Shown here: in pieces, positions 1 through 64,000 of the stretch | Layout: every line of letters begins with the position of its first letter | Position numbering within the stretch: the first letter of the stretch is position 1 | NCBI GenBank assembly: GCA_017431825.1 | Contig: JAFRKI010000014.1 | Span: 124,001-188,000 of the forward strand | Source of the DNA: Erysipelotrichaceae bacterium | GTDB taxonomy: Bacteria; Bacillota_I; Bacilli_A; Erysipelotrichales; Erysipelotrichaceae | DNA: 64,000 nt | Direction of reading: 5' to 3' | Position numbers and translations under genes: made by a program | The notes under the pieces: generated by a model | What the model was told of the DNA's origin: nothing | The model's database searches: none | Seen by the model: the letters and a program-made list of their open reading frames with translations, nothing else

Positions 1-1071
1 TCATACAAGTGGGATTATAAAGACGGCAAGATCAATGAAGCCTATTTCAGGGTCGACTACAACAGCAGCGGCGAACTGGGCGTATCGGTAGGAAAGTATC
101 ATAATCTTTATCTGGACTTCAAGGACAAGGACTCGAGCAGTTTCCTGAATGCCCTCAAGTCGGTCATAAAAGAGAAGGACGATGAAGTGGAAGCGACTAT
201 CAAAATCTGTGAGATCAAGACGCCGATCCCTGAAATACCGACAGCCTTTTTTAATGTGGATGTCTTAGCTAAGATCTATACGACCGGAAAAGCCGAGATC
301 GTCCTGTCAGGGACCAACAGTAACGGTTTTGAAGTAAGGAACGGTACCCTACGAGTGATCGATAATTCAGATAAGGATGTTGACTTCATTCTCGGGGGCA
401 GCGCCAGAGCGGCATTAGGTGTTAATTTCAATCTCGAAACCGCCAAATACCGGCTGATGGACGTGGAAGCCGACGGCGGTGTCAGAGCAGCTGTATCGAC
501 GACCATTCATCTTTACGATGATGAAGGAAATATGAGTTCCCAGAAGTCCAATCTGCCGTATTCGGCTGTAGATGATATTGCCCGGGAAAATAATAATGTG
601 AAGATCTGCGGGGACGTTTCCCTTAACTGGCTGCTGGACCTCTGTTTCAACACCTCGAAAACGGTACTGTATAAATTCGGTCTGTGGACAAAGAAGACTA
701 TCCTTGATGAAAGCGATCAGGTATTCGGGAATAAGACCCATATCGAAAACGGAACGTTCATGAGCAAGTGTACCAGGAAAGAAAGACCTAAGAACGAGGA
801 AAAACAGACGATTACTTCAAATGTCGAAAAGATCATCCTGGAAAAGTATTCGGCTGTCATAAGTGTAAACGAAAGCTATCAGATACCGGTAAAGGCTCTG
901 CCTGAAGGCTACGGTAAAGGCGACCTGGTCTATAAGACTTCAAAACCGGCAGTTGCCAGTGTCAGCGACGGTATCGTCAGGGGCATCAGTTCAGGAGCAA
1001 GCGAAATAACGATCTTCACTAGTGACGGAAAGTACTATGCGGCTCTCAATATCCTGGTAAGTACCGGCTGA
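1..1071 (+). CDS. Partial protein with C-terminal Big_2 (Ig-like) domain, T7SS-adjacent
   Basis: The frame is open from the first base of the window and no upstream stop is seen, so the gene is cut at its 5' end; about 356 residues remain. The last ~80 residues look like a bacterial Ig-like Big_2 domain: a beta-rich stretch with 'TSKPAVASVSDGIVRGISSGASE' type spacing (SxPxVAxVS...G.VxGxxxG.A.I). The rest is beta-rich and not recognised. Its stop codon overlaps the start of the EssC-like ATPase by one base (TGATG), so the two are translationally coupled. An inference is that it is a surface or secreted component, or a substrate, of the T7SS-like system. No signal peptide can be judged because the N-terminus is missing. 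Confidence 0.7.
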   Translation, partial: SYKWDYKDGKINEAYFRVDYNSSGELGVSVGKYHNLYLDFKDKDSSSFLNALKSVIKEKDDEVEATIKICEIKTPIPEIPTAFFNVDVLAKIYTTGKAEIVLSGTNSNGFEVRNGTLRVIDNSDKDVDFILGGSARAALGVNFNLETAKYRLMDVEADGGVRAAVSTTIHLYDDEGNMSSQKSNLPYSAVDDIARENNNVKICGDVSLNWLLDLCFNTSKTVLYKFGLWTKKTILDESDQVFGNKTHIENGTFMSKCTRKERPKNEEKQTITSNVEKIILEKYSAVISVNESYQIPVKALPEGYGKGDLVYKTSKPAVASVSDGIVRGISSGASEITIFTSDGKYYAALNILVSTG

Positions 1072-4000
1072 TGTTTATCGTGATAAAGGACGGGACCGTT
1101 TTCGTCCGTCTTAATACCGATGAGCTTTCCTTGCCTTATGCATACAGCGGCATCGAAATAGTTAAGGAAGATGAAGAGTATTTCTTTCTTCTGAAGAAGG
1201 GCTTTCGTTTTCCGGAAGGCGACAGCAGACGCAGGATAGAGATAAGGAAATATATCGTCAAACACAAAGATCTGTTCAACGACATGGAGATCTGTGTTTA
1301 CGAAAATGACGATGGTTTTAATGATTATGAGCTGTGCAATAACGTCCCTTTCATCTTTGCGGACAACCCTAAAGCTCCGGTCATCAGTCATGATCCATAT
1401 CTGAAAAACACGCATCTGTATCTTAAGAACGGGCAGATCAATACCAACTATAACTGCCTCTTGCTGAACGGAAAGATCTATGATAATGAGATCCTTAAAG
1501 ACGGGGATAAGATATGCTTGCAGAATTTCATCTTTTATTACTATGAAGGCTTTCTGTACATGAACAGTTTCCTCGTGGAAAACAGACTTCAGAAAAGAAA
1601 ATTCAGGGAGCAGGTCAGCAGATATGAAAGCAGCAAGCCCGGAATCAGCACTTCTTTCCTGCCGGTCAGAAAGGAACTGGAAGTTGAAAAACTGAAGGAA
1701 TATGTTCCCGTCAGACCGCTGAAACAGCGAAAGGCGATATTCCAGATCGGTCCCAGCATCACGATGTCGATGGCCATGCTCTCGATCGCTGCCATCAATG
1801 TCTATAATAACTACCTGAACGGCCAGCCCTGGCTGAACAGTCTGGTATATATTCTTATGCCTGTAACGATGCTGCTGTCAGGTGTTCTGTGGCCGCTTCT
1901 TTCAGGACATAGTGAAAAGAAAGCCAACCGGAAAGAGATGAAGGAAAAGAAAAGCGCCTATCTTGACTACCTTCTGGAATATGAGAAGCGGCTGAAAAAG
2001 AACATCGAAGATTATCTAAAGCAGGAGAACGGTTATTATTTTGACGGAACAGTCGATGAAGAAAGGCTTTTTCAGATAACCAATATAAGCGAATCGTTTC
2101 TTGACATCTCTATCGGTCTTGTAACGACCGGAAAGGATATTGAATTCAAGGAAAGTGAAGACGAAGACGTCAACGAAGGATTGAGGAGGATCCGCTATCG
2201 TCTTGGCAATATCGAGAACTGCCCTTATTTCCTGAACATGCTGAAGCACAGGACGGTAAGCATCTGTTCTTCAAGAAGCAGAAAGGCTTATCTTATGAAG
2301 AAATTTCTGCTGGAGCTTTCCGGCAGCTATCATTACGATGATTTCTATCTGGCGATATACAGCGAAGATCTCAGCATATTCAAGGAATTCTTCTCGCTTC
2401 CGCAGCTCATCTTCAACAGTACCCGTCTGACATTAAATAAGAAAAGAGAACTGCAGGAGCTCAATTCCCTGAAACTGGATAAGCCTTTGGTCCTGCTGGC
2501 GTACAACCACGTAGACTTCGTCTTCACCAACAAAGAGATCAGGATCCTTTACTTTACAAGCGACAGGAACAGACTTTATAAGGACAGTGAAGTCTTTATC
2601 GAATATCTTGATGACGGCGGTTTCATCTATGACGGAGATCGGATACCATTTGCCTGCAAAGAGGAAGACATCGTCTTTGCCGAATACACCAGGATGCTCA
2701 GCCCTTATCAGAACATCGGTTTCATCAGCAAGACTATCACTTTCAGCGATGTCTTTCCTGATCTGAATATTCTTTCCTTTTATAAGGAGAAACAGCTGGG
2801 CTTAAGAGCTGATTTTGCGACCATCGGTAAGGAACTGCTTTCCTTTGACCTGCATGAAACAAAGGAAGGACCGCACGGCTTGATTGGCGGAAGTACCGGC
2901 AGCGGCAAGAGCGAGCTGATCGTTTCCCTGCTTCTTTCCTTGTGTGTAAGATACCGTCCCGATTATCTCAACATCATACTGATAGACTATAAGGGCGGCG
3001 GCATCAGGGAATCGCTTTCATATAAGGGAAAGAGCCTTCCGCATATAATCGCGTCTATCGACAATCTGGAGCCGGATATCTTTGAAAGGCTGATTGTCGC
3101 CATCGACTTTGAATGTAAGAAGAGGCAGAGACTGTTCAAGGAACTATCCGATAAGGCAATGACTCCGATCATGAATATCGATGATTATCTGGACAACGAT
3201 TATACCGGATACGGTCTTCCCGCCATGGCTCATCTGCTTATAGTCGTCGATGAATTTGCGGAACTGAAGAAAGAAAACCCTGAAATAATCAGGAAACTGA
3301 TATCCTTCTCAAGGATTGGCAGGAGCCTTGGTGTCCATCTGATACTGGCCACACAAAGACCGAGCGGTATCATTGACGATGAGATCTGGTCCAACAGTCA
3401 TTTCAAGATAGCCCTGAAAGTCTTAAGTGACAAGGATTCCAGTGACATCATCAAATGCAAGGATGCGGCTTATCTGCATAATCCCGGCGAATTCTGTCTG
3501 GCCGTTGACGATAATTTATTAAAGGCCAAAGCTATCTACAGCAAAAGAGACATTAATAACGGCGATGCCTATGAAGTGTCGCTTCTGGACAACAGACTGA
3601 AGCTGTTGAAAAAGAAGGTCATTAAAAAGGACAATCCGTTTACGGAGGCCGCTTATATTACGGACAGGATCATTGAAACAGGCGCATCTTTGGGCATTGT
3701 TCCCGGTACTTTAAAATTCAGCAAGCCGGAATCGCTGAGTATTGAAGAACTGAGAAACAAATACGGCGAAGATGAAGGACTGATCCTGGGAGAGTCTGAT
3801 GATTACCTTAATGCATCGCTCGGCATTCTGAAGATACCGGACGGTGAGAATATCTTCATATTTTCCGGACGCAGGAAAGAGGTCGGTGGTATTCTCAACA
3901 GCATCCGCAGGGAGACCGTGGTCATCGGTTCAAGGAAATACCGCAACCGGTATATCAGAGACAGTCTCCTGTATGAAGAGAACGACGACATTCAGTATCT

Positions 4001-4721
4001 CTTCAACAAGCTCTTGAACGACAGCTGCGGCATTACTCTGGTCATTGAAGATCTGTCGTGCCTTCTTTCCTATAAGGAGGAATACAGCACCTCCTTATAC
4101 CAGCTGCTGCGAAGGAGCTCTCAGACAAATCTCAGGATGATCGCTCTGTCAAAACAGTCATCGTTAAGTTTCAAACTGCTGAACTGCTTCAAGCATAAAT
4201 ATGCGATAGACATTCATGACAGACAGGATCTTCTGAACATCTTTTCTTCTTACAGTGAATATAAGGGAACTTCATTTTTCTTTGATGAAAAGACGATATC
4301 CTTCATTCCTTACAGAGAGGAGGAATTCAGGGAAGAAGACATTTCAGGCGAACCGTATATCGAACATATCCCGGAAAAAGTTAACATGAAGAAAAAAGGA
4401 AGCAACGTACTGCTTGGCTATGATATTACCAGCAGGCAGGAAGTATATCACCGGAAACAGGAAGATCTGCTGATAAGCTCCTATGATGAAGGAGCCATTA
4501 AGGTTTTCAGGAAGCTTTATAAGGACTGCCCGGGTGTTGAAGTCGCCCTGTATGATAAGGAACTGCATAAGGAAGGACACAACAGCTATCTGTGGATCGG
4601 TGAAGGCTTATACAATCAACGCCTCTTTTACGTGGACGGCAAGGAGGAACCGGAAACCGGCCAGGCTTATTACCTCAAAGGCAATAAAGGAAGGATGCTG
4701 AGGGTGATCGATCATGAATAA
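1071..4721 (+). CDS. essC: EssC-like FtsK/SpoIIIE ATPase of a type VII secretion system
   Basis: 1216 residues. The first ~200 residues resemble the paired forkhead-associated-like N-terminal region of EssC. Two membrane segments lie at about residues 222-247 and 257-279. The first FtsK/SpoIIIE ATPase domain is intact: Walker A GSTGSGKS at about 607-614 and Walker B LIVVDE ending near 728. A second ATPase-like domain follows at about 925-1070, but its P-loop position reads FSGRRKEVGG, without the GKS/T. A short remnant of a third domain (from about 1085) also lacks Walker motifs. Staphylococcal and Bacillus EssC/YukBA proteins are nearer 1480 residues with three domains, so this one is shorter and appears to have a single competent ATPase. 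In the family it powers export of WXG100/LXG substrates across the membrane. It overlaps the small downstream gene by 8 nt. Confidence 0.88.
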   Translation: MFIVIKDGTVFVRLNTDELSLPYAYSGIEIVKEDEEYFFLLKKGFRFPEGDSRRRIEIRKYIVKHKDLFNDMEICVYENDDGFNDYELCNNVPFIFADNPKAPVISHDPYLKNTHLYLKNGQINTNYNCLLLNGKIYDNEILKDGDKICLQNFIFYYYEGFLYMNSFLVENRLQKRKFREQVSRYESSKPGISTSFLPVRKELEVEKLKEYVPVRPLKQRKAIFQIGPSITMSMAMLSIAAINVYNNYLNGQPWLNSLVYILMPVTMLLSGVLWPLLSGHSEKKANRKEMKEKKSAYLDYLLEYEKRLKKNIEDYLKQENGYYFDGTVDEERLFQITNISESFLDISIGLVTTGKDIEFKESEDEDVNEGLRRIRYRLGNIENCPYFLNMLKHRTVSICSSRSRKAYLMKKFLLELSGSYHYDDFYLAIYSEDLSIFKEFFSLPQLIFNSTRLTLNKKRELQELNSLKLDKPLVLLAYNHVDFVFTNKEIRILYFTSDRNRLYKDSEVFIEYLDDGGFIYDGDRIPFACKEEDIVFAEYTRMLSPYQNIGFISKTITFSDVFPDLNILSFYKEKQLGLRADFATIGKELLSFDLHETKEGPHGLIGGSTGSGKSELIVSLLLSLCVRYRPDYLNIILIDYKGGGIRESLSYKGKSLPHIIASIDNLEPDIFERLIVAIDFECKKRQRLFKELSDKAMTPIMNIDDYLDNDYTGYGLPAMAHLLIVVDEFAELKKENPEIIRKLISFSRIGRSLGVHLILATQRPSGIIDDEIWSNSHFKIALKVLSDKDSSDIIKCKDAAYLHNPGEFCLAVDDNLLKAKAIYSKRDINNGDAYEVSLLDNRLKLLKKKVIKKDNPFTEAAYITDRIIETGASLGIVPGTLKFSKPESLSIEELRNKYGEDEGLILGESDDYLNASLGILKIPDGENIFIFSGRRKEVGGILNSIRRETVVIGSRKYRNRYIRDSLLYEENDDIQYLFNKLLNDSCGITLVIEDLSCLLSYKEEYSTSLYQLLRRSSQTNLRMIALSKQSSLSFKLLNCFKHKYAIDIHDRQDLLNIFSSYSEYKGTSFFFDEKTISFIPYREEEFREEDISGEPYIEHIPEKVNMKKKGSNVLLGYDITSRQEVYHRKQEDLLISSYDEGAIKVFRKLYKDCPGVEVALYDKELHKEGHNSYLWIGEGLYNQRLFYVDGKEEPETGQAYYLKGNKGRMLRVIDHE

Positions 4722-4947
4722 GGTGATCCTCAGGTTCAGCATCATCAGAAGCGGTGAAGTCTTTGAAGCGGTATTCGATCTGCGGCTTTCCTTTATGGAG
4801 AACTTTGAAATGCTGGAAAGCATCTGTTCTGTTTCGCTTGGAGAAGACAGTTATATCATCGATCCTGAAAAGCAGATCGCCTTAAGGAAGGACGTGCCTT
4901 TAAGCAGTTTTGCTTTTCCCAATTTCACCACTCTTTGTCTGTTTTAG
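4714..4947 (+). CDS. Small protein, candidate YukD/EsaB-like ubiquitin-fold T7SS component
   Basis: 77 residues, starting inside the last codons of the essC-like gene (8-nt overlap), so translationally coupled to it. The pattern of short beta strands, one helix and a C-terminal hydrophobic strand (ending FTTLCLF) is compatible with the ubiquitin-like YukD/EsaB proteins encoded beside EssC in Firmicutes T7SS loci, and the length (about 80) matches. Sequence identity to known members is not evident by eye, so the assignment rests on size, position and predicted strand order. It could instead be an unrelated small coupling protein. Confidence 0.5.
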   Translation: MNKVILRFSIIRSGEVFEAVFDLRLSFMENFEMLESICSVSLGEDSYIIDPEKQIALRKDVPLSSFAFPNFTTLCLF

Positions 4948-4991
4948 GAAGCTTTCTTTATTGAGGTGAGCGGTAATGATAAAATTGAATT

Positions 4992-7760
4992 ATGAAATCA
5001 CTTCAAAAAGGCTTTTTGCTTACGCTCGTATGTCTGCTGATGATCAGTGTTTTAAGCGTTCCCGTAAAAGCCGAAGGTGAGTATTATGTGGCCGATGTAA
5101 GCGAAGGCTTTGTCAATAAACTGGAATCATTCGATTCGTACAGCAGTGCGAACGCCTATTACAACCGCTATCTGAAAGAATATGACAATCTCGTTTTATA
5201 TGAAAACGATGAAGTCCTGAAGATGGAATACGGTATCGTTGAATTCATGACGAACGAGAGCTGCACGCTGAACATCGCTTACCGTTCAGATATCAGAAAC
5301 GGATCGGCATCCGTTAACGGCTGTTATGGTATCGATGCCGCCTATCTTTATTCCAGCGGCGATGCGAATACCGTCTATTTCCGGATTTCCGGCGACAGCG
5401 GTCATGTAAGCAGGAACGATGTCATCCTTCATCCGTATGAGCTTCTGGATGTCAGAATATCGGCCTATGCCAACGTTGACGGGGACCTTGTCCATGAGAT
5501 AAAAACGCAGCTGGAACTGGATTTCTATTCCGGCGTTCTGCCTATCGATAAGGCTTTGCCGTATCTTTCCGATAATACGGATTATTACAGTTACGACGGT
5601 CATTACTTCTATGATGATTTCAAAACCATGATCGACGATTACACGGAAGACACCTTTGAGAATGCCGTTAACAGTGAAGAGCCTTACTATAATTACTATC
5701 AGTACCTGTCTCATCGCAGTCTTACCAATTATGAGTACAGTGAAATAGAATCATATTTTTATGACACTCTAAAGATCAAAGGCAAGATCGACTATTATGA
5801 CGATCAGGCCAAGGACGGTGCCAACGACGTGGTAAACAGATCGCAGTATTATGGCGAACTGAAGTCCTTTTATGAGTATCAGAATATTTACGGCGTCAAT
5901 GCGCTGATGGTCTTAGCCGTATCGATCAACGAAAGCGCCTATGGCAAGAACTATGCGTCCTTCGCCAATAACAATCTCTTCTCGCATCTGGCATTTGACA
6001 GCGATGTCGAACGGAAAAACAACCGCTATGACAGCACGGCCGATTCCATCTATGCCTACATGAAATATTACATTTCCGATAAGTATTCCAGTTACCGCAG
6101 TTCCCTTTATAACGGTTCCTATTTCGGCAATAAGCTCAGCGGCATGAACGTAGAATATTCGCTGGATCCTTACTGGGGCGAAAAAGCTGCGGCCAATTAC
6201 TATAAGCTCGACAAGACGCTGGGCTTCAAGGATTATCAGACTTATGCCTTAGGCATCATCAAAGGCGGAGGAAGGATCAGTTTCTACCGTGACGAGGAAC
6301 TGAAAAGCACGCTGTTCAGACTTGACGGTGTTGAAGACTATGCCCTGATCATTCTTGCGGAAACGGAAGATGCCTATAAGGTACAGACCGATCCGAGCTT
6401 TTCCGATGAATACCGCTATGATTTTGACGGTTCCGTTGCCTATATCGACAGGGACTATTTCGACTATATCATCAATGAAGACAGGATCCACGATAACGAT
6501 CTGGTGACCGTCACCTTTGACGCTGCCGGCGGTCTTATCGATGGCAAGGAAAGCATCGAAATAAAAGTTCTGAAAGGAAGCGTACCGACGATAGCCGACC
6601 CGGAATATGACGGTTATAAATTTACAGGTTTTGAGCCGGAACTTACCAAGGCTGAAGAAGACACGACGTATACTGCCACCTACAAGAAGATAGAAAGCGT
6701 CACTATTTCCAAGGATCTTAAGAAGAACGTCGAACAGGACTCCTATCTTGACTTAAGGAATGCCTATATAACTGTCATCTATGAAGATGGCAGCAAGGAG
6801 AACGTCGATATCGATACGGACATGCTGTCGGGTATCAATACTGAAGAAAACGGCAAACAGACCCTTACCGTCACCTATAACGGTGTAAGCGACAGTGTCG
6901 ATGTGAACGTATCGAAGGACCTGAAGGATCTCAACGAGAAGATAAGCAGTCTCATCGATAAGAATATCGCTTCATATCAAAACAGCGGAATCTACGAGTC
7001 GAAAGAAATAAAGGAGATCAAGAAGAATCTGCGCAAGGTCGATTACGTCTATGACCTTAATAAGATCCGCCAGATCGATGCGATCATGCTGGATGAATAC
7101 CGCGGAAGAGCGAATTACCGTATTGATGATAACGACTACGATCTCTCCGTTTCCGGCCTGACCTTAAGCCTGGCTGACGCCAATATCACCTCGGCTTTCA
7201 GGATCCTGAAGGATACCTACTATGTTCATGTGAAAGACGTTCCAAGAAAAGACAGGAACATCCTGAAAGAGATCGGCGAAGCTTACGGTTTTGAAGCCGT
7301 CGATTATCTGCGGGTCGATTATTCCCTGAATCTTAAGAATATCGAGCAGGAAGGGGCGGTCGTCATTTCCGTCAGACTGAAAGACAAGGAGACCGACAAG
7401 ACCTATTCCGTCTACCGTCTGGATGACAACGGCGACATCGTCAAATGCAAGACCACGCAGACCAATTCCTACATCCAGTTCCTGACCAAGAAGTCGGGAA
7501 GCTACGTCATCCTTTCAAAGGACAGTGTCAACAATTACGACCTTCCTGATTATAAGGAGAATATCACCGGTGATAATTCAGATCCTGATAATAACGGACT
7601 GTTTATCATCGGCGCCATCATGGCCGTATTCATCATATACGGATTCATTCTGATCATCGTGTATCGGAATCTGGAAAGAAAAGAAGAGAAATTATGGAAA
7701 GACTTCAAAAGATCATTGCTGAAAGCGGACTCTGCTCTCGGAGAAAAGCCGAAGAGCTGA
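4992..7760 (+). CDS. Membrane-anchored glucosaminidase with InlB-like and Big_3-like repeats
   Basis: 922 residues. A signal peptide covers about residues 1-27 (MKSLQK, hydrophobic core, cleavage near VKAEG). A GH73-type N-acetylglucosaminidase domain lies at about 270-430; INESAYG near 312 carries the probable catalytic Glu, followed by NNLFSH. A Listeria-Bacteroides (InlB B-repeat) module lies at about 505-567 (VTFDAAGG...GYKFTGFEP) and a Big_3-like Ig module at about 567-645. A C-terminal membrane helix spans about 869-892 with a basic tail. It should cleave peptidoglycan glycan strands at the surface; next to EssC it may open the wall for the secretion machine (inference). No Shine-Dalgarno lies at normal distance from this ATG. 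The 3' end overlaps rluB by 67 nt. Confidence 0.8.
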   Translation: MKSLQKGFLLTLVCLLMISVLSVPVKAEGEYYVADVSEGFVNKLESFDSYSSANAYYNRYLKEYDNLVLYENDEVLKMEYGIVEFMTNESCTLNIAYRSDIRNGSASVNGCYGIDAAYLYSSGDANTVYFRISGDSGHVSRNDVILHPYELLDVRISAYANVDGDLVHEIKTQLELDFYSGVLPIDKALPYLSDNTDYYSYDGHYFYDDFKTMIDDYTEDTFENAVNSEEPYYNYYQYLSHRSLTNYEYSEIESYFYDTLKIKGKIDYYDDQAKDGANDVVNRSQYYGELKSFYEYQNIYGVNALMVLAVSINESAYGKNYASFANNNLFSHLAFDSDVERKNNRYDSTADSIYAYMKYYISDKYSSYRSSLYNGSYFGNKLSGMNVEYSLDPYWGEKAAANYYKLDKTLGFKDYQTYALGIIKGGGRISFYRDEELKSTLFRLDGVEDYALIILAETEDAYKVQTDPSFSDEYRYDFDGSVAYIDRDYFDYIINEDRIHDNDLVTVTFDAAGGLIDGKESIEIKVLKGSVPTIADPEYDGYKFTGFEPELTKAEEDTTYTATYKKIESVTISKDLKKNVEQDSYLDLRNAYITVIYEDGSKENVDIDTDMLSGINTEENGKQTLTVTYNGVSDSVDVNVSKDLKDLNEKISSLIDKNIASYQNSGIYESKEIKEIKKNLRKVDYVYDLNKIRQIDAIMLDEYRGRANYRIDDNDYDLSVSGLTLSLADANITSAFRILKDTYYVHVKDVPRKDRNILKEIGEAYGFEAVDYLRVDYSLNLKNIEQEGAVVISVRLKDKETDKTYSVYRLDDNGDIVKCKTTQTNSYIQFLTKKSGSYVILSKDSVNNYDLPDYKENITGDNSDPDNNGLFIIGAIMAVFIIYGFILIIVYRNLERKEEKLWKDFKRSLLKADSALGEKPKS

Positions 7761-8419
7761 TCGCCCAGGGCAAGGTAAGCGTCAACGGAACGGTCATTAA
7801 GGAACCGGGTTTTAAAGCTAACGTCAATGATGACATCAGAGTAAACGGCAAGCCTTTGAGCAGGGAAGAAAAGGTCGTTTATCTTCTCAACAAGCCCAAA
7901 GGCATCATCTCAAGCGCCAGCGATGAAAAGGGCAGAAAAACGGTAGTTGACTTTGTGGACTCGAAGTACCGTCTTTATCCGATCGGGCGTCTTGATTTTG
8001 ACAGCAGCGGCCTCATCCTTTTAAGCAATGACGGAGAACTGACGCAGAAGATGCTGCATCCGAAGTTCAATATCGACAAGGTATATGAAGTGACCATAAA
8101 CGGACTGATCAGGAAAGAGGAGATAGAGAAGCTTTCAAAAGGCGTCCGCATCGATTCCTATAAGACCGCTCCTTGTGAGATAAGACTTTTAAGGACCAAC
8201 GACAATAAAAAAACATCTTTCCTGGAAGTTACCATCCATGAAGGAAAGAACCGCCAGATCAGAAAGATGTTTGAAACGTTAGGTTATAAGGTCACCAGAC
8301 TAAACCGGATAAAGGAAGCCAATATTTCTCTGGGTAAACTTCAGCCCGGAGAATACCGCAAGCTCAAACCGATCGAAGTCGTCAGGCTTAAGAAATATCT
8401 AGACAGCGGTAATGACTAG
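7694..8419 (+). CDS. rluB: 23S rRNA pseudouridine synthase, RluB family
   Basis: 241 residues, about the family's usual length. It has an N-terminal S4 RNA-binding domain (residues 2-50; MERLQKIIAESGLCSRRKAEELI is the canonical family start) followed by the RsuA/RluB catalytic domain. The signature GRLDFDSSGLILLSNDG near residue 98 contains the catalytic Asp. It converts a uridine to pseudouridine in the large-subunit rRNA. The start lies 67 nt inside the upstream gene in another frame; because the S4 domain begins at this Met, the overlap is real. Its 3' end overlaps convergent rqcH by 21 nt. RsuA or RluE/F specificity cannot be excluded. Confidence 0.9.
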   Translation: MERLQKIIAESGLCSRRKAEELIAQGKVSVNGTVIKEPGFKANVNDDIRVNGKPLSREEKVVYLLNKPKGIISSASDEKGRKTVVDFVDSKYRLYPIGRLDFDSSGLILLSNDGELTQKMLHPKFNIDKVYEVTINGLIRKEEIEKLSKGVRIDSYKTAPCEIRLLRTNDNKKTSFLEVTIHEGKNRQIRKMFETLGYKVTRLNRIKEANISLGKLQPGEYRKLKPIEVVRLKKYLDSGND

Positions 8420-10018
8420 ATCGGGATCCAGCTCCGGATCGATATAGATAGTCTTATGATTCCTGAAGGTGACAAAGCCCGCTTTGGCGCCTTTTATTTT
8501 CTTTATGTCTTTCACAAGGCAGTAGTCGACCGGGACTGAACTTGAATAGCGTCCCTGTGAATAATAGGCAGCCAGATTGGCACAGAGCCTGAGCACTTCT
8601 TCACTAGGCTTGTCGGTATCGACGATAAGATGGGCTCCATGGTAATCTTTCGCATGGAACCAGGTGTAGCCGGGCTTGGCGTAGGTGAAGGTCAGATAAT
8701 CGTTCTGGGTATTGTTCTTGCCGAAAGTGATGGTGTTATCACCGATTTTGACCTGATAAAGACTGACGGTCTTTTTCTTTCTGGCTTTATTGTTTTTCTT
8801 TCTGATGTAGCCGTATCTTATGAGTTCGTCTTTTATCTCCAGGGCATCGCCATAGGAAGCGATATCGAGCTGCTCCTTAAGGGCCGTGAAGTATTCCCTT
8901 TCCTTGTCGGCGATCTCTATCTGTTCCTCGATGTAGACCTTGCCTTTTCTCTTCTTGGAGTAGGTATTGTAGTACTTGTTGGCGTTGGCTTTGATCGAAA
9001 GCTTCGGATCTAGCTTGATGGTCTTGAGTTTGCCGTTATAGTCTTCGATCTCGATCTCCTTCAGGCCTTTCTTGTCCAGATCGGAATAGGTATAAAGCAG
9101 TTCGCCGTTTTCCTTATCATCATCAAGGGTCTCGCCTTCCTCCAGGGATCTCTGAAGTTTGGAAAGCTTGAGTTCATAATGTCTGATCTGTCTTTTGATG
9201 AACTTGCTGACATCTTCGGTTACGCTCTTGATCCTTTCCTTTTCGTTCGACTTGTAGTAAAGGACGTCAAAGCCTTCGGAAAAGTCATATTCCTTATATT
9301 CTAGACCCAGGTTCTTAAGCGGGATGACGTGATATTCGCTGTTGGAAGAAATATAGAGCTTCTGAGATTCTCTGATCTCATTCATGATGTCCCTGAAGGA
9401 TTCCTCCGGCATTCTATATCTTACTTCCTGTTCGAGCTGTTTGGAGAAACCCTGCAGCTGCTTTACCAGCGAATCGTCGAAATCGATGACTTCCGCAAGA
9501 AATGGATCCAGCTTATTCTGTTTATCGGGCAACGTGAAAGTAGCGCCCTGCAGGATGGTACGTCTGGTATTCTGGAAAGGTGGTATCTTCTTGAGGGCAT
9601 CGATGATCTTGTTGGTCTCCCTGTCGATGAGGATGAGATTGGCATACTTGCCCATCAGTTCGACGCTCAGGACGTATTCCTTTTCGTCATACATATCATT
9701 GAGAGCTTTGATGTTCAGCAAAAGATAACGGTCATGATCATACTGTTCGATGGAATGGATGATGCCGTTGATCAAGTACTTTCTCAGGACCATGACGAAG
9801 GTCGACGGCTCCTCGTAATCGCTGTAGTTCTTATCGGACAGCGATATGTGGTTATAGATGCTGTGCAGGGAGATGACCAGGCTTGTCCTGACGTTATCCG
9901 CATGGACATTGAAAATGATCTCCGTATCCGAAGTACCGTTGATCTTGTTGATCCTGATCGGCAGATGCTTCTGCAGGTCTTCTTTTACCTTGCTCAATAT
10001 GATCCCGTCTAAAGCCAT
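8399..10018 (-). CDS. rqcH: RqcH/NFACT ribosome-quality-control factor (FbpA family)
   Basis: 539 residues from the Met that begins MALDGIILSKVKEDL, the normal family N-terminus; the frame extends upstream of it but that extension is not family-like. The N-terminal NFACT-N and helical coiled-coil regions are followed by NFACT-R near the C-terminus, with YTWFHAKDYHGAHLIV. In Bacillus, RqcH binds stalled 50S-peptidyl-tRNA complexes and directs C-terminal Ala tailing. Older annotations call the family fibronectin-binding. There is no Shine-Dalgarno. A TATAAT hexamer at 10025-10030 lies 6 nt before the ATG, suggesting a leaderless transcript. It is divergent from gmk, whose start is 46 nt away. 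Confidence 0.9.
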   Translation of the reverse strand: MALDGIILSKVKEDLQKHLPIRINKINGTSDTEIIFNVHADNVRTSLVISLHSIYNHISLSDKNYSDYEEPSTFVMVLRKYLINGIIHSIEQYDHDRYLLLNIKALNDMYDEKEYVLSVELMGKYANLILIDRETNKIIDALKKIPPFQNTRRTILQGATFTLPDKQNKLDPFLAEVIDFDDSLVKQLQGFSKQLEQEVRYRMPEESFRDIMNEIRESQKLYISSNSEYHVIPLKNLGLEYKEYDFSEGFDVLYYKSNEKERIKSVTEDVSKFIKRQIRHYELKLSKLQRSLEEGETLDDDKENGELLYTYSDLDKKGLKEIEIEDYNGKLKTIKLDPKLSIKANANKYYNTYSKKRKGKVYIEEQIEIADKEREYFTALKEQLDIASYGDALEIKDELIRYGYIRKKNNKARKKKTVSLYQVKIGDNTITFGKNNTQNDYLTFTYAKPGYTWFHAKDYHGAHLIVDTDKPSEEVLRLCANLAAYYSQGRYSSSVPVDYCLVKDIKKIKGAKAGFVTFRNHKTIYIDPELDPDLVITAV

Positions 10019-10064
10019 AACAACATTATACTTAATTAGACCCGTATGTAGTAAAATAGGGATA

Positions 10065-10673
10065 ATGAAAAAAGGATTACTGATAGTATACAGCGGACCC
10101 AGCGGAGTGGGAAAAAGCACGATCCTGGCCGAAGTTTTAAAGGAAGAAGATCTCAAGCTCTCTTTTTCGGTATCGATGACGACAAGAGATCCGCGGGAAG
10201 GAGAAGAAGAAGGAGTCGATTATTTCTTTGTCGATAAGGAGACTTTTGAGAAGGCCATCAAAGAGGATAAGTTCCTGGAGTACGCCACTTATGTGAACAA
10301 CTACTACGGAACACCGAAGGATTTCGTGGAGAAGCAGCGTGAAAAAGGATATAACGTCATGCTGGAAATAGACGTCCAGGGCGGACTGCAGGTAATGGAG
10401 AAATGTCCGGATGCCGTTACGATCTTCATCGAACCGCCTAGCCTGGAAGTCCTCAAGGAAAGACTTATCGGCAGAGGCACCGATCCGATGGATGTCATCG
10501 AACAAAGAGTTTCCAGAGCCACCGGCGAGATCGAAAAGAGCGCTACCTACAAGTATCACGTCATCAACGACGATCTCAGCGTAGCCGTCCAGGAAGTCAT
10601 CGACATTATCAGAGCGGAAATGGCGATGAGTGAAAGTGACGGCTGGTGGGAAGAACAGCCGATCGAAGAATAA
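10065..10673 (+). CDS. gmk: Guanylate kinase
   Basis: 202 residues, typical for Gmk. The P-loop SGPSGVGKST lies at residues 10-19, the GMP-binding signature SVSMTTRDPREGE near 37-49 and DYFFV near 54. It phosphorylates GMP to GDP in the cytoplasm. The start at MKKGLLIVYSG was chosen because the P-loop position then matches the family; an upstream in-frame extension crosses the divergent promoter region. Only a weak AGGG precedes the start, and TAAAAT at 10052-10057 lies 7 nt upstream, so the transcript may be leaderless. A strong terminator follows directly. Confidence 0.93.
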   Translation: MKKGLLIVYSGPSGVGKSTILAEVLKEEDLKLSFSVSMTTRDPREGEEEGVDYFFVDKETFEKAIKEDKFLEYATYVNNYYGTPKDFVEKQREKGYNVMLEIDVQGGLQVMEKCPDAVTIFIEPPSLEVLKERLIGRGTDPMDVIEQRVSRATGEIEKSATYKYHVINDDLSVAVQEVIDIIRAEMAMSESDGWWEEQPIEE

Positions 10674-10706
10674 AAAAAGACATGAGCATCAGCTTATGTC
10701 TTTTCT
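10672..10706. terminator. Bidirectional intrinsic terminator between gmk and rpsD
   Basis: Inverted repeat AGACATgAGC / GCTtATGTCT around a 4-nt loop, with an A-run before and a T-run after. It can stop transcripts from both convergent genes, gmk (+) and rpsD (-). Confidence 0.85.
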
Positions 10707-10714
10707 TTTCGTCA

Positions 10715-11320
10715 TTATCTGTTGTAGTATTCAACAACAAGTAATTCATTGACTTCCTGATTGAGTTCTTTTCTTTCAGGCAGTCTGACAAATTTGCCTT
10801 TTCTGTTATCCTTGTCGACTTCAACGTAATCCTTGAATGAAACGTTTGCTTCTAAAGCATCAGCGATAGCGGCATTGTTTCTGCTGGATTCCTTGACTTC
10901 GATAACAGAACCCGGTTTGATCTGTGCACTTGGGATATCGACCTTCTTGCCGTTTACCAGGATATGTCCGTGATTGACCAGCTGTCTGGCACCGCGTCTG
11001 GTCCTTGCGAATCCCATGCGGTATACCAGGTTGTCCAGTCTTGATTCCAGCATGACCAGTAAGTTGGTACCGGTTACGCCTTTCATCTTGCTGGCTTTAA
11101 CATAGGTGTTGTAGAACTGCTTTTCATTAAGACCATACATATGTCTGATCTTTTGCTTTTCTGCCTGCTGTAAGCCGTAGTTGGACTGTTTGATCCTTCT
11201 GGTAGGGCTGCCGTGCTGACCCGGAATATATGCTCTCTTTCTTAATTCTTCACCTGTTTCCAGAATGGAGAAGTTAAGACGACGGGATATACGCCATACA
11301 GGTCCGGTATTTCTTGCCAT
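10715..11320 (-). CDS. rpsD: 30S ribosomal protein S4
   Basis: 201 residues, the usual bacterial S4 length. It begins MARNTGPVWRISRRLNFS and contains the S4 RNA-binding domain at about 90-155 (LVMLESRLDNLVYRMGFARTR). It is a primary 16S rRNA-binding assembly protein of the 30S subunit. A good Shine-Dalgarno (AAAGGAGG) precedes the start. The Zn-binding Cys cluster found in some S4 paralogues is absent (C- form). The leader upstream probably mediates autoregulation. Confidence 0.97.
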   Translation of the reverse strand: MARNTGPVWRISRRLNFSILETGEELRKRAYIPGQHGSPTRRIKQSNYGLQQAEKQKIRHMYGLNEKQFYNTYVKASKMKGVTGTNLLVMLESRLDNLVYRMGFARTRRGARQLVNHGHILVNGKKVDIPSAQIKPGSVIEVKESSRNNAAIADALEANVSFKDYVEVDKDNRKGKFVRLPERKELNQEVNELLVVEYYNR

Positions 11321-11467
11321 AGTGTTCCTCCTTTTCTTCAGTTAGAGGTGTAAATCATCATAAGGAGGTGTCAATATGCGATGTTCGCTTTTTACGCTAA
11401 GCTACTGATCTTCCCATAGGGATATTAACGCGCATCCTTAAGACTTTACATGCGTCTTCTAACGTGC
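11321..11467 (-). promoter_or_regulatory. rpsD 5' leader, candidate ribosomal-protein S4 autoregulatory RNA
   Basis: About 147 nt lie between the predicted start of transcription and the rpsD ATG. The leader RNA contains paired arms (GACGCAT with ATGCGCGT; GCTTAGCG with a following AAAAAGCGAAC segment) and GAACATCGCATATTGACACC. Firmicutes rpsD is known to be repressed by S4 binding to a long structured leader. The assignment rests on position, length and visible base pairing; a covariance-model match would settle it. Confidence 0.55.
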
Positions 11468-11473
11468 TTATTT

Positions 11474-11502
11474 ATGTTATCAAGAACAAGCCCTTAAGTC
11501 AA
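11474..11502 (-). promoter_or_regulatory. rpsD promoter (sigma-A type)
   Basis: On the minus strand, TTGACT (11497-11502), a 17-nt spacer and TAACAT (11474-11479). Transcription would start near 11467 and produce the ~147-nt rpsD leader. Confidence 0.75.
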
Positions 11503-11568
11503 CGCTGTTTGTTTGACAAATGCGGAAAGAGGGGGATATTATTTACTCATATAGAAGAGGAAACAATA

Positions 11569-12669
11569 ATGGAGTTTATTAAAGTAGTTGAAGTCAGGCC
11601 GGAAGTTTCAGAGGAAGGTTTTTTAAGAGAGACAATGATCAAGCTGGCAGCAGGAAAAAAACCTATTGATTTCAATAAATGTAAATTCGATGACATCAGC
11701 ATCTCACAAAAAGATGTTGTACAATACGGGCAGCGTGTTTATGTTACGTACAAGGCACGATTGGGAACTTATGAAAGAGAATATTATAAGACAAAAGTTA
11801 GAGTAAAAGACGAGAAAGGACAGTATCATACTGAAGAACGTGTAGAATCTCGAAGAAAAACAGTGTGGGATAGATCGATTTCAAGTTACACCGATGAGCT
11901 TAATGAAGAAGTGTACTATTTTAATAATAATGACTATACGTATAAAAAAGTATATGAAGATGATATTAAATTTCTCAACACTTTATTAAAAAATAAAGAG
12001 AATGAGTTTTCTTATGATGAAGTATCTGAAAACTCAGTAATCGTTAATGAAGAAACACTAAAAGAAGTCATGCAACAACTTGAAAATGCAAGAAAATACA
12101 AACCCCATTTCAAATCGGATACATACAAGGATTTAGATGTAAGTAGAGATATCATGCCTTATTGTTTTACATGTGAGCGATTCCCATATTATGAACTTAA
12201 GTTTACATATGAAGGCGAGGAGTGTAAAGCAGAAAAATATGCTGCAGGAAATTCGACAATCAGTATCATTCTTCCTCATGAGGATAAGGCTCTAACAAGC
12301 GAGATAGATACCTCAAAGGCAAATTTCTTTATAGCAACAGCTGTGCTATGGGGGTATTATTTATGGAGTTTTCTCTTAAACTTAATGGCAAATGAAACAA
12401 AGAGCAAGCTTGTATTATTCTTGTATAAATTTACTTCTATACATAATTGGGTAAAACACATAAAAATTAATTTTCCTTTTGCTTCTGATATATTGACAAT
12501 GATGTTTTTTGCAGTAATTTCGCTTATTCTTTTAAGAATACATAGCATTGATAAATATAACAGAATCAGAAAATATAACATAACTAGCTTGGAGGCGCAA
12601 TTGAATACCAATAGTTTAGATCCTTTAAGCAAAGAAGAAAAGAGAGTTTCATTTGGAATAATGGATTAG
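11569..12669 (+). CDS. AT-rich membrane protein of unknown function
   Basis: 366 residues from an ATG preceded by AGAGGAA at good spacing. Residues 1-270 are soluble and rich in Lys, Glu and Tyr, with a beta-rich segment (YVTYKARLGTYEREYYKTK) and a CxxC (YCFTCERF). The C-terminal third holds two hydrophobic helices (FFIATAVLWGYYLWSFLLNL and DILTMMFFAVISLILLR) separated by a short loop, then a charged tail. Codon use is markedly more A/T-rich than in flanking rpsD and ezrA, which suggests recent acquisition. It probably forms a unit with the nuclease-like gene 51 nt downstream. I do not recognise a family. Confidence 0.7.
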   Translation: MEFIKVVEVRPEVSEEGFLRETMIKLAAGKKPIDFNKCKFDDISISQKDVVQYGQRVYVTYKARLGTYEREYYKTKVRVKDEKGQYHTEERVESRRKTVWDRSISSYTDELNEEVYYFNNNDYTYKKVYEDDIKFLNTLLKNKENEFSYDEVSENSVIVNEETLKEVMQQLENARKYKPHFKSDTYKDLDVSRDIMPYCFTCERFPYYELKFTYEGEECKAEKYAAGNSTISIILPHEDKALTSEIDTSKANFFIATAVLWGYYLWSFLLNLMANETKSKLVLFLYKFTSIHNWVKHIKINFPFASDILTMMFFAVISLILLRIHSIDKYNRIRKYNITSLEAQLNTNSLDPLSKEEKRVSFGIMD

Positions 12670-12720
12670 TATTATCGTAATAAGAAATAATGTAGACAGC
12701 GAGCATTAATTATAAAAAAA

Positions 12721-13353
12721 ATGAAATTTGATGTAACAAGAGTAATTGAAGAGTTATCGTCAAAAAGATATCCTCTTTTTGTTTCAGAAAGACATTTACA
12801 GGTTGCTTTTATACTCAAGGCGAAGGAACTCTATCCTGACTATGAATATATACCGGAATATGTTTATAAAGAAGAAAAAGATCATCACATTGATCTAATG
12901 GTTTCAAATAATAATGGAGACAGAATTGCCTTTGAATTTAAATATATTGTTGCAGGAGGAAAGATAAAAGTTCCTGGAGATAATGAATATGAATTGAGGA
13001 ATCATTCGGCAGTTGATATAAGAAGATATCAGTGCGTGAAAGATATCAGCAGACTTGAAAAATATGTTGAATCTGGCACTTTAAAGTGCAAAAAAGGCTA
13101 CTTTATTCTAATAACCAATATGCACCTGTTCTGGGATGGAAGCAAGGAAGATTCCGTAGCAGCAGATTTTGATATAAAAGACAATTCAACACTTAATAAA
13201 GGTCTTCACAAGCCCAAAGAATCAACGTCTTTTTCAATACAATATAAAAAATTTGAAACAAATAACGATTATAAAATTAAATATAAGGATTATGCAAAAA
13301 CTGATGGAAAATGCGGTCTGTTTAAGTATTTGTGTGTAGAAGTAAAAAAATAG
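12721..13353 (+). CDS. PD-(D/E)XK nuclease-like protein
   Basis: 210 residues. The core motif is visible: HHIDLMV, a turn, then IAFEFKYIV at about residues 58-79 (Asp...Glu-X-Lys with an upstream Glu near 45), the arrangement of PD-(D/E)XK nucleases. This is followed by RRYQCVKDISRLEKYV and GYFILITNMHLFW, a layout typical of restriction-endonuclease-like proteins. It is AT-rich like the preceding membrane-protein gene and unlike its other neighbours. The start is not certain: no Shine-Dalgarno is seen before the ATG at 12721. The target (DNA or RNA) and the role (defence, repair) cannot be told from sequence. Confidence 0.72.
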   Translation: MKFDVTRVIEELSSKRYPLFVSERHLQVAFILKAKELYPDYEYIPEYVYKEEKDHHIDLMVSNNNGDRIAFEFKYIVAGGKIKVPGDNEYELRNHSAVDIRRYQCVKDISRLEKYVESGTLKCKKGYFILITNMHLFWDGSKEDSVAADFDIKDNSTLNKGLHKPKESTSFSIQYKKFETNNDYKIKYKDYAKTDGKCGLFKYLCVEVKK

Positions 13354-13380
13354 ACGAGTCTATATAAAACAAGTATTCCG

Positions 13381-13417
13381 CAAACTGATAGTTTAGAATT
13401 AACCTGTCAGTTTTTTA
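13381..13417 (+). terminator. Intrinsic terminator after the AT-rich pair
   Basis: AAACTGATAG and CTGTCAGTTT form a 10-bp stem (one G-U), followed by TTTTTTATT. Confidence 0.75.
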
Positions 13418-13487
13418 TTATGTTTGGTCAAATTGTGAAACATTTTCAATAATAGTATAATAATTGTTGATTTTAAGGGAGAATGCG

Positions 13488-15191
13488 ATGACTGATCAGG
13501 TTAAATTGATCCTGCTTGGTGTACTTATATTATTAGCGGCACTGATAGTCGTGATAATGGTCATCAACACCAGGAAAGCCAATATCAAAAAGGAAATAGA
13601 GGATCTGAATATCCGTTTCAATACGATCAAGACGACGCCTCTGGCTTTTAAGCTGAACAAGGCACAGGCCATGGCCAAGAGGAATGCCGATACCGCCGAA
13701 GACATCAAGGTCTACTATCAGAAATATGAAGATGCCCAGAAGCACATCGATCAGATAGGGACCATGCTGGAAGAGATCGAAGATTCCCTTGCCGGCAAGA
13801 ACTATGCCGAAGCCAAGGAAGCCATCGTCATCGCCAGAGAAAACATCGAAGACAGCGAAAAGGAAGTCAGTGACATCGATAGATTCCTTGAACAGTTCCA
13901 GGAAGAGGAGACCGGTCAAAGGGAAAACTCCACCAGACTGAAGGAACAGTTCAGAGAGATAAAGCTTTTCGTGAACGAGAATTCCAACAGCCTTTCGGTC
14001 GCCTATGAAGGCATCGAAAAGAAGATCGAAAAGGTCGAAGACCTCTTCTCCCAGAGCGAAGAATACATGTATGTCAATGATTACGCCAGTTCCGAAAAAG
14101 CCCTGGCGGAAATAGATACGTTAATTAAAGATATAAAGAACTGTGTCACCAAACTGCCGGAACTGGTATCCGATGCCAAGGGCGTCGTGCCGACCCTGCT
14201 TGATGAAGCCAACAGGCAGTTTGCCCTGACCAGACAAAGGGGCGTCTATACCGAACATCTGAAGATAGCGGAAAAGATCGAAAAGATCGAAGAGTCCCTT
14301 AATACCGATCTGAGAGTCCTTAACGAAGGCAATATCACAGGCGTTGAAGAAAACATCGCCGGATACAAGAGAGATCTCAACGATATCCTAAGCACTCTTG
14401 CGGAAGAGAATAAGGACTTCCAGTCACTGAAGGGAAGAAGCGATGAGATCGCAGCCAATATCGCCGAACTCAGAAATCTGCATAATTATGTAGGTGCGGC
14501 TTATGAAAAGGATAAGGACCGCTTCGGCATCGAAAACATCGACGTCTATCTCAATAATGAACAGAAAGCCATCGATGACTATCAGGCTTCATATATCGCC
14601 CTTAATGAAGACATCGCCGACAACAACAAGCCGGCCAGTGAACTGATGGCCAGAGCCAATGAGCTGTTCATCCACACTGAAGAAGACAGGAATAAGCTTA
14701 CGAAATACAAAGCCGACTTCGATAAGAACACTACCGATGAGGAAAGAGCCAGATCACAGCTGATGAAACTGCAGGTCGTTCTCAACGAAGTCGAAGTAAA
14801 GGTAAAGGAATTCCACCTTCCATCCATTGCGGATACCTATAAGGAAGATCTTCTCAAAGGAAGAGAAATGGTCACGAAGATCAAGGAACTGCTTTCGGCA
14901 GTACCGCTGGATATCGATGAACTGAATAAGAACCTCGATGAATCCATCGATTTCATCTACAAGTTCTACAACAACGTCAACAACGTCGTCGGAATGGCCA
15001 TCATGGTGGAAAACGCCATCGTTTTCGGCAACAAGTACCGTTCAAAATACCCGGAAGTCGAAAACGATCTGTCCAAGGCCGAATTCTCCTATCTTAACGG
15101 CGAATATACCAAAGCCCTTACCATTTCCATCGCCTGCATGGAGAAGCTCTTCCCTAACAGCAAGAATACCGGTTATCTGGAGAATAACTGA
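13488..15191 (+). CDS. ezrA: Septation ring regulator EzrA
   Basis: 567 residues. An N-terminal membrane helix (residues ~5-28, LILLGVLILLAALIVVIMVI) is followed by a short basic segment and then almost continuous alpha-helical coiled coil, the spectrin-like EzrA architecture. EzrA binds FtsZ at the membrane and restrains extra Z-rings. The start was chosen at the ATG preceded by AAGGGAGA, with TATAAT further upstream at about 13455; a longer in-frame start lacks this signal. It heads the ezrA-nifZ-thiI operon that is conserved in many Firmicutes, which supports the call because coiled-coil sequence alone is weakly specific. Confidence 0.85.
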   Translation: MTDQVKLILLGVLILLAALIVVIMVINTRKANIKKEIEDLNIRFNTIKTTPLAFKLNKAQAMAKRNADTAEDIKVYYQKYEDAQKHIDQIGTMLEEIEDSLAGKNYAEAKEAIVIARENIEDSEKEVSDIDRFLEQFQEEETGQRENSTRLKEQFREIKLFVNENSNSLSVAYEGIEKKIEKVEDLFSQSEEYMYVNDYASSEKALAEIDTLIKDIKNCVTKLPELVSDAKGVVPTLLDEANRQFALTRQRGVYTEHLKIAEKIEKIEESLNTDLRVLNEGNITGVEENIAGYKRDLNDILSTLAEENKDFQSLKGRSDEIAANIAELRNLHNYVGAAYEKDKDRFGIENIDVYLNNEQKAIDDYQASYIALNEDIADNNKPASELMARANELFIHTEEDRNKLTKYKADFDKNTTDEERARSQLMKLQVVLNEVEVKVKEFHLPSIADTYKEDLLKGREMVTKIKELLSAVPLDIDELNKNLDESIDFIYKFYNNVNNVVGMAIMVENAIVFGNKYRSKYPEVENDLSKAEFSYLNGEYTKALTISIACMEKLFPNSKNTGYLENN

Positions 15192-16312
15192 TGGATAGAA
15201 AAGTATATTTTGACAACGTCGCTACGACGAGAACTGATAGCGATGTTTTAAAGACCTATAAAGATCTTCTGGATAAACATTACTGCAACAGCGATGCGCT
15301 CTACGATGATGCCGTGACCATCAGTAATATGATGGAAAGATCAAGAGAAAACATCGCTAAGCTTTTAAATGTGGAAAAGGAAGAAGTGATCTTCACCAGC
15401 GGTGCTTCCGAAGCTAACTCCTTGGCAATCAAGGGCCTATGCCTCAGAAACAAAGATAAGAAGCATATCATCTCCACCATCTATGAACATTCCAGCGCCT
15501 ACAATGCCTTAAGACAGCTGGAGGATGATTTTGGCTATGACGTTACTTATCTCATGCCCGGTAAAGACGGAAAGATAGATCCGGAAGAAGTCAGAAAGAA
15601 CCTGCGGCCGGATACGATCCTGGTCAGCATCATGCTTGTGAACAACGAGATCGGCGCCGTCAATGATATCGATGAGATAAAGAAGATAGTCAAAAAACAT
15701 TCCGGCACTTACTTCCACAGCGACATAACCCAGGGACTGGGCAAGATAGACATCGATCTGAAGGATGTCGATATGGCTTCCTTCAGTGCCCATAAGATAC
15801 ACGGATTAAAGGGCAGCGGCGTCCTCATCAGAAAGAAACATGTGGAACTGCTGCCACTCATCAACGGTGGCCAGCAGGAATACGGAATAAGAGGCGGTAC
15901 GGCCAATGCCTTAGTCGATATCGTCTTAGCCAAGACCTTAAGGATGGCCCTGGAAAGACAGAAGGAAAGCTACAGACACATCGAAGAGCTCAATGCCTAT
16001 TTCAGGGAACAGATAAAGGAAGTAAAAGGCGTCAGCATCAATCTCGATAACGGCATCGCCAATCTGATAAACATTTCCACACCGATAGAAAGCGAAGTGC
16101 TCTTGAATGCCCTCAATGCCAAAGGGATCATGGTCTCCAGCAAGTCTACCTGCGGTTCGAAAAAGAACGAACCAAACAGAGCGCTTAAGGCTCTGGGGAT
16201 CGACGATGACCACGCTATCAGAGTCTCCTTTGACTATGAGAATACCAAAGAAGAAATAGATCACTTCATTTCCTGCCTTAAGGAGGATATCGATAAATAT
16301 GCCCGAGTTTAA
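15191..16312 (+). CDS. nifZ: Cysteine desulfurase (NifZ/IscS-like), ThiI partner
   Basis: 373 residues, class V PLP aminotransferase fold. SFSAHKIHGLKGSG near residue 200 carries the PLP-binding Lys; SKSTCGSKK near 320 carries the persulfide Cys; the N-terminus VYFDNVATTRT fits the family. It removes sulfur from cysteine and passes it as a persulfide to ThiI for 4-thiouridine in tRNA. It overlaps ezrA by 1 nt and thiI by 14 nt. This position immediately before thiI is the typical NifZ placement and argues against a general Fe-S role. Confidence 0.92.
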   Translation: MDRKVYFDNVATTRTDSDVLKTYKDLLDKHYCNSDALYDDAVTISNMMERSRENIAKLLNVEKEEVIFTSGASEANSLAIKGLCLRNKDKKHIISTIYEHSSAYNALRQLEDDFGYDVTYLMPGKDGKIDPEEVRKNLRPDTILVSIMLVNNEIGAVNDIDEIKKIVKKHSGTYFHSDITQGLGKIDIDLKDVDMASFSAHKIHGLKGSGVLIRKKHVELLPLINGGQQEYGIRGGTANALVDIVLAKTLRMALERQKESYRHIEELNAYFREQIKEVKGVSINLDNGIANLINISTPIESEVLLNALNAKGIMVSSKSTCGSKKNEPNRALKALGIDDDHAIRVSFDYENTKEEIDHFISCLKEDIDKYARV

Positions 16313-17495
16313 ATATGATCATATCGTCGTAAGATACGGTGAACTTTCCACCAAGGGAAAAAACCGCAAGGACTTCACCAAGGCTCTTACCCATAACATA
16401 AAAGTACGCTTAAAGGAATATCCGGCTCTGGAGTACAGGACGCTTCATGACGGTCTTTTCATCAGACTGAACGGAGAAGACTATGAAGCCATCAGGGAAG
16501 ATCTCAGGCAGGTCTTCGGCTATTCCTATTTCTCCGGTGCCATCATCGTCGACAAGGATCTGGAAGAGATAAAGAAGACCGCATTAGCTCTGGCCAATAA
16601 GAGAGACTATAAGACCTTCAAGATCAATACCAGAAGGAGCGATAAATCCTATCCTTTAAGAAGCGATGACATCAACAGACAGGTCGCCGGCCACATCCTG
16701 AGAAACAGCGATCTCAAGGTCGACGTCCATGAACCGGATCTGATGATCTACATCGTGATCGAAAGAGATGATGCCATCATCATGGATGAAAAGGTAAAGG
16801 GCATCGGCGGTTATCCAACGGGAGTCAACGGCAAGGCCCTTCTGATGATGTCGGGCGGCATCGATTCACCGGTTGCCGGTTATATGACGATGAAAAGAGG
16901 ATTACGGATCGAGTGTCTGCACTTTGCCTCCCAGCCTTATACGTCCAAGCAGGCTCTGGATAAGGTGCTGACACTGGCCAAAATGCTCAGCGTCTATCAG
17001 GGCGACATCCTGGTCCATGTGATACCGTTCACCGATCTGCAGCTGGCCATCTACAAGCACTGTGACGAATCCTATGCGATAACCATCATGCGCAGGATGA
17101 TGTACCGGATAGCGGACCGCATCGCCAAGGGAAGAAAGATCGGCCTTATCACCAACGGTGAAAGCGTCGGTCAGGTAGCTTCCCAGACGCCGGAAAGCAT
17201 CGCAGTCATCGCCAAGGTGTGCGATACGCTGATCATGCGTCCGTTATGCATGATGGACAAGATCGAAAGCATCGACATGGCAAAGAAGATCGGTACCTAT
17301 GAGACATCGATACTGCCGTATGAAGACTGCTGCACCATCTTTGAACCGAGGAATCCGGTCACTAAACCTAAAGAAAAGGAATGCCTCTATTATGAATCGC
17401 TCTTCGATTATGAAAGCCTCATCGATGAATGTATCAGGGGCGATGAAATGATAAAGCTGTCATATACCGACAAAGAGAACGAAGATCTCTACTAA
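16299..17495 (+). CDS. thiI: tRNA 4-thiouridine synthase ThiI
   Basis: 398 residues: N-terminal ferredoxin-like domain, THUMP RNA-binding domain (about 60-165), then the PP-loop pyrophosphatase domain with LMMSGGIDSPVAGYM near 185. There is no C-terminal rhodanese domain, as is usual for Firmicutes ThiI, so the sulfur must be delivered directly by the upstream desulfurase. It thiolates U8 of tRNA. It overlaps nifZ by 14 nt and is followed 9 nt later by the peptidase gene with AAGGAG in between. Confidence 0.95.
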   Translation: MPEFKYDHIVVRYGELSTKGKNRKDFTKALTHNIKVRLKEYPALEYRTLHDGLFIRLNGEDYEAIREDLRQVFGYSYFSGAIIVDKDLEEIKKTALALANKRDYKTFKINTRRSDKSYPLRSDDINRQVAGHILRNSDLKVDVHEPDLMIYIVIERDDAIIMDEKVKGIGGYPTGVNGKALLMMSGGIDSPVAGYMTMKRGLRIECLHFASQPYTSKQALDKVLTLAKMLSVYQGDILVHVIPFTDLQLAIYKHCDESYAITIMRRMMYRIADRIAKGRKIGLITNGESVGQVASQTPESIAVIAKVCDTLIMRPLCMMDKIESIDMAKKIGTYETSILPYEDCCTIFEPRNPVTKPKEKECLYYESLFDYESLIDECIRGDEMIKLSYTDKENEDLY

Positions 17496-17504
17496 GGAGC
17501 AATT

Positions 17505-18743
17505 ATGAATATCTACGCAAAAAGAAGAGAAAAACTGCTTAAAGCCATCAAAGGCGACTGTGCCGTCATCCTGTTTTCAGGCAATGCCGTAAACAAGTCC
17601 GAGGATGAATGTTACCCGTTTGACGTCAACCGCAACTTCTATTACCTGACGGGTCTGGAGAACGAATCCATGATCATGGTCCTTTCCAGGATCAACAACG
17701 TCTTCGATGAAAGGCTCTTCATCCTGCCTTATGATGAACTGCTGGCCAAGTGGGTCGGCGGCAGGATGAGCAAGGAAGAAGCGACGGAGATCAGCGACAT
17801 CAGAAACGTCGATGAGTGTTCGGCCCTGGATGACTTCGTTGCCTATCTTTTAAACAGAAACAGAAAGAATCCGGATTTTGAACTGTTCTTTGACCTGTGG
17901 CACTACAGCAGTGAACAGGCTCCGACTCCGGCTTTGAAATATGTCAACAAGATAAAGGAAAGCCATCCGGCTGTGATCGTCAAGGACATCTATCCGTATA
18001 TCGGAAAGATGAGACTCGTTAAGGATAAACACGAGGTAGACTGTATCAGGAAAGCCATCGAGATCACCAACAAGGGCGTCAGAAAGATGATGAGCTCCAT
18101 CAAGCCCGGCATCAACGAGATGGTTATGGAAGGTACTTTCCGATACGTTCTTTATGAGAACCTCTGCGATAAAACGGCTTTTGAAACCATCGCTGCCGGT
18201 GGCAAGCGGGCTACCATCCTTCATTACAGCAGCAACAACAATCTTCTTGAAGACGGCGACATGTTCCTGTGTGACCTGGGTGCCAGCTATAAGAACTACT
18301 GTGCCGACATATCGAGATCATTCCCGGTAAACGGAAAGTTCACCAGGAGACAGAAAGAGATCTATGAACTGGTCCTGAAGGCCCAGAAGCTGGTCGAAAA
18401 GAATGCCAGGCCGGGCGTCAGCATGAGAGAACTCAACAGTCTGGTCGTCGACTTCTATAAGAAGGAACTGCCGAAGCACGGCTTAAAGAAAGACGTAGGC
18501 GAATACTACTATCACAGCGTATCCCATCATCTGGGTCTGGATACCCACGACATCGACGGCGGTATGGGCGCCATCTTAAAGGAAGGCAACGTCATCACCA
18601 ATGAACCCGGTCTTTACATCGAAGACGAAGGCATCGGCATCCGTATCGAAGACGATCTTCTCATCACAAAAACAGGCTGCACTAACCTGGCAGTAAACAT
18701 TCCTAAGACTGTTGAAGATATTGAAAAGATCGCCAAAGGCTGA
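17505..18743 (+). CDS. Xaa-Pro aminopeptidase (M24B)
   Basis: 412 residues: a creatinase-type N-terminal domain and a pita-bread catalytic domain. The dinuclear-metal ligands are in order: CDLGASYKNYCADISRSF (two Asp, about 255-266), HHLGLDTHD (His), NEPGLYIE (Glu) and GIRIEDD (Glu). It removes N-terminal residues ahead of proline in the cytoplasm. The start follows AAGGAGCAATT, 9 nt after thiI, so it is probably co-transcribed with it. Its stop abuts the stop of the convergent metallophosphoesterase gene and no terminator hairpin is visible between them. Confidence 0.93.
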   Translation: MNIYAKRREKLLKAIKGDCAVILFSGNAVNKSEDECYPFDVNRNFYYLTGLENESMIMVLSRINNVFDERLFILPYDELLAKWVGGRMSKEEATEISDIRNVDECSALDDFVAYLLNRNRKNPDFELFFDLWHYSSEQAPTPALKYVNKIKESHPAVIVKDIYPYIGKMRLVKDKHEVDCIRKAIEITNKGVRKMMSSIKPGINEMVMEGTFRYVLYENLCDKTAFETIAAGGKRATILHYSSNNNLLEDGDMFLCDLGASYKNYCADISRSFPVNGKFTRRQKEIYELVLKAQKLVEKNARPGVSMRELNSLVVDFYKKELPKHGLKKDVGEYYYHSVSHHLGLDTHDIDGGMGAILKEGNVITNEPGLYIEDEGIGIRIEDDLLITKTGCTNLAVNIPKTVEDIEKIAKG

Positions 18744-19568
18744 TCAGTCTGCCTTAAGCTTATATAATACGATCTCGGCATCCGCAAACATGCGGATGTC
18801 TTTATTTATGGTACCGACGCCGTTACTGATATCAAGGACAGTACCGCTCAGATAATGCTTGCCTCTGTAGTATTCATCAGCTCCTTCAGGACGGTAGAAG
18901 TAATTGATGACAGGGATATAGACCGGACCGCCCAGGGAATGACCGCTCAGGATATAGTCGCTTTTATCCGCATGCAGCTGTTTGGCAATATCCGGACAGT
19001 GGCTTATCACAAAAGTGTAATATGACGGATTGACACCTTCATAGGCGCTTTCGATATCGGGATCTCCGTTTATCAGCGAATCCACTCCCAAAAGATTTAT
19101 GAAGGAACCGTCGATGTAGATCTTGCCGTTCGTGTTGGTAAGCATCGTGAAGTTCGCTTCCTTCAGGATGCTTTCACTCATTCCATTAAGATGATCTTCA
19201 TCACCAAGTACGGTGTACTTGCCGTAGCGGGCATCGAGCTCTTTAAGCTTATTTAAAAGATATCCGGTATCGATATCCTCATCATTGCTTAAAAGATCAC
19301 CGCCGAAGATGATGATGTCCGGATCGAAGGCATTGATCTTTTCGACGAGTTTGTCGAGGTCTTCTTCCTTTATGTTATGGCCGTAATGAAGATCACAGAA
19401 ATAAGCGATCAGCGTACCGTCAAGGCCATCGTCTATCTTAGAGGATACTATCGTTTCCTCTCTTACTTTAAGGTCGTGAGGATTGACGTTGAAGCCGTTA
19501 TAAAGCAGCAGTGCTATCAGCAGGACTGCGCTTATAATGCCGGTTACGAGACCCTTTTTCTTATTCAT
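18744..19568 (-). CDS. Membrane-anchored metallophosphoesterase-like protein with altered active site
   Basis: 274 residues with an N-terminal membrane helix (about 7-24) and a calcineurin-like fold of the YkuE/YaeI type. Conserved pieces are FCDLHYGH (D-x-H), DIIIFGGDLL (GGD) and VISHCPD. The usual GNHD block reads LGDEDH, and the usual GHTHGG block reads SGHSLGG, so several metal or catalytic ligands are replaced. It may be catalytically weak or have another ligand. There is no Shine-Dalgarno; TAGAAT lies 6 nt before the ATG, suggesting a leaderless message. Confidence 0.78.
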   Translation of the reverse strand: MNKKKGLVTGIISAVLLIALLLYNGFNVNPHDLKVREETIVSSKIDDGLDGTLIAYFCDLHYGHNIKEEDLDKLVEKINAFDPDIIIFGGDLLSNDEDIDTGYLLNKLKELDARYGKYTVLGDEDHLNGMSESILKEANFTMLTNTNGKIYIDGSFINLLGVDSLINGDPDIESAYEGVNPSYYTFVISHCPDIAKQLHADKSDYILSGHSLGGPVYIPVINYFYRPEGADEYYRGKHYLSGTVLDISNGVGTINKDIRMFADAEIVLYKLKAD

Positions 19569-19730
19569 ATAACTATTCTATCAAATAAAAAGAGTGCCAA
19601 GACAGTGATATAATTCACACAATTTTACAAAATTGCAACATTTTTTACATACAAGTTTTATTTATCATAAAAGCGTAGAAAGGTATATGTTTTGTCTCCC
19701 CCTGCAAGAAACACTACCCTTTGTATAAAG

Positions 19731-19761
19731 AAAAGAAAGCCCTCCGGGGCTTTTTTCTTTT
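19731..19761 (-). terminator. Intrinsic terminator of the ytqA-mnmM operon
   Basis: AAAGCCC / GGGGCTTT hairpin flanked by A- and T-runs. It lies just past the end of the minus-strand 70-residue gene and should also work on the plus strand. Confidence 0.8.
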
Positions 19762-19777
19762 GGTGATGATCACACCT

Positions 19778-19990
19778 TTACTGTTCTCTGTCAGCGTCCC
19801 TGATCAGCGATACCGTTCCGTCGCCTCGGCAGTATATCCTGCTCTGGATGTCATATGTGGTATCGGTGTTCTTCCAGTAATAGCCGACATAGTTCTTCAG
19901 ACGATGAAAGGCCATCAGCTTATCGCCGACATCTCTGACCCAGCCGATCGGCATGTTGTTCGCATCTCTGACTTCTTTTTCGTTATCCAT
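19778..19990 (-). CDS. Small 70-residue protein, unknown, in the ytqA-mnmM operon
   Basis: 70 residues, charged and aromatic (MPIGWVRDVGDKLMAFH..., YYWKNTDTTY), with no membrane segment. It is supported by an excellent Shine-Dalgarno (AAAAAGGAGA) that overlaps the last codons of mnmM, 1 nt separation from that gene, and a terminator directly after its stop. Function unknown; its position suggests a link to tRNA modification or simple cotranscription. Confidence 0.65.
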   Translation of the reverse strand: MDNEKEVRDANNMPIGWVRDVGDKLMAFHRLKNYVGYYWKNTDTTYDIQSRIYCRGDGTVSLIRDADREQ

Positions 19991-19991
19991 C

Positions 19992-20519
19992 TTAAATCTC
20001 CTTTTTAATTATATAAACTACAGGTTCCAGCAGGGAGCTGCCTGCTTCATATCTTTCTATGACGTTTATGTCGTTGTCTTTGAAATAATCAGTAAGCAGA
20101 TAGTATTCATCAAGTCCGCCTTTATGTCCTCTGTAGAAGGTGATGACGATATAGCCGTTATCGCTTAGCAGTTCATAGGCTTTCTTGAAGGCGGTAAGCG
20201 TTTCTTCAGCCTTAGTTACCGGAGGATGTTCGCTGTGGGGAAGGTAGCCCAGATTGAAGACGAAGAGCCTGATGTTTCCACCCAGATATTTGTCGATATT
20301 GACATGATTGTCATTTATCAGGGTCACGTTATCGGTATCATTGATCCTAACTCTTGTGCTGGCGATCGCTTCAGGGGATATGTCAAAAGCGATGACCTTA
20401 CCGGCAAGCTTTGATAACAGTAAAGTATCGTTGCCGTTACCGGCCGTCATGTCGACAACGGTATCCTCTTTGGATATAAGACCTTTAAGGTATTTATGTA
20501 CGAAGGTATTAGTCCGCAT
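19992..20519 (-). CDS. mnmM: tRNA U34 methyltransferase MnmM (YtqB family)
   Basis: 175 residues, class I SAM methyltransferase: VVDMTAGNGNDTLLL (SAM motif I) at about 22-36, VIAFDIS (motif II), FNLGYLPHSEH near 90 in place of NPPY, and a basic C-terminal part. The YtqB family was annotated as putative rRNA methylase; Bacillus YtqB (MnmM) methylates 5-aminomethyl-2-thiouridine at tRNA wobble U34. The adjacent radical-SAM gene is the usual partner ytqA (11-nt overlap), which strengthens the call. Confidence 0.85.
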   Translation of the reverse strand: MRTNTFVHKYLKGLISKEDTVVDMTAGNGNDTLLLSKLAGKVIAFDISPEAIASTRVRINDTDNVTLINDNHVNIDKYLGGNIRLFVFNLGYLPHSEHPPVTKAEETLTAFKKAYELLSDNGYIVITFYRGHKGGLDEYYLLTDYFKDNDINVIERYEAGSSLLEPVVYIIKKEI

Positions 20520-21450
20520 ATCTGCTTCCCTGATAAGTATCCTCTTTAACCATGAGCTTGTCGATATCGTTAAGGATGGTGGTCTTGTTTAAAAGCCACT
20601 CCGGTCCGATCAGCTCATCTTTCAGCGGATCACCGGTAAGTCTTTCGATTATGATTTCCGGTTTGAGCAGTTCCAGCTGCCTTACTGTGATCTCGATGTA
20701 TTCTTCTCTGTTTAAGACAGGGAAGGGATCCTTTTCATAGATCTCAGCCAGTTTCGTGTCTTTGATGATATGCAGCATATGGATCTTTATTGCATCAAAC
20801 TTAAGATGGTTTATGTCCCTGATGGTCTTAAGCATGTCTTCTCTTGTTTCATAAGGAAGTCCGTTTATCACATGGACACAGACCTTGATCCTGGTCTTCG
20901 AAAGCCTGTCGATCGCCTTCCTGAAATCTTCAAAGCTGTAGCATCTGTTTAAGAATTCTCCAGTCTTATCGTTTGATGTCTGTAAGCCCAGCTCCAGCCA
21001 TACCGGTTTCTTGTCGCACAGCGAATCAAGATACCTGACAGTCTCTTCTTCAAGACAGTCGCATCTTGTCGCAACAGCTATCTCAGCTACCTCGTCCATT
21101 TCCGTGAACGGCTCCAGCATGCCCTTTATTTTATCTAAAGGACCATAGGTATTGGTAAAGGACTGGAAGTAGGGGATATAGAGTTCATTGGGCCACTTGC
21201 GGTTCATCACTTTCTTATTGTTTTCATACTGGGTAAGAATGTCTTCCCTGATGCTGGTATTGGCATCACCGCTGCCTTTTCCCGAACAGAAGATGCAGCC
21301 TCCGTATCCTTTAGAGCCGTCTCTGTTTGGACAGGTAAAATGACCGTCGATCATGACTTTGGCGACCTTGGCATCATACCTGTTCTTAAGATAATAATTG
21401 AAGGTATGATAGCGTTTATTGTCCAGTGTATAAGGAAAACTGTTTTCCAT
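20509..21450 (-). CDS. ytqA: Radical SAM protein, YtqA family (TIGR01212-like)
   Basis: 313 residues. The N-terminal Cys motif reads HFTCPNRDG...GGCIFCSG, the long C-X(n)-CxxC form typical of this family, followed by a radical-SAM barrel (VWLELGLQTSND, CVHVINGLPYET). In Firmicutes it is paired with YtqB and is thought to act on wobble-uridine side-chain modification (the name MnmL has been used). There is no Shine-Dalgarno: TATAAT at 21457-21462 lies 6 nt before the ATG, so the transcript is probably leaderless. It is divergent from the leuS T-box promoter. Confidence 0.88.
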   Translation of the reverse strand: MENSFPYTLDNKRYHTFNYYLKNRYDAKVAKVMIDGHFTCPNRDGSKGYGGCIFCSGKGSGDANTSIREDILTQYENNKKVMNRKWPNELYIPYFQSFTNTYGPLDKIKGMLEPFTEMDEVAEIAVATRCDCLEEETVRYLDSLCDKKPVWLELGLQTSNDKTGEFLNRCYSFEDFRKAIDRLSKTRIKVCVHVINGLPYETREDMLKTIRDINHLKFDAIKIHMLHIIKDTKLAEIYEKDPFPVLNREEYIEITVRQLELLKPEIIIERLTGDPLKDELIGPEWLLNKTTILNDIDKLMVKEDTYQGSRYAD

Positions 21451-21466
21451 AAATTAATTATAACAA

Positions 21467-21495
21467 TTGCATTTTGGGAAAATAAAAACTATCAT
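21467..21495 (+). promoter_or_regulatory. leuS promoter
   Basis: TTGCAT (21467-21472), a 17-nt spacer, then TATCAT (21490-21495), immediately upstream of the T-box leader. Confidence 0.7.
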
Positions 21496-21502
21496 TAAAG
21501 GG

Positions 21503-21685
21503 TAATCGTTAAGAATAGTAGTCATGAAAAGGTCATAGAGAGCCGCTGTACGGTGGAAAGCGGAACCCGGAAGTGATGAACTGGCTTAATATAAGGATTG
21601 ATCGTATGCCGGCGTTAACGGTTAGAGTAAAAATAAAGGTGGTACCGCGCTATTGCGCCCTTGGGCTGCCTTTTTATTTTGGAGG
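21503..21685 (+). ncRNA. T-box leader of leuS
   Basis: The conserved T-box sequence AGGTGGTACCGCG is at 21637-21649. Upstream is a Stem I-like region (AGAGAGCCGCTG...GGTGGAAAGCGG) in which GAA-CTG at 21578-21583 fits the specifier position; CUG is a Leu codon and agrees with the leuS gene downstream. The element ends in a GC-rich 3' arm and TTTTTATTTT. Uncharged tRNA-Leu should stabilise the antiterminator and allow leuS transcription. Confidence 0.9.
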
Positions 21686-21689
21686 TACT

Positions 21690-24086
21690 ATGGCAGTATT
21701 TGATTTTAAAGAGATCGAAAAGAAGTGGCAGAAGTTCTGGGAAGACAGCGAAACGTTCAAAACGGATATCAGGGATTTCAGCAAGCCTAAATACTATGTG
21801 CTGGACATGTTCCCGTATCCAAGCGGTGTCGGTCTGCATGCCGGACATCCGGAAGGCTATACGGCTACCGATATCATGGCCAGATTCAAAAGGATGCAGG
21901 GATTCAACGTCCTTCATCCGATGGGCTTTGACAGCTTCGGCCTGCCGGCAGAACAGTATGCCATCCAGACCGGAAACCATCCGGCCGGCTTTACTCAGAA
22001 GAATATCGAGACCTTCACCCAGCAGCTGAAGAGCCTTGGCTTCTCCTATGACTGGAGCAGAGTCGTATCCACTTCTGATCCTGACTATTATAAATGGACC
22101 CAATGGATCTTTATCCAGCTTTTCAAGGACGGCTATGCCCGATGCGTGGACATGCCGGTCAACTGGTGTGAAGAACTGGGAACGGTCTTAGCCAACGATG
22201 AAGTCATCGACGGCAAGTCCGAAAGAGGCGGCTATCCGGTAGTGCGTAAGAACATGAAGCAGTGGATCATGGATATCCCGGCTTTTGCGGAGAAACTGCT
22301 GGAGAACCTTGAGACCATCGACTGGCCGGAATCCACTAAGGAGATGCAGCGCAACTGGATCGGCAAGTCCATTGGTGCTGAAGTTACCTTTAAGATCGAC
22401 GGACATGATGAAGAATTCACCGTCTTTACCACCCGTTGCGATACCCTGTTCGGTGCAACATACTGCGTGCTTTCTCCGGAACATCCGCTGGTCGATAAGA
22501 TCACCACTCCTGATAAGAAGGTTGAAGTGGAAAGATATAAACAGGAATGTGCTTCCAAGTCCGAGATGGAAAGGACCGAACTCAATAAGGAAAAGACCGG
22601 CGTCTTTACCGGCGCTTATGCGATAAATCCGTGCAACGGCAAGAAGATACCGATCTGGATCTCCGACTATGTCTTAATGACCTACGGTACCGGCGCCATC
22701 ATGGCTGTTCCGGCTCACGATACCCGAGACTATGAATTCGCTAAGAAGTTCGGTCTAGAGATCATACAGGTCCTTGAAGGCGGAGACATCTCCAAGGAAG
22801 CCTGGACGGAAGACGGTATCCATATCAATTCCGGTTTCATGGACGGTCTTGATAAGGAAAAAGCCATCGAAAAGATGCTGGAATGGCTCGAAGAAAAAGG
22901 CTTAGGCAGAAAGAAAGTCAACTACCGTATCCGTGAATGGATCTTTGCGAGACAAAGATACTGGGGCGAACCGATACCGGTCATCCATTATGAAGACGGA
23001 ACGGTAGGCGTGCTTGACGATGAAGATCTGCCGCTTATCCTGCCTGAACTTGAAGACTACGGTCCTAGCAAGACCGGTGCTCCTTTAGACAAGGCAACGG
23101 ACTGGGTAAACGTGGAATACCACGGTAAGAAAGGCAAGAGAGAAACATCTACAATGCCGGGAAGTGCCGGATCCTCATGGTACTTCTTGAGATACATCGA
23201 TCCGCATAACGACAAGGAATTTGCGGAATATGAACTGATGAAACACTGGCTTCCGGTCGATCTCTATATCGGCGGACCTGAACATGCGGTAGGACATCTG
23301 CTTTATTCCCGTATGTGGAACAACTATCTCCATGACAAGGGTCTGGTACCGGTAGCTGAGCCTTTCCAGAAGCTCGTACATCAGGGCTATATCCTCGGAT
23401 CCAACGGACTCAAGATGGGCAAGCGTTTCCCTGAATACGTCGTAAATCCTAATGACGTCATCAGAGACTACGGTGCCGATACATTGAGATTATATGAAAT
23501 GTTCATGGGACCGTTAGAGGCTGATAAGCCTTGGTCTGCGCAGAACCTTGAAGGTACCTTCAGATGGCTCGAAAGAGTATGGAGACTCGTCGTCGAATCC
23601 GGCAAGGTAACCGAAGAGAATGACGGCAAGCTCGATTACGTATACAACTATACGGTCAAGAAGGTAACAGAAGATATTGAGAGCCTCAATCTCAATACCG
23701 CCATCTCCCAGATGATGATCTTCATCAACGAGTGCTATAAGGAAGAGAAACTCTATAAGGACTATGCCGTAAATTTCGTACAGATGCTCTCGGTCTATGC
23801 TCCGCATGTCGGCAACGAAATGTATGAGATCCTTACCGGAAAGAATGATCTGGCCTACAGACCTTGGCCGAAATATGATGCAGCCAAACTGGTACAGAAC
23901 GAAAAGGAGGTTGTCGTCCAGGTAAACGGCAAGGTCAGAGCCAAGTTCAATGCCCCTAGCGACATGCCGGATGAAGAGCTTTATGAGGAAGCCCTGAAAC
24001 TGGACAACGTTCAGAAGTTCATCGACGGCAAGGAGATCAAGAAGCACTTTGTCATCAAGAACAGGATGGTCAACATCGTAGTTTAA
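21690..24086 (+). CDS. leuS: Leucyl-tRNA synthetase
   Basis: 798 residues, normal for bacterial LeuRS. The HIGH motif is present as LHAGHPEG near residue 48. The CP1 editing domain with its Thr-rich motif ([13 protein letters not shown]) is present, as are the catalytic-core blocks [13 protein letters not shown] and [16 protein letters not shown]. The KMSKS loop reads [15 protein letters not shown] instead. The start follows a strong GGAGG. It charges tRNA-Leu. Expression is under the upstream T-box; a terminator follows about 115 nt after the stop. Confidence 0.97.
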
Positions 24087-24200
24087 TGAATTAAAGAATA
24101 TCGAATAATAAAAAAATCGCAGTCATTAGATGGGTGTTTATAAGGCAGTTTAGAACAAAAACCGATTTGGGCATCTGGCTGGCAGGATTGGATACAAAAA

Positions 24201-24246
24201 GGAAGATGATCCGCATTTTCATGTGCAGGTCATCTTCCTATTTTTC
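24201..24246. terminator. Terminator between leuS and the GyrI-like operon
   Basis: GGAAGATGA (24201-24209) pairs with TCATCTTCC (24230-24238), followed by TATTTTT. It is preceded by AAAAA, so it can act on both convergent units. Confidence 0.75.
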
Positions 24247-24273
24247 GTGGTGGTACTGTAATTGTTAATCTGC

Positions 24274-25167
24274 TTATTCTTTTCTCTTCACCGGCACCCA
24301 GATCGCGCTATGGTAGTCGGGATCGGTTTTTTCACCGTTCACACAATCATACCACTCCACGCTGGCGTTGCCGCAAAGCTCGTACTCCAGATTGCCGGGC
24401 AACCATTCCCTGAAGATTCGCGTGTTCACGCTCTGAAGTGCATCCGGGATTGGACCAATGCAGTTGAACACCGCCCAGTCGCTCCTGGGAAATTCATAGA
24501 CAACCATGCCTTCCGGTACATCGCCGCCCGTGTATTTACCGGCAACGAGATACCGGAACTTTCCGCCGCCAATGTCATCGATACAGACGCCATATTCCCC
24601 GATGCAGTTATCTACCAGAGCCTGCTCATAGGGATTCGCCGGAGTGTTTCCGGCATACACGCTCAAAGCATACTTTTCACAGATCTCATCCCAGAACTTC
24701 GGAATTTCTGCATAGGCAGTTTCATTATCGAAAACCTTCTGAAAACCGATGACCTTGAACGGAAACATTGGTGTGATTTTGTAGTCCATCTGATTACCTC
24801 CCTGAATGGATAGTTTGATCATCAAGGGAAGGAATGTGTTGATTGCCGCTCCACCGCGCACCTGTGATGGCGTTGCGCCATGGAACCGGGAAAAAGCTTT
24901 CGTAAAGCTCTCCGGCGTTTCATAGCCGTACCGAAGTGCAATGTCGATCACTTTATCATCCGTCTCCTTCAGATCCAACGCCGCCCGGTACAGCCTTCGG
25001 TTCCTGATATACTCCCCGATACCGTATCCGGTCATCAGAGAGAATCCCTTCTGAAGAAAGAACGGAGAAAGATATACCCGATCCGCCACATCCTGCGCAC
25101 TGATGTTGTCAGTCAGATGCTCTTCCATATAATCGATTGCTGTTCGGATGCTGGTAAGCCACTCCAT
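24274..25167 (-). CDS. AraC-family regulator with C-terminal GyrI-like effector domain
   Basis: 297 residues. The N-terminal AraC DNA-binding domain (about 1-100) has two helix-turn-helices: ISAQDVADRVYLSPFFLQKGF and VIDIALRYGYETPESFTKAF. The C-terminal ~150 residues are a GyrI-like (SOUL/SbmC-type) small-molecule-binding domain with typical tail blocks (VYEFPRSDWAVFNC, EWYDC, IWVPVKRKE). The start was chosen at MEWLTSIRTAI, 7 nt after AAAGGAGG. Regulators of this build usually sense drugs or amphipathic compounds. Base and codon use look GC-richer than neighbouring genes. It is probably co-transcribed with the GyrI-like gene upstream. Confidence 0.9.
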   Translation of the reverse strand: MEWLTSIRTAIDYMEEHLTDNISAQDVADRVYLSPFFLQKGFSLMTGYGIGEYIRNRRLYRAALDLKETDDKVIDIALRYGYETPESFTKAFSRFHGATPSQVRGGAAINTFLPLMIKLSIQGGNQMDYKITPMFPFKVIGFQKVFDNETAYAEIPKFWDEICEKYALSVYAGNTPANPYEQALVDNCIGEYGVCIDDIGGGKFRYLVAGKYTGGDVPEGMVVYEFPRSDWAVFNCIGPIPDALQSVNTRIFREWLPGNLEYELCGNASVEWYDCVNGEKTDPDYHSAIWVPVKRKE

Positions 25168-25253
25168 CGACCGGCCTCCTTTCCTTGACGGGATCATTGT
25201 ATCTGATGAAGCGAAAATCGTCCTGTCATTTTCTGCTCAGATCTGTCCTGTCC

Positions 25254-25886
25254 TTATCCTTTCCTGATCGGGTGCCGAATCACAGTTTTCAGCCTTTCCG
25301 GTTCCACTTTTCTTGCGTCGCTCAGATAAATCTCATGGTGCATTCTCTGACTTGTTATGTCCAGCACATATCCCTGGGACTCCATGTATTCATGCATCCG
25401 GGCAACTGTCGCGGGTTCATCGTCATAGGAACCTGCATGCATGCATTGAACGCACAGCCCCTCATCATAGGTAAAGAACTCTGTCTTCGAGAAATCTGTC
25501 TTCTTTTTTCTTGTCGCTTCCTCGACGGCCCATGCAAAATCATCTGCAGTCACAAAATCGGGCAGACGGATCACGGAGATCCACTGAAAGTCCTCTTTAC
25601 AGGCATAGTCAATGCCCTGAACCCCGTCTTGCCACCAGAAACCTTCCAGCGGAGGAACGACGTAATCGAAATAGCCATCGATGCGACGATCCCCCATTTT
25701 GCTCATCTTGATGGTAAAGGCGATGCCATACAGCAGCCCGATGGACTGATTGTACTCGCCATCCTCCTGATTGGGGTCGCCCTGTCCTCGGACTGCAATA
25801 TAATTCATGGACGACACGGTTACGATGCCGGGCTTATTCTTTGGCATGTAGAATTCTTTGTATTCTCTTTTGAAATCAAAAGCCAT
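25254..25886 (-). CDS. Stand-alone GyrI-like small-molecule-binding protein
   Basis: 210 residues of the GyrI-like family found in clostridia: the start MAFDFKREYKEFYMPKNKP, the block FDYVVPPLEGFWWQDG, and the C-terminal GSYDDEPATVARMHEYM and RHPIRKG. It lies directly upstream of the AraC-GyrI regulator on the same strand (86-nt gap), so the two probably form a sensor/regulator pair. CGGAGGA precedes the start. Its chemistry is unknown; family members bind or sometimes hydrolyse hydrophobic compounds. Confidence 0.85.
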   Translation of the reverse strand: MAFDFKREYKEFYMPKNKPGIVTVSSMNYIAVRGQGDPNQEDGEYNQSIGLLYGIAFTIKMSKMGDRRIDGYFDYVVPPLEGFWWQDGVQGIDYACKEDFQWISVIRLPDFVTADDFAWAVEEATRKKKTDFSKTEFFTYDEGLCVQCMHAGSYDDEPATVARMHEYMESQGYVLDITSQRMHHEIYLSDARKVEPERLKTVIRHPIRKG

Positions 25887-25990
25887 TGCTCTGTCCTCCG
25901 AGTTTGCTATTTCTTATCTGACGACCACACCAGGATGGGCGATGGCCCCGGCCTTTACTGCGATGTTTTCTTTTTTTATATGTCTATCTG

Positions 25991-26953
25991 TTACTGTTTC
26001 TTACACATCACCGATCCGTTAAACATCGGCAGAAAGATGTATCCCTGTCTGTCCAGACCTTCGATTATCTCCGGCAGACAGGCCAGGGTATTATTGGAAT
26101 AGTCATGCATGAGGACGACCAGGATGTTCTTGCCGCCTGTTGCCGTCAGGACGTTGTCGCGGTATTCGGCAGCTGAGAGAACCACCTTACCCCCATCTCC
26201 CGTTGCGGCATTCCAGTCGACATAACCGTATCCTTCCGATACCAGATAATCGATCATGTCCTGAACGTAGCTCTTGCTTCTGGCAGTATCGCTTCCTCCC
26301 GGAAAACGGAAGACGTTGGTCGTATAGCCGTAACGTTCATAGATGAAGTTCTTGTTGTCGATGACGGATTTCTTGAAGGCATCGACCGAACTGTAGACAC
26401 CGGTCGGACCGAACTTGTGGATGGAAGTATGATTGCCCAGGGTATGACCGGAAGCGATGATACGTCTGTAGATGGCGTCATAGTCCGCATCCTGATCTTC
26501 AAAACCGGTCTCGGCACACTTCATCAGATAGAAGAAGGTAGCCGGCACATCATATTCATCAAGCACGTCCAGGAACTTGGTGGAAAGATAATAAGGTCCG
26601 TCATCAAAGGTCAGGTAGGCGATCTTGACGTCGCTTTCACCGTTCAGGATCTTCTGTTCAAGGTCACTGATGATATCGAAGTACTCTTTCTTGGTGCTCT
26701 CGAGATTATCCTTCATGCCCGTATAGTAGGCAAGGGTATCACTGATCTCGTCCATCTTCGCATCAGTTTCTGCCAATGCAGCTTCCCTGGCTTCCAGTTC
26801 CTTGAGCAGAGTCTCGTTTTCTTCCTTTAAAGGAAGAGACTGTTGATAGAGAAAGAAGCACAGAGCGAGGGCTGCTATCGTTAATACCGCGGACAGGATA
26901 TGAACGATGACTAATCGATTTCGGCTTTTAACTGATCCATTCTTTTCAGCCAT
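25991..26953 (-). CDS. Membrane-anchored polysaccharide deacetylase
   Basis: 320 residues. An N-terminal membrane helix (about 13-32) and coiled coil (35-95) precede a NodB-type carbohydrate esterase 4 domain: TFDDGPY (catalytic Asp and metal Asp, near 116), SGHTLGNHTSIH (the HxxxH metal ligands) and FRFPGGSD. It probably de-N-acetylates peptidoglycan or another surface glycan outside the membrane. The Shine-Dalgarno AAAGGAG lies inside the 3' end of the preceding gene (43-nt overlap). Confidence 0.9.
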   Translation of the reverse strand: MAEKNGSVKSRNRLVIVHILSAVLTIAALALCFFLYQQSLPLKEENETLLKELEAREAALAETDAKMDEISDTLAYYTGMKDNLESTKKEYFDIISDLEQKILNGESDVKIAYLTFDDGPYYLSTKFLDVLDEYDVPATFFYLMKCAETGFEDQDADYDAIYRRIIASGHTLGNHTSIHKFGPTGVYSSVDAFKKSVIDNKNFIYERYGYTTNVFRFPGGSDTARSKSYVQDMIDYLVSEGYGYVDWNAATGDGGKVVLSAAEYRDNVLTATGGKNILVVLMHDYSNNTLACLPEIIEGLDRQGYIFLPMFNGSVMCKKQ

Positions 26954-27207
26954 AATTCATACTCCTTTTGAAGATCGTTGTCCTTCAGGGAATCGATCTC
27001 TTTCATCGCGTTTTCAAATTCTGTTTCTCTCTCGGTGACTGCGGTTTCCGTTTCCTTTATCTTTTCCCTGTTTTCACTGATGGAATTCTTCAGGGTGTTA
27101 TTGTGACAGAAAAGATAGAAGGCCAGGCAGAAACATAAGACCATCACAAAGATCTCTATATAGACCAGAGTAAGAGAGTTCTTTTCCTTCATCTGCTTTT
27201 CGCTCAT
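26911..27207 (-). CDS. Small single-pass membrane coiled-coil protein
   Basis: 98 residues: a short charged start, one membrane helix (about 12-33, TLVYIEIFVMVLCFCLAFYLF) and then a continuous charged coiled coil. The build resembles the N-terminal part of the deacetylase that follows and also DivIC/FtsL-like proteins, but no family signature is visible. It overlaps the fused RpiB gene upstream by 4 nt and the deacetylase by 43 nt, so it belongs to one operon. Confidence 0.7.
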   Translation of the reverse strand: MSEKQMKEKNSLTLVYIEIFVMVLCFCLAFYLFCHNNTLKNSISENREKIKETETAVTERETEFENAMKEIDSLKDNDLQKEYELWLKRMDQLKAEID

Positions 27208-27650
27208 TGTCTCTCCTCGATCGCGCTTAATTCATCGATCCTCTTCTGGTGTCTTTCTCCGTGTGAGAAAGGCGTTTCCAGGAAAGTATCGACCAGTTTA
27301 TAGGCCGTGTATTCGTCGACGATCCTGGCGCCGAAACAAAGGATCTGAGCGTTGTTGTGTTCACGGATAAGGGCAGCTGTCTGGGCTTCCGAACATACTC
27401 CGGCTCTGATTCCTTTGACCTTGTTGCAGGCGATGGAGATGCCTACACCGGTACCGCAGATGGCGATGCCCAGTTCCGCTTCTCCTCTTTTTATGCCGTT
27501 GGCCAGCTTTTCCCCGTAAACGGGATAGTCACAGGATTCATCCGTATCCGTTCCGTAATTGACCACTTCATAGCCTTTGCTCTGAAGATAGTCCATGATC
27601 TTGAATTTGAGCTGCGTTGCCGCATGATCGTTGGCGATACCGACTTTCAT
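27204..27650 (-). CDS. rpiB: Ribose-5-phosphate isomerase B (internal start)
   Basis: 148 residues from an internal ATG (MKVGIANDHAAT) with AGGAGG 10 nt upstream at 27661-27666. The length equals a normal RpiB. Conserved blocks are GIANDHAA, DYPVYGEKLANGI, CGTGVGISIACNK and AQILCFGARIV. It interconverts ribose-5-P and ribulose-5-P (or allose-6-P/allulose-6-P). This entry records the shorter product that could be made from within the fused frame. Confidence 0.75.
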   Translation of the reverse strand: MKVGIANDHAATQLKFKIMDYLQSKGYEVVNYGTDTDESCDYPVYGEKLANGIKRGEAELGIAICGTGVGISIACNKVKGIRAGVCSEAQTAALIREHNNAQILCFGARIVDEYTAYKLVDTFLETPFSHGERHQKRIDELSAIEERQ

Positions 27651-28043
27651 ATTTCTGTTTCCTCCTAATCTGTCTGCAAGTTTCTCGACTATAAAACTGT
27701 TGTATGCGATATGTCCTTTTTCCCTTAGCTTCGTAAAGTACGGCGTATTGGCCCAGAAAAAGGACGGAATTCCGATAAAAATAAGATACAATGGCCCCAG
27801 TATGAGTGACTGGATGGTATGTCCGTATTCGTGTCTGATGACGTATTCTTCTCTGTCCCTGAACGGTTCCACGAATATGAACATGCCCAGTGATACGCCG
27901 CCATGCTGCGGCCATCTGGTCACTATGGCACCCTTATAGGTACTGTGACGGAAGCGTCTGTATTTCTGATATAAGAAAAAACCCATGAGACTTTGAGGCA
28001 GTCCCCAGGTGAGCTGTAATATGCGGTACAACAGGATTTTCAT
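27204..28043 (-). CDS. Fusion of an HEYGH metalloprotease-like membrane domain with RpiB
   Basis: 279 residues in one open frame. Residues 1-131 hold YVIRHEYGHTIQS, a zinc-protease-like HExxH site, next to hydrophobic segments (ILGPLYLIFIGIPSFFW), and end SFIVEKLADRLGGNRN, where stand-alone members of this small family are expected to end. Residues 132-279 are a complete ribose-5-phosphate isomerase B. No stop separates the parts, yet a Shine-Dalgarno and ATG for RpiB lie inside the frame. The full fusion, separate RpiB, or both could be made. TATTAT lies 7 nt before the first ATG. Confidence 0.75.
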   Translation of the reverse strand: MKILLYRILQLTWGLPQSLMGFFLYQKYRRFRHSTYKGAIVTRWPQHGGVSLGMFIFVEPFRDREEYVIRHEYGHTIQSLILGPLYLIFIGIPSFFWANTPYFTKLREKGHIAYNSFIVEKLADRLGGNRNMKVGIANDHAATQLKFKIMDYLQSKGYEVVNYGTDTDESCDYPVYGEKLANGIKRGEAELGIAICGTGVGISIACNKVKGIRAGVCSEAQTAALIREHNNAQILCFGARIVDEYTAYKLVDTFLETPFSHGERHQKRIDELSAIEERQ

Positions 28044-28098
28044 CGCCCTTATAATATCATAAAGAGCCTCTTTATTATGGTATAATTATTAGGCTATT

Positions 28099-28833
28099 AT
28101 GGGCTTTACGGTAGAGACAATGAGGTTCGAAGGACCTCTGGATCTGATGCTGCATCTGATTCGTGAACAGGAATTGGATATTTTTGATCTGGACATGGAA
28201 GTCCTCACCGACCAGTACATAAAGTATCTCCATGAGATGGAAAAACTGGAACTGGAAGTGGAAAGCGAATACCTGGTGGAGCTGGCAACACTGATCGAAT
28301 ACAAGTCCAAGAAACTGCTGCCTAAGCCTGCCGATGACTTAAGCGACGACTATGAGGAAGACCCTAAGGACAGGCTCGTCAAGAGGCTGCTGGAATACCA
28401 GAAATACAAGGAAGTATCGGCCGTTCTCTATGGCGCCTATATCGACAGACAGGATCAGCTGTCCAAGCCAATATCATATGATGAGGTCATAAAGAACAGC
28501 GTGGCAGACGACCAGAAACTGGAAGGCAATCCTTATGATCTGCTTAAAGCCATGAACAAGGTCCTCAGAAGACTGCAGCTGTCAAAACCGTTTGAGATAA
28601 AGCTGACAGCCAGGGAAATATCCACGGAAGACAGGATCCTGCAGATAAAGTCGAGACTTATAGATCTCCCGGAAGTCTTCAGTTTTGAAACGCTGATCGC
28701 AGACTGTGAATCTCTGCATGAATACATCGTCACCTTCCTGGCGATACTGGACATGGCCAAGGATCACTTCCTGGTATTTACGGTCGATGACAATGACGAA
28801 ATATGGTTTAGAAGAGGTAGTGAACATGACTGA
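28099..28833 (+). CDS. scpA: Segregation and condensation protein A
   Basis: 244 residues, the usual kleisin ScpA length. The N-terminal SMC-binding block FEGPLDLMLHLIREQELDIFDL is canonical, followed by ATLIEYKSKKLLP and a C-terminal winged-helix region (FSFETLI). With Smc and ScpB it forms the bacterial condensin complex. There is no Shine-Dalgarno; TATAAT at 28081-28086 lies 12 nt before the start. It overlaps scpB by 8 nt. Confidence 0.95.
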   Translation: MGFTVETMRFEGPLDLMLHLIREQELDIFDLDMEVLTDQYIKYLHEMEKLELEVESEYLVELATLIEYKSKKLLPKPADDLSDDYEEDPKDRLVKRLLEYQKYKEVSAVLYGAYIDRQDQLSKPISYDEVIKNSVADDQKLEGNPYDLLKAMNKVLRRLQLSKPFEIKLTAREISTEDRILQIKSRLIDLPEVFSFETLIADCESLHEYIVTFLAILDMAKDHFLVFTVDDNDEIWFRRGSEHD

Positions 28834-29491
28834 TATGGAAATATACGTCCTCGGCAGGGAAATGGAAAAGGAAGAGGCCGAAAGATATGAGACTAATGAA
28901 AGCCGGGTAAGGAAAGTCGAGAAGATAAAGAAACTGGAAGTCGAAGAACCCGGCAACATCGAAGCCATCGTGGAAGGACTGCTTTACATCGTAGGTGATG
29001 ACGGCATCAGACCTGAACAGCTCGCCGTTACCATCGACAGATCCCTGGAAGATACCGAAGTGATACTTAATAATATCCAGAGAAAATACGCCAGCGAGCT
29101 TTACGGCATCGAACTGGCAGCCTACGGCAAGGTCTATAAGTTCATATCCAAGAAGGCCGTTTATCCGTATGCCCAGGAGCTCTTCCATACCGCCAAGCAC
29201 AATACGCTGTCCCAAAGCGCTCTGGAGACACTGGCCATCATCGCCTATAAGCAGCCGGTGACCAGAGTCGAAATAGAAGAACTCAGAGGCGTCGGTGCCG
29301 ATATGATGTTAAGGAAGCTGCAGGCGAGAAACCTCATCAGGGAAGCCGGACGTTCCGAAGCACCGGGAAGACCGATACTGTATGAAGTGACGGAAGAGTT
29401 CATGGACAGTTTCAAGCTCTATACGCTTAATGAACTGCCTGATCTGCCTGAATACAACAATGACGAAGAAAACGAGAATCTGTTCGAATAA
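28826..29491 (+). CDS. scpB: Segregation and condensation protein B
   Basis: 221 residues. The tandem winged-helix ScpB core starts at about 43 (EAIVEGLLYIVGDDGI) and includes LSQSALETLAIIAYKQPVTRVEIEELRGV, which is diagnostic. Residues 1-40 are a charged N-terminal extension not usual in the family; a later start is possible. It dimerises and binds ScpA in the Smc complex. Translationally coupled to scpA. Confidence 0.94.
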   Translation: MTDMEIYVLGREMEKEEAERYETNESRVRKVEKIKKLEVEEPGNIEAIVEGLLYIVGDDGIRPEQLAVTIDRSLEDTEVILNNIQRKYASELYGIELAAYGKVYKFISKKAVYPYAQELFHTAKHNTLSQSALETLAIIAYKQPVTRVEIEELRGVGADMMLRKLQARNLIREAGRSEAPGRPILYEVTEEFMDSFKLYTLNELPDLPEYNNDEENENLFE

Positions 29492-29502
29492 GGAGAAAGC
29501 AT

Positions 29503-30390
29503 ATGAGTGAAAAGAACAAAGACTGTGAATATTATACGGAAGACTGTAACGGCAACTGTGACAGCTGTCCGTCGAATCAGAATGCGGGCTGCAGCCATGA
29601 CTGTGCCAGCTGCGGTAAAGACTGCGGCGACCGTATCGAAAAGGCCATACCTACCAACGATACCAGGATAAAGAAGATCGTCGCGGTACTGAGCGGCAAG
29701 GGCGGCGTCGGCAAGTCGATGGTATCATCCCTGCTGGCCGTCGAACTGGCCAGAGCCGGATACAAGGTCGGTATCCTTGATTCCGACATCACCGGTCCGT
29801 CGATCCCGAAGATCTTCGGTGCCACCGATCCTTTATACGGTGATGAAGGCGGCATCATTCCTAATGAGACGAAACTGGGCATCAAAGCCGTATCCGTCAA
29901 TATGATGCTGGGTGAAGAAGAGACTCCTGTCTTGTGGAGAGGCCCGATCCTGGGCGGTATCGTCAAGCAGTTCTATTCCGAAGTGCACTGGGGCGATCTG
30001 GATTATCTTCTGATCGACATGCCTCCGGGAACCAGTGACGTTGCGATCTCCATCTTCCAGCTGATACCGGTCGATGAAGTAGTAATGGTCACGACTCCAA
30101 GTAAGCTGGTTTCCATGGTCGTAGCCAAGGCCATCAACATGGCCATGCAGGTGAACGTGCCGATCATCGGTCTGGTGGAAAACATGGCCTACGTCAAGTG
30201 TGACAGGTGTGGCAACGAGATCATGATCTATCACGATGATGATACGGAACACGTAGCCGAGAAATACGAACTGGACATCGTCGCCAAGCTGCCGATCGAT
30301 CCGAAACTTGCGAACATGGCCGATGAAGGCAAGATCGAAGACTATGAAGGCGATCTGCTTAAGGGCCTGGTAAAGAAGGTAACGGGATAA
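29503..30390 (+). CDS. mrp: Mrp/NBP35-family Fe-S cluster carrier ATPase
   Basis: 295 residues. Residues 1-50 are Cys-rich (CEYYTEDCNGNCDSC..., CSHDCASCGKDC) and probably bind a metal or Fe-S cluster. The deviant Walker A KGGVGKS lies near 66, followed by DSDITGPSIPK and the C-terminal CxxC bridging motif (KCDRC near 228). The family carries or inserts Fe-S clusters. SD AAGGAGAA precedes the start, 11 nt after scpB; its stop overlaps the next start by 1 nt. Confidence 0.92.
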   Translation: MSEKNKDCEYYTEDCNGNCDSCPSNQNAGCSHDCASCGKDCGDRIEKAIPTNDTRIKKIVAVLSGKGGVGKSMVSSLLAVELARAGYKVGILDSDITGPSIPKIFGATDPLYGDEGGIIPNETKLGIKAVSVNMMLGEEETPVLWRGPILGGIVKQFYSEVHWGDLDYLLIDMPPGTSDVAISIFQLIPVDEVVMVTTPSKLVSMVVAKAINMAMQVNVPIIGLVENMAYVKCDRCGNEIMIYHDDDTEHVAEKYELDIVAKLPIDPKLANMADEGKIEDYEGDLLKGLVKKVTG

Positions 30391-31049
30391 TGAATAAGAA
30401 GGAAACCGGTTCTTTAGCCGCCAATATCCTGCTGATCGTACTGGGAATCGTGGGAACGGTATTTGCGTTTAAGATCTATGATGCCAACCTGTTCAGGTAC
30501 TATACTGTCGATTCCAATCTCCTGTGCCTTGTCTCCAGCATCTGCTTCGTGCTGTTCATGATCATCAAAAGGTCCCAGCAGGAGATCCCTTACTGGGTAA
30601 TGATCTTAAGACTCATGGCTACCGTATGTCTGGCCATCACCTTTATCGTGGTCGTCGCCTATCTGGCACCGATCAGGATCTGGAAACCGGAAGGCACCTA
30701 CCTCGAGAATCTTAAGATACTGCTGTTCCAGGACGACATGCTTTATCAGCACCTGCTTTGCCCGGTAGTGAGTTTCCTGTCTTTCATCTTTCTTGAAGGA
30801 GATAGAAGGCTCAATAAGAAGAAGACCATCTGGTGGGGCATGGCACCGACGCTGGTCTACGGTGTGGTCATGCTGATACTGAATGTGCTCTACATCGAGA
30901 ACGGTCCTTATCCGTTCTTCAGACTGAATGAGGCTCCGTTTGAATACGGCATGGTCATGGGCATGATCATCCTGATCTGTTACATCATCACCCGTTTCGC
31001 TCTGGTCCTCAATCAGAAAAGCACTCCGAGAAGGATAAAGAAGAAATAA
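30390..31049 (+). CDS. Multi-pass membrane protein, unknown
   Basis: 219 residues with about six membrane helices (e.g. IVLGIVGTVFAFKIY, LVSSICFVLFMIIK, MVMGMIILICYIITRFALV) and a basic C-terminus. The layout and the block YTVDSNLLC near residue 38 resemble FAR-17a/AIG1-like or Pr6Pr membrane proteins, a weak match. It starts on the last base of the mrp stop codon and is followed by a clear terminator. Substrate or activity is not predictable. Confidence 0.75.
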   Translation: MNKKETGSLAANILLIVLGIVGTVFAFKIYDANLFRYYTVDSNLLCLVSSICFVLFMIIKRSQQEIPYWVMILRLMATVCLAITFIVVVAYLAPIRIWKPEGTYLENLKILLFQDDMLYQHLLCPVVSFLSFIFLEGDRRLNKKKTIWWGMAPTLVYGVVMLILNVLYIENGPYPFFRLNEAPFEYGMVMGMIILICYIITRFALVLNQKSTPRRIKKK

Positions 31050-31054
31050 TAAAT

Positions 31055-31082
31055 AAAAGCCGGGCAGAACCGGCTTTTAATA
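31055..31082 (+). terminator. Terminator of the scpA-scpB-mrp operon
   Basis: AAAAGCCGG (31055-31063) and CCGGCTTTT (31070-31078) form a 9-bp stem, with an A-run before and TTTT after. Confidence 0.85.
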
Positions 31083-31123
31083 TGTCTTTCTTTTACTGAT
31101 TCGCATCTTTAAAACATGCTAAA

Positions 31124-31783
31124 ATGAAATTAGTGAAGTACCTCATGCTGATAATCTTCTTTGTTTCAACGGGCATCCATCTGTATGCCTCTTTGAAGCA
31201 GGATAAACCCTTAAGAAACAAGACCAAACCTTTCATCCTTTTATCATTACTGGGCTTCTACTGTTTCAGTGTCGATAAGATCATGTGGACCGTCGTTCTG
31301 GCTCTTTTCTTCTCGTGGCTCGGCGATGTCCTGCTGATACCTAAGGGTACCAAATGGTTTACGGCCGGAGGCATAGCCTTCATGATAAGCCATTTCTTCT
31401 TTATCCTGAGCTATTCGAAGTTCGTAAACTTCGCTGTCATAAACAGAGCGTTCCTGATACTGCTGCCTTTGCTTTTCTTCATCGCATCAGTGATCATTTT
31501 CCAGTACCTTAAGCCGTATCTGCCTAAGGCCTTATTCTATCCGATGCTGCTGTATCTCATCATCAACGGCACGATGAACTGCTTTGCCTGGTTCAGGTCT
31601 TTGAGCAGTTCCGGTATCGCCAGTATCATCACAGCCATTGGTGCATTGCTTTTTTTCATATCGGATACGTCTTTATTCTTTGTGCGTTTCAATAAGAACA
31701 GCAGGCTGAAAACGCATTTTCTGGTCATGCTTACCTATTCGATCGGAGAGCTTCTGATCGTACTGGGATTAATAATGGGTTAA
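31124..31783 (+). CDS. YhhN/TMEM86-family membrane protein (lysoplasmalogenase-like)
   Basis: 219 residues with about eight membrane helices. The family block FFSWLGDVLLI (conserved Asp) near 62 and the later FFISDTSLFFVRFNK, with its second conserved Asp, match YhhN/TMEM86. Characterised members hydrolyse the vinyl-ether bond of lysoplasmalogens, which fits an anaerobe that makes plasmalogens. The start is uncertain: there is no Shine-Dalgarno and the ATG lies within a TAAAAT hexamer, so initiation at GTG 31133 on a leaderless message is possible. The lipid kinase gene follows 10 nt later. Confidence 0.85.
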   Translation: MKLVKYLMLIIFFVSTGIHLYASLKQDKPLRNKTKPFILLSLLGFYCFSVDKIMWTVVLALFFSWLGDVLLIPKGTKWFTAGGIAFMISHFFFILSYSKFVNFAVINRAFLILLPLLFFIASVIIFQYLKPYLPKALFYPMLLYLIINGTMNCFAWFRSLSSSGIASIITAIGALLFFISDTSLFFVRFNKNSRLKTHFLVMLTYSIGELLIVLGLIMG

Positions 31784-31793
31784 GGAGGAACAC

Positions 31794-32603
31794 ATGAAAT
31801 ACTACTTATACAATCCTTTGGCTAATAACGGCATCAAAGTCGATCTGCCGGGCATCGAAGCGATCGATGCATCAAAACTCGACTATAAGGAATTCTTCGG
31901 GAACCTGAAGAAAGATGACGAAGTCGTGATGATCGGCGGCGACGGTACCATCAATTACCTGATCAACGAGATCGACTGCGAAAAGCTCAAAAACAACGTC
32001 TATCTTTTAGGCAACGGCTCGGGCAACGACTTCCTGAACGACATCAACGAGACCATCGGCAAGGAGATCCTGCTTAATAAATATCTCAAGAATCTTCCGA
32101 CCGTAAGAGTGAACGGCCTTGAAAGAAAGTTCATCAATAACATGGGCTTAGGCATCGACGGTTACTGCTGCGAGGTGGCCGATCAGATCAAGGCAAAGGC
32201 TCCTAACCAGAAGATCAACTATACTTCGATAGCCATCAAAGGCCTCTTGTTCCACTTCAAGCCGGGACACGTTAAGATCGAGATCGACGGAGAGACCCAC
32301 GAGTTCGACAACGCCTGGCTGGCTCCGACGATGAAGGGCAGATTCTACGGCGGCGGCATGATGATAGCCCCGGGACAGGACCGTTTCTCAGACAAGCTGA
32401 CGGTCGTCGTCTATACCTGCGGATCAAAGCTCAAAACGCTCAAGAACTTCCCGCTGATCTTTGAAGGCAAGCACGTCGCCAAGACCGATATGGTCAAGGT
32501 CTTTACCGGCAACAAGATCCATGTCCAGTTCTCAAGACCGGTAGCCGGACAGATCGATGGCGATACCGTACTGGGCGTAACGGAATACTGGGCTGAACTC
32601 TAA
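31794..32603 (+). CDS. Diacylglycerol/lipid kinase (DAGK catalytic family)
   Basis: 269 residues. The signature VVMIGGDGTINYLINEI lies near 45, LLGNGSGNDFLNDI near 72 and the C-terminal AGQIDGDTVL block is present. The family phosphorylates diacylglycerol or related lipids (DgkB/YegS-type). It lies 10 nt after the YhhN-like gene with AAGGAGG, so the pair probably acts together in membrane lipid recycling (inference). Confidence 0.9.
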   Translation: MKYYLYNPLANNGIKVDLPGIEAIDASKLDYKEFFGNLKKDDEVVMIGGDGTINYLINEIDCEKLKNNVYLLGNGSGNDFLNDINETIGKEILLNKYLKNLPTVRVNGLERKFINNMGLGIDGYCCEVADQIKAKAPNQKINYTSIAIKGLLFHFKPGHVKIEIDGETHEFDNAWLAPTMKGRFYGGGMMIAPGQDRFSDKLTVVVYTCGSKLKTLKNFPLIFEGKHVAKTDMVKVFTGNKIHVQFSRPVAGQIDGDTVLGVTEYWAEL

Positions 32604-32608
32604 GACAC

Positions 32609-32638
32609 AAAGGATGCACGTAAGCATCCTTTTTTTTG
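32609..32638 (+). terminator. Intrinsic terminator after the lipid kinase
   Basis: AAGGATGC / GCATCCTT stem with a 6-nt loop, then a run of eight T. Confidence 0.88.
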
Positions 32639-32679
32639 TTATGCTTAAATAGTAGTAAAGATAAGCAGGAGAAAGACAT

Positions 32680-34323
32680 ATGAAAAAACTGATAACTGTA
32701 ATACTGCTGCTGAGCCTTGTCTTCATGAGCGGCTGTCAGAAACAGCAGCAGGATGACATCCACATCTTCTTCACCAGCGACGTGCACTGCAGTGTGCAAG
32801 AGAATCTGGGACTGGCCAGCATCAAAGCCCTGGTCGATGAAGCCAGGGAGGAACACCCTTACGTAACGCTGGTCGATACCGGTGATTATATCCAGGGCGG
32901 TACGCTGGGCTCTCTTTCCAAGGGTAAGCTCATCATCGATATCATGAACGACATGGAATACGATATCGTTACCATCGGCAATCATGAATTCGACTACGGT
33001 CTGGAAGAGCTGGACAAGCGCATGGATGAACTGAATGCCGAAGTCGTTGCGACCAACGTGGAATATACCGGCAGTCAGAGCAGCATTTTTAAGGACGTGC
33101 CTGAATACGTCGTAAAGGATTATGACGGCACCAAGGTCGGCTTTATCGGAATACTTACTCCAACCACTATTTCCCAGTCGACGCCGAAATACTTCATGGA
33201 AGGCGACGAATTCGTCTATAGCTTCTATATCGGCAATGACGGTCAGGATCTCTATGATAAGGTACAGGAAACGGTCGATACGCTTAGAAACAAGGAAAAG
33301 GTCAAATACGTGGTAGCCTTGAGCCATCTGGGTTCCGTTTTATCCGAGGAGCCTTATGATTCTATCTCCCTGATAGCCAACACCGAAGGCATCGATGCGG
33401 TGCTTGACGGCCATTCCCATTCGATGATCATCGAAGACGTTTATCCTAATAAGAACGGTGAAGATGTCATCCTTTCCTCTGTCGGTACCAAGACCCAGGT
33501 CCTGGGTGAACTGATCCTGGGCAAGGACGGCAGTATCAGCATCGTTCAGTATGAGGAATATGACAAACAGGACGAAAAGATCCTTGAAAGCATTGCCAAA
33601 GCCAACGGCGAGATCGAAAACATCCTAAGCCAGAAAGTCTGCGATCTTGATTTCGATCTTACGATAGCCGATGAAGAAGGCATCAGAATGACCAGAAGCA
33701 GGGAAACGACAGCAGCTGACTTCATGGCTGACGCCTTTAGATACATGCTGGGAGCAGATATCGCCATCGTTAACGGCGGCGGTGTCCGCAGCAAGATCGA
33801 AGCCGGTGAAGTCACTTACGGCGACCTGCTGACGGTTGCTCCTTTCCAGAACAGTTCGGCTCTGGTAAATGCGACAGGTCAGCAGATACTGGATGCCCTG
33901 GAATTCGGCGCATCCAAGACCGAAAAGATCTATAAGCTCGACGGCAATGCCGTAGGTGAAAACGGAGCCTTCATTCAGGTTTCGGGCTTAAAATATACGA
34001 TCGATACTTCCGTAGAATCACCGATACTCCTTGACGATAACGGCTTCCTTACCGGATTTTCGGAAGGGGAAAGAAGGGTAAAGGACGTCTATGTTCTGGA
34101 AGGCGATGAATATGTGCCGCTCGATCCGGAAAAGACCTATCTGGTCGGAGGCATCAGTTATGTGCTGATGAACGACGGTGACGGTAACACGGCCTTCAGA
34201 GGCGCTGAAATGATCCTCGACAACGGCATGGTCGACGTGGAAGTCCTCTATCAGTACCTGCTGGATATGGGAGGATTCCCAGACAGTTACCGGAATACCG
34301 AAGGCAGGATAGCCGTTAAATAA
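32680..34323 (+). CDS. Lipoprotein 5'-nucleotidase / 2',3'-cyclic phosphodiesterase
   Basis: 547 residues. A lipoprotein signal ends in LVFMSGC (Cys near 19). The metallophosphoesterase domain (about 25-290) has FFTSDVHC, VDTGDYIQGG, TIGNHEFDYG and LDGHSHS, all intact. The 5'-nucleotidase C-terminal domain (about 310-540) has TRSRETTAADFMADAFRY, NGGGVRSKIEAG and the substrate-binding aromatics. It hydrolyses extracellular nucleotides. SD AGGAGAAAGAC precedes the start. It is monocistronic between two terminators. Confidence 0.93.
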   Translation: MKKLITVILLLSLVFMSGCQKQQQDDIHIFFTSDVHCSVQENLGLASIKALVDEAREEHPYVTLVDTGDYIQGGTLGSLSKGKLIIDIMNDMEYDIVTIGNHEFDYGLEELDKRMDELNAEVVATNVEYTGSQSSIFKDVPEYVVKDYDGTKVGFIGILTPTTISQSTPKYFMEGDEFVYSFYIGNDGQDLYDKVQETVDTLRNKEKVKYVVALSHLGSVLSEEPYDSISLIANTEGIDAVLDGHSHSMIIEDVYPNKNGEDVILSSVGTKTQVLGELILGKDGSISIVQYEEYDKQDEKILESIAKANGEIENILSQKVCDLDFDLTIADEEGIRMTRSRETTAADFMADAFRYMLGADIAIVNGGGVRSKIEAGEVTYGDLLTVAPFQNSSALVNATGQQILDALEFGASKTEKIYKLDGNAVGENGAFIQVSGLKYTIDTSVESPILLDDNGFLTGFSEGERRVKDVYVLEGDEYVPLDPEKTYLVGGISYVLMNDGDGNTAFRGAEMILDNGMVDVEVLYQYLLDMGGFPDSYRNTEGRIAVK

Positions 34324-34349
34324 GCAGTTCATATTAAAAGGACTATCAG

Positions 34350-34380
34350 GACCTGAGTATATGCTCAGGTCTTTTAATTT
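34350..34380 (+). terminator. Terminator after the 5'-nucleotidase gene
   Basis: GACCTGAG (34350-34357) pairs with CTCAGGTC (34364-34371), followed by TTTTAATTT. The T-tract runs into the -35 box of the next promoter. Confidence 0.85.
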
Positions 34381-34407
34381 GACATCTAATAATACAGATA
34401 ATACAAT
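34379..34407 (+). promoter_or_regulatory. Promoter of the GntR-ABC operon
   Basis: TTGACA (34379-34384), a 17-nt spacer and TACAAT (34402-34407). The -10 box falls inside the second copy of a 9-nt tandem repeat. AGGAGGT at 34427-34433 is the ribosome-binding site of the GntR gene. Confidence 0.85.
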
Positions 34408-34425
34408 TAATACAGTTAATACAGA
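34390..34425 (+). repeat. Four 9-nt direct repeats (TAATACANN) over the GntR promoter, candidate operator
   Basis: TAATACA occurs four times at exactly 9-nt spacing, starting at 34390, 34399, 34408 and 34417. The repeats span the -10 box and the transcription start. They are direct, not inverted, and are the only obvious binding site for the regulator encoded next. Confidence 0.75.
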
Positions 34426-34438
34426 TAGGAGGTAGGAA

Positions 34439-34813
34439 ATGTTTCTTATAAACCTGCAGGGAAAAGAATCTATCTATGAACAGATAAAGTCCCAGATAGA
34501 AAAGTTCATCAAAGCCGGTATCCTGAAAGCCGATGACAAACTGCCTTCGGTGAGAAGCCTGGCCGAAGAGCTGGGCATCAATCCTAATACGGTCATGAAG
34601 GCCTATCAGGAACTGGAGAAGAATGGTTATATCTATACTTTGAATAAGAAGGGCGTCTTTGTCTCCAGGGACCTCAATAAGAAGAGCGAGGCCATCAGAA
34701 GAGACGCCATGAATATGCTGAACACCTTGAAGGATGAAGGTTTCACTAAAAAGGAATTAATGAATATGCTTAATGACATATACGGGGAGGCCAAAGATGT
34801 TAAGAATAAATAA
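34439..34813 (+). CDS. GntR-family regulator, YtrA type
   Basis: 124 residues. An N-terminal winged helix-turn-helix (about 10-75: IYEQIKSQIEKFIKAGIL, LPSVRSLAEELGINPNTVMKAYQELEKNG) is followed by a short ~45-residue C-terminal helical tail. This small tail is typical of the YtrA subfamily, whose genes usually head ABC-transporter operons and repress them. Here an ABC ATPase and a permease follow with overlapping ends, which fits autoregulation. Confidence 0.92.
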   Translation: MFLINLQGKESIYEQIKSQIEKFIKAGILKADDKLPSVRSLAEELGINPNTVMKAYQELEKNGYIYTLNKKGVFVSRDLNKKSEAIRRDAMNMLNTLKDEGFTKKELMNMLNDIYGEAKDVKNK

Positions 34814-35672
34814 CGTTAGCAAAAGCTTCGGAACGAAAGAAGTACTTAAGGATCTGAGCCTTACGGTAAATGAAGGCTCGATATTCGGACTGGTCGGTGT
34901 CAACGGCGCCGGCAAGTCAACGCTTTTAAGATGCATAAGCGGTATCTACAGATGCGATGCAGGCAACGTGGAATTCAACGGTATCGATACCTATGCGGAT
35001 GAAAGCATCAGAAAAGACATCTTCTTCGTGAATGACGATCCTTACTATTCCCTTGCCTCCAATATCAGGACTTTAAAGGAATTCTATTCCTCCTATTACG
35101 ATATCGATGAGGAGACATATCAGAAGACACTGAAGCTCTTCGGTCTCGATGAGAACAAGCAGCTCAATTCCTTCTCCAAGGGCATGAAAAGACAGGCCCT
35201 GCTGCTGTTTGCCCTGTCCATCAAGCCAAAGCTGTTGCTGCTGGATGAAGCTTTTGACGGGCTCGATCCGATCGTCAGATACAATCTGAAGAAGTCGTTA
35301 TATGACTTCATCGAGGAAAACGAAGCGACTATCATCATATCTTCCCACAACCTGAAGGAACTGGAAGACATCTGCGATTCCTATGGGATCCTCGAAAACG
35401 GCAAGGTGGAAACTTATGGTGATCTGCTGGAATCCAAGCAGAACATCAACAAGTACCAGCTGGCTTTCAGGAAAGACATCGATGAGAGCGTCTTCGATAA
35501 GTTCGATCTCTTGTACAAGTCAAAGGAAGGATCGGTCTATTCGCTGGTCATCAAGGGTGATAAGGAAACGACCGTCAAAGAGCTCAAGAAGCTCAAACCT
35601 CTGATCCTTGATACGCTTGCAGTCAACTTTGAAGAACTGTTCATCTATGAACACGAAGGAGGTAACAGATAA
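34797..35672 (+). CDS. ABC transporter ATP-binding protein of the YtrA-type operon
   Basis: 291 residues. Walker A GVNGAGKST lies near 40, signature SFSKGMKRQALLL near 130 and Walker B LLLLDEAFDGLD near 152; a ~90-residue C-terminal domain follows. It starts 17 nt inside the regulator gene, with GGGGAGG upstream at 34784-34790, and its stop overlaps the permease start. The substrate is unknown; related systems respond to cell-wall antibiotics. Confidence 0.93.
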   Translation: MLRINNVSKSFGTKEVLKDLSLTVNEGSIFGLVGVNGAGKSTLLRCISGIYRCDAGNVEFNGIDTYADESIRKDIFFVNDDPYYSLASNIRTLKEFYSSYYDIDEETYQKTLKLFGLDENKQLNSFSKGMKRQALLLFALSIKPKLLLLDEAFDGLDPIVRYNLKKSLYDFIEENEATIIISSHNLKELEDICDSYGILENGKVETYGDLLESKQNINKYQLAFRKDIDESVFDKFDLLYKSKEGSVYSLVIKGDKETTVKELKKLKPLILDTLAVNFEELFIYEHEGGNR

Positions 35673-37111
35673 TGTTCAGTAAGGAATACTTTGATTACCT
35701 GATAAGATCCAAGAAATATCTGCTGCTGTTTATACTGCTGATAATGCTGCTGATCATCATCGGCGGCAGAGATATGGGCGTGGCCCTGATCATCGAAGGG
35801 CTGATCAGCCTGATGCTGAGCTTTGCCTTGCCGGTATACATCTTCCATTATGTCCATGATAAAAAGGCCGTAGATACCTTCTTTTCCATCCCGGTATCGA
35901 GGAAGGCCTTACTGGTGACCGGTATCGTCTTCTGTATCATGACAGTGTATCTGCCTATGGCTCTGGTGCTGTGTTTTTATTCCGTAGCCGAGAAGATCGG
36001 CGTGATGATGGTAGTTTATCTCTTTGAGATGCTGCTGGCCGTCGCAGCTCTGATCGTCTTCAATACGGCTCTTTACTTCATTGCGAACAACATCATCGAC
36101 GGCGTCATCATGATGGGTGCCTATTCCTTCATGCCGCTGGCAATATACATGGTCCTTAACAGCATGGTATCTTCCTATGTGGCCGGTTTCAGTACCTGGG
36201 AATTCGACTTCCTCTATTACCTTTCACCGGCAGCGATGGCGGTAAAGGTCTTCGTAAGCATCTTTTATAAGGTACAGGCCATTGCGCATGTACTGGGGCT
36301 TCTGGTAATAGCCGTTATCTTCGGCTACATCCTTCTGAAGGCCTATGTGAACAGATCCGTGGAAAGAGCGGGCACGCCTTCAGACAGGCTCCTGGCCTAT
36401 CCTTTCGTCATCTATTTCTATGTGACGATTTGCCTGTTCATCATCTCTTCCTGGAACGGCTACGACTTTGAAAACCTGTCCGCTTTCCTGAGGGAAAACT
36501 TCATCACCTATGTAATGCTGTTTGCAGTGTTCATGGGCACGTATTTCATCTACAAACGTAAGTTCTTCTTCCCGGTCAAACTGCCGGTCGTCTTTATCGC
36601 AGCAGTCGTTGTGAGTCTGGTGATTACCAGCATCTGCAAGTCCTGTCATGGCTTCGGACTGGCCCAGATGTATGAAAGGGACGATCCTTACCAGTCGATA
36701 GATATTAATGCCTGGTATGAAAATGAGAATTCGGACGTACAGAAATACTTATATGAAATGACCGGTGAAAGATCCTATTATTATAACGTCTATATCTTCA
36801 ATGACCGGACCGATGACGATCACCGCAACATGAAGCTCTCCGCTTCCACCATGGCCATCATCGAAGAACTGCGCCAGCAGGGCATCAGTGACTTCTATGA
36901 AAAACCGAAGGACGGAAGCTACTGGCTGCATCTTAACATCGTCAATTCCGAATATGGCAGCAGCAAAAGTTACAGTTACCAGATCAAAGACCAGCTGGAT
37001 ATGAAGACCATTCTGGAACTGGCAAAAGATGAAGCGCTCATGGTTTCCATCGAAACCAGTGAGCATCAGTACTTCCTGCAGAAAGACGGAACTTTAAAAC
37101 AGAATTACTGA
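35672..37111 (+). CDS. ABC transporter permease-like membrane protein
   Basis: 479 residues. Several hydrophobic helices between about 15 and 330 resemble ABC-2-type permeases (YLLLFILLIMLLIIIGGR, ALLVTGIVFCIMTVYLPMALVLCFY, VIYFYVTICLFIISS). A ~140-residue C-terminal soluble domain, probably extracytoplasmic, completes the protein. It overlaps the ATPase gene by 1 nt (TAATG). The partner is the preceding ATPase; direction and substrate are not evident. Confidence 0.85.
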   Translation: MFSKEYFDYLIRSKKYLLLFILLIMLLIIIGGRDMGVALIIEGLISLMLSFALPVYIFHYVHDKKAVDTFFSIPVSRKALLVTGIVFCIMTVYLPMALVLCFYSVAEKIGVMMVVYLFEMLLAVAALIVFNTALYFIANNIIDGVIMMGAYSFMPLAIYMVLNSMVSSYVAGFSTWEFDFLYYLSPAAMAVKVFVSIFYKVQAIAHVLGLLVIAVIFGYILLKAYVNRSVERAGTPSDRLLAYPFVIYFYVTICLFIISSWNGYDFENLSAFLRENFITYVMLFAVFMGTYFIYKRKFFFPVKLPVVFIAAVVVSLVITSICKSCHGFGLAQMYERDDPYQSIDINAWYENENSDVQKYLYEMTGERSYYYNVYIFNDRTDDDHRNMKLSASTMAIIEELRQQGISDFYEKPKDGSYWLHLNIVNSEYGSSKSYSYQIKDQLDMKTILELAKDEALMVSIETSEHQYFLQKDGTLKQNY

Positions 37112-37191
37112 TATATGTGACCTGAGCTCTCTTTTATGTGAGTAGATACTTAGAAGATGGCTTATAATACAATGGATAAGAGGTGACAGAT

Positions 37192-38661
37192 ATGGCTGAT
37201 AACAAAGATTTTCTGGAACAGTTTTCCAGCAAGGGCAAACCCGACAGCTTCAGGGAAGAAGAAAGAGTCCCGGTGACAAAAGACAGAAAACCGTTAAATA
37301 AAAAGGTCCTGATAGTGATCATCCTTTTTCTGCTGGCTCTACTGGCAGGACTGTATTTCCTCTTTCTGGCTCCTAAAATAGAAATGCCCGACTTCCTCGG
37401 CAGGACCAAGAACGACGTGGCTGCCTGGGTCAAACAGCAGGAGATCGAGCCAAGCGGCATCATCTTTGAAGAGGTCTATGACTTCGATACCGAAGAAGGC
37501 ACCATCCTCAGTCAGAGCGTTGAAGCCGGCAAGAAGGTAAAGGAAAACGTCAAGCTGAACTTTACGGTATCCCTGGGTGCCGATCCTGATGAAAGCATCA
37601 GAGTGCCGGATGTCGGATCGATGTCCAAGGAAGAGATCCAGAACTGGATCGCAGCGAACAAGCTGCAGAAGACCAAGATCTCCACTTCCTACAATGAAGA
37701 AGTGGAAGAGAATCAGGTGATCGACTATTCCTTCTCTGGATGTGAAGAAGACAGTTTCACCAGAGCCTGTAGCCTTAAGATAAACATCTCCAAAGGTCCG
37801 GCACCGGCCGGCAAGGTAACGGTCGAGGACTTTGTGAACAAGCCTTACGATACGGCTGAAAGCTGGGCCAAATCCAAGAAGGTGACCCTTAATAAGAGTT
37901 ATGCCTATTCCGAAAAGGTCGAAGAAGACTTCATCATCTCACAATCCATAGAAGCCGGAAAGACCATCAATGAAGGCGACAGCATTACGGTAGTCGTATC
38001 CAAAGGCAAGGCCGTCTATATGCCTAATATGATCGGCTGGTCGGAAGAGCAGTGCAACAAGTGGTGCGGCAGGAACGGCGTATCTGCCGATGTGAAGGAA
38101 AGCTATTCGGGTTCATCTAAAGGAACCATCATCGGCCAGAATATCGAATCCGGCAAGCTCATCAACAGTGATAGCTATATCGTGGTCACCGTATCTTTGG
38201 GTAATACCGTTGATTTCGCCGGCGCCTATGACCTTGACAGCATCAACGCCATCCTCGATGAAGCCAATTCCAAGGGTGCCAATATCAAGCTTAAGATAAA
38301 CAAGGAGTTCTCTGATTACTACGATGTGGGTGCCGTTATTACAAGCGATAAAAAAGTAAACGTAGGCGGTACTCTGAATGTCACTATATCCAGAGGCCGC
38401 AACATCCTGCTTCAGGATGACAGCGCATCATCATGGAATATCTTAAGAGACAATCCGCTGGCTTATATGGAGGATGATATCAGAAGCCTCTGTACGGCAA
38501 ACGGTGCAACATGCGTATTCAAATACGAGAACAGCGATAAGACTACGGAAAACGGCAGAGTAGTGGAAGCTTACAGAAGCGATAAGGAAACGCTGGCTAC
38601 CGGAACCTACTGTCCGCAGGATGTGACCATCACCATAGTCATTAACGATGAAAGCAGGTAA
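37192..38661 (+). CDS. Single-pass membrane protein with multiple PASTA domains, no kinase
   Basis: 489 residues. A short cytoplasmic part and one membrane helix (about 36-57, VLIVIILFLLALLAGLYFLFL) precede about five PASTA-like repeats of ~70 residues, recognisable from MPDFLGRTKNDV, VPDVGSMSKEEI, VEDFVNKPYDTAESW, MPNMIGWSEEQC and the recurring GTILSQSVEAGKKV type. PASTA domains bind peptidoglycan or lipid II, normally as the sensor of Ser/Thr kinases or on PBPs; neither catalytic domain is present here. The ATG at 37192 was preferred to the GTG 9 nt upstream because AGAGGTGA then sits at normal distance. TATAAT lies near 37164. It is 5 nt upstream of the ABC permease gene. Confidence 0.88.
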   Translation: MADNKDFLEQFSSKGKPDSFREEERVPVTKDRKPLNKKVLIVIILFLLALLAGLYFLFLAPKIEMPDFLGRTKNDVAAWVKQQEIEPSGIIFEEVYDFDTEEGTILSQSVEAGKKVKENVKLNFTVSLGADPDESIRVPDVGSMSKEEIQNWIAANKLQKTKISTSYNEEVEENQVIDYSFSGCEEDSFTRACSLKINISKGPAPAGKVTVEDFVNKPYDTAESWAKSKKVTLNKSYAYSEKVEEDFIISQSIEAGKTINEGDSITVVVSKGKAVYMPNMIGWSEEQCNKWCGRNGVSADVKESYSGSSKGTIIGQNIESGKLINSDSYIVVTVSLGNTVDFAGAYDLDSINAILDEANSKGANIKLKINKEFSDYYDVGAVITSDKKVNVGGTLNVTISRGRNILLQDDSASSWNILRDNPLAYMEDDIRSLCTANGATCVFKYENSDKTTENGRVVEAYRSDKETLATGTYCPQDVTITIVINDESR

Positions 38662-38666
38662 TAATA

Positions 38667-40289
38667 ATGAATTTCATAAACAGAGCATTTAAGAACGTTA
38701 CCAGAAGGTTATCAAAAACGATACTTCTGACCCTGACCTTTTTCCTGATCGGAAATCTGGTCATCGTGGGCTTAGGTATCTCCAAGGCTTCGGAAAGTGC
38801 CAAGATACTGACCCGTCAGAAGATGAGGGCGGTCGTAACGTACATGCTGGACTACGACAAGATCTGGCAGTATGCCGATACCATCGAAGACGAAGACGAA
38901 CTGAACAAGTTCTATGAAGACTATCCGCGTATCAAACTGGAAGATGTTACGGCTTTCCTGGCTGATGAAAGAGTCAAGACGGCCAATGCCTTATCCACCA
39001 ACATGTGGTACTCGGATCATGAGAACAGCCTGGACTTCGTTCATCTTAACAACGAAGCGGAAAAGAACATGGACAGCAACGGCCAGGCCTGCTGGATGCT
39101 GGAGGACGGAACCCAGCAGTGTGAAGACTACAAGGAACCGATGTTTCTGGCACGAAGCAATATGTTCCCTAGCATGATCGAATTTGAAGACGGTGATTAT
39201 GAAGTCACGCAGGGACGTTTCTATAATCAGTCCGAAATAAACAACGCAGACTTCGTCTGTCTTATAAGCGAGAATCTGGCGGCTGCCAACGGCTTAAGCA
39301 TCGGCGATACGATACGTCTGGCATCCAACTACAATTCTCCATTTATGAAAGAAATGGGTGTAACGGAAGAGGATATCACCTCCGAATTCGAGATAATCGG
39401 CATCTATGATCATCACCATCCGATAACACCTGATAATTCCAATTATGATTACTGTTATCCGTATGAGAATCCGGACAACATGATCCTGATGCCTACCACG
39501 ACGGTCTATGCGGCTAATCTTACCTTGAATCAGAAGAACTTTGATTACTACGCAGCCATGTATGCCGGACAGGAAGGCTGGGAATACTACGATGATGAAA
39601 GCAACCGTCCTTCCATGGAAAACATGGAAAAGAACAACTATATCGACAATGTCGTGCTGCTTCTCAGCGACCCGCTGGAAGTTGACAAATTCGCCGATGA
39701 TTACAAGGACAGCCTGGGGCAGTTTGCCAGACTCGATCTTAACAACGATGAGTTCAACAAGCTGGCCAAGCCTCTGGATACTCTGAGCATGTATGCCAAC
39801 TTCATCGTAAGACTGGTGGTAATCAATGCGATAGTCATCATTACCTTAGTTACGGCCCTTACCTTAAAGAACAGGGAATATGAGATCGGTGTCCTTCTTT
39901 CTGTCGGTGCATCCAAATTCAAGGTAGTCGCCCAGTTCTTCGTGGAACTGGCCCTGGTAGCCATACTCGGCTTTACCCTGTCGGTAGTATCGGGAAGCCT
40001 CATTGCCCGAAGGATAGGCAATACGGTCCTTGAATATCAGATAACGGCCAGTGATCTGGAAGAAGGCTACAGTTACCGGGACGATGATTACTTCAGCATC
40101 TGGGAGACCGATTATACCGAGGACATCTCCATGGAAGATCTCATCAGCGAATATGAAGTGACCGTTTCCCCGGCCCTGATCGCTGAGATCTATGTTCTGG
40201 GTCTGGGCATCGTGCTGATATCCGTTATCATACCTTCGTTCATGATAATGCGTTACAACCCTAAGAAGATCCTGATGAATCAGAACTAG
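38667..40289 (+). CDS. MacB/FtsX-type ABC permease
   Basis: 540 residues. There is one N-terminal membrane helix (about 17-38), a large extracytoplasmic domain (about 45-370), and three C-terminal helices with the FtsX core (FIVRLVVINAIVIITLVTALTLKNREYEIGVLLSVGAS). It pairs with the ATPase gene 8 nt downstream to form a MacB-like mechanotransmitting exporter. Co-transcription with the PASTA protein hints at an envelope or peptidoglycan-sensing role (inference). Confidence 0.9.
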   Translation: MNFINRAFKNVTRRLSKTILLTLTFFLIGNLVIVGLGISKASESAKILTRQKMRAVVTYMLDYDKIWQYADTIEDEDELNKFYEDYPRIKLEDVTAFLADERVKTANALSTNMWYSDHENSLDFVHLNNEAEKNMDSNGQACWMLEDGTQQCEDYKEPMFLARSNMFPSMIEFEDGDYEVTQGRFYNQSEINNADFVCLISENLAAANGLSIGDTIRLASNYNSPFMKEMGVTEEDITSEFEIIGIYDHHHPITPDNSNYDYCYPYENPDNMILMPTTTVYAANLTLNQKNFDYYAAMYAGQEGWEYYDDESNRPSMENMEKNNYIDNVVLLLSDPLEVDKFADDYKDSLGQFARLDLNNDEFNKLAKPLDTLSMYANFIVRLVVINAIVIITLVTALTLKNREYEIGVLLSVGASKFKVVAQFFVELALVAILGFTLSVVSGSLIARRIGNTVLEYQITASDLEEGYSYRDDDYFSIWETDYTEDISMEDLISEYEVTVSPALIAEIYVLGLGIVLISVIIPSFMIMRYNPKKILMNQN

Positions 40290-40297
40290 GAGGCTCT

Positions 40298-40972
40298 ATG
40301 GCAGAAATATTAAGACTTGAAAACATCAACTATTCATATATCGACGGCGGATACGAAAGACAGATCCTCAAGGACCTGTCCTATACCTTTGAAGAAGGAA
40401 GGTTCTATACGATACTGGGTCCTTCCGGCTCCGGTAAGACGACCCTGCTGTCGATCATTGCGGGACTTGATTCGCAGAAGAGCGGCAAGATCTATTTCGA
40501 AGGCAAGGACATCGATGAGATCGGATTATACAAATACCGCCGTAACGACATCTCCATCGTCTTCCAGCAGTTCAATCTGATATCCTATCTGACGGCTGCG
40601 GAAAACGTCATGCTGGCAATGTCCGAAACCGACAACAAGATCCCTGACGACAGAAAGGAAGTTGCCTATAACCTGCTGGAAAGATTCGGTATCGTCCGAA
40701 GCAAGGCTGACCGTATGGTCAATCAGCTCTCCGGCGGTGAGCAGCAGCGTGTGGCTATCGCCAGGAGCCTCGCTTCCAATGTCAACCTGATCTTTGCGGA
40801 TGAGCCTACCGGCAATCTCGATACGGCAACGGAGATCGAGATCATCAACATCTTCAAGGAACTGGCCCATGATTTCGGCAAGACCATAATCGTCGTTACC
40901 CACTCCGATGCGGTATCGGAAATGTCCGACCAGAGAGTACTGCTGAAAGACGGAAAGCTTACCGATTACTGA
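40298..40972 (+). CDS. ABC transporter ATP-binding protein, MacB/LolD type
   Basis: 224 residues: Walker A LGPSGSGKTTLL near 39, Q-loop FQQFNLI, signature NQLSGGEQQRVAIARSLA near 143 and Walker B LIFADEPTGNLD. This is the typical length and motif set of the MacB/LolD subfamily. SD AGGAGG precedes the start and a terminator follows. Partner of the permease just upstream. Confidence 0.95.
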   Translation: MAEILRLENINYSYIDGGYERQILKDLSYTFEEGRFYTILGPSGSGKTTLLSIIAGLDSQKSGKIYFEGKDIDEIGLYKYRRNDISIVFQQFNLISYLTAAENVMLAMSETDNKIPDDRKEVAYNLLERFGIVRSKADRMVNQLSGGEQQRVAIARSLASNVNLIFADEPTGNLDTATEIEIINIFKELAHDFGKTIIVVTHSDAVSEMSDQRVLLKDGKLTDY

Positions 40973-40997
40973 TCAGTACGTACTGCCACATTAACTG

Positions 40998-41025
40998 ACT
41001 CCCATTGATGATGGGAGTTTTATTA
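40998..41025 (+). terminator. Terminator after the PASTA-ABC operon
   Basis: ACTCCCAT (40998-41005), loop TGATG, ATGGGAGT (41011-41018), then TTTATT. Confidence 0.85.
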
Positions 41026-41098
41026 TGCATCGATAAGCACTGCCGATTTGAGAAAACGGCCTGATGGGGGCTATACTAAATAAAAAGGAGTACAGGCA

Positions 41099-41881
41099 AT
41101 GATAGACGGACACGTGCATCTGGAAAGAGGACCATTGACTAAGGAATATGCTCTGGAATTCGTTAAGGAAGCAGTAAACAAAGGAATAGACGATCTGCAG
41201 ATCCTTGATCATACGCACCGCTTTAAGGAATTTGAGGAAATGTATGAGCCGATGAAAAAGATCGGCGGCGGCCAGAAGAAATGGCTGGACAATGACTTCA
41301 GAAGTACTCTTGATGAATACTATGAACTGATCAGGGAAATGAAGCAGTTGGATCTGCCCATTAAAGTTACTTACGGTCTTGAAGTATGTTTCCAGATATC
41401 CTACCTGCCTTTCTTAAGGGACATCTTCAGCAGGAATCACTTTGATTTTCTGGTAGGCTCCGTTCATGCGGTAAACAACATCGCCTATGATTCGAGCTGG
41501 TCCGTTGAAGAACTCTGGACGAAGTATCCGGTCGATTACATCTATACCAAGTACTTTGAGGAATCCTTTGCCCTCATCGAAAGCGATCTGTTTACGCAGA
41601 TCGGCCATCCCGATACCATCAAGATGTTCGGCTACAGGCCTTCCTTTGACGTACTGCCGTATTATGACAGGCTGGCCAAGCTGGCCAACAAGCATCACGT
41701 GAAGCTTGAAAACAATACCGGATGCTACTACCGTTACCATCATCCGGATAAAGGACTGGCCCCGGATGTACTGAAGGTATTCAAGGACAACGGAGCTGAT
41801 ATGATAACCGTATCCGATGCGCACAGACCAGAAGATGTCGGCAGCTACATTAAGGATATCTGGGATATCACTATGGGATAG
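41099..41881 (+). CDS. PHP-domain phosphoesterase (histidinol-phosphatase-like)
   Basis: 260 residues. PHP motifs are DGHVHLERG at the N-terminus, LDHTHRF near 41, GLEVCF near 98, VGSVHAV near 120 and SDAHRPEDVG near 240. Family members include HisJ-type histidinol-phosphatases, but other PHP enzymes look similar and no his genes are in the window, so the substrate is open. SD AAAGGAG is present. A formamidase-like gene follows 3 nt later. Confidence 0.85.
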   Translation: MIDGHVHLERGPLTKEYALEFVKEAVNKGIDDLQILDHTHRFKEFEEMYEPMKKIGGGQKKWLDNDFRSTLDEYYELIREMKQLDLPIKVTYGLEVCFQISYLPFLRDIFSRNHFDFLVGSVHAVNNIAYDSSWSVEELWTKYPVDYIYTKYFEESFALIESDLFTQIGHPDTIKMFGYRPSFDVLPYYDRLAKLANKHHVKLENNTGCYYRYHHPDKGLAPDVLKVFKDNGADMITVSDAHRPEDVGSYIKDIWDITMG

Positions 41882-41884
41882 AAA

Positions 41885-42781
41885 ATGACAGAAATAAGAG
41901 AAGACTATATCACGGAATTCAGTAAGGACAATAAGCCTGCTGCGTACTGCGAAGACGGGGATACCGTAATCTTTCATACCAGGGACTGTTTTAATAACGT
42001 GATCAGGTCTCATGAAGACCGAGGCAAGGAAGATGATGAACCCGGCAATCCGGCGACCGGTCCTTTGTATGTGAAGGGACTCAAAGCAGGCGATGTGCTG
42101 GCTGTCGATATCATCGATATCGAAGTAGCCGAAAGAGGCGTATCCTGCACCGTAGAGGACTGTGGCATTCTCTGGCCAAGCTGTGAGCTCAGGACCAGGG
42201 TCTTTGAAATAGAAAACGATGAAGTCAGTTTCAACGAACTGAGACTGAAGATAAAACCGATGATCGGTGTCATCGGCCTGGCTCCTGAAGGCAAGGCCGT
42301 ATCGAGCGAAGATTCCTTTCATCTTGGCGGCAACATGGACGATCCTCTGATAAATAAAGGAACGACCGTTTACCTGCCTTGCGAAGTCGACGGCGGGCTG
42401 CTGGCCATCGGTGATCTTCATGCGCTGATGGGTGATGGCGAAATAGCCGGTACCGGTATCGAGATCGCCGGAAAAGTTACCGTCAGAGTCAGGATTATAG
42501 AGGACTTTGAACTGAACTGGCCTTTACTGGAAACGGAAGATGCCTACTATGTCAATGCCAACGGCAGCGACTGCAACATGGCTCTTACCAGAGCCTATGT
42601 CGAGATGCAAAGACTGGTGGCCGAAGCCATGAACTGGGATCTTACCGATGCTGCCATGTATCTGTCATTAAGAGGCATCCAGAACGCCAACCAGTCCTGC
42701 ATGAGTCCCGGTATCGACCATGAAGAAAGCGGGCCTAACTTCAGGGTAGGCGTCTTTAAAAAGGAGATAAAGATCATCTAG
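41885..42781 (+). CDS. Acetamidase/formamidase family hydrolase
   Basis: 298 residues of the FmdA/AmdA family: TGPLYVKGLKAGDVLAVDI, the metal-site blocks GGNMDDPLINKGTTVYLPCEV and LLAIGDLHALMGDGEI, and a C-terminal ANQSCMSPG. The family hydrolyses short amides with release of ammonia. It is co-transcribed with the PHP gene (3-nt gap) and the membrane protein downstream (10-nt gap). Confidence 0.92.
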   Translation: MTEIREDYITEFSKDNKPAAYCEDGDTVIFHTRDCFNNVIRSHEDRGKEDDEPGNPATGPLYVKGLKAGDVLAVDIIDIEVAERGVSCTVEDCGILWPSCELRTRVFEIENDEVSFNELRLKIKPMIGVIGLAPEGKAVSSEDSFHLGGNMDDPLINKGTTVYLPCEVDGGLLAIGDLHALMGDGEIAGTGIEIAGKVTVRVRIIEDFELNWPLLETEDAYYVNANGSDCNMALTRAYVEMQRLVAEAMNWDLTDAAMYLSLRGIQNANQSCMSPGIDHEESGPNFRVGVFKKEIKII

Positions 42782-42791
42782 GAGAACGGAT

Positions 42792-43604
42792 ATGAAGAAA
42801 ATACTGCAGTCATTGATAATGGTACTGGTCCTGATAGCGGCCTTCCCAAGTACCGTAAGGGCCGACATGGGGCCTAAGCCTTCCATTCGCATCACCTTCG
42901 AAGGGATAAACGAAAGGTATTATGTGACGCTCTTATCCAAGGAAAGAGGCTACGGTCCTTATGAAAACTACGAAGAGGGAGGATACTGCGAGACGGAAGG
43001 AGAGGATGATGAGATCTTCTGCAGGTTCCTGGAATTCGCCCTTAATGATGACTACTATCTGATCAACCGTCCTGTGGAATGCACAGACGATAATGAATTC
43101 TCCTGGACCTATTATCCTCCGGAAGATTTCAAGGTCCTGATCTATCTGGCTGATTCCGACAGGTTCCTGGTAACGGAAGCCTATACCAAGTATGCCTTTG
43201 ATTCCTACTACAGATACGATCCTGAGACCAATGCTTTAATTAACAGTTATAACTATAAGGGAGAAGTACTGTCGCTGATCGGCAGAGTCATCATTACCAT
43301 CATCATCGAAGTGCTGATCGCCTTGCTGTTCAAGTATAAGAAACATCTGAAGACCATCATCATCGTCAACATCATCACCCAGGGGCTTCTCAATCTCTTT
43401 GTGAATATGACCAACTACTATGCGGGCCTTCTGACGACTGTCATACTGGTCTTCCTGGCTGAAGGAGCGGTCCTTTTGATAGAGATCATCGTTTACCGGA
43501 TCGCCTTCAAGGAAAACAAGGCCATCCTCTATGCGATAGTAGCCAATATCCTGTCCTTTGCGGCAGGCAGCTATCTGGCTCTGCTGATACCGGGACTTCT
43601 CTGA
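42792..43604 (+). CDS. Signal-peptide membrane protein of unknown function (ADMGPKPS type)
   Basis: 270 residues. A signal peptide ends at VRADMGPKPS; the ADMGPKPS start of the mature part recurs in uncharacterised Firmicutes proteins. A ~130-residue soluble domain, acidic and Tyr-rich, is followed by about four C-terminal membrane helices (VIITIIIEVLIALLF, TIIIVNIITQGLLNLFV, VILVFLAEGAVLLIEIIVY, AILYAIVANILSFAAGSYLALLI). SD GGAGAAC lies in the 10-nt gap after the amidase gene. Function unknown. Confidence 0.75.
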   Translation: MKKILQSLIMVLVLIAAFPSTVRADMGPKPSIRITFEGINERYYVTLLSKERGYGPYENYEEGGYCETEGEDDEIFCRFLEFALNDDYYLINRPVECTDDNEFSWTYYPPEDFKVLIYLADSDRFLVTEAYTKYAFDSYYRYDPETNALINSYNYKGEVLSLIGRVIITIIIEVLIALLFKYKKHLKTIIIVNIITQGLLNLFVNMTNYYAGLLTTVILVFLAEGAVLLIEIIVYRIAFKENKAILYAIVANILSFAAGSYLALLIPGLL

Positions 43605-43639
43605 TAGGACAAGATAAAAATACCTTAAATTTCACATAT

Positions 43640-43668
43640 AAGGATGCTTTGAACTGCATCCTTTTTGT
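43640..43668 (+). terminator. Intrinsic terminator upstream of gapA
   Basis: AAGGATGC / GCATCCTT stem with an 8-nt loop, then TTTTTG. The stem sequence is the same as that of the terminator at 32609. Confidence 0.85.
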
Positions 43669-43739
43669 ATAGAATTAAAGGGAAAAGCGGTATAAAAAGT
43701 GTATAATAATATTGCAATTAATAGGAGGAAAACATATAT

Positions 43740-44807
43740 ATGGCTGTTAAAGTTGCAATTAACGGATTTGGACGTATCGGTCGTTTAGCATTCAGACAGA
43801 TGTTCGAAGACAAGAACTATGAAGTAGTCGCTATCAATGATCTGACTTCTCCGAAGATGTTAGCTACATTATTAAAGTATGATTCTGCTCAGGGTAGCTT
43901 CTGTGGCAAGTTTGGTGAAAATCTGCATACAGTAGAATACAAGGAGCCTGAATTTGAAGAAGACGGCAAGACTGTTAAGGTAAACGGTTCCATCACGGTC
44001 GACGGTCAGGAAATCACTATCTATGCCGTTCCTAAGGCTGAAGAACTCCCTTGGGGCAAACTGGGTGTTGACGTAGTTCTGGAATGCACAGGTTTCTATA
44101 CTTCCAAGGCTAAATCAGAAGCTCATATCAAAGCCGGTGCCAAGAAGGTCGTTATTTCTGCTCCTGCAGGCAATGATCTGCCGACTATCGTTTACAATGT
44201 AAACCATGAAACTTTAAAACCGGAAGACAACATCATTTCTGCTGCTTCCTGCACCACTAACTGCTTAGCTCCGATGACCAAGGCTTTAAACGATGCCTTC
44301 CCGATCCAGTCCGGTATCATGACCACTGTTCATGCCTACACCGGTGACCAGATGATCCTCGACGGACCTCAGAGAAAAGGCGACGTACAGAGAGCCAGAG
44401 CCGGCGCTGTCAATATCGTTCCTAACTCTACCGGTGCTGCCAAGGCTATCGGTCTCGTAATTCCTGAACTCAACGGAAAGCTCATCGGTGCTGCTCAGAG
44501 AGTTCCTACTCCTACAGGTTCTACCACTATCCTGCACGCTGTCGTAAAGGGTAAAGATGTAACTGTTGATGCCATCAATGAAGCCATGAAGTCTCAGGCT
44601 AACGAATCCTTCGGTTACACTACTGAAAAGCTCGTTTCTTCCGATATCATCGGTATGAAGTTCGGTTCATTATTCGATGCCAACCAGACCATGGTTTCCA
44701 AGATCGATGATGAAAACTACCTGGTACAGGTCGTTGCCTGGTACGACAACGAGAACTCTTACACATCTCAGATGGTAAGAACGATCAAGTACTTAGCTAC
44801 TCTGTAA
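43740..44807 (+). CDS. gapA: Glyceraldehyde-3-phosphate dehydrogenase
   Basis: 355 residues, slightly longer than the usual ~335. The NAD-binding start [15 protein letters not shown] and the catalytic block [12 protein letters not shown] (nucleophilic Cys near 167) with TVHAYTGDQ are intact; an insertion ([12 protein letters not shown]) near residue 78 explains part of the extra length. It is the glycolytic enzyme making 1,3-bisphosphoglycerate. TATAAT at 43702-43707 and a strong AGGAGGAA precede it, and codon use is biased as in highly expressed genes. Monocistronic between terminators. Confidence 0.97.
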
Positions 44808-44824
44808 TCCATAAGCATTCATTT

Positions 44825-44857
44825 AAGACCACCGCTGATCCGGTGGTCTTTTTTAAT
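44825..44857 (+). terminator. gapA terminator
   Basis: AAGACCACC (44825-44833) and GGTGGTCTT (44842-44850) form a 9-bp stem, followed by TTTTTAATTT. Confidence 0.9.
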
Positions 44858-44905
44858 TTACGGTCATGGGTGAATTGTCTGTATAATGAGATAAAGGCTG
44901 ATAAT

Positions 44906-45538
44906 ATGGAACAGAAAGAATACTGGAACAGCGTATCGGAAACAAAGACCTTCACTTTGCCGTTTAACGGTGAACTGTTTTCGGAATATGTGGAAAAGGA
45001 CTCGGTGATCACCGATGTCGGCTGCGGATACGGCAGGGTCTTAAGGATCCTTAAGGATGAAGGATACAGCGATGTGACAGGCTATGATTTTTCGCCTATG
45101 ATGATCGAAAGAGGAAGAAGGGAATGTCCGGATATCCGCTTTGAAATAATGGAAGAAGACAGGATTCCTGCCGGCGATGAAAGTGCTGATGCGGTGATCC
45201 TGTTTGCGGTACTGACCTGCATCGTCGAAAGCGAAAAACAGGAGATGCTGATAAAAGAGATCCGCAGGATCCTGAAGCCGGGAGGCATCATTTACGTTAA
45301 CGATTATCTTCTGAATACGGATGAAAGAAATCTGGAACGTTATCATAAATATGAAAAGGAACTCGGTGTTTACGGAGCCTTTACCCTGCCTGAAGGCGCA
45401 AGAGTCAGACACCACAGTGAGGAATACATCAGGGAACTGTTCAGGGATTTCGAGACCAGAGAATATGACCGTATCGTCTATACGACGATGAACGGACACC
45501 GGTCATCCGGATTTACCTATATCGGCAGCAGGAAATAA
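44906..45538 (+). CDS. Class I SAM-dependent methyltransferase
   Basis: 210 residues. The SAM motif VITDVGCGYGRVLRIL lies near 33, VTGYDFSP follows as motif II, and ILKPGGIIYVNDYL near 125 is the post-motif block. The start at MEQKEYWNSVSETKTF was chosen because this WNxxSE-type N-terminus is typical and TATAAT lies at 44882-44887; a longer in-frame start would cross the promoter. The substrate cannot be predicted. It is 1 nt from the GtrA-like gene. Confidence 0.88.
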   Translation: MEQKEYWNSVSETKTFTLPFNGELFSEYVEKDSVITDVGCGYGRVLRILKDEGYSDVTGYDFSPMMIERGRRECPDIRFEIMEEDRIPAGDESADAVILFAVLTCIVESEKQEMLIKEIRRILKPGGIIYVNDYLLNTDERNLERYHKYEKELGVYGAFTLPEGARVRHHSEEYIRELFRDFETREYDRIVYTTMNGHRSSGFTYIGSRK

Positions 45539-45539
45539 A

Positions 45540-46082
45540 ATGAAATCCAAAAATCTGCTAAAAAGCTTTGATGAGAAACATCAGGACAGTACTGTCTGGC
45601 AGTTTGTGAAGTTCAATCTGGTCAGCGTCAGCATATCGCTTTTGCAGCTGTTTCTGGCCAATGTACTGCCGTTTCTTTTTGATTCCTTAAAGGCAGGTCT
45701 GCCTGCCTTTCTGCAGCCGGTATTCGATCCGGAATTTCTCTTTGAAGGAGAAAGTCCATATGTCGTAAACGGCGTCGTGACCTGGGGTTATGTGCTGCCT
45801 TTCTTTCTGTCTAATCTTATAGCCAACATCTACGGCTATTTCGTCAACATGAAGGCGACCTTCAAAGGCAAAGGCTCAAAGGGAAGTATCGTCATTTATT
45901 TGGTGACGTTAGTTGCTCTAATCCTTTTCTCGACCTGGCTGCAGGGTGTGATCGTTGCCTATCTGAGCGGCACAAAGCTGGATGCCATGGCCAGAACTTT
46001 CGCTGCCCTGACTGCGGGGCTGGTCCAGATGGCCGTGCTGTTTCCGCTTGAAAAATACGTGCTGTTTAAGACGAAAGAATGA
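45540..46082 (+). CDS. GtrA-like four-helix membrane protein
   Basis: 180 residues with a start (TVWQFVKFNLVSVSISLLQLFL) typical of GtrA/DPMS-3 proteins and about four membrane helices. There is a long insertion between helices one and two. Family members help move lipid-linked sugars or are accessory to polysaccharide synthesis. It follows the methyltransferase stop by 1 nt. Confidence 0.82.
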   Translation: MKSKNLLKSFDEKHQDSTVWQFVKFNLVSVSISLLQLFLANVLPFLFDSLKAGLPAFLQPVFDPEFLFEGESPYVVNGVVTWGYVLPFFLSNLIANIYGYFVNMKATFKGKGSKGSIVIYLVTLVALILFSTWLQGVIVAYLSGTKLDAMARTFAALTAGLVQMAVLFPLEKYVLFKTKE

Positions 46083-46155
46083 AGCGGCATTGGCCAAAAG
46101 ACGAAAATACCCGTCATGGTAAGATAAAGATATAGAAGCATTAGGAGAAGATGAT

Positions 46156-47358
46156 ATGGAACACGATAAGCCTGTTTTAAACGAGAAAACGATATACAGC
46201 GCCGTTACTGGCATGGAATATGTGAAGATGCTGATACCGGAAGGCTGGAACAGCTCGATCGACAGATATGAAGACTACTATGCGGGAAAGATATTTCCCT
46301 ATACTTTCAGAGTAGTCAATGCTTCACCGGACAAAAGCTGCGGTATCATATATCTTTCACCGGAGACATATACCGAAGATCTTATGTGCCTTTATACTGA
46401 AGGAGAAATTGACAAGGATGGCATCCTTCATGGGGAAGCGGTCTCCGTCGAAGAGTATCTTGACAGAATGGTCAAAGACAGGTACGGGAACGAAGAGGAC
46501 TTTGCCTTTGTGGAATACATTCCTGATCCCGGCAATGATAAAAGATGCCGTGAATGGTATGAAAAGACAGTTACGGAAGAAGAAAAGAAAGGCAACTATC
46601 TCAATTCCTACTACAGCGAAATGGGCACGGCCATATACCGCTATAAACTGAACGGTACAGTCCGCTATCACGTGGCTACAGTCTTTATCGAGATAAAGGA
46701 TATAGTACGCTGGGATAAGATCCCGGATGCGTCGATGTACACTGAAGAAGAACTGAAGAAGCATTATCCCGATTACCGTTATGACAAAGATAATGACAGA
46801 TACATCTATCCCTCACTGCATCAGTATGAATCGTATGTGGACCAGTGTCTGGAAATGGACTGTCCGGAAGAGGACTATGAATTCATTTATAAGGAGATAT
46901 ATGTTCCTGTGATCAATAAGGGAGTTTCGATCTGCAAAGACGTCTTTGACGACTTTAAGAGGATAGTCAATGCACCTAAGGCAAAGGAAACAGAACCGGC
47001 AGAAAAAGAGACCAATCCTGAGGAACAGCGCGAGGTCGAGGCTATCCTGGCCCAGATGAAAAGGGATCATGAACAGGCTGATGCCCAGATGTACGATTAT
47101 ATGCGCAAGACCAACGATGAGATCTACAACATAAACCAGAGTGCCTACAGGCATACCCAGAACACTTTCGACAGGATGAATGAAGGCTGGTCCGATACCT
47201 TCAGAGGCGACGGCCGCTTCATCGACAGCCATGGACGCGAGCATATCATCCATACCGATAATAAGTATGCCTTCAAAAGAGGCAATACCTACATTACCAG
47301 CGATAATCCTTTGGACAGACTATACGGTTTTGAAGAACTGAAAAAGAAAAAGTATTAA
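46156..47358 (+). CDS. Hypothetical 400-residue protein with helical C-terminal region
   Basis: Not recognised. Residues 1-275 are mixed alpha/beta, acidic and Tyr-rich, with no signal peptide or membrane helix. Residues 275-350 are a charged helical stretch (EEQREVEAILAQMKRDHEQ). The C-terminal ~50 residues (FRGDGRFIDSHGREHIIH..., ITSDNPLD) form a small repeat-like beta domain seen at the ends of some uncharacterised Firmicutes proteins. SD TTAGGAGAAG is good. It is co-directional with the HAD gene, which starts 18 nt later. Confidence 0.65.
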   Translation: MEHDKPVLNEKTIYSAVTGMEYVKMLIPEGWNSSIDRYEDYYAGKIFPYTFRVVNASPDKSCGIIYLSPETYTEDLMCLYTEGEIDKDGILHGEAVSVEEYLDRMVKDRYGNEEDFAFVEYIPDPGNDKRCREWYEKTVTEEEKKGNYLNSYYSEMGTAIYRYKLNGTVRYHVATVFIEIKDIVRWDKIPDASMYTEEELKKHYPDYRYDKDNDRYIYPSLHQYESYVDQCLEMDCPEEDYEFIYKEIYVPVINKGVSICKDVFDDFKRIVNAPKAKETEPAEKETNPEEQREVEAILAQMKRDHEQADAQMYDYMRKTNDEIYNINQSAYRHTQNTFDRMNEGWSDTFRGDGRFIDSHGREHIIHTDNKYAFKRGNTYITSDNPLDRLYGFEELKKKKY

Positions 47359-47375
47359 TATAAGGGGGCTTTATT

Positions 47376-48467
47376 ATGGATAACTTAAAGAAATGGAAGA
47401 TAACGGCGATAATCTCGCTGGCAGCACTGCTTATAGTAAGCTGCTGTTATGCTATGGGGATCGGCTATAAGAAAAATGAAAGCAACGAAGAAGTACCGGC
47501 AAAGGAAGACTGGCTCTTATTCTGGAATGATGAAGCGGAGGCTAAACAGAAGCTCACGGCATTCGTGGAGGCTGCCGTCGATGAAAACAGCGAAGGCTTT
47601 ATTCCGGAAGAAGACAGGATAGCGGTCTTTGATCTGGACGGAACGCTGTTCTGTGAGACCGATCCTGTCTACTTCGATTATCAGCTGTTCTTACACAGAG
47701 CTACGGAAGATCCGACATATGAGGCAACTGATTTCGAAAAGGAAACAGCTGCCAAGATACAGGAAATGATCGACACCGGCGTAAGTGCCAAGGGTCTTGA
47801 AGTGGATCACGGAAAGTGTGTGGCCTCTTCCTTTGCGGGCATGACGCTTAAGGAATTCTCCGCATACATCCAGGATTTCAAAAATGAGCCGGCACCGGGT
47901 TACAACAACCTTACAAGAGGTGATGCCTTCTATCTGCCGATGGTCGAAGTCCTCGATTATCTGCAGAACAACGGCTTTACCGTCTATATCGTCAGCGGAA
48001 CCGACAGGCTCATCGTCAGAGGGATCGTTGAAGGCATCAGTTTCCTGAACATTCCTGCCAACAACATCATCGGTTCCGATGAACTGATAACGACCAGAGC
48101 CCAGGGCGATACCGACGGTCTCGACTATGTCTACACTGAAGATGACGAACTGATACTGGCCGGTGAATTCATTATCAAGAATCTCAAGATGAACAAGGTA
48201 TCTGTCATTGCCCAGGAAATCGGCATTCAGCCGGTACTGTCCTTCGGTAATTCATCCGGTGATTCCAGCATGGCCATGTATACCGTTTCCAATAATCCTT
48301 ATCCGAGTCTGGCGTTCATGCTGTGCTGCGATGATACGGTAAGGGAGAACGGTGATGAAGCCAAGGCTCAGAAGATGTATGACCTATGCGAAGAAAACGG
48401 CTGGGTCACCATCTCCATGAAGAACGACTGGAAGACCATTTACGGAGAGGAAGTAACAAGGAAATAA
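47376..48467 (+). CDS. Membrane-anchored HAD-superfamily phosphatase
   Basis: 363 residues. The N-terminal membrane helix or signal (about 8-27; a Cys pair within LLIVSCCYAMG could be lipobox-like) is followed by a HAD domain: FDLDGTLFCETD (nucleophile Asp near 87), IVSGTDRLIVRGI (motif II) and SFGNSSGDSSMAM (motif IV). It resembles secreted haloacid-dehalogenase-type acid phosphatases. SD AAGGGGG is present. Confidence 0.85.
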   Translation: MDNLKKWKITAIISLAALLIVSCCYAMGIGYKKNESNEEVPAKEDWLLFWNDEAEAKQKLTAFVEAAVDENSEGFIPEEDRIAVFDLDGTLFCETDPVYFDYQLFLHRATEDPTYEATDFEKETAAKIQEMIDTGVSAKGLEVDHGKCVASSFAGMTLKEFSAYIQDFKNEPAPGYNNLTRGDAFYLPMVEVLDYLQNNGFTVYIVSGTDRLIVRGIVEGISFLNIPANNIIGSDELITTRAQGDTDGLDYVYTEDDELILAGEFIIKNLKMNKVSVIAQEIGIQPVLSFGNSSGDSSMAMYTVSNNPYPSLAFMLCCDDTVRENGDEAKAQKMYDLCEENGWVTISMKNDWKTIYGEEVTRK

Positions 48468-48563
48468 GAGTTTCTGTAATAACGTATGTTGATCATCTGA
48501 ATGATTTCGTGGATATCAAAGCATTGAAAGAAGAACTCCTGAAATACTGACAGAATTATATAA

Positions 48564-48595
48564 AGGGTCTTGTTCAGCAGAACGGGCTCTTTTTA
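48564..48595 (+). terminator. Terminator after the HAD phosphatase gene
   Basis: AGGGTCTTGTTC and GAACGGGCTCT form a G-U-containing stem around AGCA, followed by TTTTTATAT. The 96 nt between the stop codon and this hairpin hold no clear gene. Confidence 0.65.
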
Positions 48596-48671
48596 TATAC
48601 CCGCTATAATATAATAAAACTGTAAGAACCGTATCGTTTCAAACCGGATACGAGGAAAGAAGGACCGGCAT

Positions 48672-49601
48672 ATGCAGATAAAATTAAGTGAAGTAACGGA
48701 AGCCATTGGCAAGACTACTGTCGATAAACAGTACTACTATTATCTTCCGGAAGAAAGGATCATAAGTCTGGAAGATGATTCCATCAGCGAAAAGCAGCTG
48801 ATACCTTTGCCGAGCCATAAGCAGATCGATGACTACGGTACGATGAGAAGCTTCATCGAAGATATGGATGAATGTGAAGAAAAGGAATGGCTGGCCGAAT
48901 CGATAAAGGGTGCCGGAGCTTTCAGAAGATTCCGTTCCACTCTGGAAAGATTCGGCATTACCGATAAATGGCTCGATTATCAGGAAGCGGCTCATGAGAA
49001 CATCGCCATCGACTGGTGCGAATACTACGGTATCGAGTATCTGGAAGACGATCCGTTTATGAAAGACGAGAACCTGAAGGAGATCGCTCCTAAGGCAACG
49101 GAGAAACACAATTACCGCTTCATCACCATCGATAAGGACAACGTCTATTCCCTGGCTTATCTTACCGTTGAGTTCAGGAAGACTCTCGCAAAACTGAAAA
49201 GGGAAGACATCAGCTATGATGTGGATGATGCCGTGGAAGAGCTCAAGTATTATGTAGGCAAAGGCTATCCGGTATTTGCGGTGTCCGATAACGGAAGATA
49301 TGTGGGCTATGGGGTCTGTCGGATAGATGACGATGTCGTCTGGCTGGAACAGATCTTTGTCAAGAAGGAATACCGAAGAAAAGGCATCGGCAAGATGCTG
49401 TTTGAAAGAGCCGAATCCATCGCCAAGGAATACGGCAATGACACTTTATACCAGTTCGTTCACCCGAATAACGATGTCATGCTGAACTTCTTAAAGGCCG
49501 GCGGCTATGACGTCCTCAATCTGATCGAGATCCGCAAGGACCGGCCGGGTGAAGAAAACAAGACGGTCTATAAGATAGGCGACCACGAATACCGTTATTA
49601 A
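48672..49601 (+). CDS. GNAT-family acetyltransferase with long N-terminal region
   Basis: 309 residues. Residues 1-165 are a helical/acidic N-terminal part not recognised. The C-terminal GNAT fold (about 175-300) has VVWLEQIFVKKEYRRKGIGKMLFERAE, whose RRKGIGK is the acetyl-CoA pyrophosphate loop, followed by FVHPNNDVMLNFLKAGGYDVL. The acceptor is unknown. It is flanked by terminators on both sides. Confidence 0.88.
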   Translation: MQIKLSEVTEAIGKTTVDKQYYYYLPEERIISLEDDSISEKQLIPLPSHKQIDDYGTMRSFIEDMDECEEKEWLAESIKGAGAFRRFRSTLERFGITDKWLDYQEAAHENIAIDWCEYYGIEYLEDDPFMKDENLKEIAPKATEKHNYRFITIDKDNVYSLAYLTVEFRKTLAKLKREDISYDVDDAVEELKYYVGKGYPVFAVSDNGRYVGYGVCRIDDDVVWLEQIFVKKEYRRKGIGKMLFERAESIAKEYGNDTLYQFVHPNNDVMLNFLKAGGYDVLNLIEIRKDRPGEENKTVYKIGDHEYRY

Positions 49602-49628
49602 AAACAGTTCCGGACGGAACTGTTTTAT
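49602..49628. terminator. Bidirectional terminator between GNAT and PNPOx-like genes
   Basis: AAACAGTTCC, loop GGAC, GGAACTGTTT, with A-run and T-run on either side; it serves convergent genes. Confidence 0.85.
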
Positions 49629-49631
49629 TAT

Positions 49632-50144
49632 CTAGAATCTTACGATCTGTCTGACATCATAGCCGGCTTTAACGAAATCCGTATCGTACATTTCATATAC
49701 TTCCGGAATTACTCTGACGACGGCCACTTCGACCTTGGCGGCTTTCATTGCATCATAAGGTATGCCTTTGAATGCCAGCAGCTGCTTCAGTTCATCGCTG
49801 TCTCTGTCATAGAGAACGGCCTTGCCCATTACCTGCAGACCGTGGGAGTCCTTGACATCGCCGTAGTATTCAAAGATGGCCAATGCCACGTTCTTATTCT
49901 TTTCAAGTCCTATGAACTTGCTGCCGCCTTCGGATACGAACCAGAATTCGTCATTCATGAAGGTGTATTCGATCGGAGTGCATCTTATATAATCTCCAGT
50001 ACCGGTCGCAAAACCGCAGGTGTTGTGATTCTTAATGAAGTTTTTAATGTGTTCAAGAGCCTGTTCTCTGTCCATATGCTTAGCGGTCTTCTGCTGCTCG
50101 ATCCAGAAATTCTTAAAGTGTTCATAGTTGATGTTGTCGTTCAT
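49632..50144 (-). CDS. Pyridoxamine 5'-phosphate oxidase-like flavin-binding protein
   Basis: 170 residues with a split-barrel PNPOx-like fold: TCGFATGTGDYIRCTPIEYTFMNDEFWFVSEG is the usual first half, followed by KNVALAIFEYY and MGKAVLYDRD. Family members bind FMN or related cofactors and reduce diverse compounds. SD AAGGGAGA is present. It is divergent from the operon that begins with the bilin-reductase-like gene. Confidence 0.85.
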   Translation of the reverse strand: MNDNINYEHFKNFWIEQQKTAKHMDREQALEHIKNFIKNHNTCGFATGTGDYIRCTPIEYTFMNDEFWFVSEGGSKFIGLEKNKNVALAIFEYYGDVKDSHGLQVMGKAVLYDRDSDELKQLLAFKGIPYDAMKAAKVEVAVVRVIPEVYEMYDTDFVKAGYDVRQIVRF

Positions 50145-50251
50145 AAATGTCTCCCTTCAGACAGTTTTATGATAACAGATAATGGTATAATAATTTGTGA
50201 TAAATATATCATGCCTGATAAGAGACATGAATGATAGAAAGAGGACATATA

Positions 50252-50896
50252 ATGCTGAACGAATTACTGGGTAAATTCAAGGATCTGTACGGATTGAAAA
50301 AGGTTGAAGACGATCAGTACAAGTCCTTTAAGCTGTCGGGAATGAACTTTGATACGGAGGCTTATGAAGCCGAAGGGCTGGGACACATTTCCGTTATGAA
50401 GGCCTCCGGAATGATGGGACTCATGAAGATGGATTCCTTCATCGTCAATCCTTTCGATGCGGATATGCCACTGCTTTCCATAGACAGGATCAAGGCCATG
50501 GGCAAGGATTCTTTATACATGGAGATCTATGATACCTGTCTTAAAAGTGATAGAAACGAAGGGCCTTATGAAGCAGTAAAGGAAAAATACAAGGGTCTCG
50601 CAGACATCGCTCAGGAAGCCAAGTGGTATGATGACATACGTTATAAATCATCCATCTTAAAGAAGGTCTCCAGAAAGGAAAGCCCTAAGATCGATGAATG
50701 CATCAGGGAATATGTAAACGCCTATCTGGAAGAGCTTAAAAAGGCCGATAAATGCGATAACGCTCAGAAGAAAGCCAAGGCAAGGGAATACTCCGATGGT
50801 CTTATAAACAACGGCGGTCCTGCCGTAAATACCTTCCTTAAGGCCTGGGGCAAGGGAAAGACCAAGGATTATTTCGACAAGGTACTGTTTGGATAA
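50252..50896 (+). CDS. Protein resembling ferredoxin-dependent bilin reductases (FDBR-like)
   Basis: 214 residues from the ATG preceded by AAAGAGGAC. By eye it shares the layout of PcyA/HY2-type reductases: a central strand pair ending in ADMPLLSIDRI (compare DLPLFGVDIV in PcyA), a mid-helical region (IREYVNAYLEEL), and a C-terminus in which an N/K-rich helix leads to FLKAWGKGKTKDYFDKVLFG (compare the family's VLEKAFG...YMSQVLFD). There is no Cys cluster or membrane helix. Such enzymes reduce biliverdin with electrons from ferredoxin. The match is remote and the true substrate is unknown. It heads a four-gene operon with two reductase-like genes. Confidence 0.5.
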   Translation: MLNELLGKFKDLYGLKKVEDDQYKSFKLSGMNFDTEAYEAEGLGHISVMKASGMMGLMKMDSFIVNPFDADMPLLSIDRIKAMGKDSLYMEIYDTCLKSDRNEGPYEAVKEKYKGLADIAQEAKWYDDIRYKSSILKKVSRKESPKIDECIREYVNAYLEELKKADKCDNAQKKAKAREYSDGLINNGGPAVNTFLKAWGKGKTKDYFDKVLFG

Positions 50897-50922
50897 AGGA
50901 TAATTAATAAGGGGGAATAAAC

Positions 50923-51789
50923 ATGAAAGTACTGTTAGCGGGAGCTTTCGGAAATCTCGGATATGAGATCCTGAAGGTTCTGATCAAGAAAAGACACAAA
51001 GTCATAGCTGCCGACCTCAAGGAAAAGGAAGAAGGCAACAAGCTCAAGGGCAAGTATGAATTCGTCGCCATCGATGCGACTGATCCGAAGACTCTTGAAG
51101 GCATCTGTGACGATGTCGATATCGTCATCACTACCATGGGCCTGACCGGTGCATCGACCAAGTTCACGGCTTATGACATTGACTATCAGGGCAACCTGAA
51201 TCTCTATAATGAAGCCAAAAAAGCCGGTGTCAAGAAGTTCAATTACATATCCGTCATTGCCTGTAAGGAACCGGGTGCTGAAGAAGTACCGATGCTTCAT
51301 GCCAAGGCCATGTTCGAAGATGAACTGACCAAGGGTGACATGGACTATGTCATCTACAGACCGACAGGCTATTTCTATGATATCGTCAAGGTCTTCAAGC
51401 CTTATATCGACAAGGGTGAGATGCAGCTGCTTAAAGGCTATCACGATGTTAAAGCCAATGTCGTTGACTGTCCGGACTTCGCAGCCTTCATCGTTGCCCA
51501 TATGAAGGATACCAATGAGGTCTATGAAGTAGGCGGCAAGGAGACTTACACCTATGAAGAGATGGCCAAGATGTGCTTCCGGGAAGCCGGCAAGCCGGTC
51601 ATCATCAAGGATAATCCAATCTGGATGTTCGGTCTGTTGGCCAATCTGCCTAAGATCAAGAAATCAGGAAGACATGACATCATCCTCTTCTCCAAGTGGA
51701 CACTGTCTCATGACCTGGTAGGCAAGGACGTCACAGGCGATGCGTCATTTGCTGAATATATCAAAGAATTCTTCGGGGGTAATAAATAA
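50923..51789 (+). CDS. NmrA/atypical SDR-family NAD(P)-binding protein
   Basis: 288 residues. The Rossmann motif GAFGNLGYEIL is at 6-16, IDATDP follows for the adenine ring, then FNYISVIACKEPG and RPTGYFYDI near 147 in place of the classical YxxxK. This build is close to the atypical SDRs that include divinyl-chlorophyllide reductase and NmrA-like proteins. It probably uses NADPH. It lies 26 nt after the FDBR-like gene with AGGGGG before it, and overlaps the next gene by 1 nt. Confidence 0.85.
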   Translation: MKVLLAGAFGNLGYEILKVLIKKRHKVIAADLKEKEEGNKLKGKYEFVAIDATDPKTLEGICDDVDIVITTMGLTGASTKFTAYDIDYQGNLNLYNEAKKAGVKKFNYISVIACKEPGAEEVPMLHAKAMFEDELTKGDMDYVIYRPTGYFYDIVKVFKPYIDKGEMQLLKGYHDVKANVVDCPDFAAFIVAHMKDTNEVYEVGGKETYTYEEMAKMCFREAGKPVIIKDNPIWMFGLLANLPKIKKSGRHDIILFSKWTLSHDLVGKDVTGDASFAEYIKEFFGGNK

Positions 51790-52616
51790 TGTTTCATTTA
51801 GATCCTTCTTATATCGGTAAGGTATGGCCGGCCTTCATGTGGGGCGTTACCATCGTTGCGGCCATCGGCTGTTGCATGGGCTTTAAGGAATTCGTGTGGT
51901 TCATGTCCGTAGGTTACGGCTTTGCGGTCATGTGCATAGGTATCTTCCATCTGCTGTTCGGCCTTTTCAGCCATACGCTTACCTTAGGTACGGCTGTCAT
52001 TTCCGTTTTATTCATCATCTACGGTTACCGACTCGGCGGTTATATCCTCAAGAGGGAACTGACCAATGCCGCCTATAAAAAGACCCTGGAATCCACCGGT
52101 GCCGCCAAGGCCATGCCGATCCCGGTATCCGTATTCATGTGGGTCTATTCCATGCTGATGTACACGGCACAGACCTCATCTCTTACTTACAGGGTAATGA
52201 ACAGAGCCAATGACAACTTCTTTATGTGGGTAGGCATCATCATCATGATCCTGGCAATAATCGGTGAAGCTATGGCCGACCATCAGAAATCAGCTGCCAA
52301 GAAGATCAATCCTAAGCGTTTCTGCGATACGGGACTGTTCAAATATGTAAGATGCCCGAACTACTTCTCAGAGATCATGTTCTGGGTCGGTGTTACCGTT
52401 TCCGGTATCGGCGCCGTACAGGGCAAGCAGTGGATCATCGTGATCGTCGCTCTGGTCCTCATTACCTATGTAATGTACAACTCAGCCCAAAGACTGGAAC
52501 TGAGGCAGGAAAAGACATACGGTCTTGATCCTGAATATCAGAAGTATTCCGATACGGTACCGCTCTTATTCCCGTTCTCTAAGCAGTACCATTCAATGAA
52601 AGTGTACAGAGACTGA
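51789..52616 (+). CDS. DUF1295 / steroid 5-alpha-reductase-like membrane protein
   Basis: 275 residues with about seven membrane helices. The C-terminal signature IGEAMADHQKSAAKK, RFCDTGLFKYVRCPNYFSEIMFW and YGLDPEYQKYSDTVPLLFPF is diagnostic for DUF1295/5-alpha-reductase-fold proteins. The usual RHPNYF reads RCPNYF here. Members reduce steroid-like enones with NADPH or are related methyltransferases. It overlaps both neighbours (1 nt each side), so it functions in the same unit as the SDR. Confidence 0.9.
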   Translation: MFHLDPSYIGKVWPAFMWGVTIVAAIGCCMGFKEFVWFMSVGYGFAVMCIGIFHLLFGLFSHTLTLGTAVISVLFIIYGYRLGGYILKRELTNAAYKKTLESTGAAKAMPIPVSVFMWVYSMLMYTAQTSSLTYRVMNRANDNFFMWVGIIIMILAIIGEAMADHQKSAAKKINPKRFCDTGLFKYVRCPNYFSEIMFWVGVTVSGIGAVQGKQWIIVIVALVLITYVMYNSAQRLELRQEKTYGLDPEYQKYSDTVPLLFPFSKQYHSMKVYRD

Positions 52617-53209
52617 TGAAAGAATTTAGCGTACCGATGGCCCTGGTGGATTACCTGCCGGTCATCTTCTTCCTGCTGGGAACGAACCTTATAGCCAGAG
52701 ATCTTAAGCATGCCATGAGCAAGGTCACCTACATCCTTTTCAGAGCGGGTTCCCTGCTGGTGTTTGTTGCCGGAGCATTAAAGGCGACTTATAAACTGCT
52801 TTATGCCTTAAAGGTCGGAGAGTTAGTCTGGATGTCCAATCAGTTCTTTGCGAACCAGGCCTTCGGTTTCCTCCTGGCAGGTATCGGCATCACCCTGGCC
52901 GTCATCAAGCCAAGGAAGGATGCAACTTATGCCATCATCCCGACCATGGGATTAGTGGGAATCATGGTAGTAGGACTTGGTGCCATGGATGCCTCGCTGG
53001 CTTTCCTGGCTTCCAAGCTCAGGAAACGTTCGGCACTGATCTGCTTCATCGTTTCCTTCTTCCTGTGCTTATGCATGGGTTATCTTTCCACCAAGGATTT
53101 CGATAAGGCCTTCATGAACTGGATGGCTCAGGGAATAAACGTAGTCGGACAACTGCTGCTGTATGTGGGTGCAAGGATCCTGCACGAAGCCGGTCTAAAG
53201 GACTATTAA
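52616..53209 (+). CDS. Multi-pass membrane protein, unknown, last gene of the reductase operon
   Basis: 197 residues with about six membrane helices (VDYLPVIFFLLGTNLIA, YILFRAGSLLVFVAGALK, QAFGFLLAGIGITLAVIK, IIPTMGLVGIMVVGLGAMD, SALICFIVSFFLCLCMGYL, GINVVGQLLLYVGARIL). No family is recognised. It is coupled to the DUF1295 gene by a 1-nt overlap and followed by a terminator. Confidence 0.75.
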   Translation: MKEFSVPMALVDYLPVIFFLLGTNLIARDLKHAMSKVTYILFRAGSLLVFVAGALKATYKLLYALKVGELVWMSNQFFANQAFGFLLAGIGITLAVIKPRKDATYAIIPTMGLVGIMVVGLGAMDASLAFLASKLRKRSALICFIVSFFLCLCMGYLSTKDFDKAFMNWMAQGINVVGQLLLYVGARILHEAGLKDY

Positions 53210-53226
53210 AGAAAGGCTAAAAAAAG

Positions 53227-53258
53227 AAAAGACAAGAGCATATCTCTTGTCTTTTTAT
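53227..53258. terminator. Bidirectional terminator
   Basis: AAAAGACAAGAG, loop CATAT, CTCTTGTCTTTTT. It separates the reductase operon (+) from the aromatic ABC importer operon (-). Confidence 0.88.
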
Positions 53259-53279
53259 ATGGCTGTGATCGTATCTGAA

Positions 53280-54065
53280 CTATGACAGGATCATCGAATC
53301 GTTTAGTTCACCGGTCTTGTTGAAGAGTTCAAGAAGATCATTAATGGTGAGCTTTTCCTTTTCCTTGCCGGACACGTCAAGGATGATGCTTCCTTCATTC
53401 ATCATGATAAGACGGTTGCCGATGTTCAGGGCATCCTTCATATTGTGAGTGACCATGAAGGTCGTAAGATGATTCTTTTCGACCAGTTCGACCGTTAGGT
53501 CGAGTACCTTTCTGGCGGTCTTTGGATCAAGGGCGGCCGTGTGCTCATCCAGAAGCAGGAGCTTAGGCTGCTTGAGCGTAGCCATGAGAAGGGTCAAAGC
53601 CTGTCTCTGGCCGCCGGATAACAAGCCGACCTTGGCTGTCATTCTGTCCTCCAGACCAAGATCCAGCATCCTCAGCGTTTCCTTAAAGGATTCGATCTCT
53701 TCCGGAGATATGTGCCAGCCCAGTCCTCTTTTCTGTCCTCTTCTGTTGGCCAGAGCGAGGTTTTCCTGTATCTGCAGCTTGGCAGCCGTTCCCATCATCG
53801 GATCCTGGAAGACTCTGCCTAAGAGCTTGGCTCTCTTGAACTCGGCCAGTCTCGTGACGTCTTCGCCGTCCAGGATGATGGAACCGCTGTCCACGAGCCA
53901 CGTACCGGCTATCGCATTAAGGAGCGTTGACTTACCGGCTCCGTTACCGCCGATGACTGTGACGAAGTCACCGTCTTCCAGTTTCAGGGAAACGTTCTTG
54001 AGGGCTTTATTCTCATTAACGGAATTCGGATTAAAGGTCTTACTGATGTTCTTAATTTCCAGCAT
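53280..54065 (-). CDS. ABC importer ATPase, Tyr/Phe-type (paralogue of TrpZ)
   Basis: 261 residues: Walker A GGNGAGKSTLL near 38, signature LLSGGQRQALTLL near 150 and Walker B LLLLDEHTAALDPKT near 171. It is closely similar along its length to the ATPase at 58490-59284. It is the last gene of a three-gene operon (binding protein, permease, ATPase) and overlaps the permease by 14 nt. The aromatic substrate is inferred from the paralogy and from the Tyr/Phe attenuator upstream. Confidence 0.92.
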   Translation of the reverse strand: MLEIKNISKTFNPNSVNENKALKNVSLKLEDGDFVTVIGGNGAGKSTLLNAIAGTWLVDSGSIILDGEDVTRLAEFKRAKLLGRVFQDPMMGTAAKLQIQENLALANRRGQKRGLGWHISPEEIESFKETLRMLDLGLEDRMTAKVGLLSGGQRQALTLLMATLKQPKLLLLDEHTAALDPKTARKVLDLTVELVEKNHLTTFMVTHNMKDALNIGNRLIMMNEGSIILDVSGKEKEKLTINDLLELFNKTGELNDSMILS

Positions 54066-54966
54066 TGGCTTTATCCTCCTTCTTTTTACCTAAAGACAGA
54101 TTCGGTACTGACAGGAAGACTGCGACCAGGATAGCCGTAAACAGCTTCATGTCGTTGGTAGGCAGCTTGAGCCATAAGACGATACCGATGGATATGTAGT
54201 AGATGATACCGCCGATGACCGCTGAACCCAGCAGTATGGAAAAATTGATCTCCTTCTTGTTCTTGCCTTCAAAGATGACGGAACCGATAATGATGGCAGC
54301 CAGACCGATAACGATGGCACCTCTGCCAACGGATACATCCGCAAAGCCCTGATACTGGGCAAGCAGACCGCCACTTAAAGCAACGATGCCATTAGACAAT
54401 GACAGGGCAATGACCTTCATCTTGTCGATGTTGATGCCCTGGGCTTTAGCCATCTGGGAATTGTTTCCCGTGGCTCTGATGGCGGAACCGAGTTCCGTAC
54501 CGAAGAACCAGTACAAAATCGCGATAAGCACGGCCGCAAAGATAAGAGCGACCAGGATAGCCATCTTAGTGTTTCTTAACGTCAGCAGCAAGGAATAGTC
54601 ATTGACGTTGATGGCCTGATTGGCTTTATTGCCCAGGATATGCAGGTTGATCGAATATAAAGCGATCTGCGTCAGGATTCCCGAAAGGATCGGTGCGATC
54701 TTAAGCACGGTATGTAAGAAACCCGTAACCAGCCCCGCAAGACATCCTGCCACGAAAGCGATCAATACCGCAACAATAGCCGGACAGCCGGCTATTATCA
54801 GCATGACCGTGACGGCGGCTCCTGTTGAAAAGGAACCGTCGACAGTCAGATCAGAGAAATTCAGTATTTTATATGTAATGTATAAGCCCAGAGCCATAAT
54901 GCCCCAGATCATGCCTTGGGCAATGTTTCCGGGTAGGGCTCTAAGAAGTGCCGAGAATGATAGCAT
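54052..54966 (-). CDS. ABC importer permease, Tyr/Phe-type (paralogue of TrpY)
   Basis: 304 residues with about eight to nine membrane helices and the branched-chain/LivH-like permease fold: GLYITYKILNFSDLTVDGSFSTGAAV at the start and GSAIRATGNNSQMAKAQGI, the EAA-like loop, near 165. It is paralogous to the permease at 57580-58497. It is 10 nt downstream of the binding-protein gene and overlaps the ATPase gene. Confidence 0.9.
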   Translation of the reverse strand: MLSFSALLRALPGNIAQGMIWGIMALGLYITYKILNFSDLTVDGSFSTGAAVTVMLIIAGCPAIVAVLIAFVAGCLAGLVTGFLHTVLKIAPILSGILTQIALYSINLHILGNKANQAINVNDYSLLLTLRNTKMAILVALIFAAVLIAILYWFFGTELGSAIRATGNNSQMAKAQGINIDKMKVIALSLSNGIVALSGGLLAQYQGFADVSVGRGAIVIGLAAIIIGSVIFEGKNKKEINFSILLGSAVIGGIIYYISIGIVLWLKLPTNDMKLFTAILVAVFLSVPNLSLGKKKEDKANAGN

Positions 54967-54976
54967 CGGTCACCGC

Positions 54977-55924
54977 CTATTCTACAGCGATGTAGTCAGA
55001 TGGGATCTCGATGCCGAACTTGGCAGCGATCGAAGGATTGTACATCTTGGACATTTCACTTTCTTCAACTACCGGAAGCGTAGCCGGGTCGGTACCGTTT
55101 ATAAGGATGTCGGCAGCCATTTCACCGGCTTTGTATCCGATCTGGTAGTAAGACAGCGATACGGTAGCGATGCCGATCCTCTTACAGATGCCTTCCTCAC
55201 CGGCGATGACCGGTTTGGAGAACTGGTCTTCAGATGCATATGAAGCTACGGCATTATCGGTAGGAACGAATACCACGTCAGCCCATTCACAGGCATTGAC
55301 GGCTACCTGAGCGATATCGTTGCTGTCTGAGAAAGTGAAGCGCTGATGTTCGAGTCCGAGAGCATCCAGGTATCCTTCGATCTCGTCAGCCTGAGCGACA
55401 CTGTTAGGCTCGGCAGAGCAGTAGAAGATAGCTACTTTCTTGGCATCAGGCAATAATTCCACGATCTGAGCGGCCTGTTTCTCCAAAGCGCCGACAGCCA
55501 GATCGCTGGTACCGGTAACGTTGGTACCGGTCATGCCGGTCCAGTTATCGATATTGAGGGCAGCCGCAAAGGAAGTAACGGAAGTGGCGACTACCGGAAT
55601 GGTATCGGTTGCCGTAGAAGCAGCCTGTAAGGCCGGAGTGGCATTCGCAAAGATCAGATCGACGTCATTAGCGACGAACTGATTGGCAATGACTGCACAG
55701 TTGGCGGAATCGCCGGAAGCATTCTGTTCGTCAAAGACGACCTTGTCTCCCAGCTTATCCTTTAAGGCATCCTTAAAGCCTTCGGTAGCCTTGTCAAGGG
55801 CATCGTGCTGGATCAACTGCAGGACGCCGACGTTGAAGACCTTGTCTCCTTCGTCTCCGCCTTTTTCACCGCTGCATCCGACTAAGAGCAGTAACACAAA
55901 TAATACGATCAATAATTTTTTCAT
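54977..55924 (-). CDS. ABC substrate-binding lipoprotein, predicted tyrosine/phenylalanine importer
   Basis: 315 residues. The lipoprotein signal is MKKLLIVLFVLLLLVGC (Cys near 17); an ABC_sub_bind (TrpX-type) periplasmic-binding fold follows: FNVGVLQLIQHDALD, LIFANATPALQAA, VFVPTDNAVAS and IGYKAGEMAADIL. The start at this Met is fixed by the signal peptide and by GGGAGAAG 6 nt upstream. The gene is preceded by a leader peptide rich in Tyr/Phe codons and by a terminator 15 nt before its start, so expression should rise when charged tRNA-Tyr (and tRNA-Phe) is scarce. Paralogous to the Trp-regulated protein at 56552. Confidence 0.9.
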   Translation of the reverse strand: MKKLLIVLFVLLLLVGCSGEKGGDEGDKVFNVGVLQLIQHDALDKATEGFKDALKDKLGDKVVFDEQNASGDSANCAVIANQFVANDVDLIFANATPALQAASTATDTIPVVATSVTSFAAALNIDNWTGMTGTNVTGTSDLAVGALEKQAAQIVELLPDAKKVAIFYCSAEPNSVAQADEIEGYLDALGLEHQRFTFSDSNDIAQVAVNACEWADVVFVPTDNAVASYASEDQFSKPVIAGEEGICKRIGIATVSLSYYQIGYKAGEMAADILINGTDPATLPVVEESEMSKMYNPSIAAKFGIEIPSDYIAVE

Positions 55925-55939
55925 AATTCTTCTCCCTAT

Positions 55940-56006
55940 AAAATAAAAGCCGCACCAACGTTTGCTTTGTGCGACCAACAATAAATTAAAACAGTAGCAC
56001 AAAAGC
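55940..56006 (-). promoter_or_regulatory. Attenuator: mutually exclusive antiterminator and terminator
   Basis: Terminator: GTCGCAC (55969-55975) pairs with GTGCGGC (55949-55955), followed by TTTTATTTT (55940-55948). Antiterminator: GCTTTTGTGC (55997-56006) pairs with GCACAAAGC (55964-55972), which occupies the 5' arm of the terminator; AC/GT pairs can extend it. The antiterminator arm begins 6 nt after the leader-peptide stop, within the footprint of a ribosome sitting there, so finishing the leader favours termination. Confidence 0.82.
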
Positions 56007-56012
56007 CTTACT

Positions 56013-56066
56013 TTACTTCCTAAAGTAGAAATAATAGTAGTAGCTTCTGATAACTGTTTTATTCAT
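56013..56066 (-). CDS. Leader peptide with Tyr/Phe run (MNKTVIRSYYYYFYFRK)
   Basis: A 17-codon ORF whose residues 9-15 are YYYYFYF (codons TAC TAC TAT TAT TTC TAC TTT). It ends 6 nt before the antiterminator arm and 89 nt before the start of the binding-protein gene. This is the arrangement of amino-acid-specific leader peptides such as PheL or TrpL: ribosome stalling at the Tyr/Phe codons would leave the antiterminator arm free. No Shine-Dalgarno is seen, but the predicted transcription start coincides with the ATG, so initiation would be leaderless. Confidence 0.82.
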   Translation of the reverse strand: MNKTVIRSYYYYFYFRK

Positions 56067-56072
56067 AACTCA

Positions 56073-56101
56073 AAGATAACACTATACCTGACTGTTTTCA
56101 A
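56073..56101 (-). promoter_or_regulatory. Promoter of the Tyr/Phe importer operon
   Basis: On the minus strand, TTGAAA (56096-56101), a 17-nt spacer and TATCTT (56073-56078) with a TG one base upstream (extended -10). The predicted start of transcription falls at the leader-peptide ATG (56066). Confidence 0.7.
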
Positions 56102-56171
56102 TACCATATTTAAAATATTTTCATAAAATGAAACAATTTTCATAGATATGACACATTATTCATAAATACTG

Positions 56172-56201
56172 TTGACATTGTTTTTTATCCATGACTAAAA
56201 T
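56172..56201 (+). promoter_or_regulatory. Promoter of the Trp T-box and trpXYZ
   Basis: TTGACA (56172-56177), an 18-nt spacer and TAAAAT (56196-56201), divergent from the Tyr/Phe promoter about 70 nt away. Confidence 0.75.
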
Positions 56202-56208
56202 TAATTAA

Positions 56209-56472
56209 ACCTGTGAAAAAGAGTAAGTAGATCTTATCCCTGTTCTTAAAGAGAGTCGTGCACCGGTGAAAGCATGGCAGAAGACATAAGACCGAATGGA
56301 CTTTGGAGGGCGAACAGAAACGGTAACGGAGTATGGGAGACGTCGTGACGTACGTAAAAAGGTCAGCATATGTCAGTATGCGTGAGAGGATGCATAATAT
56401 ATGTGCATCAAGCCGGGTGGCACCGCAGGAATAATGATCCTGTCCCAGCGTGGACGGGATTTTTTGTTTATA
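56209..56472 (+). ncRNA. T-box leader with UGG (tryptophan) specifier
   Basis: AAGAGAGTCG...GGTGAAAGC is the Stem I start. GAATGGACTTTGGAG at 56294-56308 is the classical specifier context, giving codon UGG at 56297-56299. The T-box core GGGTGGCACCGCAGG is at 56415-56429, and ATCCTGTCC / GGACGGGAT followed by TTTTTTG (to 56467) is the terminator. Uncharged tRNA-Trp should induce the downstream transporter genes. This fixes tryptophan as the regulated amino acid. Confidence 0.93.
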
Positions 56473-56479
56473 GGAGGTA

Positions 56480-56521
56480 ATGAAAATGTTACTCACAAGA
56501 CGATGGCGCATTACAGGCTGA
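56480..56521 (+). CDS. Short Trp-codon leader ORF between T-box and trpX
   Basis: MKMLLTRRWRITG (or MLLTRRWRITG from the ATG at 56486), with AGGAGGT just upstream, one Trp codon (TGG 56504-56506) flanked by Arg codons AGA CGA and CGC. The stop TGA at 56519-56521 directly abuts an ATG (56522) in the trpX frame, and lies 17 nt before the trpX Shine-Dalgarno. In Bacillus, the anti-TRAP gene combines a Trp T-box with a Trp-codon leader peptide; this arrangement may be analogous. Expression is not proven. Confidence 0.55.
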   Translation: MKMLLTRRWRITG

Positions 56522-56551
56522 ATGAATAAAGATAATGAAAGGAGAAATATC

Positions 56552-57577
56552 ATGAAGAAAATTATCGTTATTATTACCTGTATGTTTATGCTGCTTATGA
56601 GCGGCTGTGCAAAGCCTGCAGATGATGCAGTCATTGATGAATATGATTATAAGATAGGCATCTGCAACTATGTCGATGACGCTTCTTTGAATCAGATCGT
56701 CGACAACATCATGGCAACACTGGATGCCATCGAGAATGAAAACAATATCACCATCAAGGTCTATCTCGATAACTGCAATGCCGATCCTAACGTACTGAAT
56801 CAGATCATTGCGAACTTCATAGCCGAAGATGTGGATCTGATGATCGGCGTGGCGACACCGGTGGCGATGGCCATGCAGGCAGCTACGGAAGACAATAATA
56901 TACCGGTCATCTTTGCGGCCGTATCCGATCCGCTGGCTGCCGGACTTGTCGATTCGCTTGATAATCCGGGACACAATCTTTCCGGTACCAGCGATTTCCT
57001 GGATACTAATGCCATCATGAATCTGATCTTTGCCCTGAAACCGGAAGCTGCGAAGATCGGTCTTCTTTATGATCTTGGGCAGGATGCTTCTACTACCGCC
57101 ATCACGGAAGCCAAGGCCTTCCTGAATGATAAAGGCGTGGAGATCGTCGAACATACCGGAACCAACGTCAGCGAGATCGTACTGGCAGCCCAGTCCATGG
57201 CTACCGATCAGGTCGATGCCGTCTTTACGCCTAGCGACAACACCGTCATGACAGCTGAGCTCTCGATCTATGAAGCTTTGGCAGAAGCCGGAATACCGCA
57301 CTTTGCGGGAGCCGATTCCTTTGCGTTGAACGGTGCTTTCTTAGGCTATGGTGTCGATTATGCCAATCTGGGCGTCGAAACGGCCAGGATGGCTTATGAA
57401 GTATTAAACGGCAGTGACATCTCAAGGATGCCGGTAAGGACCTTCGACAACGGTACGGCCACCATCAATACCGAGATCTGTGAGAAACTGGGATATGACT
57501 TTGATGAACTGAGTATCCTCTTTAAGGACTACTGTACCAAGGTACAGGGAACCATAACCAAGGAGAGCTTTGATTAG
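56552..57577 (+). CDS. trpX: Tryptophan ABC transporter substrate-binding lipoprotein
   Basis: 341 residues. The lipoprotein signal MKKIIVIITCMFMLLMSGC (Cys near 19) is followed by an ABC_sub_bind domain: YKIGICNYVDDASLNQIVDNI, MIGVATPVAMAMQAA, VIFAAVSDPLAAGLV, AVFTPSDNTVM and VDYANLGVETARMA. The start was set at the signal-peptide Met with AAAGGAG upstream; an in-frame ATG at 56522, touching the leader ORF stop, would add 10 residues before the signal. Tryptophan specificity is inferred from the UGG T-box. It is paralogous to the protein at 54977. Confidence 0.92.
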   Translation: MKKIIVIITCMFMLLMSGCAKPADDAVIDEYDYKIGICNYVDDASLNQIVDNIMATLDAIENENNITIKVYLDNCNADPNVLNQIIANFIAEDVDLMIGVATPVAMAMQAATEDNNIPVIFAAVSDPLAAGLVDSLDNPGHNLSGTSDFLDTNAIMNLIFALKPEAAKIGLLYDLGQDASTTAITEAKAFLNDKGVEIVEHTGTNVSEIVLAAQSMATDQVDAVFTPSDNTVMTAELSIYEALAEAGIPHFAGADSFALNGAFLGYGVDYANLGVETARMAYEVLNGSDISRMPVRTFDNGTATINTEICEKLGYDFDELSILFKDYCTKVQGTITKESFD

Positions 57578-57579
57578 AT

Positions 57580-58497
57580 ATGCAGCTGCTGATACAGACA
57601 GCCCTGGAACTGGGATTAATAAGCGCGCTTACCGTACTGGCCCTGTTCATCAGCTATTCGATGCTGAACGTTTGTGATCTGTCTACTGACGGCTGTTTTA
57701 CCTATGGCGCCTGCGTGGGAGCGGTGGTGGCCATAAGCGGCCATCCTTATCTCTCGATCCCCGCAGCCATGTGTGCGGGAGCTCTCTCGGGTCTTGTGAC
57801 TTCTTTGCTGCAGACGGTTTTCGGTATCAATTCGCTTCTGTCGGGCATCATCGTCAACACGGCCTTATATTCTATAAATATTGCGGTGATGGGCAATTCT
57901 TCATTGCTGAATATGAATAAGACGGCCACCGTCTTTACCGGACTTAAGGAAGCGCTGGCTTCGACCCCGTTAAAAGGTTACCAGACGCTGATAATAGCTC
58001 TTATCTTTGTGGCAGCGGTAATACTGTTCATATCGCTGTTCTTCAGAACCAGGATCGGCCTGGCCATCAGGGCAACGGGCGACAATATCACGATGGTAAG
58101 ATCTTCCTCCATCAATCCGACCAAGACGACGATCATCGCCTTATGCATATCCGGTGCCATTACCGCCTTATCGGGATGCCTTCTGGCCCAATCCCAAAAG
58201 AGCGTCAATATCGATATCGGCTCAGGCATGGTGACCATCGCTCTGGCATCGTTACTGATAGGAAGGGCCTTCGTGGGTAAGGGCAGCATTCCCAAGAAGG
58301 CATTCGGTGCCGTGATTGGTGCGCTCATCTTCAGGCTGGTCTATATGATAGCCCTCAGATTCAATATGCCGGCTTTTATGCTGAAACTGGTATCGGCCGT
58401 GATCGTCATACTGGCTATCGCCGGTCCTTATCTTAAGGAAAGATATCCTTTATATAAACGCAAGCGGATGTGTGGAAGGGGTGACGGCAATGCTTAA
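57580..58497 (+). CDS. trpY: Tryptophan ABC transporter permease
   Basis: 305 residues with eight to nine membrane helices: LFISYSMLNVCDLSTDGCFTYGACV at the start and the loop LAIRATGDNITMVRSSSINPTK near 165 match the family and the paralogue at 54052. A basic C-terminus (YKRKRMCGRG) follows the last helix. It is 2 nt after trpX and overlaps trpZ by 8 nt. Confidence 0.92.
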   Translation: MQLLIQTALELGLISALTVLALFISYSMLNVCDLSTDGCFTYGACVGAVVAISGHPYLSIPAAMCAGALSGLVTSLLQTVFGINSLLSGIIVNTALYSINIAVMGNSSLLNMNKTATVFTGLKEALASTPLKGYQTLIIALIFVAAVILFISLFFRTRIGLAIRATGDNITMVRSSSINPTKTTIIALCISGAITALSGCLLAQSQKSVNIDIGSGMVTIALASLLIGRAFVGKGSIPKKAFGAVIGALIFRLVYMIALRFNMPAFMLKLVSAVIVILAIAGPYLKERYPLYKRKRMCGRGDGNA

Positions 58498-59284
58498 GAT
58501 CGAACACATCTCCAAAGTCTTCAATCCCGGTACCATCAATGAAAAGATCGCGATAGATGATCTTTCGCTCGACGTGAAGGAAGGTGATTTCATGACCATC
58601 ATCGGTGCCAACGGCAGCGGCAAGTCGACACTGTTCAATGCCATCGCCGGTTCCTTCATAACCGATAAGGGAAAGATCATACTGTACGGAAAAGACGTGA
58701 CGCTTCTGCCTGAACACATCAGGGCCAGAAGCATCGGCAGGCTCTTCCAGGACCCTTTATCGGGAACGGCCCCGCATCTGACCGTACTGGAGAATCTGGC
58801 ACTGGCTGCCCAGTCCGGCGGCTGGCTGAGTTCCATTACCAGGGACGATAAGGAAAGATTCATCAAAGCCCTCAAGGAACTCGACATGGGCCTGGAAGAA
58901 AGGCTGGACAGCGAAGTCGGACTTTTATCCGGCGGACAAAGACAGGCTCTGACCCTGGTCATGGCCACCATCAATCCGCCTAAGCTTCTGCTGCTTGATG
59001 AACATACCGCAGCCCTTGATCCGGGAAGTGCTGCCAAGGTCCTGAATATCACGAAAAAGATCGTTGAAGAAAATAAGCTCACATGTCTGATGGTCACCCA
59101 CAACATGCAGCAGGCTCTGGATCTGGGCAACCGGCTGATCATGATGAACGGCGGTGAGATCGTCGTCGACCTGAACAGTGAAGAGAAGAAAAGGACCACT
59201 GTCGAAGATCTGCTGGATCTGTTCAAAAAGGCAGCCGGTGAAAGCCTCCTTAATGACCGGGTACTGTTAAGTGCCAATGAATAA
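58490..59284 (+). CDS. trpZ: Tryptophan ABC transporter ATPase
   Basis: 264 residues from MLKIEHISKVFNPG, with AAGGGGTGA upstream; an in-frame upstream start would deepen the overlap with trpY and is not family-like. Walker A GANGSGKSTLF lies near 38, signature LLSGGQRQALTLV near 149 and Walker B LLLLDEHTAALDPGS near 171. It energises import with TrpX and TrpY. A bidirectional terminator follows 3 nt after the stop. Confidence 0.93.
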   Translation: MLKIEHISKVFNPGTINEKIAIDDLSLDVKEGDFMTIIGANGSGKSTLFNAIAGSFITDKGKIILYGKDVTLLPEHIRARSIGRLFQDPLSGTAPHLTVLENLALAAQSGGWLSSITRDDKERFIKALKELDMGLEERLDSEVGLLSGGQRQALTLVMATINPPKLLLLDEHTAALDPGSAAKVLNITKKIVEENKLTCLMVTHNMQQALDLGNRLIMMNGGEIVVDLNSEEKKRTTVEDLLDLFKKAAGESLLNDRVLLSANE

Positions 59285-59287
59285 TAA

Positions 59288-59316
59288 AAAAAGGCATCCG
59301 CAGGGATGCCTTTAAT
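59288..59316. terminator. Bidirectional terminator between trpZ and hxlA
   Basis: AAAGGCATCC, loop GCA, GGGATGCCTTT, with an A-run upstream and TTTAATAT downstream. Confidence 0.85.
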
Positions 59317-59330
59317 ATACAGATTTTTAG

Positions 59331-59963
59331 TTAAGCGGCCTTGATCTTGTCATGCATGATCTTGCAGGCGCCTTCCCAGTCTTCCGCATTGTGGATGGCT
59401 CCGCCGACGATGATGACATCCGGTCCTTCGGCTATCATCGAGTCGATGGTCTTCATATTGATGCCGCCGGCTACGGAAACCTGAGCATTCTTTACGATGG
59501 CCTTTACCCTGTGCAGTTCATCCAGAGGATTGTTGTCATCGGACTGGGTATCCTTGGCGGTATGGACACAGATATAGTCGACACCGATCTCATCCAGCCA
59601 TTTGGCTCTTGATTCGACATCGCGGATGCCGATCAGATCGCAAAGCACTTCACCGCCGAATTCCCTGGCTGATTTTACTACTTCCAGGATGGTGGCGTCT
59701 TCGGCACAGGCACAGACCGTACAGATCTTCGCACCCGCTTTGAAAGCCATATCGGCTTCGATCTTGCCGCCGTCCATGATCTTGGTATCGGATAATACGC
59801 ATCTGTCAGGATACTTTTCGGCAAAATATTTAACTCTTTTCTGGCCTTCGTCGATGATCATCGGGGTTCCGACTTCGATAATATCGATGTAATCACCGAT
59901 TTTTTCCAGTCTTTTTTCCATTTCTTCAAAAGACATTACGTCAAATGCACACTGTAATTTCAT
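59331..59963 (-). CDS. hxlA: 3-hexulose-6-phosphate synthase (HPS/KGPDC family)
   Basis: 210 residues, OMP-decarboxylase-superfamily barrel. The start MKLQCAFDV, DYIDIIEVGTPMIIDEG, the Asp-x-Lys block LSDTKIMDGG near 60, VDYICVHTAKDTQ and VSVAGGI fit HPS more closely than ulaD-type keto-gulonate decarboxylases. It condenses formaldehyde with ribulose-5-P or runs in reverse to supply pentose phosphates. The partner isomerase (hxlB) is not in the window. SD GGGAG is present; TATAAT lies about 27 nt before the start, so it has its own promoter. Confidence 0.85.
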   Translation of the reverse strand: MKLQCAFDVMSFEEMEKRLEKIGDYIDIIEVGTPMIIDEGQKRVKYFAEKYPDRCVLSDTKIMDGGKIEADMAFKAGAKICTVCACAEDATILEVVKSAREFGGEVLCDLIGIRDVESRAKWLDEIGVDYICVHTAKDTQSDDNNPLDELHRVKAIVKNAQVSVAGGINMKTIDSMIAEGPDVIIVGGAIHNAEDWEGACKIMHDKIKAA

Positions 59964-60003
59964 ATCATTCTCCCTGTTTTATATCTTTATTATAAACTAA
60001 AGA

Positions 60004-60372
60004 CTAATCGTTTTCCTTATCAGCATAGATCATTTCAAAGGCTTTGTTGGTGATGAAAAGGATCACACAGTCCTCTTCCTCGGTAGCTCCGTGTCTCATG
60101 ACATCGCCTTCCGGGAAGTATACGAACTCACCCGGCCCGTAGGTCTTGCCGTCATCGGTCCTGAGCCTTCCTTCCAGGACATACATGGCATGAGCACAAG
60201 GATGAGTATGCCATTTGTTGATGTAGCCTTTAGGATAAGTGATGATCTCTATCGACATGCCGGTGTCTTCGTCGCTTCTTAAAAGGTGCTTCTTCAAAAG
60301 GACCTGTCCGGTGCTTCTGGAGATCTGCTCATCCCATTTCATGGTATTGGTGTCTAAAGAAAACCTCTGCAT
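60004..60372 (-). CDS. Cupin-domain protein
   Basis: 122 residues from the ATG preceded by GGAGG (an upstream ATG at 60405 lies only 3 nt from a TATAAT and is unlikely). The cupin blocks WHTHPCAHAMYVLEGRL and GPGEFVYFPEGDVMRHG are complete, with metal-binding His/Glu residues. It is probably a sugar-related isomerase or a small-molecule sensor; no specific function can be given. It lies 40 nt upstream of hxlA on the same strand. Confidence 0.88.
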   Translation of the reverse strand: MQRFSLDTNTMKWDEQISRSTGQVLLKKHLLRSDEDTGMSIEIITYPKGYINKWHTHPCAHAMYVLEGRLRTDDGKTYGPGEFVYFPEGDVMRHGATEEEDCVILFITNKAFEMIYADKEND

Positions 60373-60545
60373 AAGTTCCTCCATTATGTAATATGTATCG
60401 GCCATATTATTATAACACCGCTGTCAGGGCTTATCATTAAAGCGTTATGCAATATGAAATAAAATACTGATATAATTATCTCGAAGCAATGAATTGAATA
60501 ATAGCAGATTAATGACATGTTTCGAATATGGGGAGAGAAACGGTT

Positions 60546-61421
60546 ATGAAGAAGATAATACTGAACAACGGTGTTGAAATGCCGATCGTGGGGCTGGGTT
60601 CCTATAAAGCCACCAACCCGGAAGAGACCAAAGAAGCGATTCTTTATGCTTTGGAATGCGGATACCGCATGATCGATACGGCAGCCTACTACCGCAATGA
60701 AGAGCTGATCGGTGAAGCCATCAGGGAATCGGGCATTCCAAGAGAAGAGATCTTCGTAACTTCCAAAGTATGGGTCGATGCCATCGAAAAAGGCAAGGTC
60801 AGGGAATCTTTTGAAGCATCACTCAAAAGACTGGATATCGGCTACATCGACCTTTTCCTTCTGCATTGGCCGGTAAACAGAGAAGCCAACATCAAGGCCT
60901 GGAAAGTGCTGGAAGAGATCTATAAAGAAGGCAAGGTCAGAGCCATCGGCTTATCCAACTACAAAGAGAAACATATCAACGAACTGCTGGAAGAAGCGGA
61001 AATAAAACCGGCTTTGGATCAGGTAGAACTGCATCCTGATTTCACTCAGAACGAGATCTATGAATTCTGCAAGGAAAAGGGCATACAGCTTGGAGCCTGG
61101 AGCCCGTTAGGCGGTCAGAAGCCTAATTCCGGTTCGCTGTTCAAGGATCCGACATTGCTGAAACTTGCGGAAAAGTACGGAAAGTCCGTAGCCCAGATCA
61201 TCATCAGATGGGATGTCCAAAGAGGGATCGTCGTCATTCCTAAGTCGGTACACAAGGAAAGGATCAAAGCCAACATCGAGGTATTCGACTTTGAACTGAG
61301 TGGCGAAGACATGGAACTGATCAGTTCGCTCAATGAAAACAACCGCATCGATCAGGATCCGGACAACTTCATGAATTACTGGAATTCCAAACCGGAAGAA
61401 GGAAAGAACTATACGGTATAA
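60546..61421 (+). CDS. Aldo/keto reductase
   Basis: 291 residues. The catalytic tetrad context is intact: GYRMIDTAAYYRNEELIG (Asp, Tyr near 48-53), TSKVW (Lys near 78) and LFLLHWPVN (His near 110). The NADPH-binding IPKSVHKERIKANIEVFDF near 235 completes the AKR5-like form. The start at MKKIILNNGVEMP has GGGGAGAG upstream; an ATG 18 nt earlier overlaps that site. It is monocistronic with a terminator after it. Confidence 0.93.
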   Translation: MKKIILNNGVEMPIVGLGSYKATNPEETKEAILYALECGYRMIDTAAYYRNEELIGEAIRESGIPREEIFVTSKVWVDAIEKGKVRESFEASLKRLDIGYIDLFLLHWPVNREANIKAWKVLEEIYKEGKVRAIGLSNYKEKHINELLEEAEIKPALDQVELHPDFTQNEIYEFCKEKGIQLGAWSPLGGQKPNSGSLFKDPTLLKLAEKYGKSVAQIIIRWDVQRGIVVIPKSVHKERIKANIEVFDFELSGEDMELISSLNENNRIDQDPDNFMNYWNSKPEEGKNYTV

Positions 61422-61452
61422 GAAAAGGAGCTCCTGGAGCTCCTTTTTCTTT
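61421..61452. terminator. Bidirectional terminator after the aldo/keto reductase
   Basis: AAAAGGAGCT, loop CCTG, AGCTCCTTTTT; it serves the convergent epimerase-like gene as well. Confidence 0.85.
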
Positions 61453-61467
61453 TATTTTGATGCGAAA

Positions 61468-62118
61468 CTATTTAGCCAGTTCGTCCCTGAGCTTCTGGAT
61501 GTTTTCGGCTACGTCGCCCTTGAAGACGAAACCGCCGGATACGAATACGTTGGCACCGGCATCCTTGACCTTCTTGATGTTCTTGTCGGTAATGCCGCCG
61601 TCTACTTCCAGATCGATATCGCGGTCACCGAACATCTTACGGATGCTGGTGAGCTTTTCTAAGAGATTGTCATGGAAGAGACTTACTTCGCCCGGGTTGT
61701 ACATCATCTGCAATACCATGTCGGTAGAATCCAGGCAGTACTGCAGGATGCTTTCATGAGTTGCCGGACATAATACGATACCGGCCTTCTTGCCGTTGGC
61801 TTTGATCTTCTCGAGGCAGCTTAAGAGCCTTGTTGTGGATTCCGCATGGACCGTGATCATATCAGCACCGGCTTTGCAGAAGTCTTCGACCAGTCTTTCC
61901 GGTCTTTCAATCATCAGATGGACATCCAGAGGAATGGAGGTCATGTTCTTGATCTGTCTGACGTGGTCGACGCCAAAGCCCATGTTGTATACGAAATGGC
62001 CGTCCATGACGTCAACGTGCAGCAGTTCGACCTTGGCTGCTTCAAGCTGTCTGATGGCACCTCTGAGGTCTCCCAGGTCCGCTCCATAGATCGATGGAGA
62101 CAGTTTTAATCCGCTCAT
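61468..62118 (-). CDS. Ribulose-phosphate 3-epimerase-like protein (divergent)
   Basis: 216 residues, TIM barrel. LKLSPSIYGADLGDL, LLHVDVMDGHFVYNMGFG and LDVHLMIERPE (metal ligands His/Asp) fit Rpe/AlsE, and the late EVDGGITDKN has the catalytic Asp. The usual VNPGFGGQ block is replaced by MMYNPGEV, so the phosphate or substrate loop differs. It may act on another ketose-phosphate such as allulose-6-P. SD AAAGGAG is present and TATAAT lies further upstream. Confidence 0.83.
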   Translation of the reverse strand: MSGLKLSPSIYGADLGDLRGAIRQLEAAKVELLHVDVMDGHFVYNMGFGVDHVRQIKNMTSIPLDVHLMIERPERLVEDFCKAGADMITVHAESTTRLLSCLEKIKANGKKAGIVLCPATHESILQYCLDSTDMVLQMMYNPGEVSLFHDNLLEKLTSIRKMFGDRDIDLEVDGGITDKNIKKVKDAGANVFVSGGFVFKGDVAENIQKLRDELAK

Positions 62119-62211
62119 ATATTATTCTCCTTTATTATTCATTACTTAAATTATACAACAGATAAAAGTCTCTTAAGGTTGTATAATACAGGTAAAGGAG
62201 AGAATAGTATA

Positions 62212-62964
62212 ATGAGTGATTTTAAAGACAAGGTAGCTGTCGTTACCGGTGCGGCTCAGGGTATCGGCAGACAGATCGCCATCCAGTTTGCCCAGGAAGG
62301 CGCTCATCCGGTGATCGTCGACTATAACGAGGAAAAGGGTCAGGCAACAGCTGATGAGATCAGCGAAAAGTACTGTGAAGCTTTATTTATCAAGGCAGAT
62401 GTTTCAAGCTATGAAGATAATCTGAGGATAAGAGAAGAAACATTTAAAAAGTTCGGCAGAGTCGATATACTGGTAGCCAACGCTGCCATCGGCATGAAGC
62501 ATAAGATCAATGAGATCACACCTGAAGTATGGCAGAAGATCCTGAACATCAATCTTAACGGATATTTCTATCTGGTTTCTGCTTTCTATAATGATTTCAC
62601 TACCAACAAGGGTTCCATTGTCTTCGTATCAAGCGGAAGCGCATTATCCGGAACCGGCGGCAGTGCCGCTTACTGTGCAGCCAAGGCCGGCGGTGAAGGT
62701 TTCTCCAGAGCTTTAGCCAAGGAGTTAGGTCCGTTAGGAGTCAACGTCAATATCGTTGCCCCAAGACTCATCGACTCCGGTCCGATGATGAGAGTCAACT
62801 ATCCGACGCAAGCCGATCTGGATGCCGTCATTCAGAAGATCCCGGTAAGACACTGGGGCGAGAACGAGGATGTTGCCAATGCGGTACTCTTCCTTGCTTC
62901 CAAGAAGAACTCCTACATCCACGGCCAGACGCTGTACCTTGACGGCGGCAGGACTGTAGGTTAA
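62212..62964 (+). CDS. SDR-family oxidoreductase (FabG/sugar dehydrogenase type)
   Basis: 250 residues. TGAAQGIGRQIA (cofactor loop) is at 12-23, VANAAIG near 88, catalytic Ser in VSSGSALSG and YCAAKAG (Tyr-x-x-x-Lys) near 157; the C-terminal GQTLYLDGGRTVG is typical. The acidic VDYNEE after strand two favours NAD. The start has AAAGGAG and TATAAT at 62182-62187. In this cluster it probably oxidises a sugar or polyol (inference). Confidence 0.92.
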   Translation: MSDFKDKVAVVTGAAQGIGRQIAIQFAQEGAHPVIVDYNEEKGQATADEISEKYCEALFIKADVSSYEDNLRIREETFKKFGRVDILVANAAIGMKHKINEITPEVWQKILNINLNGYFYLVSAFYNDFTTNKGSIVFVSSGSALSGTGGSAAYCAAKAGGEGFSRALAKELGPLGVNVNIVAPRLIDSGPMMRVNYPTQADLDAVIQKIPVRHWGENEDVANAVLFLASKKNSYIHGQTLYLDGGRTVG

Positions 62965-62984
62965 TAAAAACAGACACATGTAAT

Positions 62985-63017
62985 AAAAAAGGTAAATGCC
63001 AGGCATTTACCTTTTTT
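62985..63017. terminator. Bidirectional terminator after the SDR gene
   Basis: AAAAAAGGTAAATGCC, one-base A centre, GGCATTTACCTTTTTT: a long near-perfect palindrome. Confidence 0.88.
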
Positions 63018-63089
63018 ATTTTATAGAATCATTCTGCAAGTGGTACTATTTGTCTTTTAAATCTAAAGAGGAGACAGGCAGGATGATAT

Positions 63090-63626
63090 TCATTGATACT
63101 CACGTTTCTTTTTTATGAAAGCCAAGATATTCATGACACCGTAGCCATAAGCCATAACGGCAATGATGTAATAGGCGATCATAGCAGTCTGATCGAAGTT
63201 GTTTTTATGAGCATATATAATGATTACCGTGCCTATAAGAACGCTTAGGATGACGGTGACGGTCAGAGTCTGCTGATTCTGTTTTTTTGCCAGCTCATTG
63301 ATGAAATTATCTTTTTTTGGTTTATTGAAATTAGAAATGACCGCAAGTTTAGGAAGAAACAGGAAATAAAACATAAGTGTAGTCACGGCATAAAAAAGAA
63401 TACCGGCACCATATCCATACAGCTGATTTCCTGTAAACATTATGACAAAGAACAGGATGACCAAACTTCCTATGAATCTCAATGAATACACATAATACTT
63501 ATCAGCGTCATTTTCAGAAATGATATATCCTTTGTTTTTCATGAACCAGTCAGAATATATCGTTCGTCTTTTTTCCTGATATATTGAAGAACCTTTCAGT
63601 TCTTCCGGTTTAACTTTGTTTGCCAT
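63090..63626 (-). CDS. Four-helix membrane protein, unknown
   Basis: 178 residues with a charged N-terminal ~45 residues and four membrane helices (LRFIGSLVILFFVIMFTG, GAGILFYAVTTLMFYFLFLP, TVTVILSVLIGTVIIIYAH, IAYYIIAVMAYGYGVMNILAFI). No family is recognised. It starts 25 nt beyond the terminator of the dehydrogenase gene upstream on the same strand, leaving no room for a promoter, so it probably depends on read-through. AAAGGTAA is a weak ribosome-binding site. Confidence 0.72.
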   Translation of the reverse strand: MANKVKPEELKGSSIYQEKRRTIYSDWFMKNKGYIISENDADKYYVYSLRFIGSLVILFFVIMFTGNQLYGYGAGILFYAVTTLMFYFLFLPKLAVISNFNKPKKDNFINELAKKQNQQTLTVTVILSVLIGTVIIIYAHKNNFDQTAMIAYYIIAVMAYGYGVMNILAFIKKKREYQ

Positions 63627-63650
63627 TATGTCATTACCTTTAAAAAGAAG

Positions 63651-63684
63651 AAAGGCGCAGCTAGATACTTAAGCCTGCGCCTTT
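63651..63684 (-). terminator. Terminator of the 2-hydroxyacid dehydrogenase gene
   Basis: AAAGGCGCAG / CTGCGCCTTT 10-bp stem with a 14-nt loop; on the minus strand it is followed by CTTCTTTTT. Confidence 0.82.
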
Positions 63685-63694
63685 AAAAGAGCGG

Positions 63695-64000
63695 TTATTT
63701 TGCTGAACCGAAGAGTTTTCCGCCTCTTTCAGGGAAATTAGGGCTCTCAAATACCTTCTTAGTGATAAGTCCGGGTGCCTGTTCACCATTGATGAATGAT
63801 TTGAATGCCTTAAAAGCGTTCTCGCTTTGATGATGTGCTCTTTCCTGAGAGAAACCGGCCATGTGGTTAGTCAGGATAAGTCTGTCAGCCGGAATATCAT
63901 AGATCTCCGGATTGAGTCCATCTTCATCACTCGTAGATTTAGGGCTAGGTTCAGGGTTGTATACATCAAGAGCTGCACCACGGATCTTTCCTTCTTTAAG
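63695..64000 (-). CDS. D-isomer-specific 2-hydroxyacid dehydrogenase, C-terminal part
   Basis: The last 101 codons of a minus-strand gene that runs off the right edge of the window. The frame begins LKEGKIRGAALDVYNPEP, the hallmark of the NAD-binding domain of D-2-hydroxyacid dehydrogenases, and continues LILTNHMAGFS, where the catalytic His block (usually TPHxAG) reads TNHMAG. A 35-residue tail follows (APGLITKKVFESPNF). It reduces a 2-keto acid or oxidises a 2-hydroxy acid. The N-terminal catalytic domain is outside the window. Confidence 0.85.
   Translation of the reverse strand, partial: LKEGKIRGAALDVYNPEPSPKSTSDEDGLNPEIYDIPADRLILTNHMAGFSQERAHHQSENAFKAFKSFINGEQAPGLITKKVFESPNFPERGGKLFGSAK

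Follow-up and report, generated by a model that had tools for sequence, protein, structure and literature searches.

In a gut Erysipelotrichaceae bacterium, an ABC importer appears to be switched on by ribosome stalling at tyrosine and phenylalanine codons. The DNA analyzed here, referred to as the window, is a stretch of 64,000 nucleotides (positions 124,001 to 188,000 of contig JAFRKI010000014.1). We consider it very probable that a classical translation-coupled transcription attenuator, specific for Tyr with some Phe, controls a tyrosine ABC importer encoded on its minus strand. We favor this reading because a run of aromatic codons and the helices around it exceed shuffled sequences and recur in relatives, because T-boxes stand before orthologous operons, because the binding protein carries the residues E243 and Y259, and because a DHQ synthase was not found in the source genome. 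The leader and the operon that it directly precedes, a binding-protein/permease/ATPase operon of the TrpX type, comprise the following features.

56101-56096 and 56078-56073, minus strand: promoter TTGAAA-17-TATCTT (TTGAAA and TATCTT, respectively, 17-nt spacer)
56066-56013, minus strand: leader peptide ORF MNKTVIRSYYYYFYFRK, 17 codons plus stop, with the run YYYYFYF at codons 9-15
56066-56026 (leader codons 1-14) pairing with 56020-55980, minus strand: protector helix 1:2
56006-55997, minus strand: segment 2, GCTTTTGTGC, the 5' arm of the antiterminator
55972-55964, minus strand: segment 3, GCACAAAGC, common to antiterminator and terminator
55976-55948, minus strand: intrinsic terminator 3:4 (-12.8 kcal/mol), with U-tract TTTATTTT reaching to 55940
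55924-54977, minus strand: ABC substrate-binding lipoprotein (PF04392; ATG at 55924)
54966-54052, minus strand: permease (PF02653)
54065-53280, minus strand: ABC ATPase (PF00005)

A first-pass annotation of this DNA had described the promoter, the 17-codon ORF, the pairing arms and the terminator, and all of them were found at their places on the minus strand, including the antiterminator arm 6 nt past the stop codon of the leader. Absent from it were the 1:2 helix, the gap of 6 nt between -10 box and AUG that lacks a Shine-Dalgarno sequence, and a Trp T-box next to the leader. The intrinsic terminator sits between the leader ORF and the first gene of the operon, and the 5' side of the protector helix lies inside the leader ORF, at the regulatory codons. 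When the upstream region was shuffled 2000 times with dinucleotides preserved, no shuffle (0/2000) reached 7 aromatic codons per 7-codon window, and folding of the leader RNA gave z = -4.6 relative to shuffles. Both alternative pairings stood out as well: the 2:3 antiterminator duplex between GCTTTTGTGC and GCACAAAGC reached P = 0.011, and the 1:2 helix had an energy of -28.8 kcal/mol compared to -11.5 in shuffles (P = 0.002).

The first-pass annotation had staked its interpretation, among other things, on conservation in relatives. Indeed, Tyr/Phe runs and alternative pairings are found again there, in different sequences. Leaders were present in two more species of the genus, in three other genera of the family and in some Clostridia, each with a different peptide and each with a Tyr/Phe run. 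Among 89 upstream regions without a T-box, 14 carried a short ORF with at least 6 Tyr/Phe per 7 codons, where shuffles lead to an expectation of 0.05; as two of the 14 (L103 and L168) represent one organism, 13 are distinct. Lineages are given as group codes and contig titles, and many of the assemblies are metagenomic.

L003, window's genus: leader MNKNENRSYYYYYYFRIMK; binding protein 76% identical
L004, window's genus: leader MNKSMNKSYYYYYYLSD; binding protein 69% identical
L006, g15, same family: leader MAYCVAFTFMAYYFSFYFGKRKHGVLMVFD, sequence unrelated to that of the window
L022, g26, same family: leader MKIVSAYNVNYYYYYYSKK, unrelated sequence
L166, g26: leader MNKTFIFTAVYYYSYYFGSNNFLISALA
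L168, g26: leader MKSSRYFAYYYFFFSYRKK
L151, L152, L155 and L167, g26: also leader-bearing
L176, g23, same family: leader MKRTMAYFGFYFYAFFDYLQK, unrelated sequence
L111, Clostridia: leader MAVRFAYAYGYYYYFSNR; its antiterminator duplex has 14 pairs (-20.8 kcal/mol)
L043 and L044, Clostridia: Phe-type leaders

In L003 and L004, the closest orthologs in the genus, every antiterminator position is paired, with two one-sided changes. Segment 2 is invariant across L002, L003 and L004, and two substitutions in segment 3 of L003 and L004 preserve standard pairs; this three-sequence g1 alignment held no two-sided changes in antiterminator or terminator. In the alignment of g26 and g23, three antiterminator pairs have changed on both sides, with one position reading G-U, G-C and A-U. 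Tested against shuffles in eight representatives, the antiterminator reached a combined P = 6e-7 when L149, for which the wrong hairpin was drawn automatically, is left out (5e-8 with L149), and the protector helix a combined P = 4e-7. The automatic terminator call missed L004. Most orthologs from Lachnospiraceae/Pseudobutyrivibrio had neither a T-box nor an aromatic leader.

These data bear on the possibility that the ORF arose by chance in an AT-rich promoter region and is followed by an ordinary terminator. Tyr codons are AT-rich, and most bare Tyr-codon runs found elsewhere in the family are noise: a family-wide scan of 273 genomes for five TAY codons gave counts that were equally high for a reversed-pattern control and was rejected as a search method, although it yielded three further g26 leaders and an aroB leader. 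However, the dinucleotide shuffles, the recurrence before orthologs in different sequence and the excess of both alternative helices over shuffles all speak against a chance ORF, and misassembly is not credible for so many genomes. We therefore reject this explanation as extremely unlikely.

For the attenuator, we infer translation of the ORF, ribosome stalling and termination in vivo. When charged tRNA-Tyr or tRNA-Phe is scarce, the ribosome would stall on YYYYFYF and cover segment 1, whereupon segment 2 would pair with segment 3. This 2:3 pairing would block the terminator, and the importer would be transcribed. When Tyr and Phe are plentiful, the ribosome would get to the stop codon, partly cover segment 2 and depart; once it is gone, the 1:2 helix would form and the terminator would stop transcription.

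Computed folding of the window's leader, using a transcript truncated within the terminator loop, gave a sequestration of the terminator 5' arm of 0.90 with the ribosome stalled anywhere in the run, of 0.63-0.75 with the ribosome on the stop codon and of 0.12 with the leader untranslated or the ribosome gone. It had been proposed that a ribosome at the stop codon masks the antiterminator arm. Such masking is seen in part, but the stronger OFF state is the one created by the 1:2 helix, which we therefore take as the main one. In the equilibrium fold of the complete leader the full terminator forms whatever the ribosome state, so the switch must be kinetic. Folding complete leaders at equilibrium is thus uninformative for the window and for g26, because the terminator wins once its 3' arm exists, and truncated transcripts were folded instead; for part of g26, ribosome position was without effect in this truncated-fold model. 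In L006, L111 and L043, the computed terminator was largely missing with the ribosome in the aromatic run, except at the last Phe of L043, and had a probability of 0.98-0.99 with the ribosome at the stop codon.

The same RNA could also work mainly via Rho or via translation of the binding protein instead of intrinsic termination. In favor of such a device, an A interrupts the U-tract TTTATTTT, and the Shine-Dalgarno sequence of the binding protein follows shortly after it. Yet a hairpin with a T-rich tail ends nearly all leaders and the Shine-Dalgarno sequence lies outside the competing helices, which makes this alternative very unlikely.

Rfam scans led us to reject the idea that the leader device is a degenerate T-box or a member of another Rfam family. 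The covariance model of the T-box (RF00230) had no match in the minus-strand leader, and its sole match was located on the plus strand.

56204-56450, plus strand: Trp T-box with specifier UGG at 56297-56299, before a divergent paralogous importer operon and not part of the leader device

Its score of 87.1 bits (E 1.8e-19) lies below the Rfam gathering score of 93, so default annotation would miss it. The window thus carries a T-box and a leader peptide back to back, before divergent paralogous importers.

Before most other orthologs of the genus, a T-box occupies the same place as the leader. Its specifier, as judged by eye from the motif of the specifier loop, is UAC (Tyr) in the majority, whereas L013, L015, L020, L021 and L026 have UUC (Phe). 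No T-box match was seen before the binding-protein gene in any scanned locus that bears a leader. Mapped on a tree of the binding proteins by a quick method, the presence of a leader calls for five changes, at least four of which are forced by well supported branches. The clade of the window (L002-L005 plus L032, support 100) mixes both devices, with leaders in L002-L004 and Tyr T-boxes in L005 and L032. The notion that Firmicutes control Tyr genes by T-boxes instead is too simple, as leaders and T-boxes are both found before orthologs of a single genus.

Further elements were seen upstream of the binding-protein gene. In L010 and L021 the T-box seems to follow remnants of a second T-box stem, and these loci perhaps carry tandem T-boxes with different specifiers. 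L008, L012, L014, L016, L017 and L028-L031 have in common a conserved palindrome, TGAAAATATTTTCAGAAAAT, at ~320-340 nt from the binding-protein gene and farther upstream than the T-box promoters; it contains the CodY-like ATTTTCAGAAAAT. L004 may have shorter versions of it, and the palindrome may represent a second, protein-based control.

The variety of peptides and the T-boxes of the orthologs also allow us to weigh a leader peptide that senses free tyrosine via nascent-chain stalling, as TnaC does with Trp, or that responds to inhibition of the ribosome by antibiotics. The same parts (short ORF, terminator, alternative helices) would be expected for such a peptide, and ribosomes can be slowed by aromatic nascent chains. 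However, TnaC and other arrest peptides require fixed residues, whereas the leaders found here have only their Tyr/Phe content in common, and the position of the run, its flanks and the length of the peptide vary between lineages. The orthologs, moreover, use Tyr/Phe T-boxes, which read tRNA, and the direction of regulation would be opposite, as the importer should go up at low Tyr. We consider either kind of sensing very unlikely and retain attenuation that reads the charging of tRNA.

The importer itself points to tyrosine. Among solved structures, the one nearest to the binding protein is 6hni, which shows a tyrosine-binding protein from C. difficile, CD0873. There, Glu263 contacts and holds the hydroxyl group of the ligand, and Tyr279 keeps tryptophan out (PMC6816091). 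The equivalent residues in the window protein are E243 and Y259, and they are likewise present in nearly all orthologs looked at; the divergent paralog behind the Trp T-box has Ala at the Glu site. Against the TrpX equivalog NF041285, the window protein scored 208.6 bits, far below the curated cut-off of 390. Because of E243/Y259 and the Tyr T-boxes before orthologs, import of tyrosine is the best reading of the operon, and the leader codons match this predicted substrate. DHQ synthase (PF01761) was not found in the source genome, G001, G002 and G009, which suggests that these organisms are aromatic auxotrophs and depend on import. In L013 and L015, both with Phe T-boxes (UUC), Asp replaces Glu at the tyrosine-hydroxyl site, and its occurrence alongside this specifier suggests that the substrate changed together with it.

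Tyr-rich ORFs were also observed before a biosynthetic gene. In genus g23, aroB, which encodes DHQ synthase, is preceded by MKTVKYYYYYYFR in L149 (G293), by MKTVVSYAYYYCG in L190 (G296) and by MKTVVSYVYYYCG in L191 (G297), each with a strong terminator. These apparently represent a Tyr attenuator of aromatic biosynthesis. In Clostridia, L039, L043, L044, L045 and L057 have Phe-rich leader-like ORFs, for example FNAVRFFFAQLFFGIFGFWFTPFPI, before the same importer family, accompanied by a terminator and the repeated element CCCATCTG/CGGATGGG. These ORFs are possible Phe-type attenuators outside Proteobacteria.

In L002, L003, L004, L176, L149, L190 and L191, the -10 box follows a 17-nt spacer and ends exactly 6 nt before the AUG, which has no Shine-Dalgarno sequence. 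At this distance the first base of the AUG is the expected transcription start, and promoter geometry thus predicts that the leader transcript is leaderless at these loci. Translation of the g1 leaders, having no Shine-Dalgarno sequence, would depend on such a start. The other g26 leaders and that of L006 have 20-22 nt between -10 box and AUG and a Shine-Dalgarno sequence.

The amino acids to which classical leader-peptide attenuators respond are Trp, Phe, His, Thr, Leu/Ile/Val or Cys, and the usual devices for Tyr are TyrR and T-boxes. The enterobacterial Phe leaders, pheL (upstream of pheA) and pheM (upstream of pheST), resemble the window's device: a short ORF contains consecutive regulatory codons, the RNA has helices 1:2, 2:3 and 3:4, and a terminator precedes the operon. 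In contrast to them, Tyr codons dominate here, the operon encodes an ABC importer, the host belongs to Bacillota, there is no sequence relation, and a leaderless start is predicted in the window's genus. The Phe leader attenuator family is named in a comparative paper on Actinobacteria that places tyrosine under T-boxes (PMC1262725).

Attenuation by leader peptides is not foreign to Firmicutes. His leader-peptide attenuation was predicted in Erysipelotrichales, the same order (PMC9413887), and likewise in Bacilli, where the replacement of T-boxes by leaders was noted (PMC2965389). These His attenuators, of Erysipelotrichales, Peptostreptococcaceae and the B. cereus group, occur in lineages without the usual T-box and before biosynthesis or tRNA-synthetase genes for histidine, whereas the device described here concerns Tyr/Phe and an importer, and T-box and leader alternate inside one genus. 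Similarly, the leucine-rich attenuator peptide of the S. aureus ilv-leu operon, which has mutational support (PMC5794164), is a case of leader-peptide attenuation in Bacillota, but it concerns leucine and a biosynthetic operon. The Tyr T-box (RF00230) has in common with the leader its signal, the charging of tRNA-Tyr, and its place before orthologous importers, but it reads uncharged tRNA directly and without an ORF. Mycobacteria have polycysteine uORF attenuators (Canestrari 2020, as cited in PMC9031893), which are leaderless short ORFs that precede an operon and whose regulatory codons are contiguous; they differ in concerning cysteine and Actinobacteria, and the leaderless start of the window is a predicted one.

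Leader-peptide attenuation as such is thus known, from pheL and for His in Firmicutes, and what we believe to be new is a Tyr version that stands before an importer. In the literature searched, mostly outside subscription journals, we found no report of a leader attenuator with a Tyr run, of an exchange with Tyr T-boxes or of a predicted leaderless start in such a device. Whether the following broader picture applies seems to us evenly balanced: Bacillota may sense tyrosine through a whole set of leader-peptide attenuators with more than one origin. Before orthologous tyrosine importers these would be swapped freely for Tyr/Phe T-boxes, one genus would have them in front of aroB, and in several lineages the leader ORF would begin right at the 5' end of the RNA, where a 70S ribosome could load once the AUG leaves RNA polymerase. 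The exchange of a sensor that reads the ribosome for one that reads tRNA, with the same amino acid and the same gene and within one genus, represents a natural experiment on the replacement of RNA sensors. The leader codons, furthermore, directly predict tyrosine as the substrate of importers whose family is annotated in databases as one for tryptophan.
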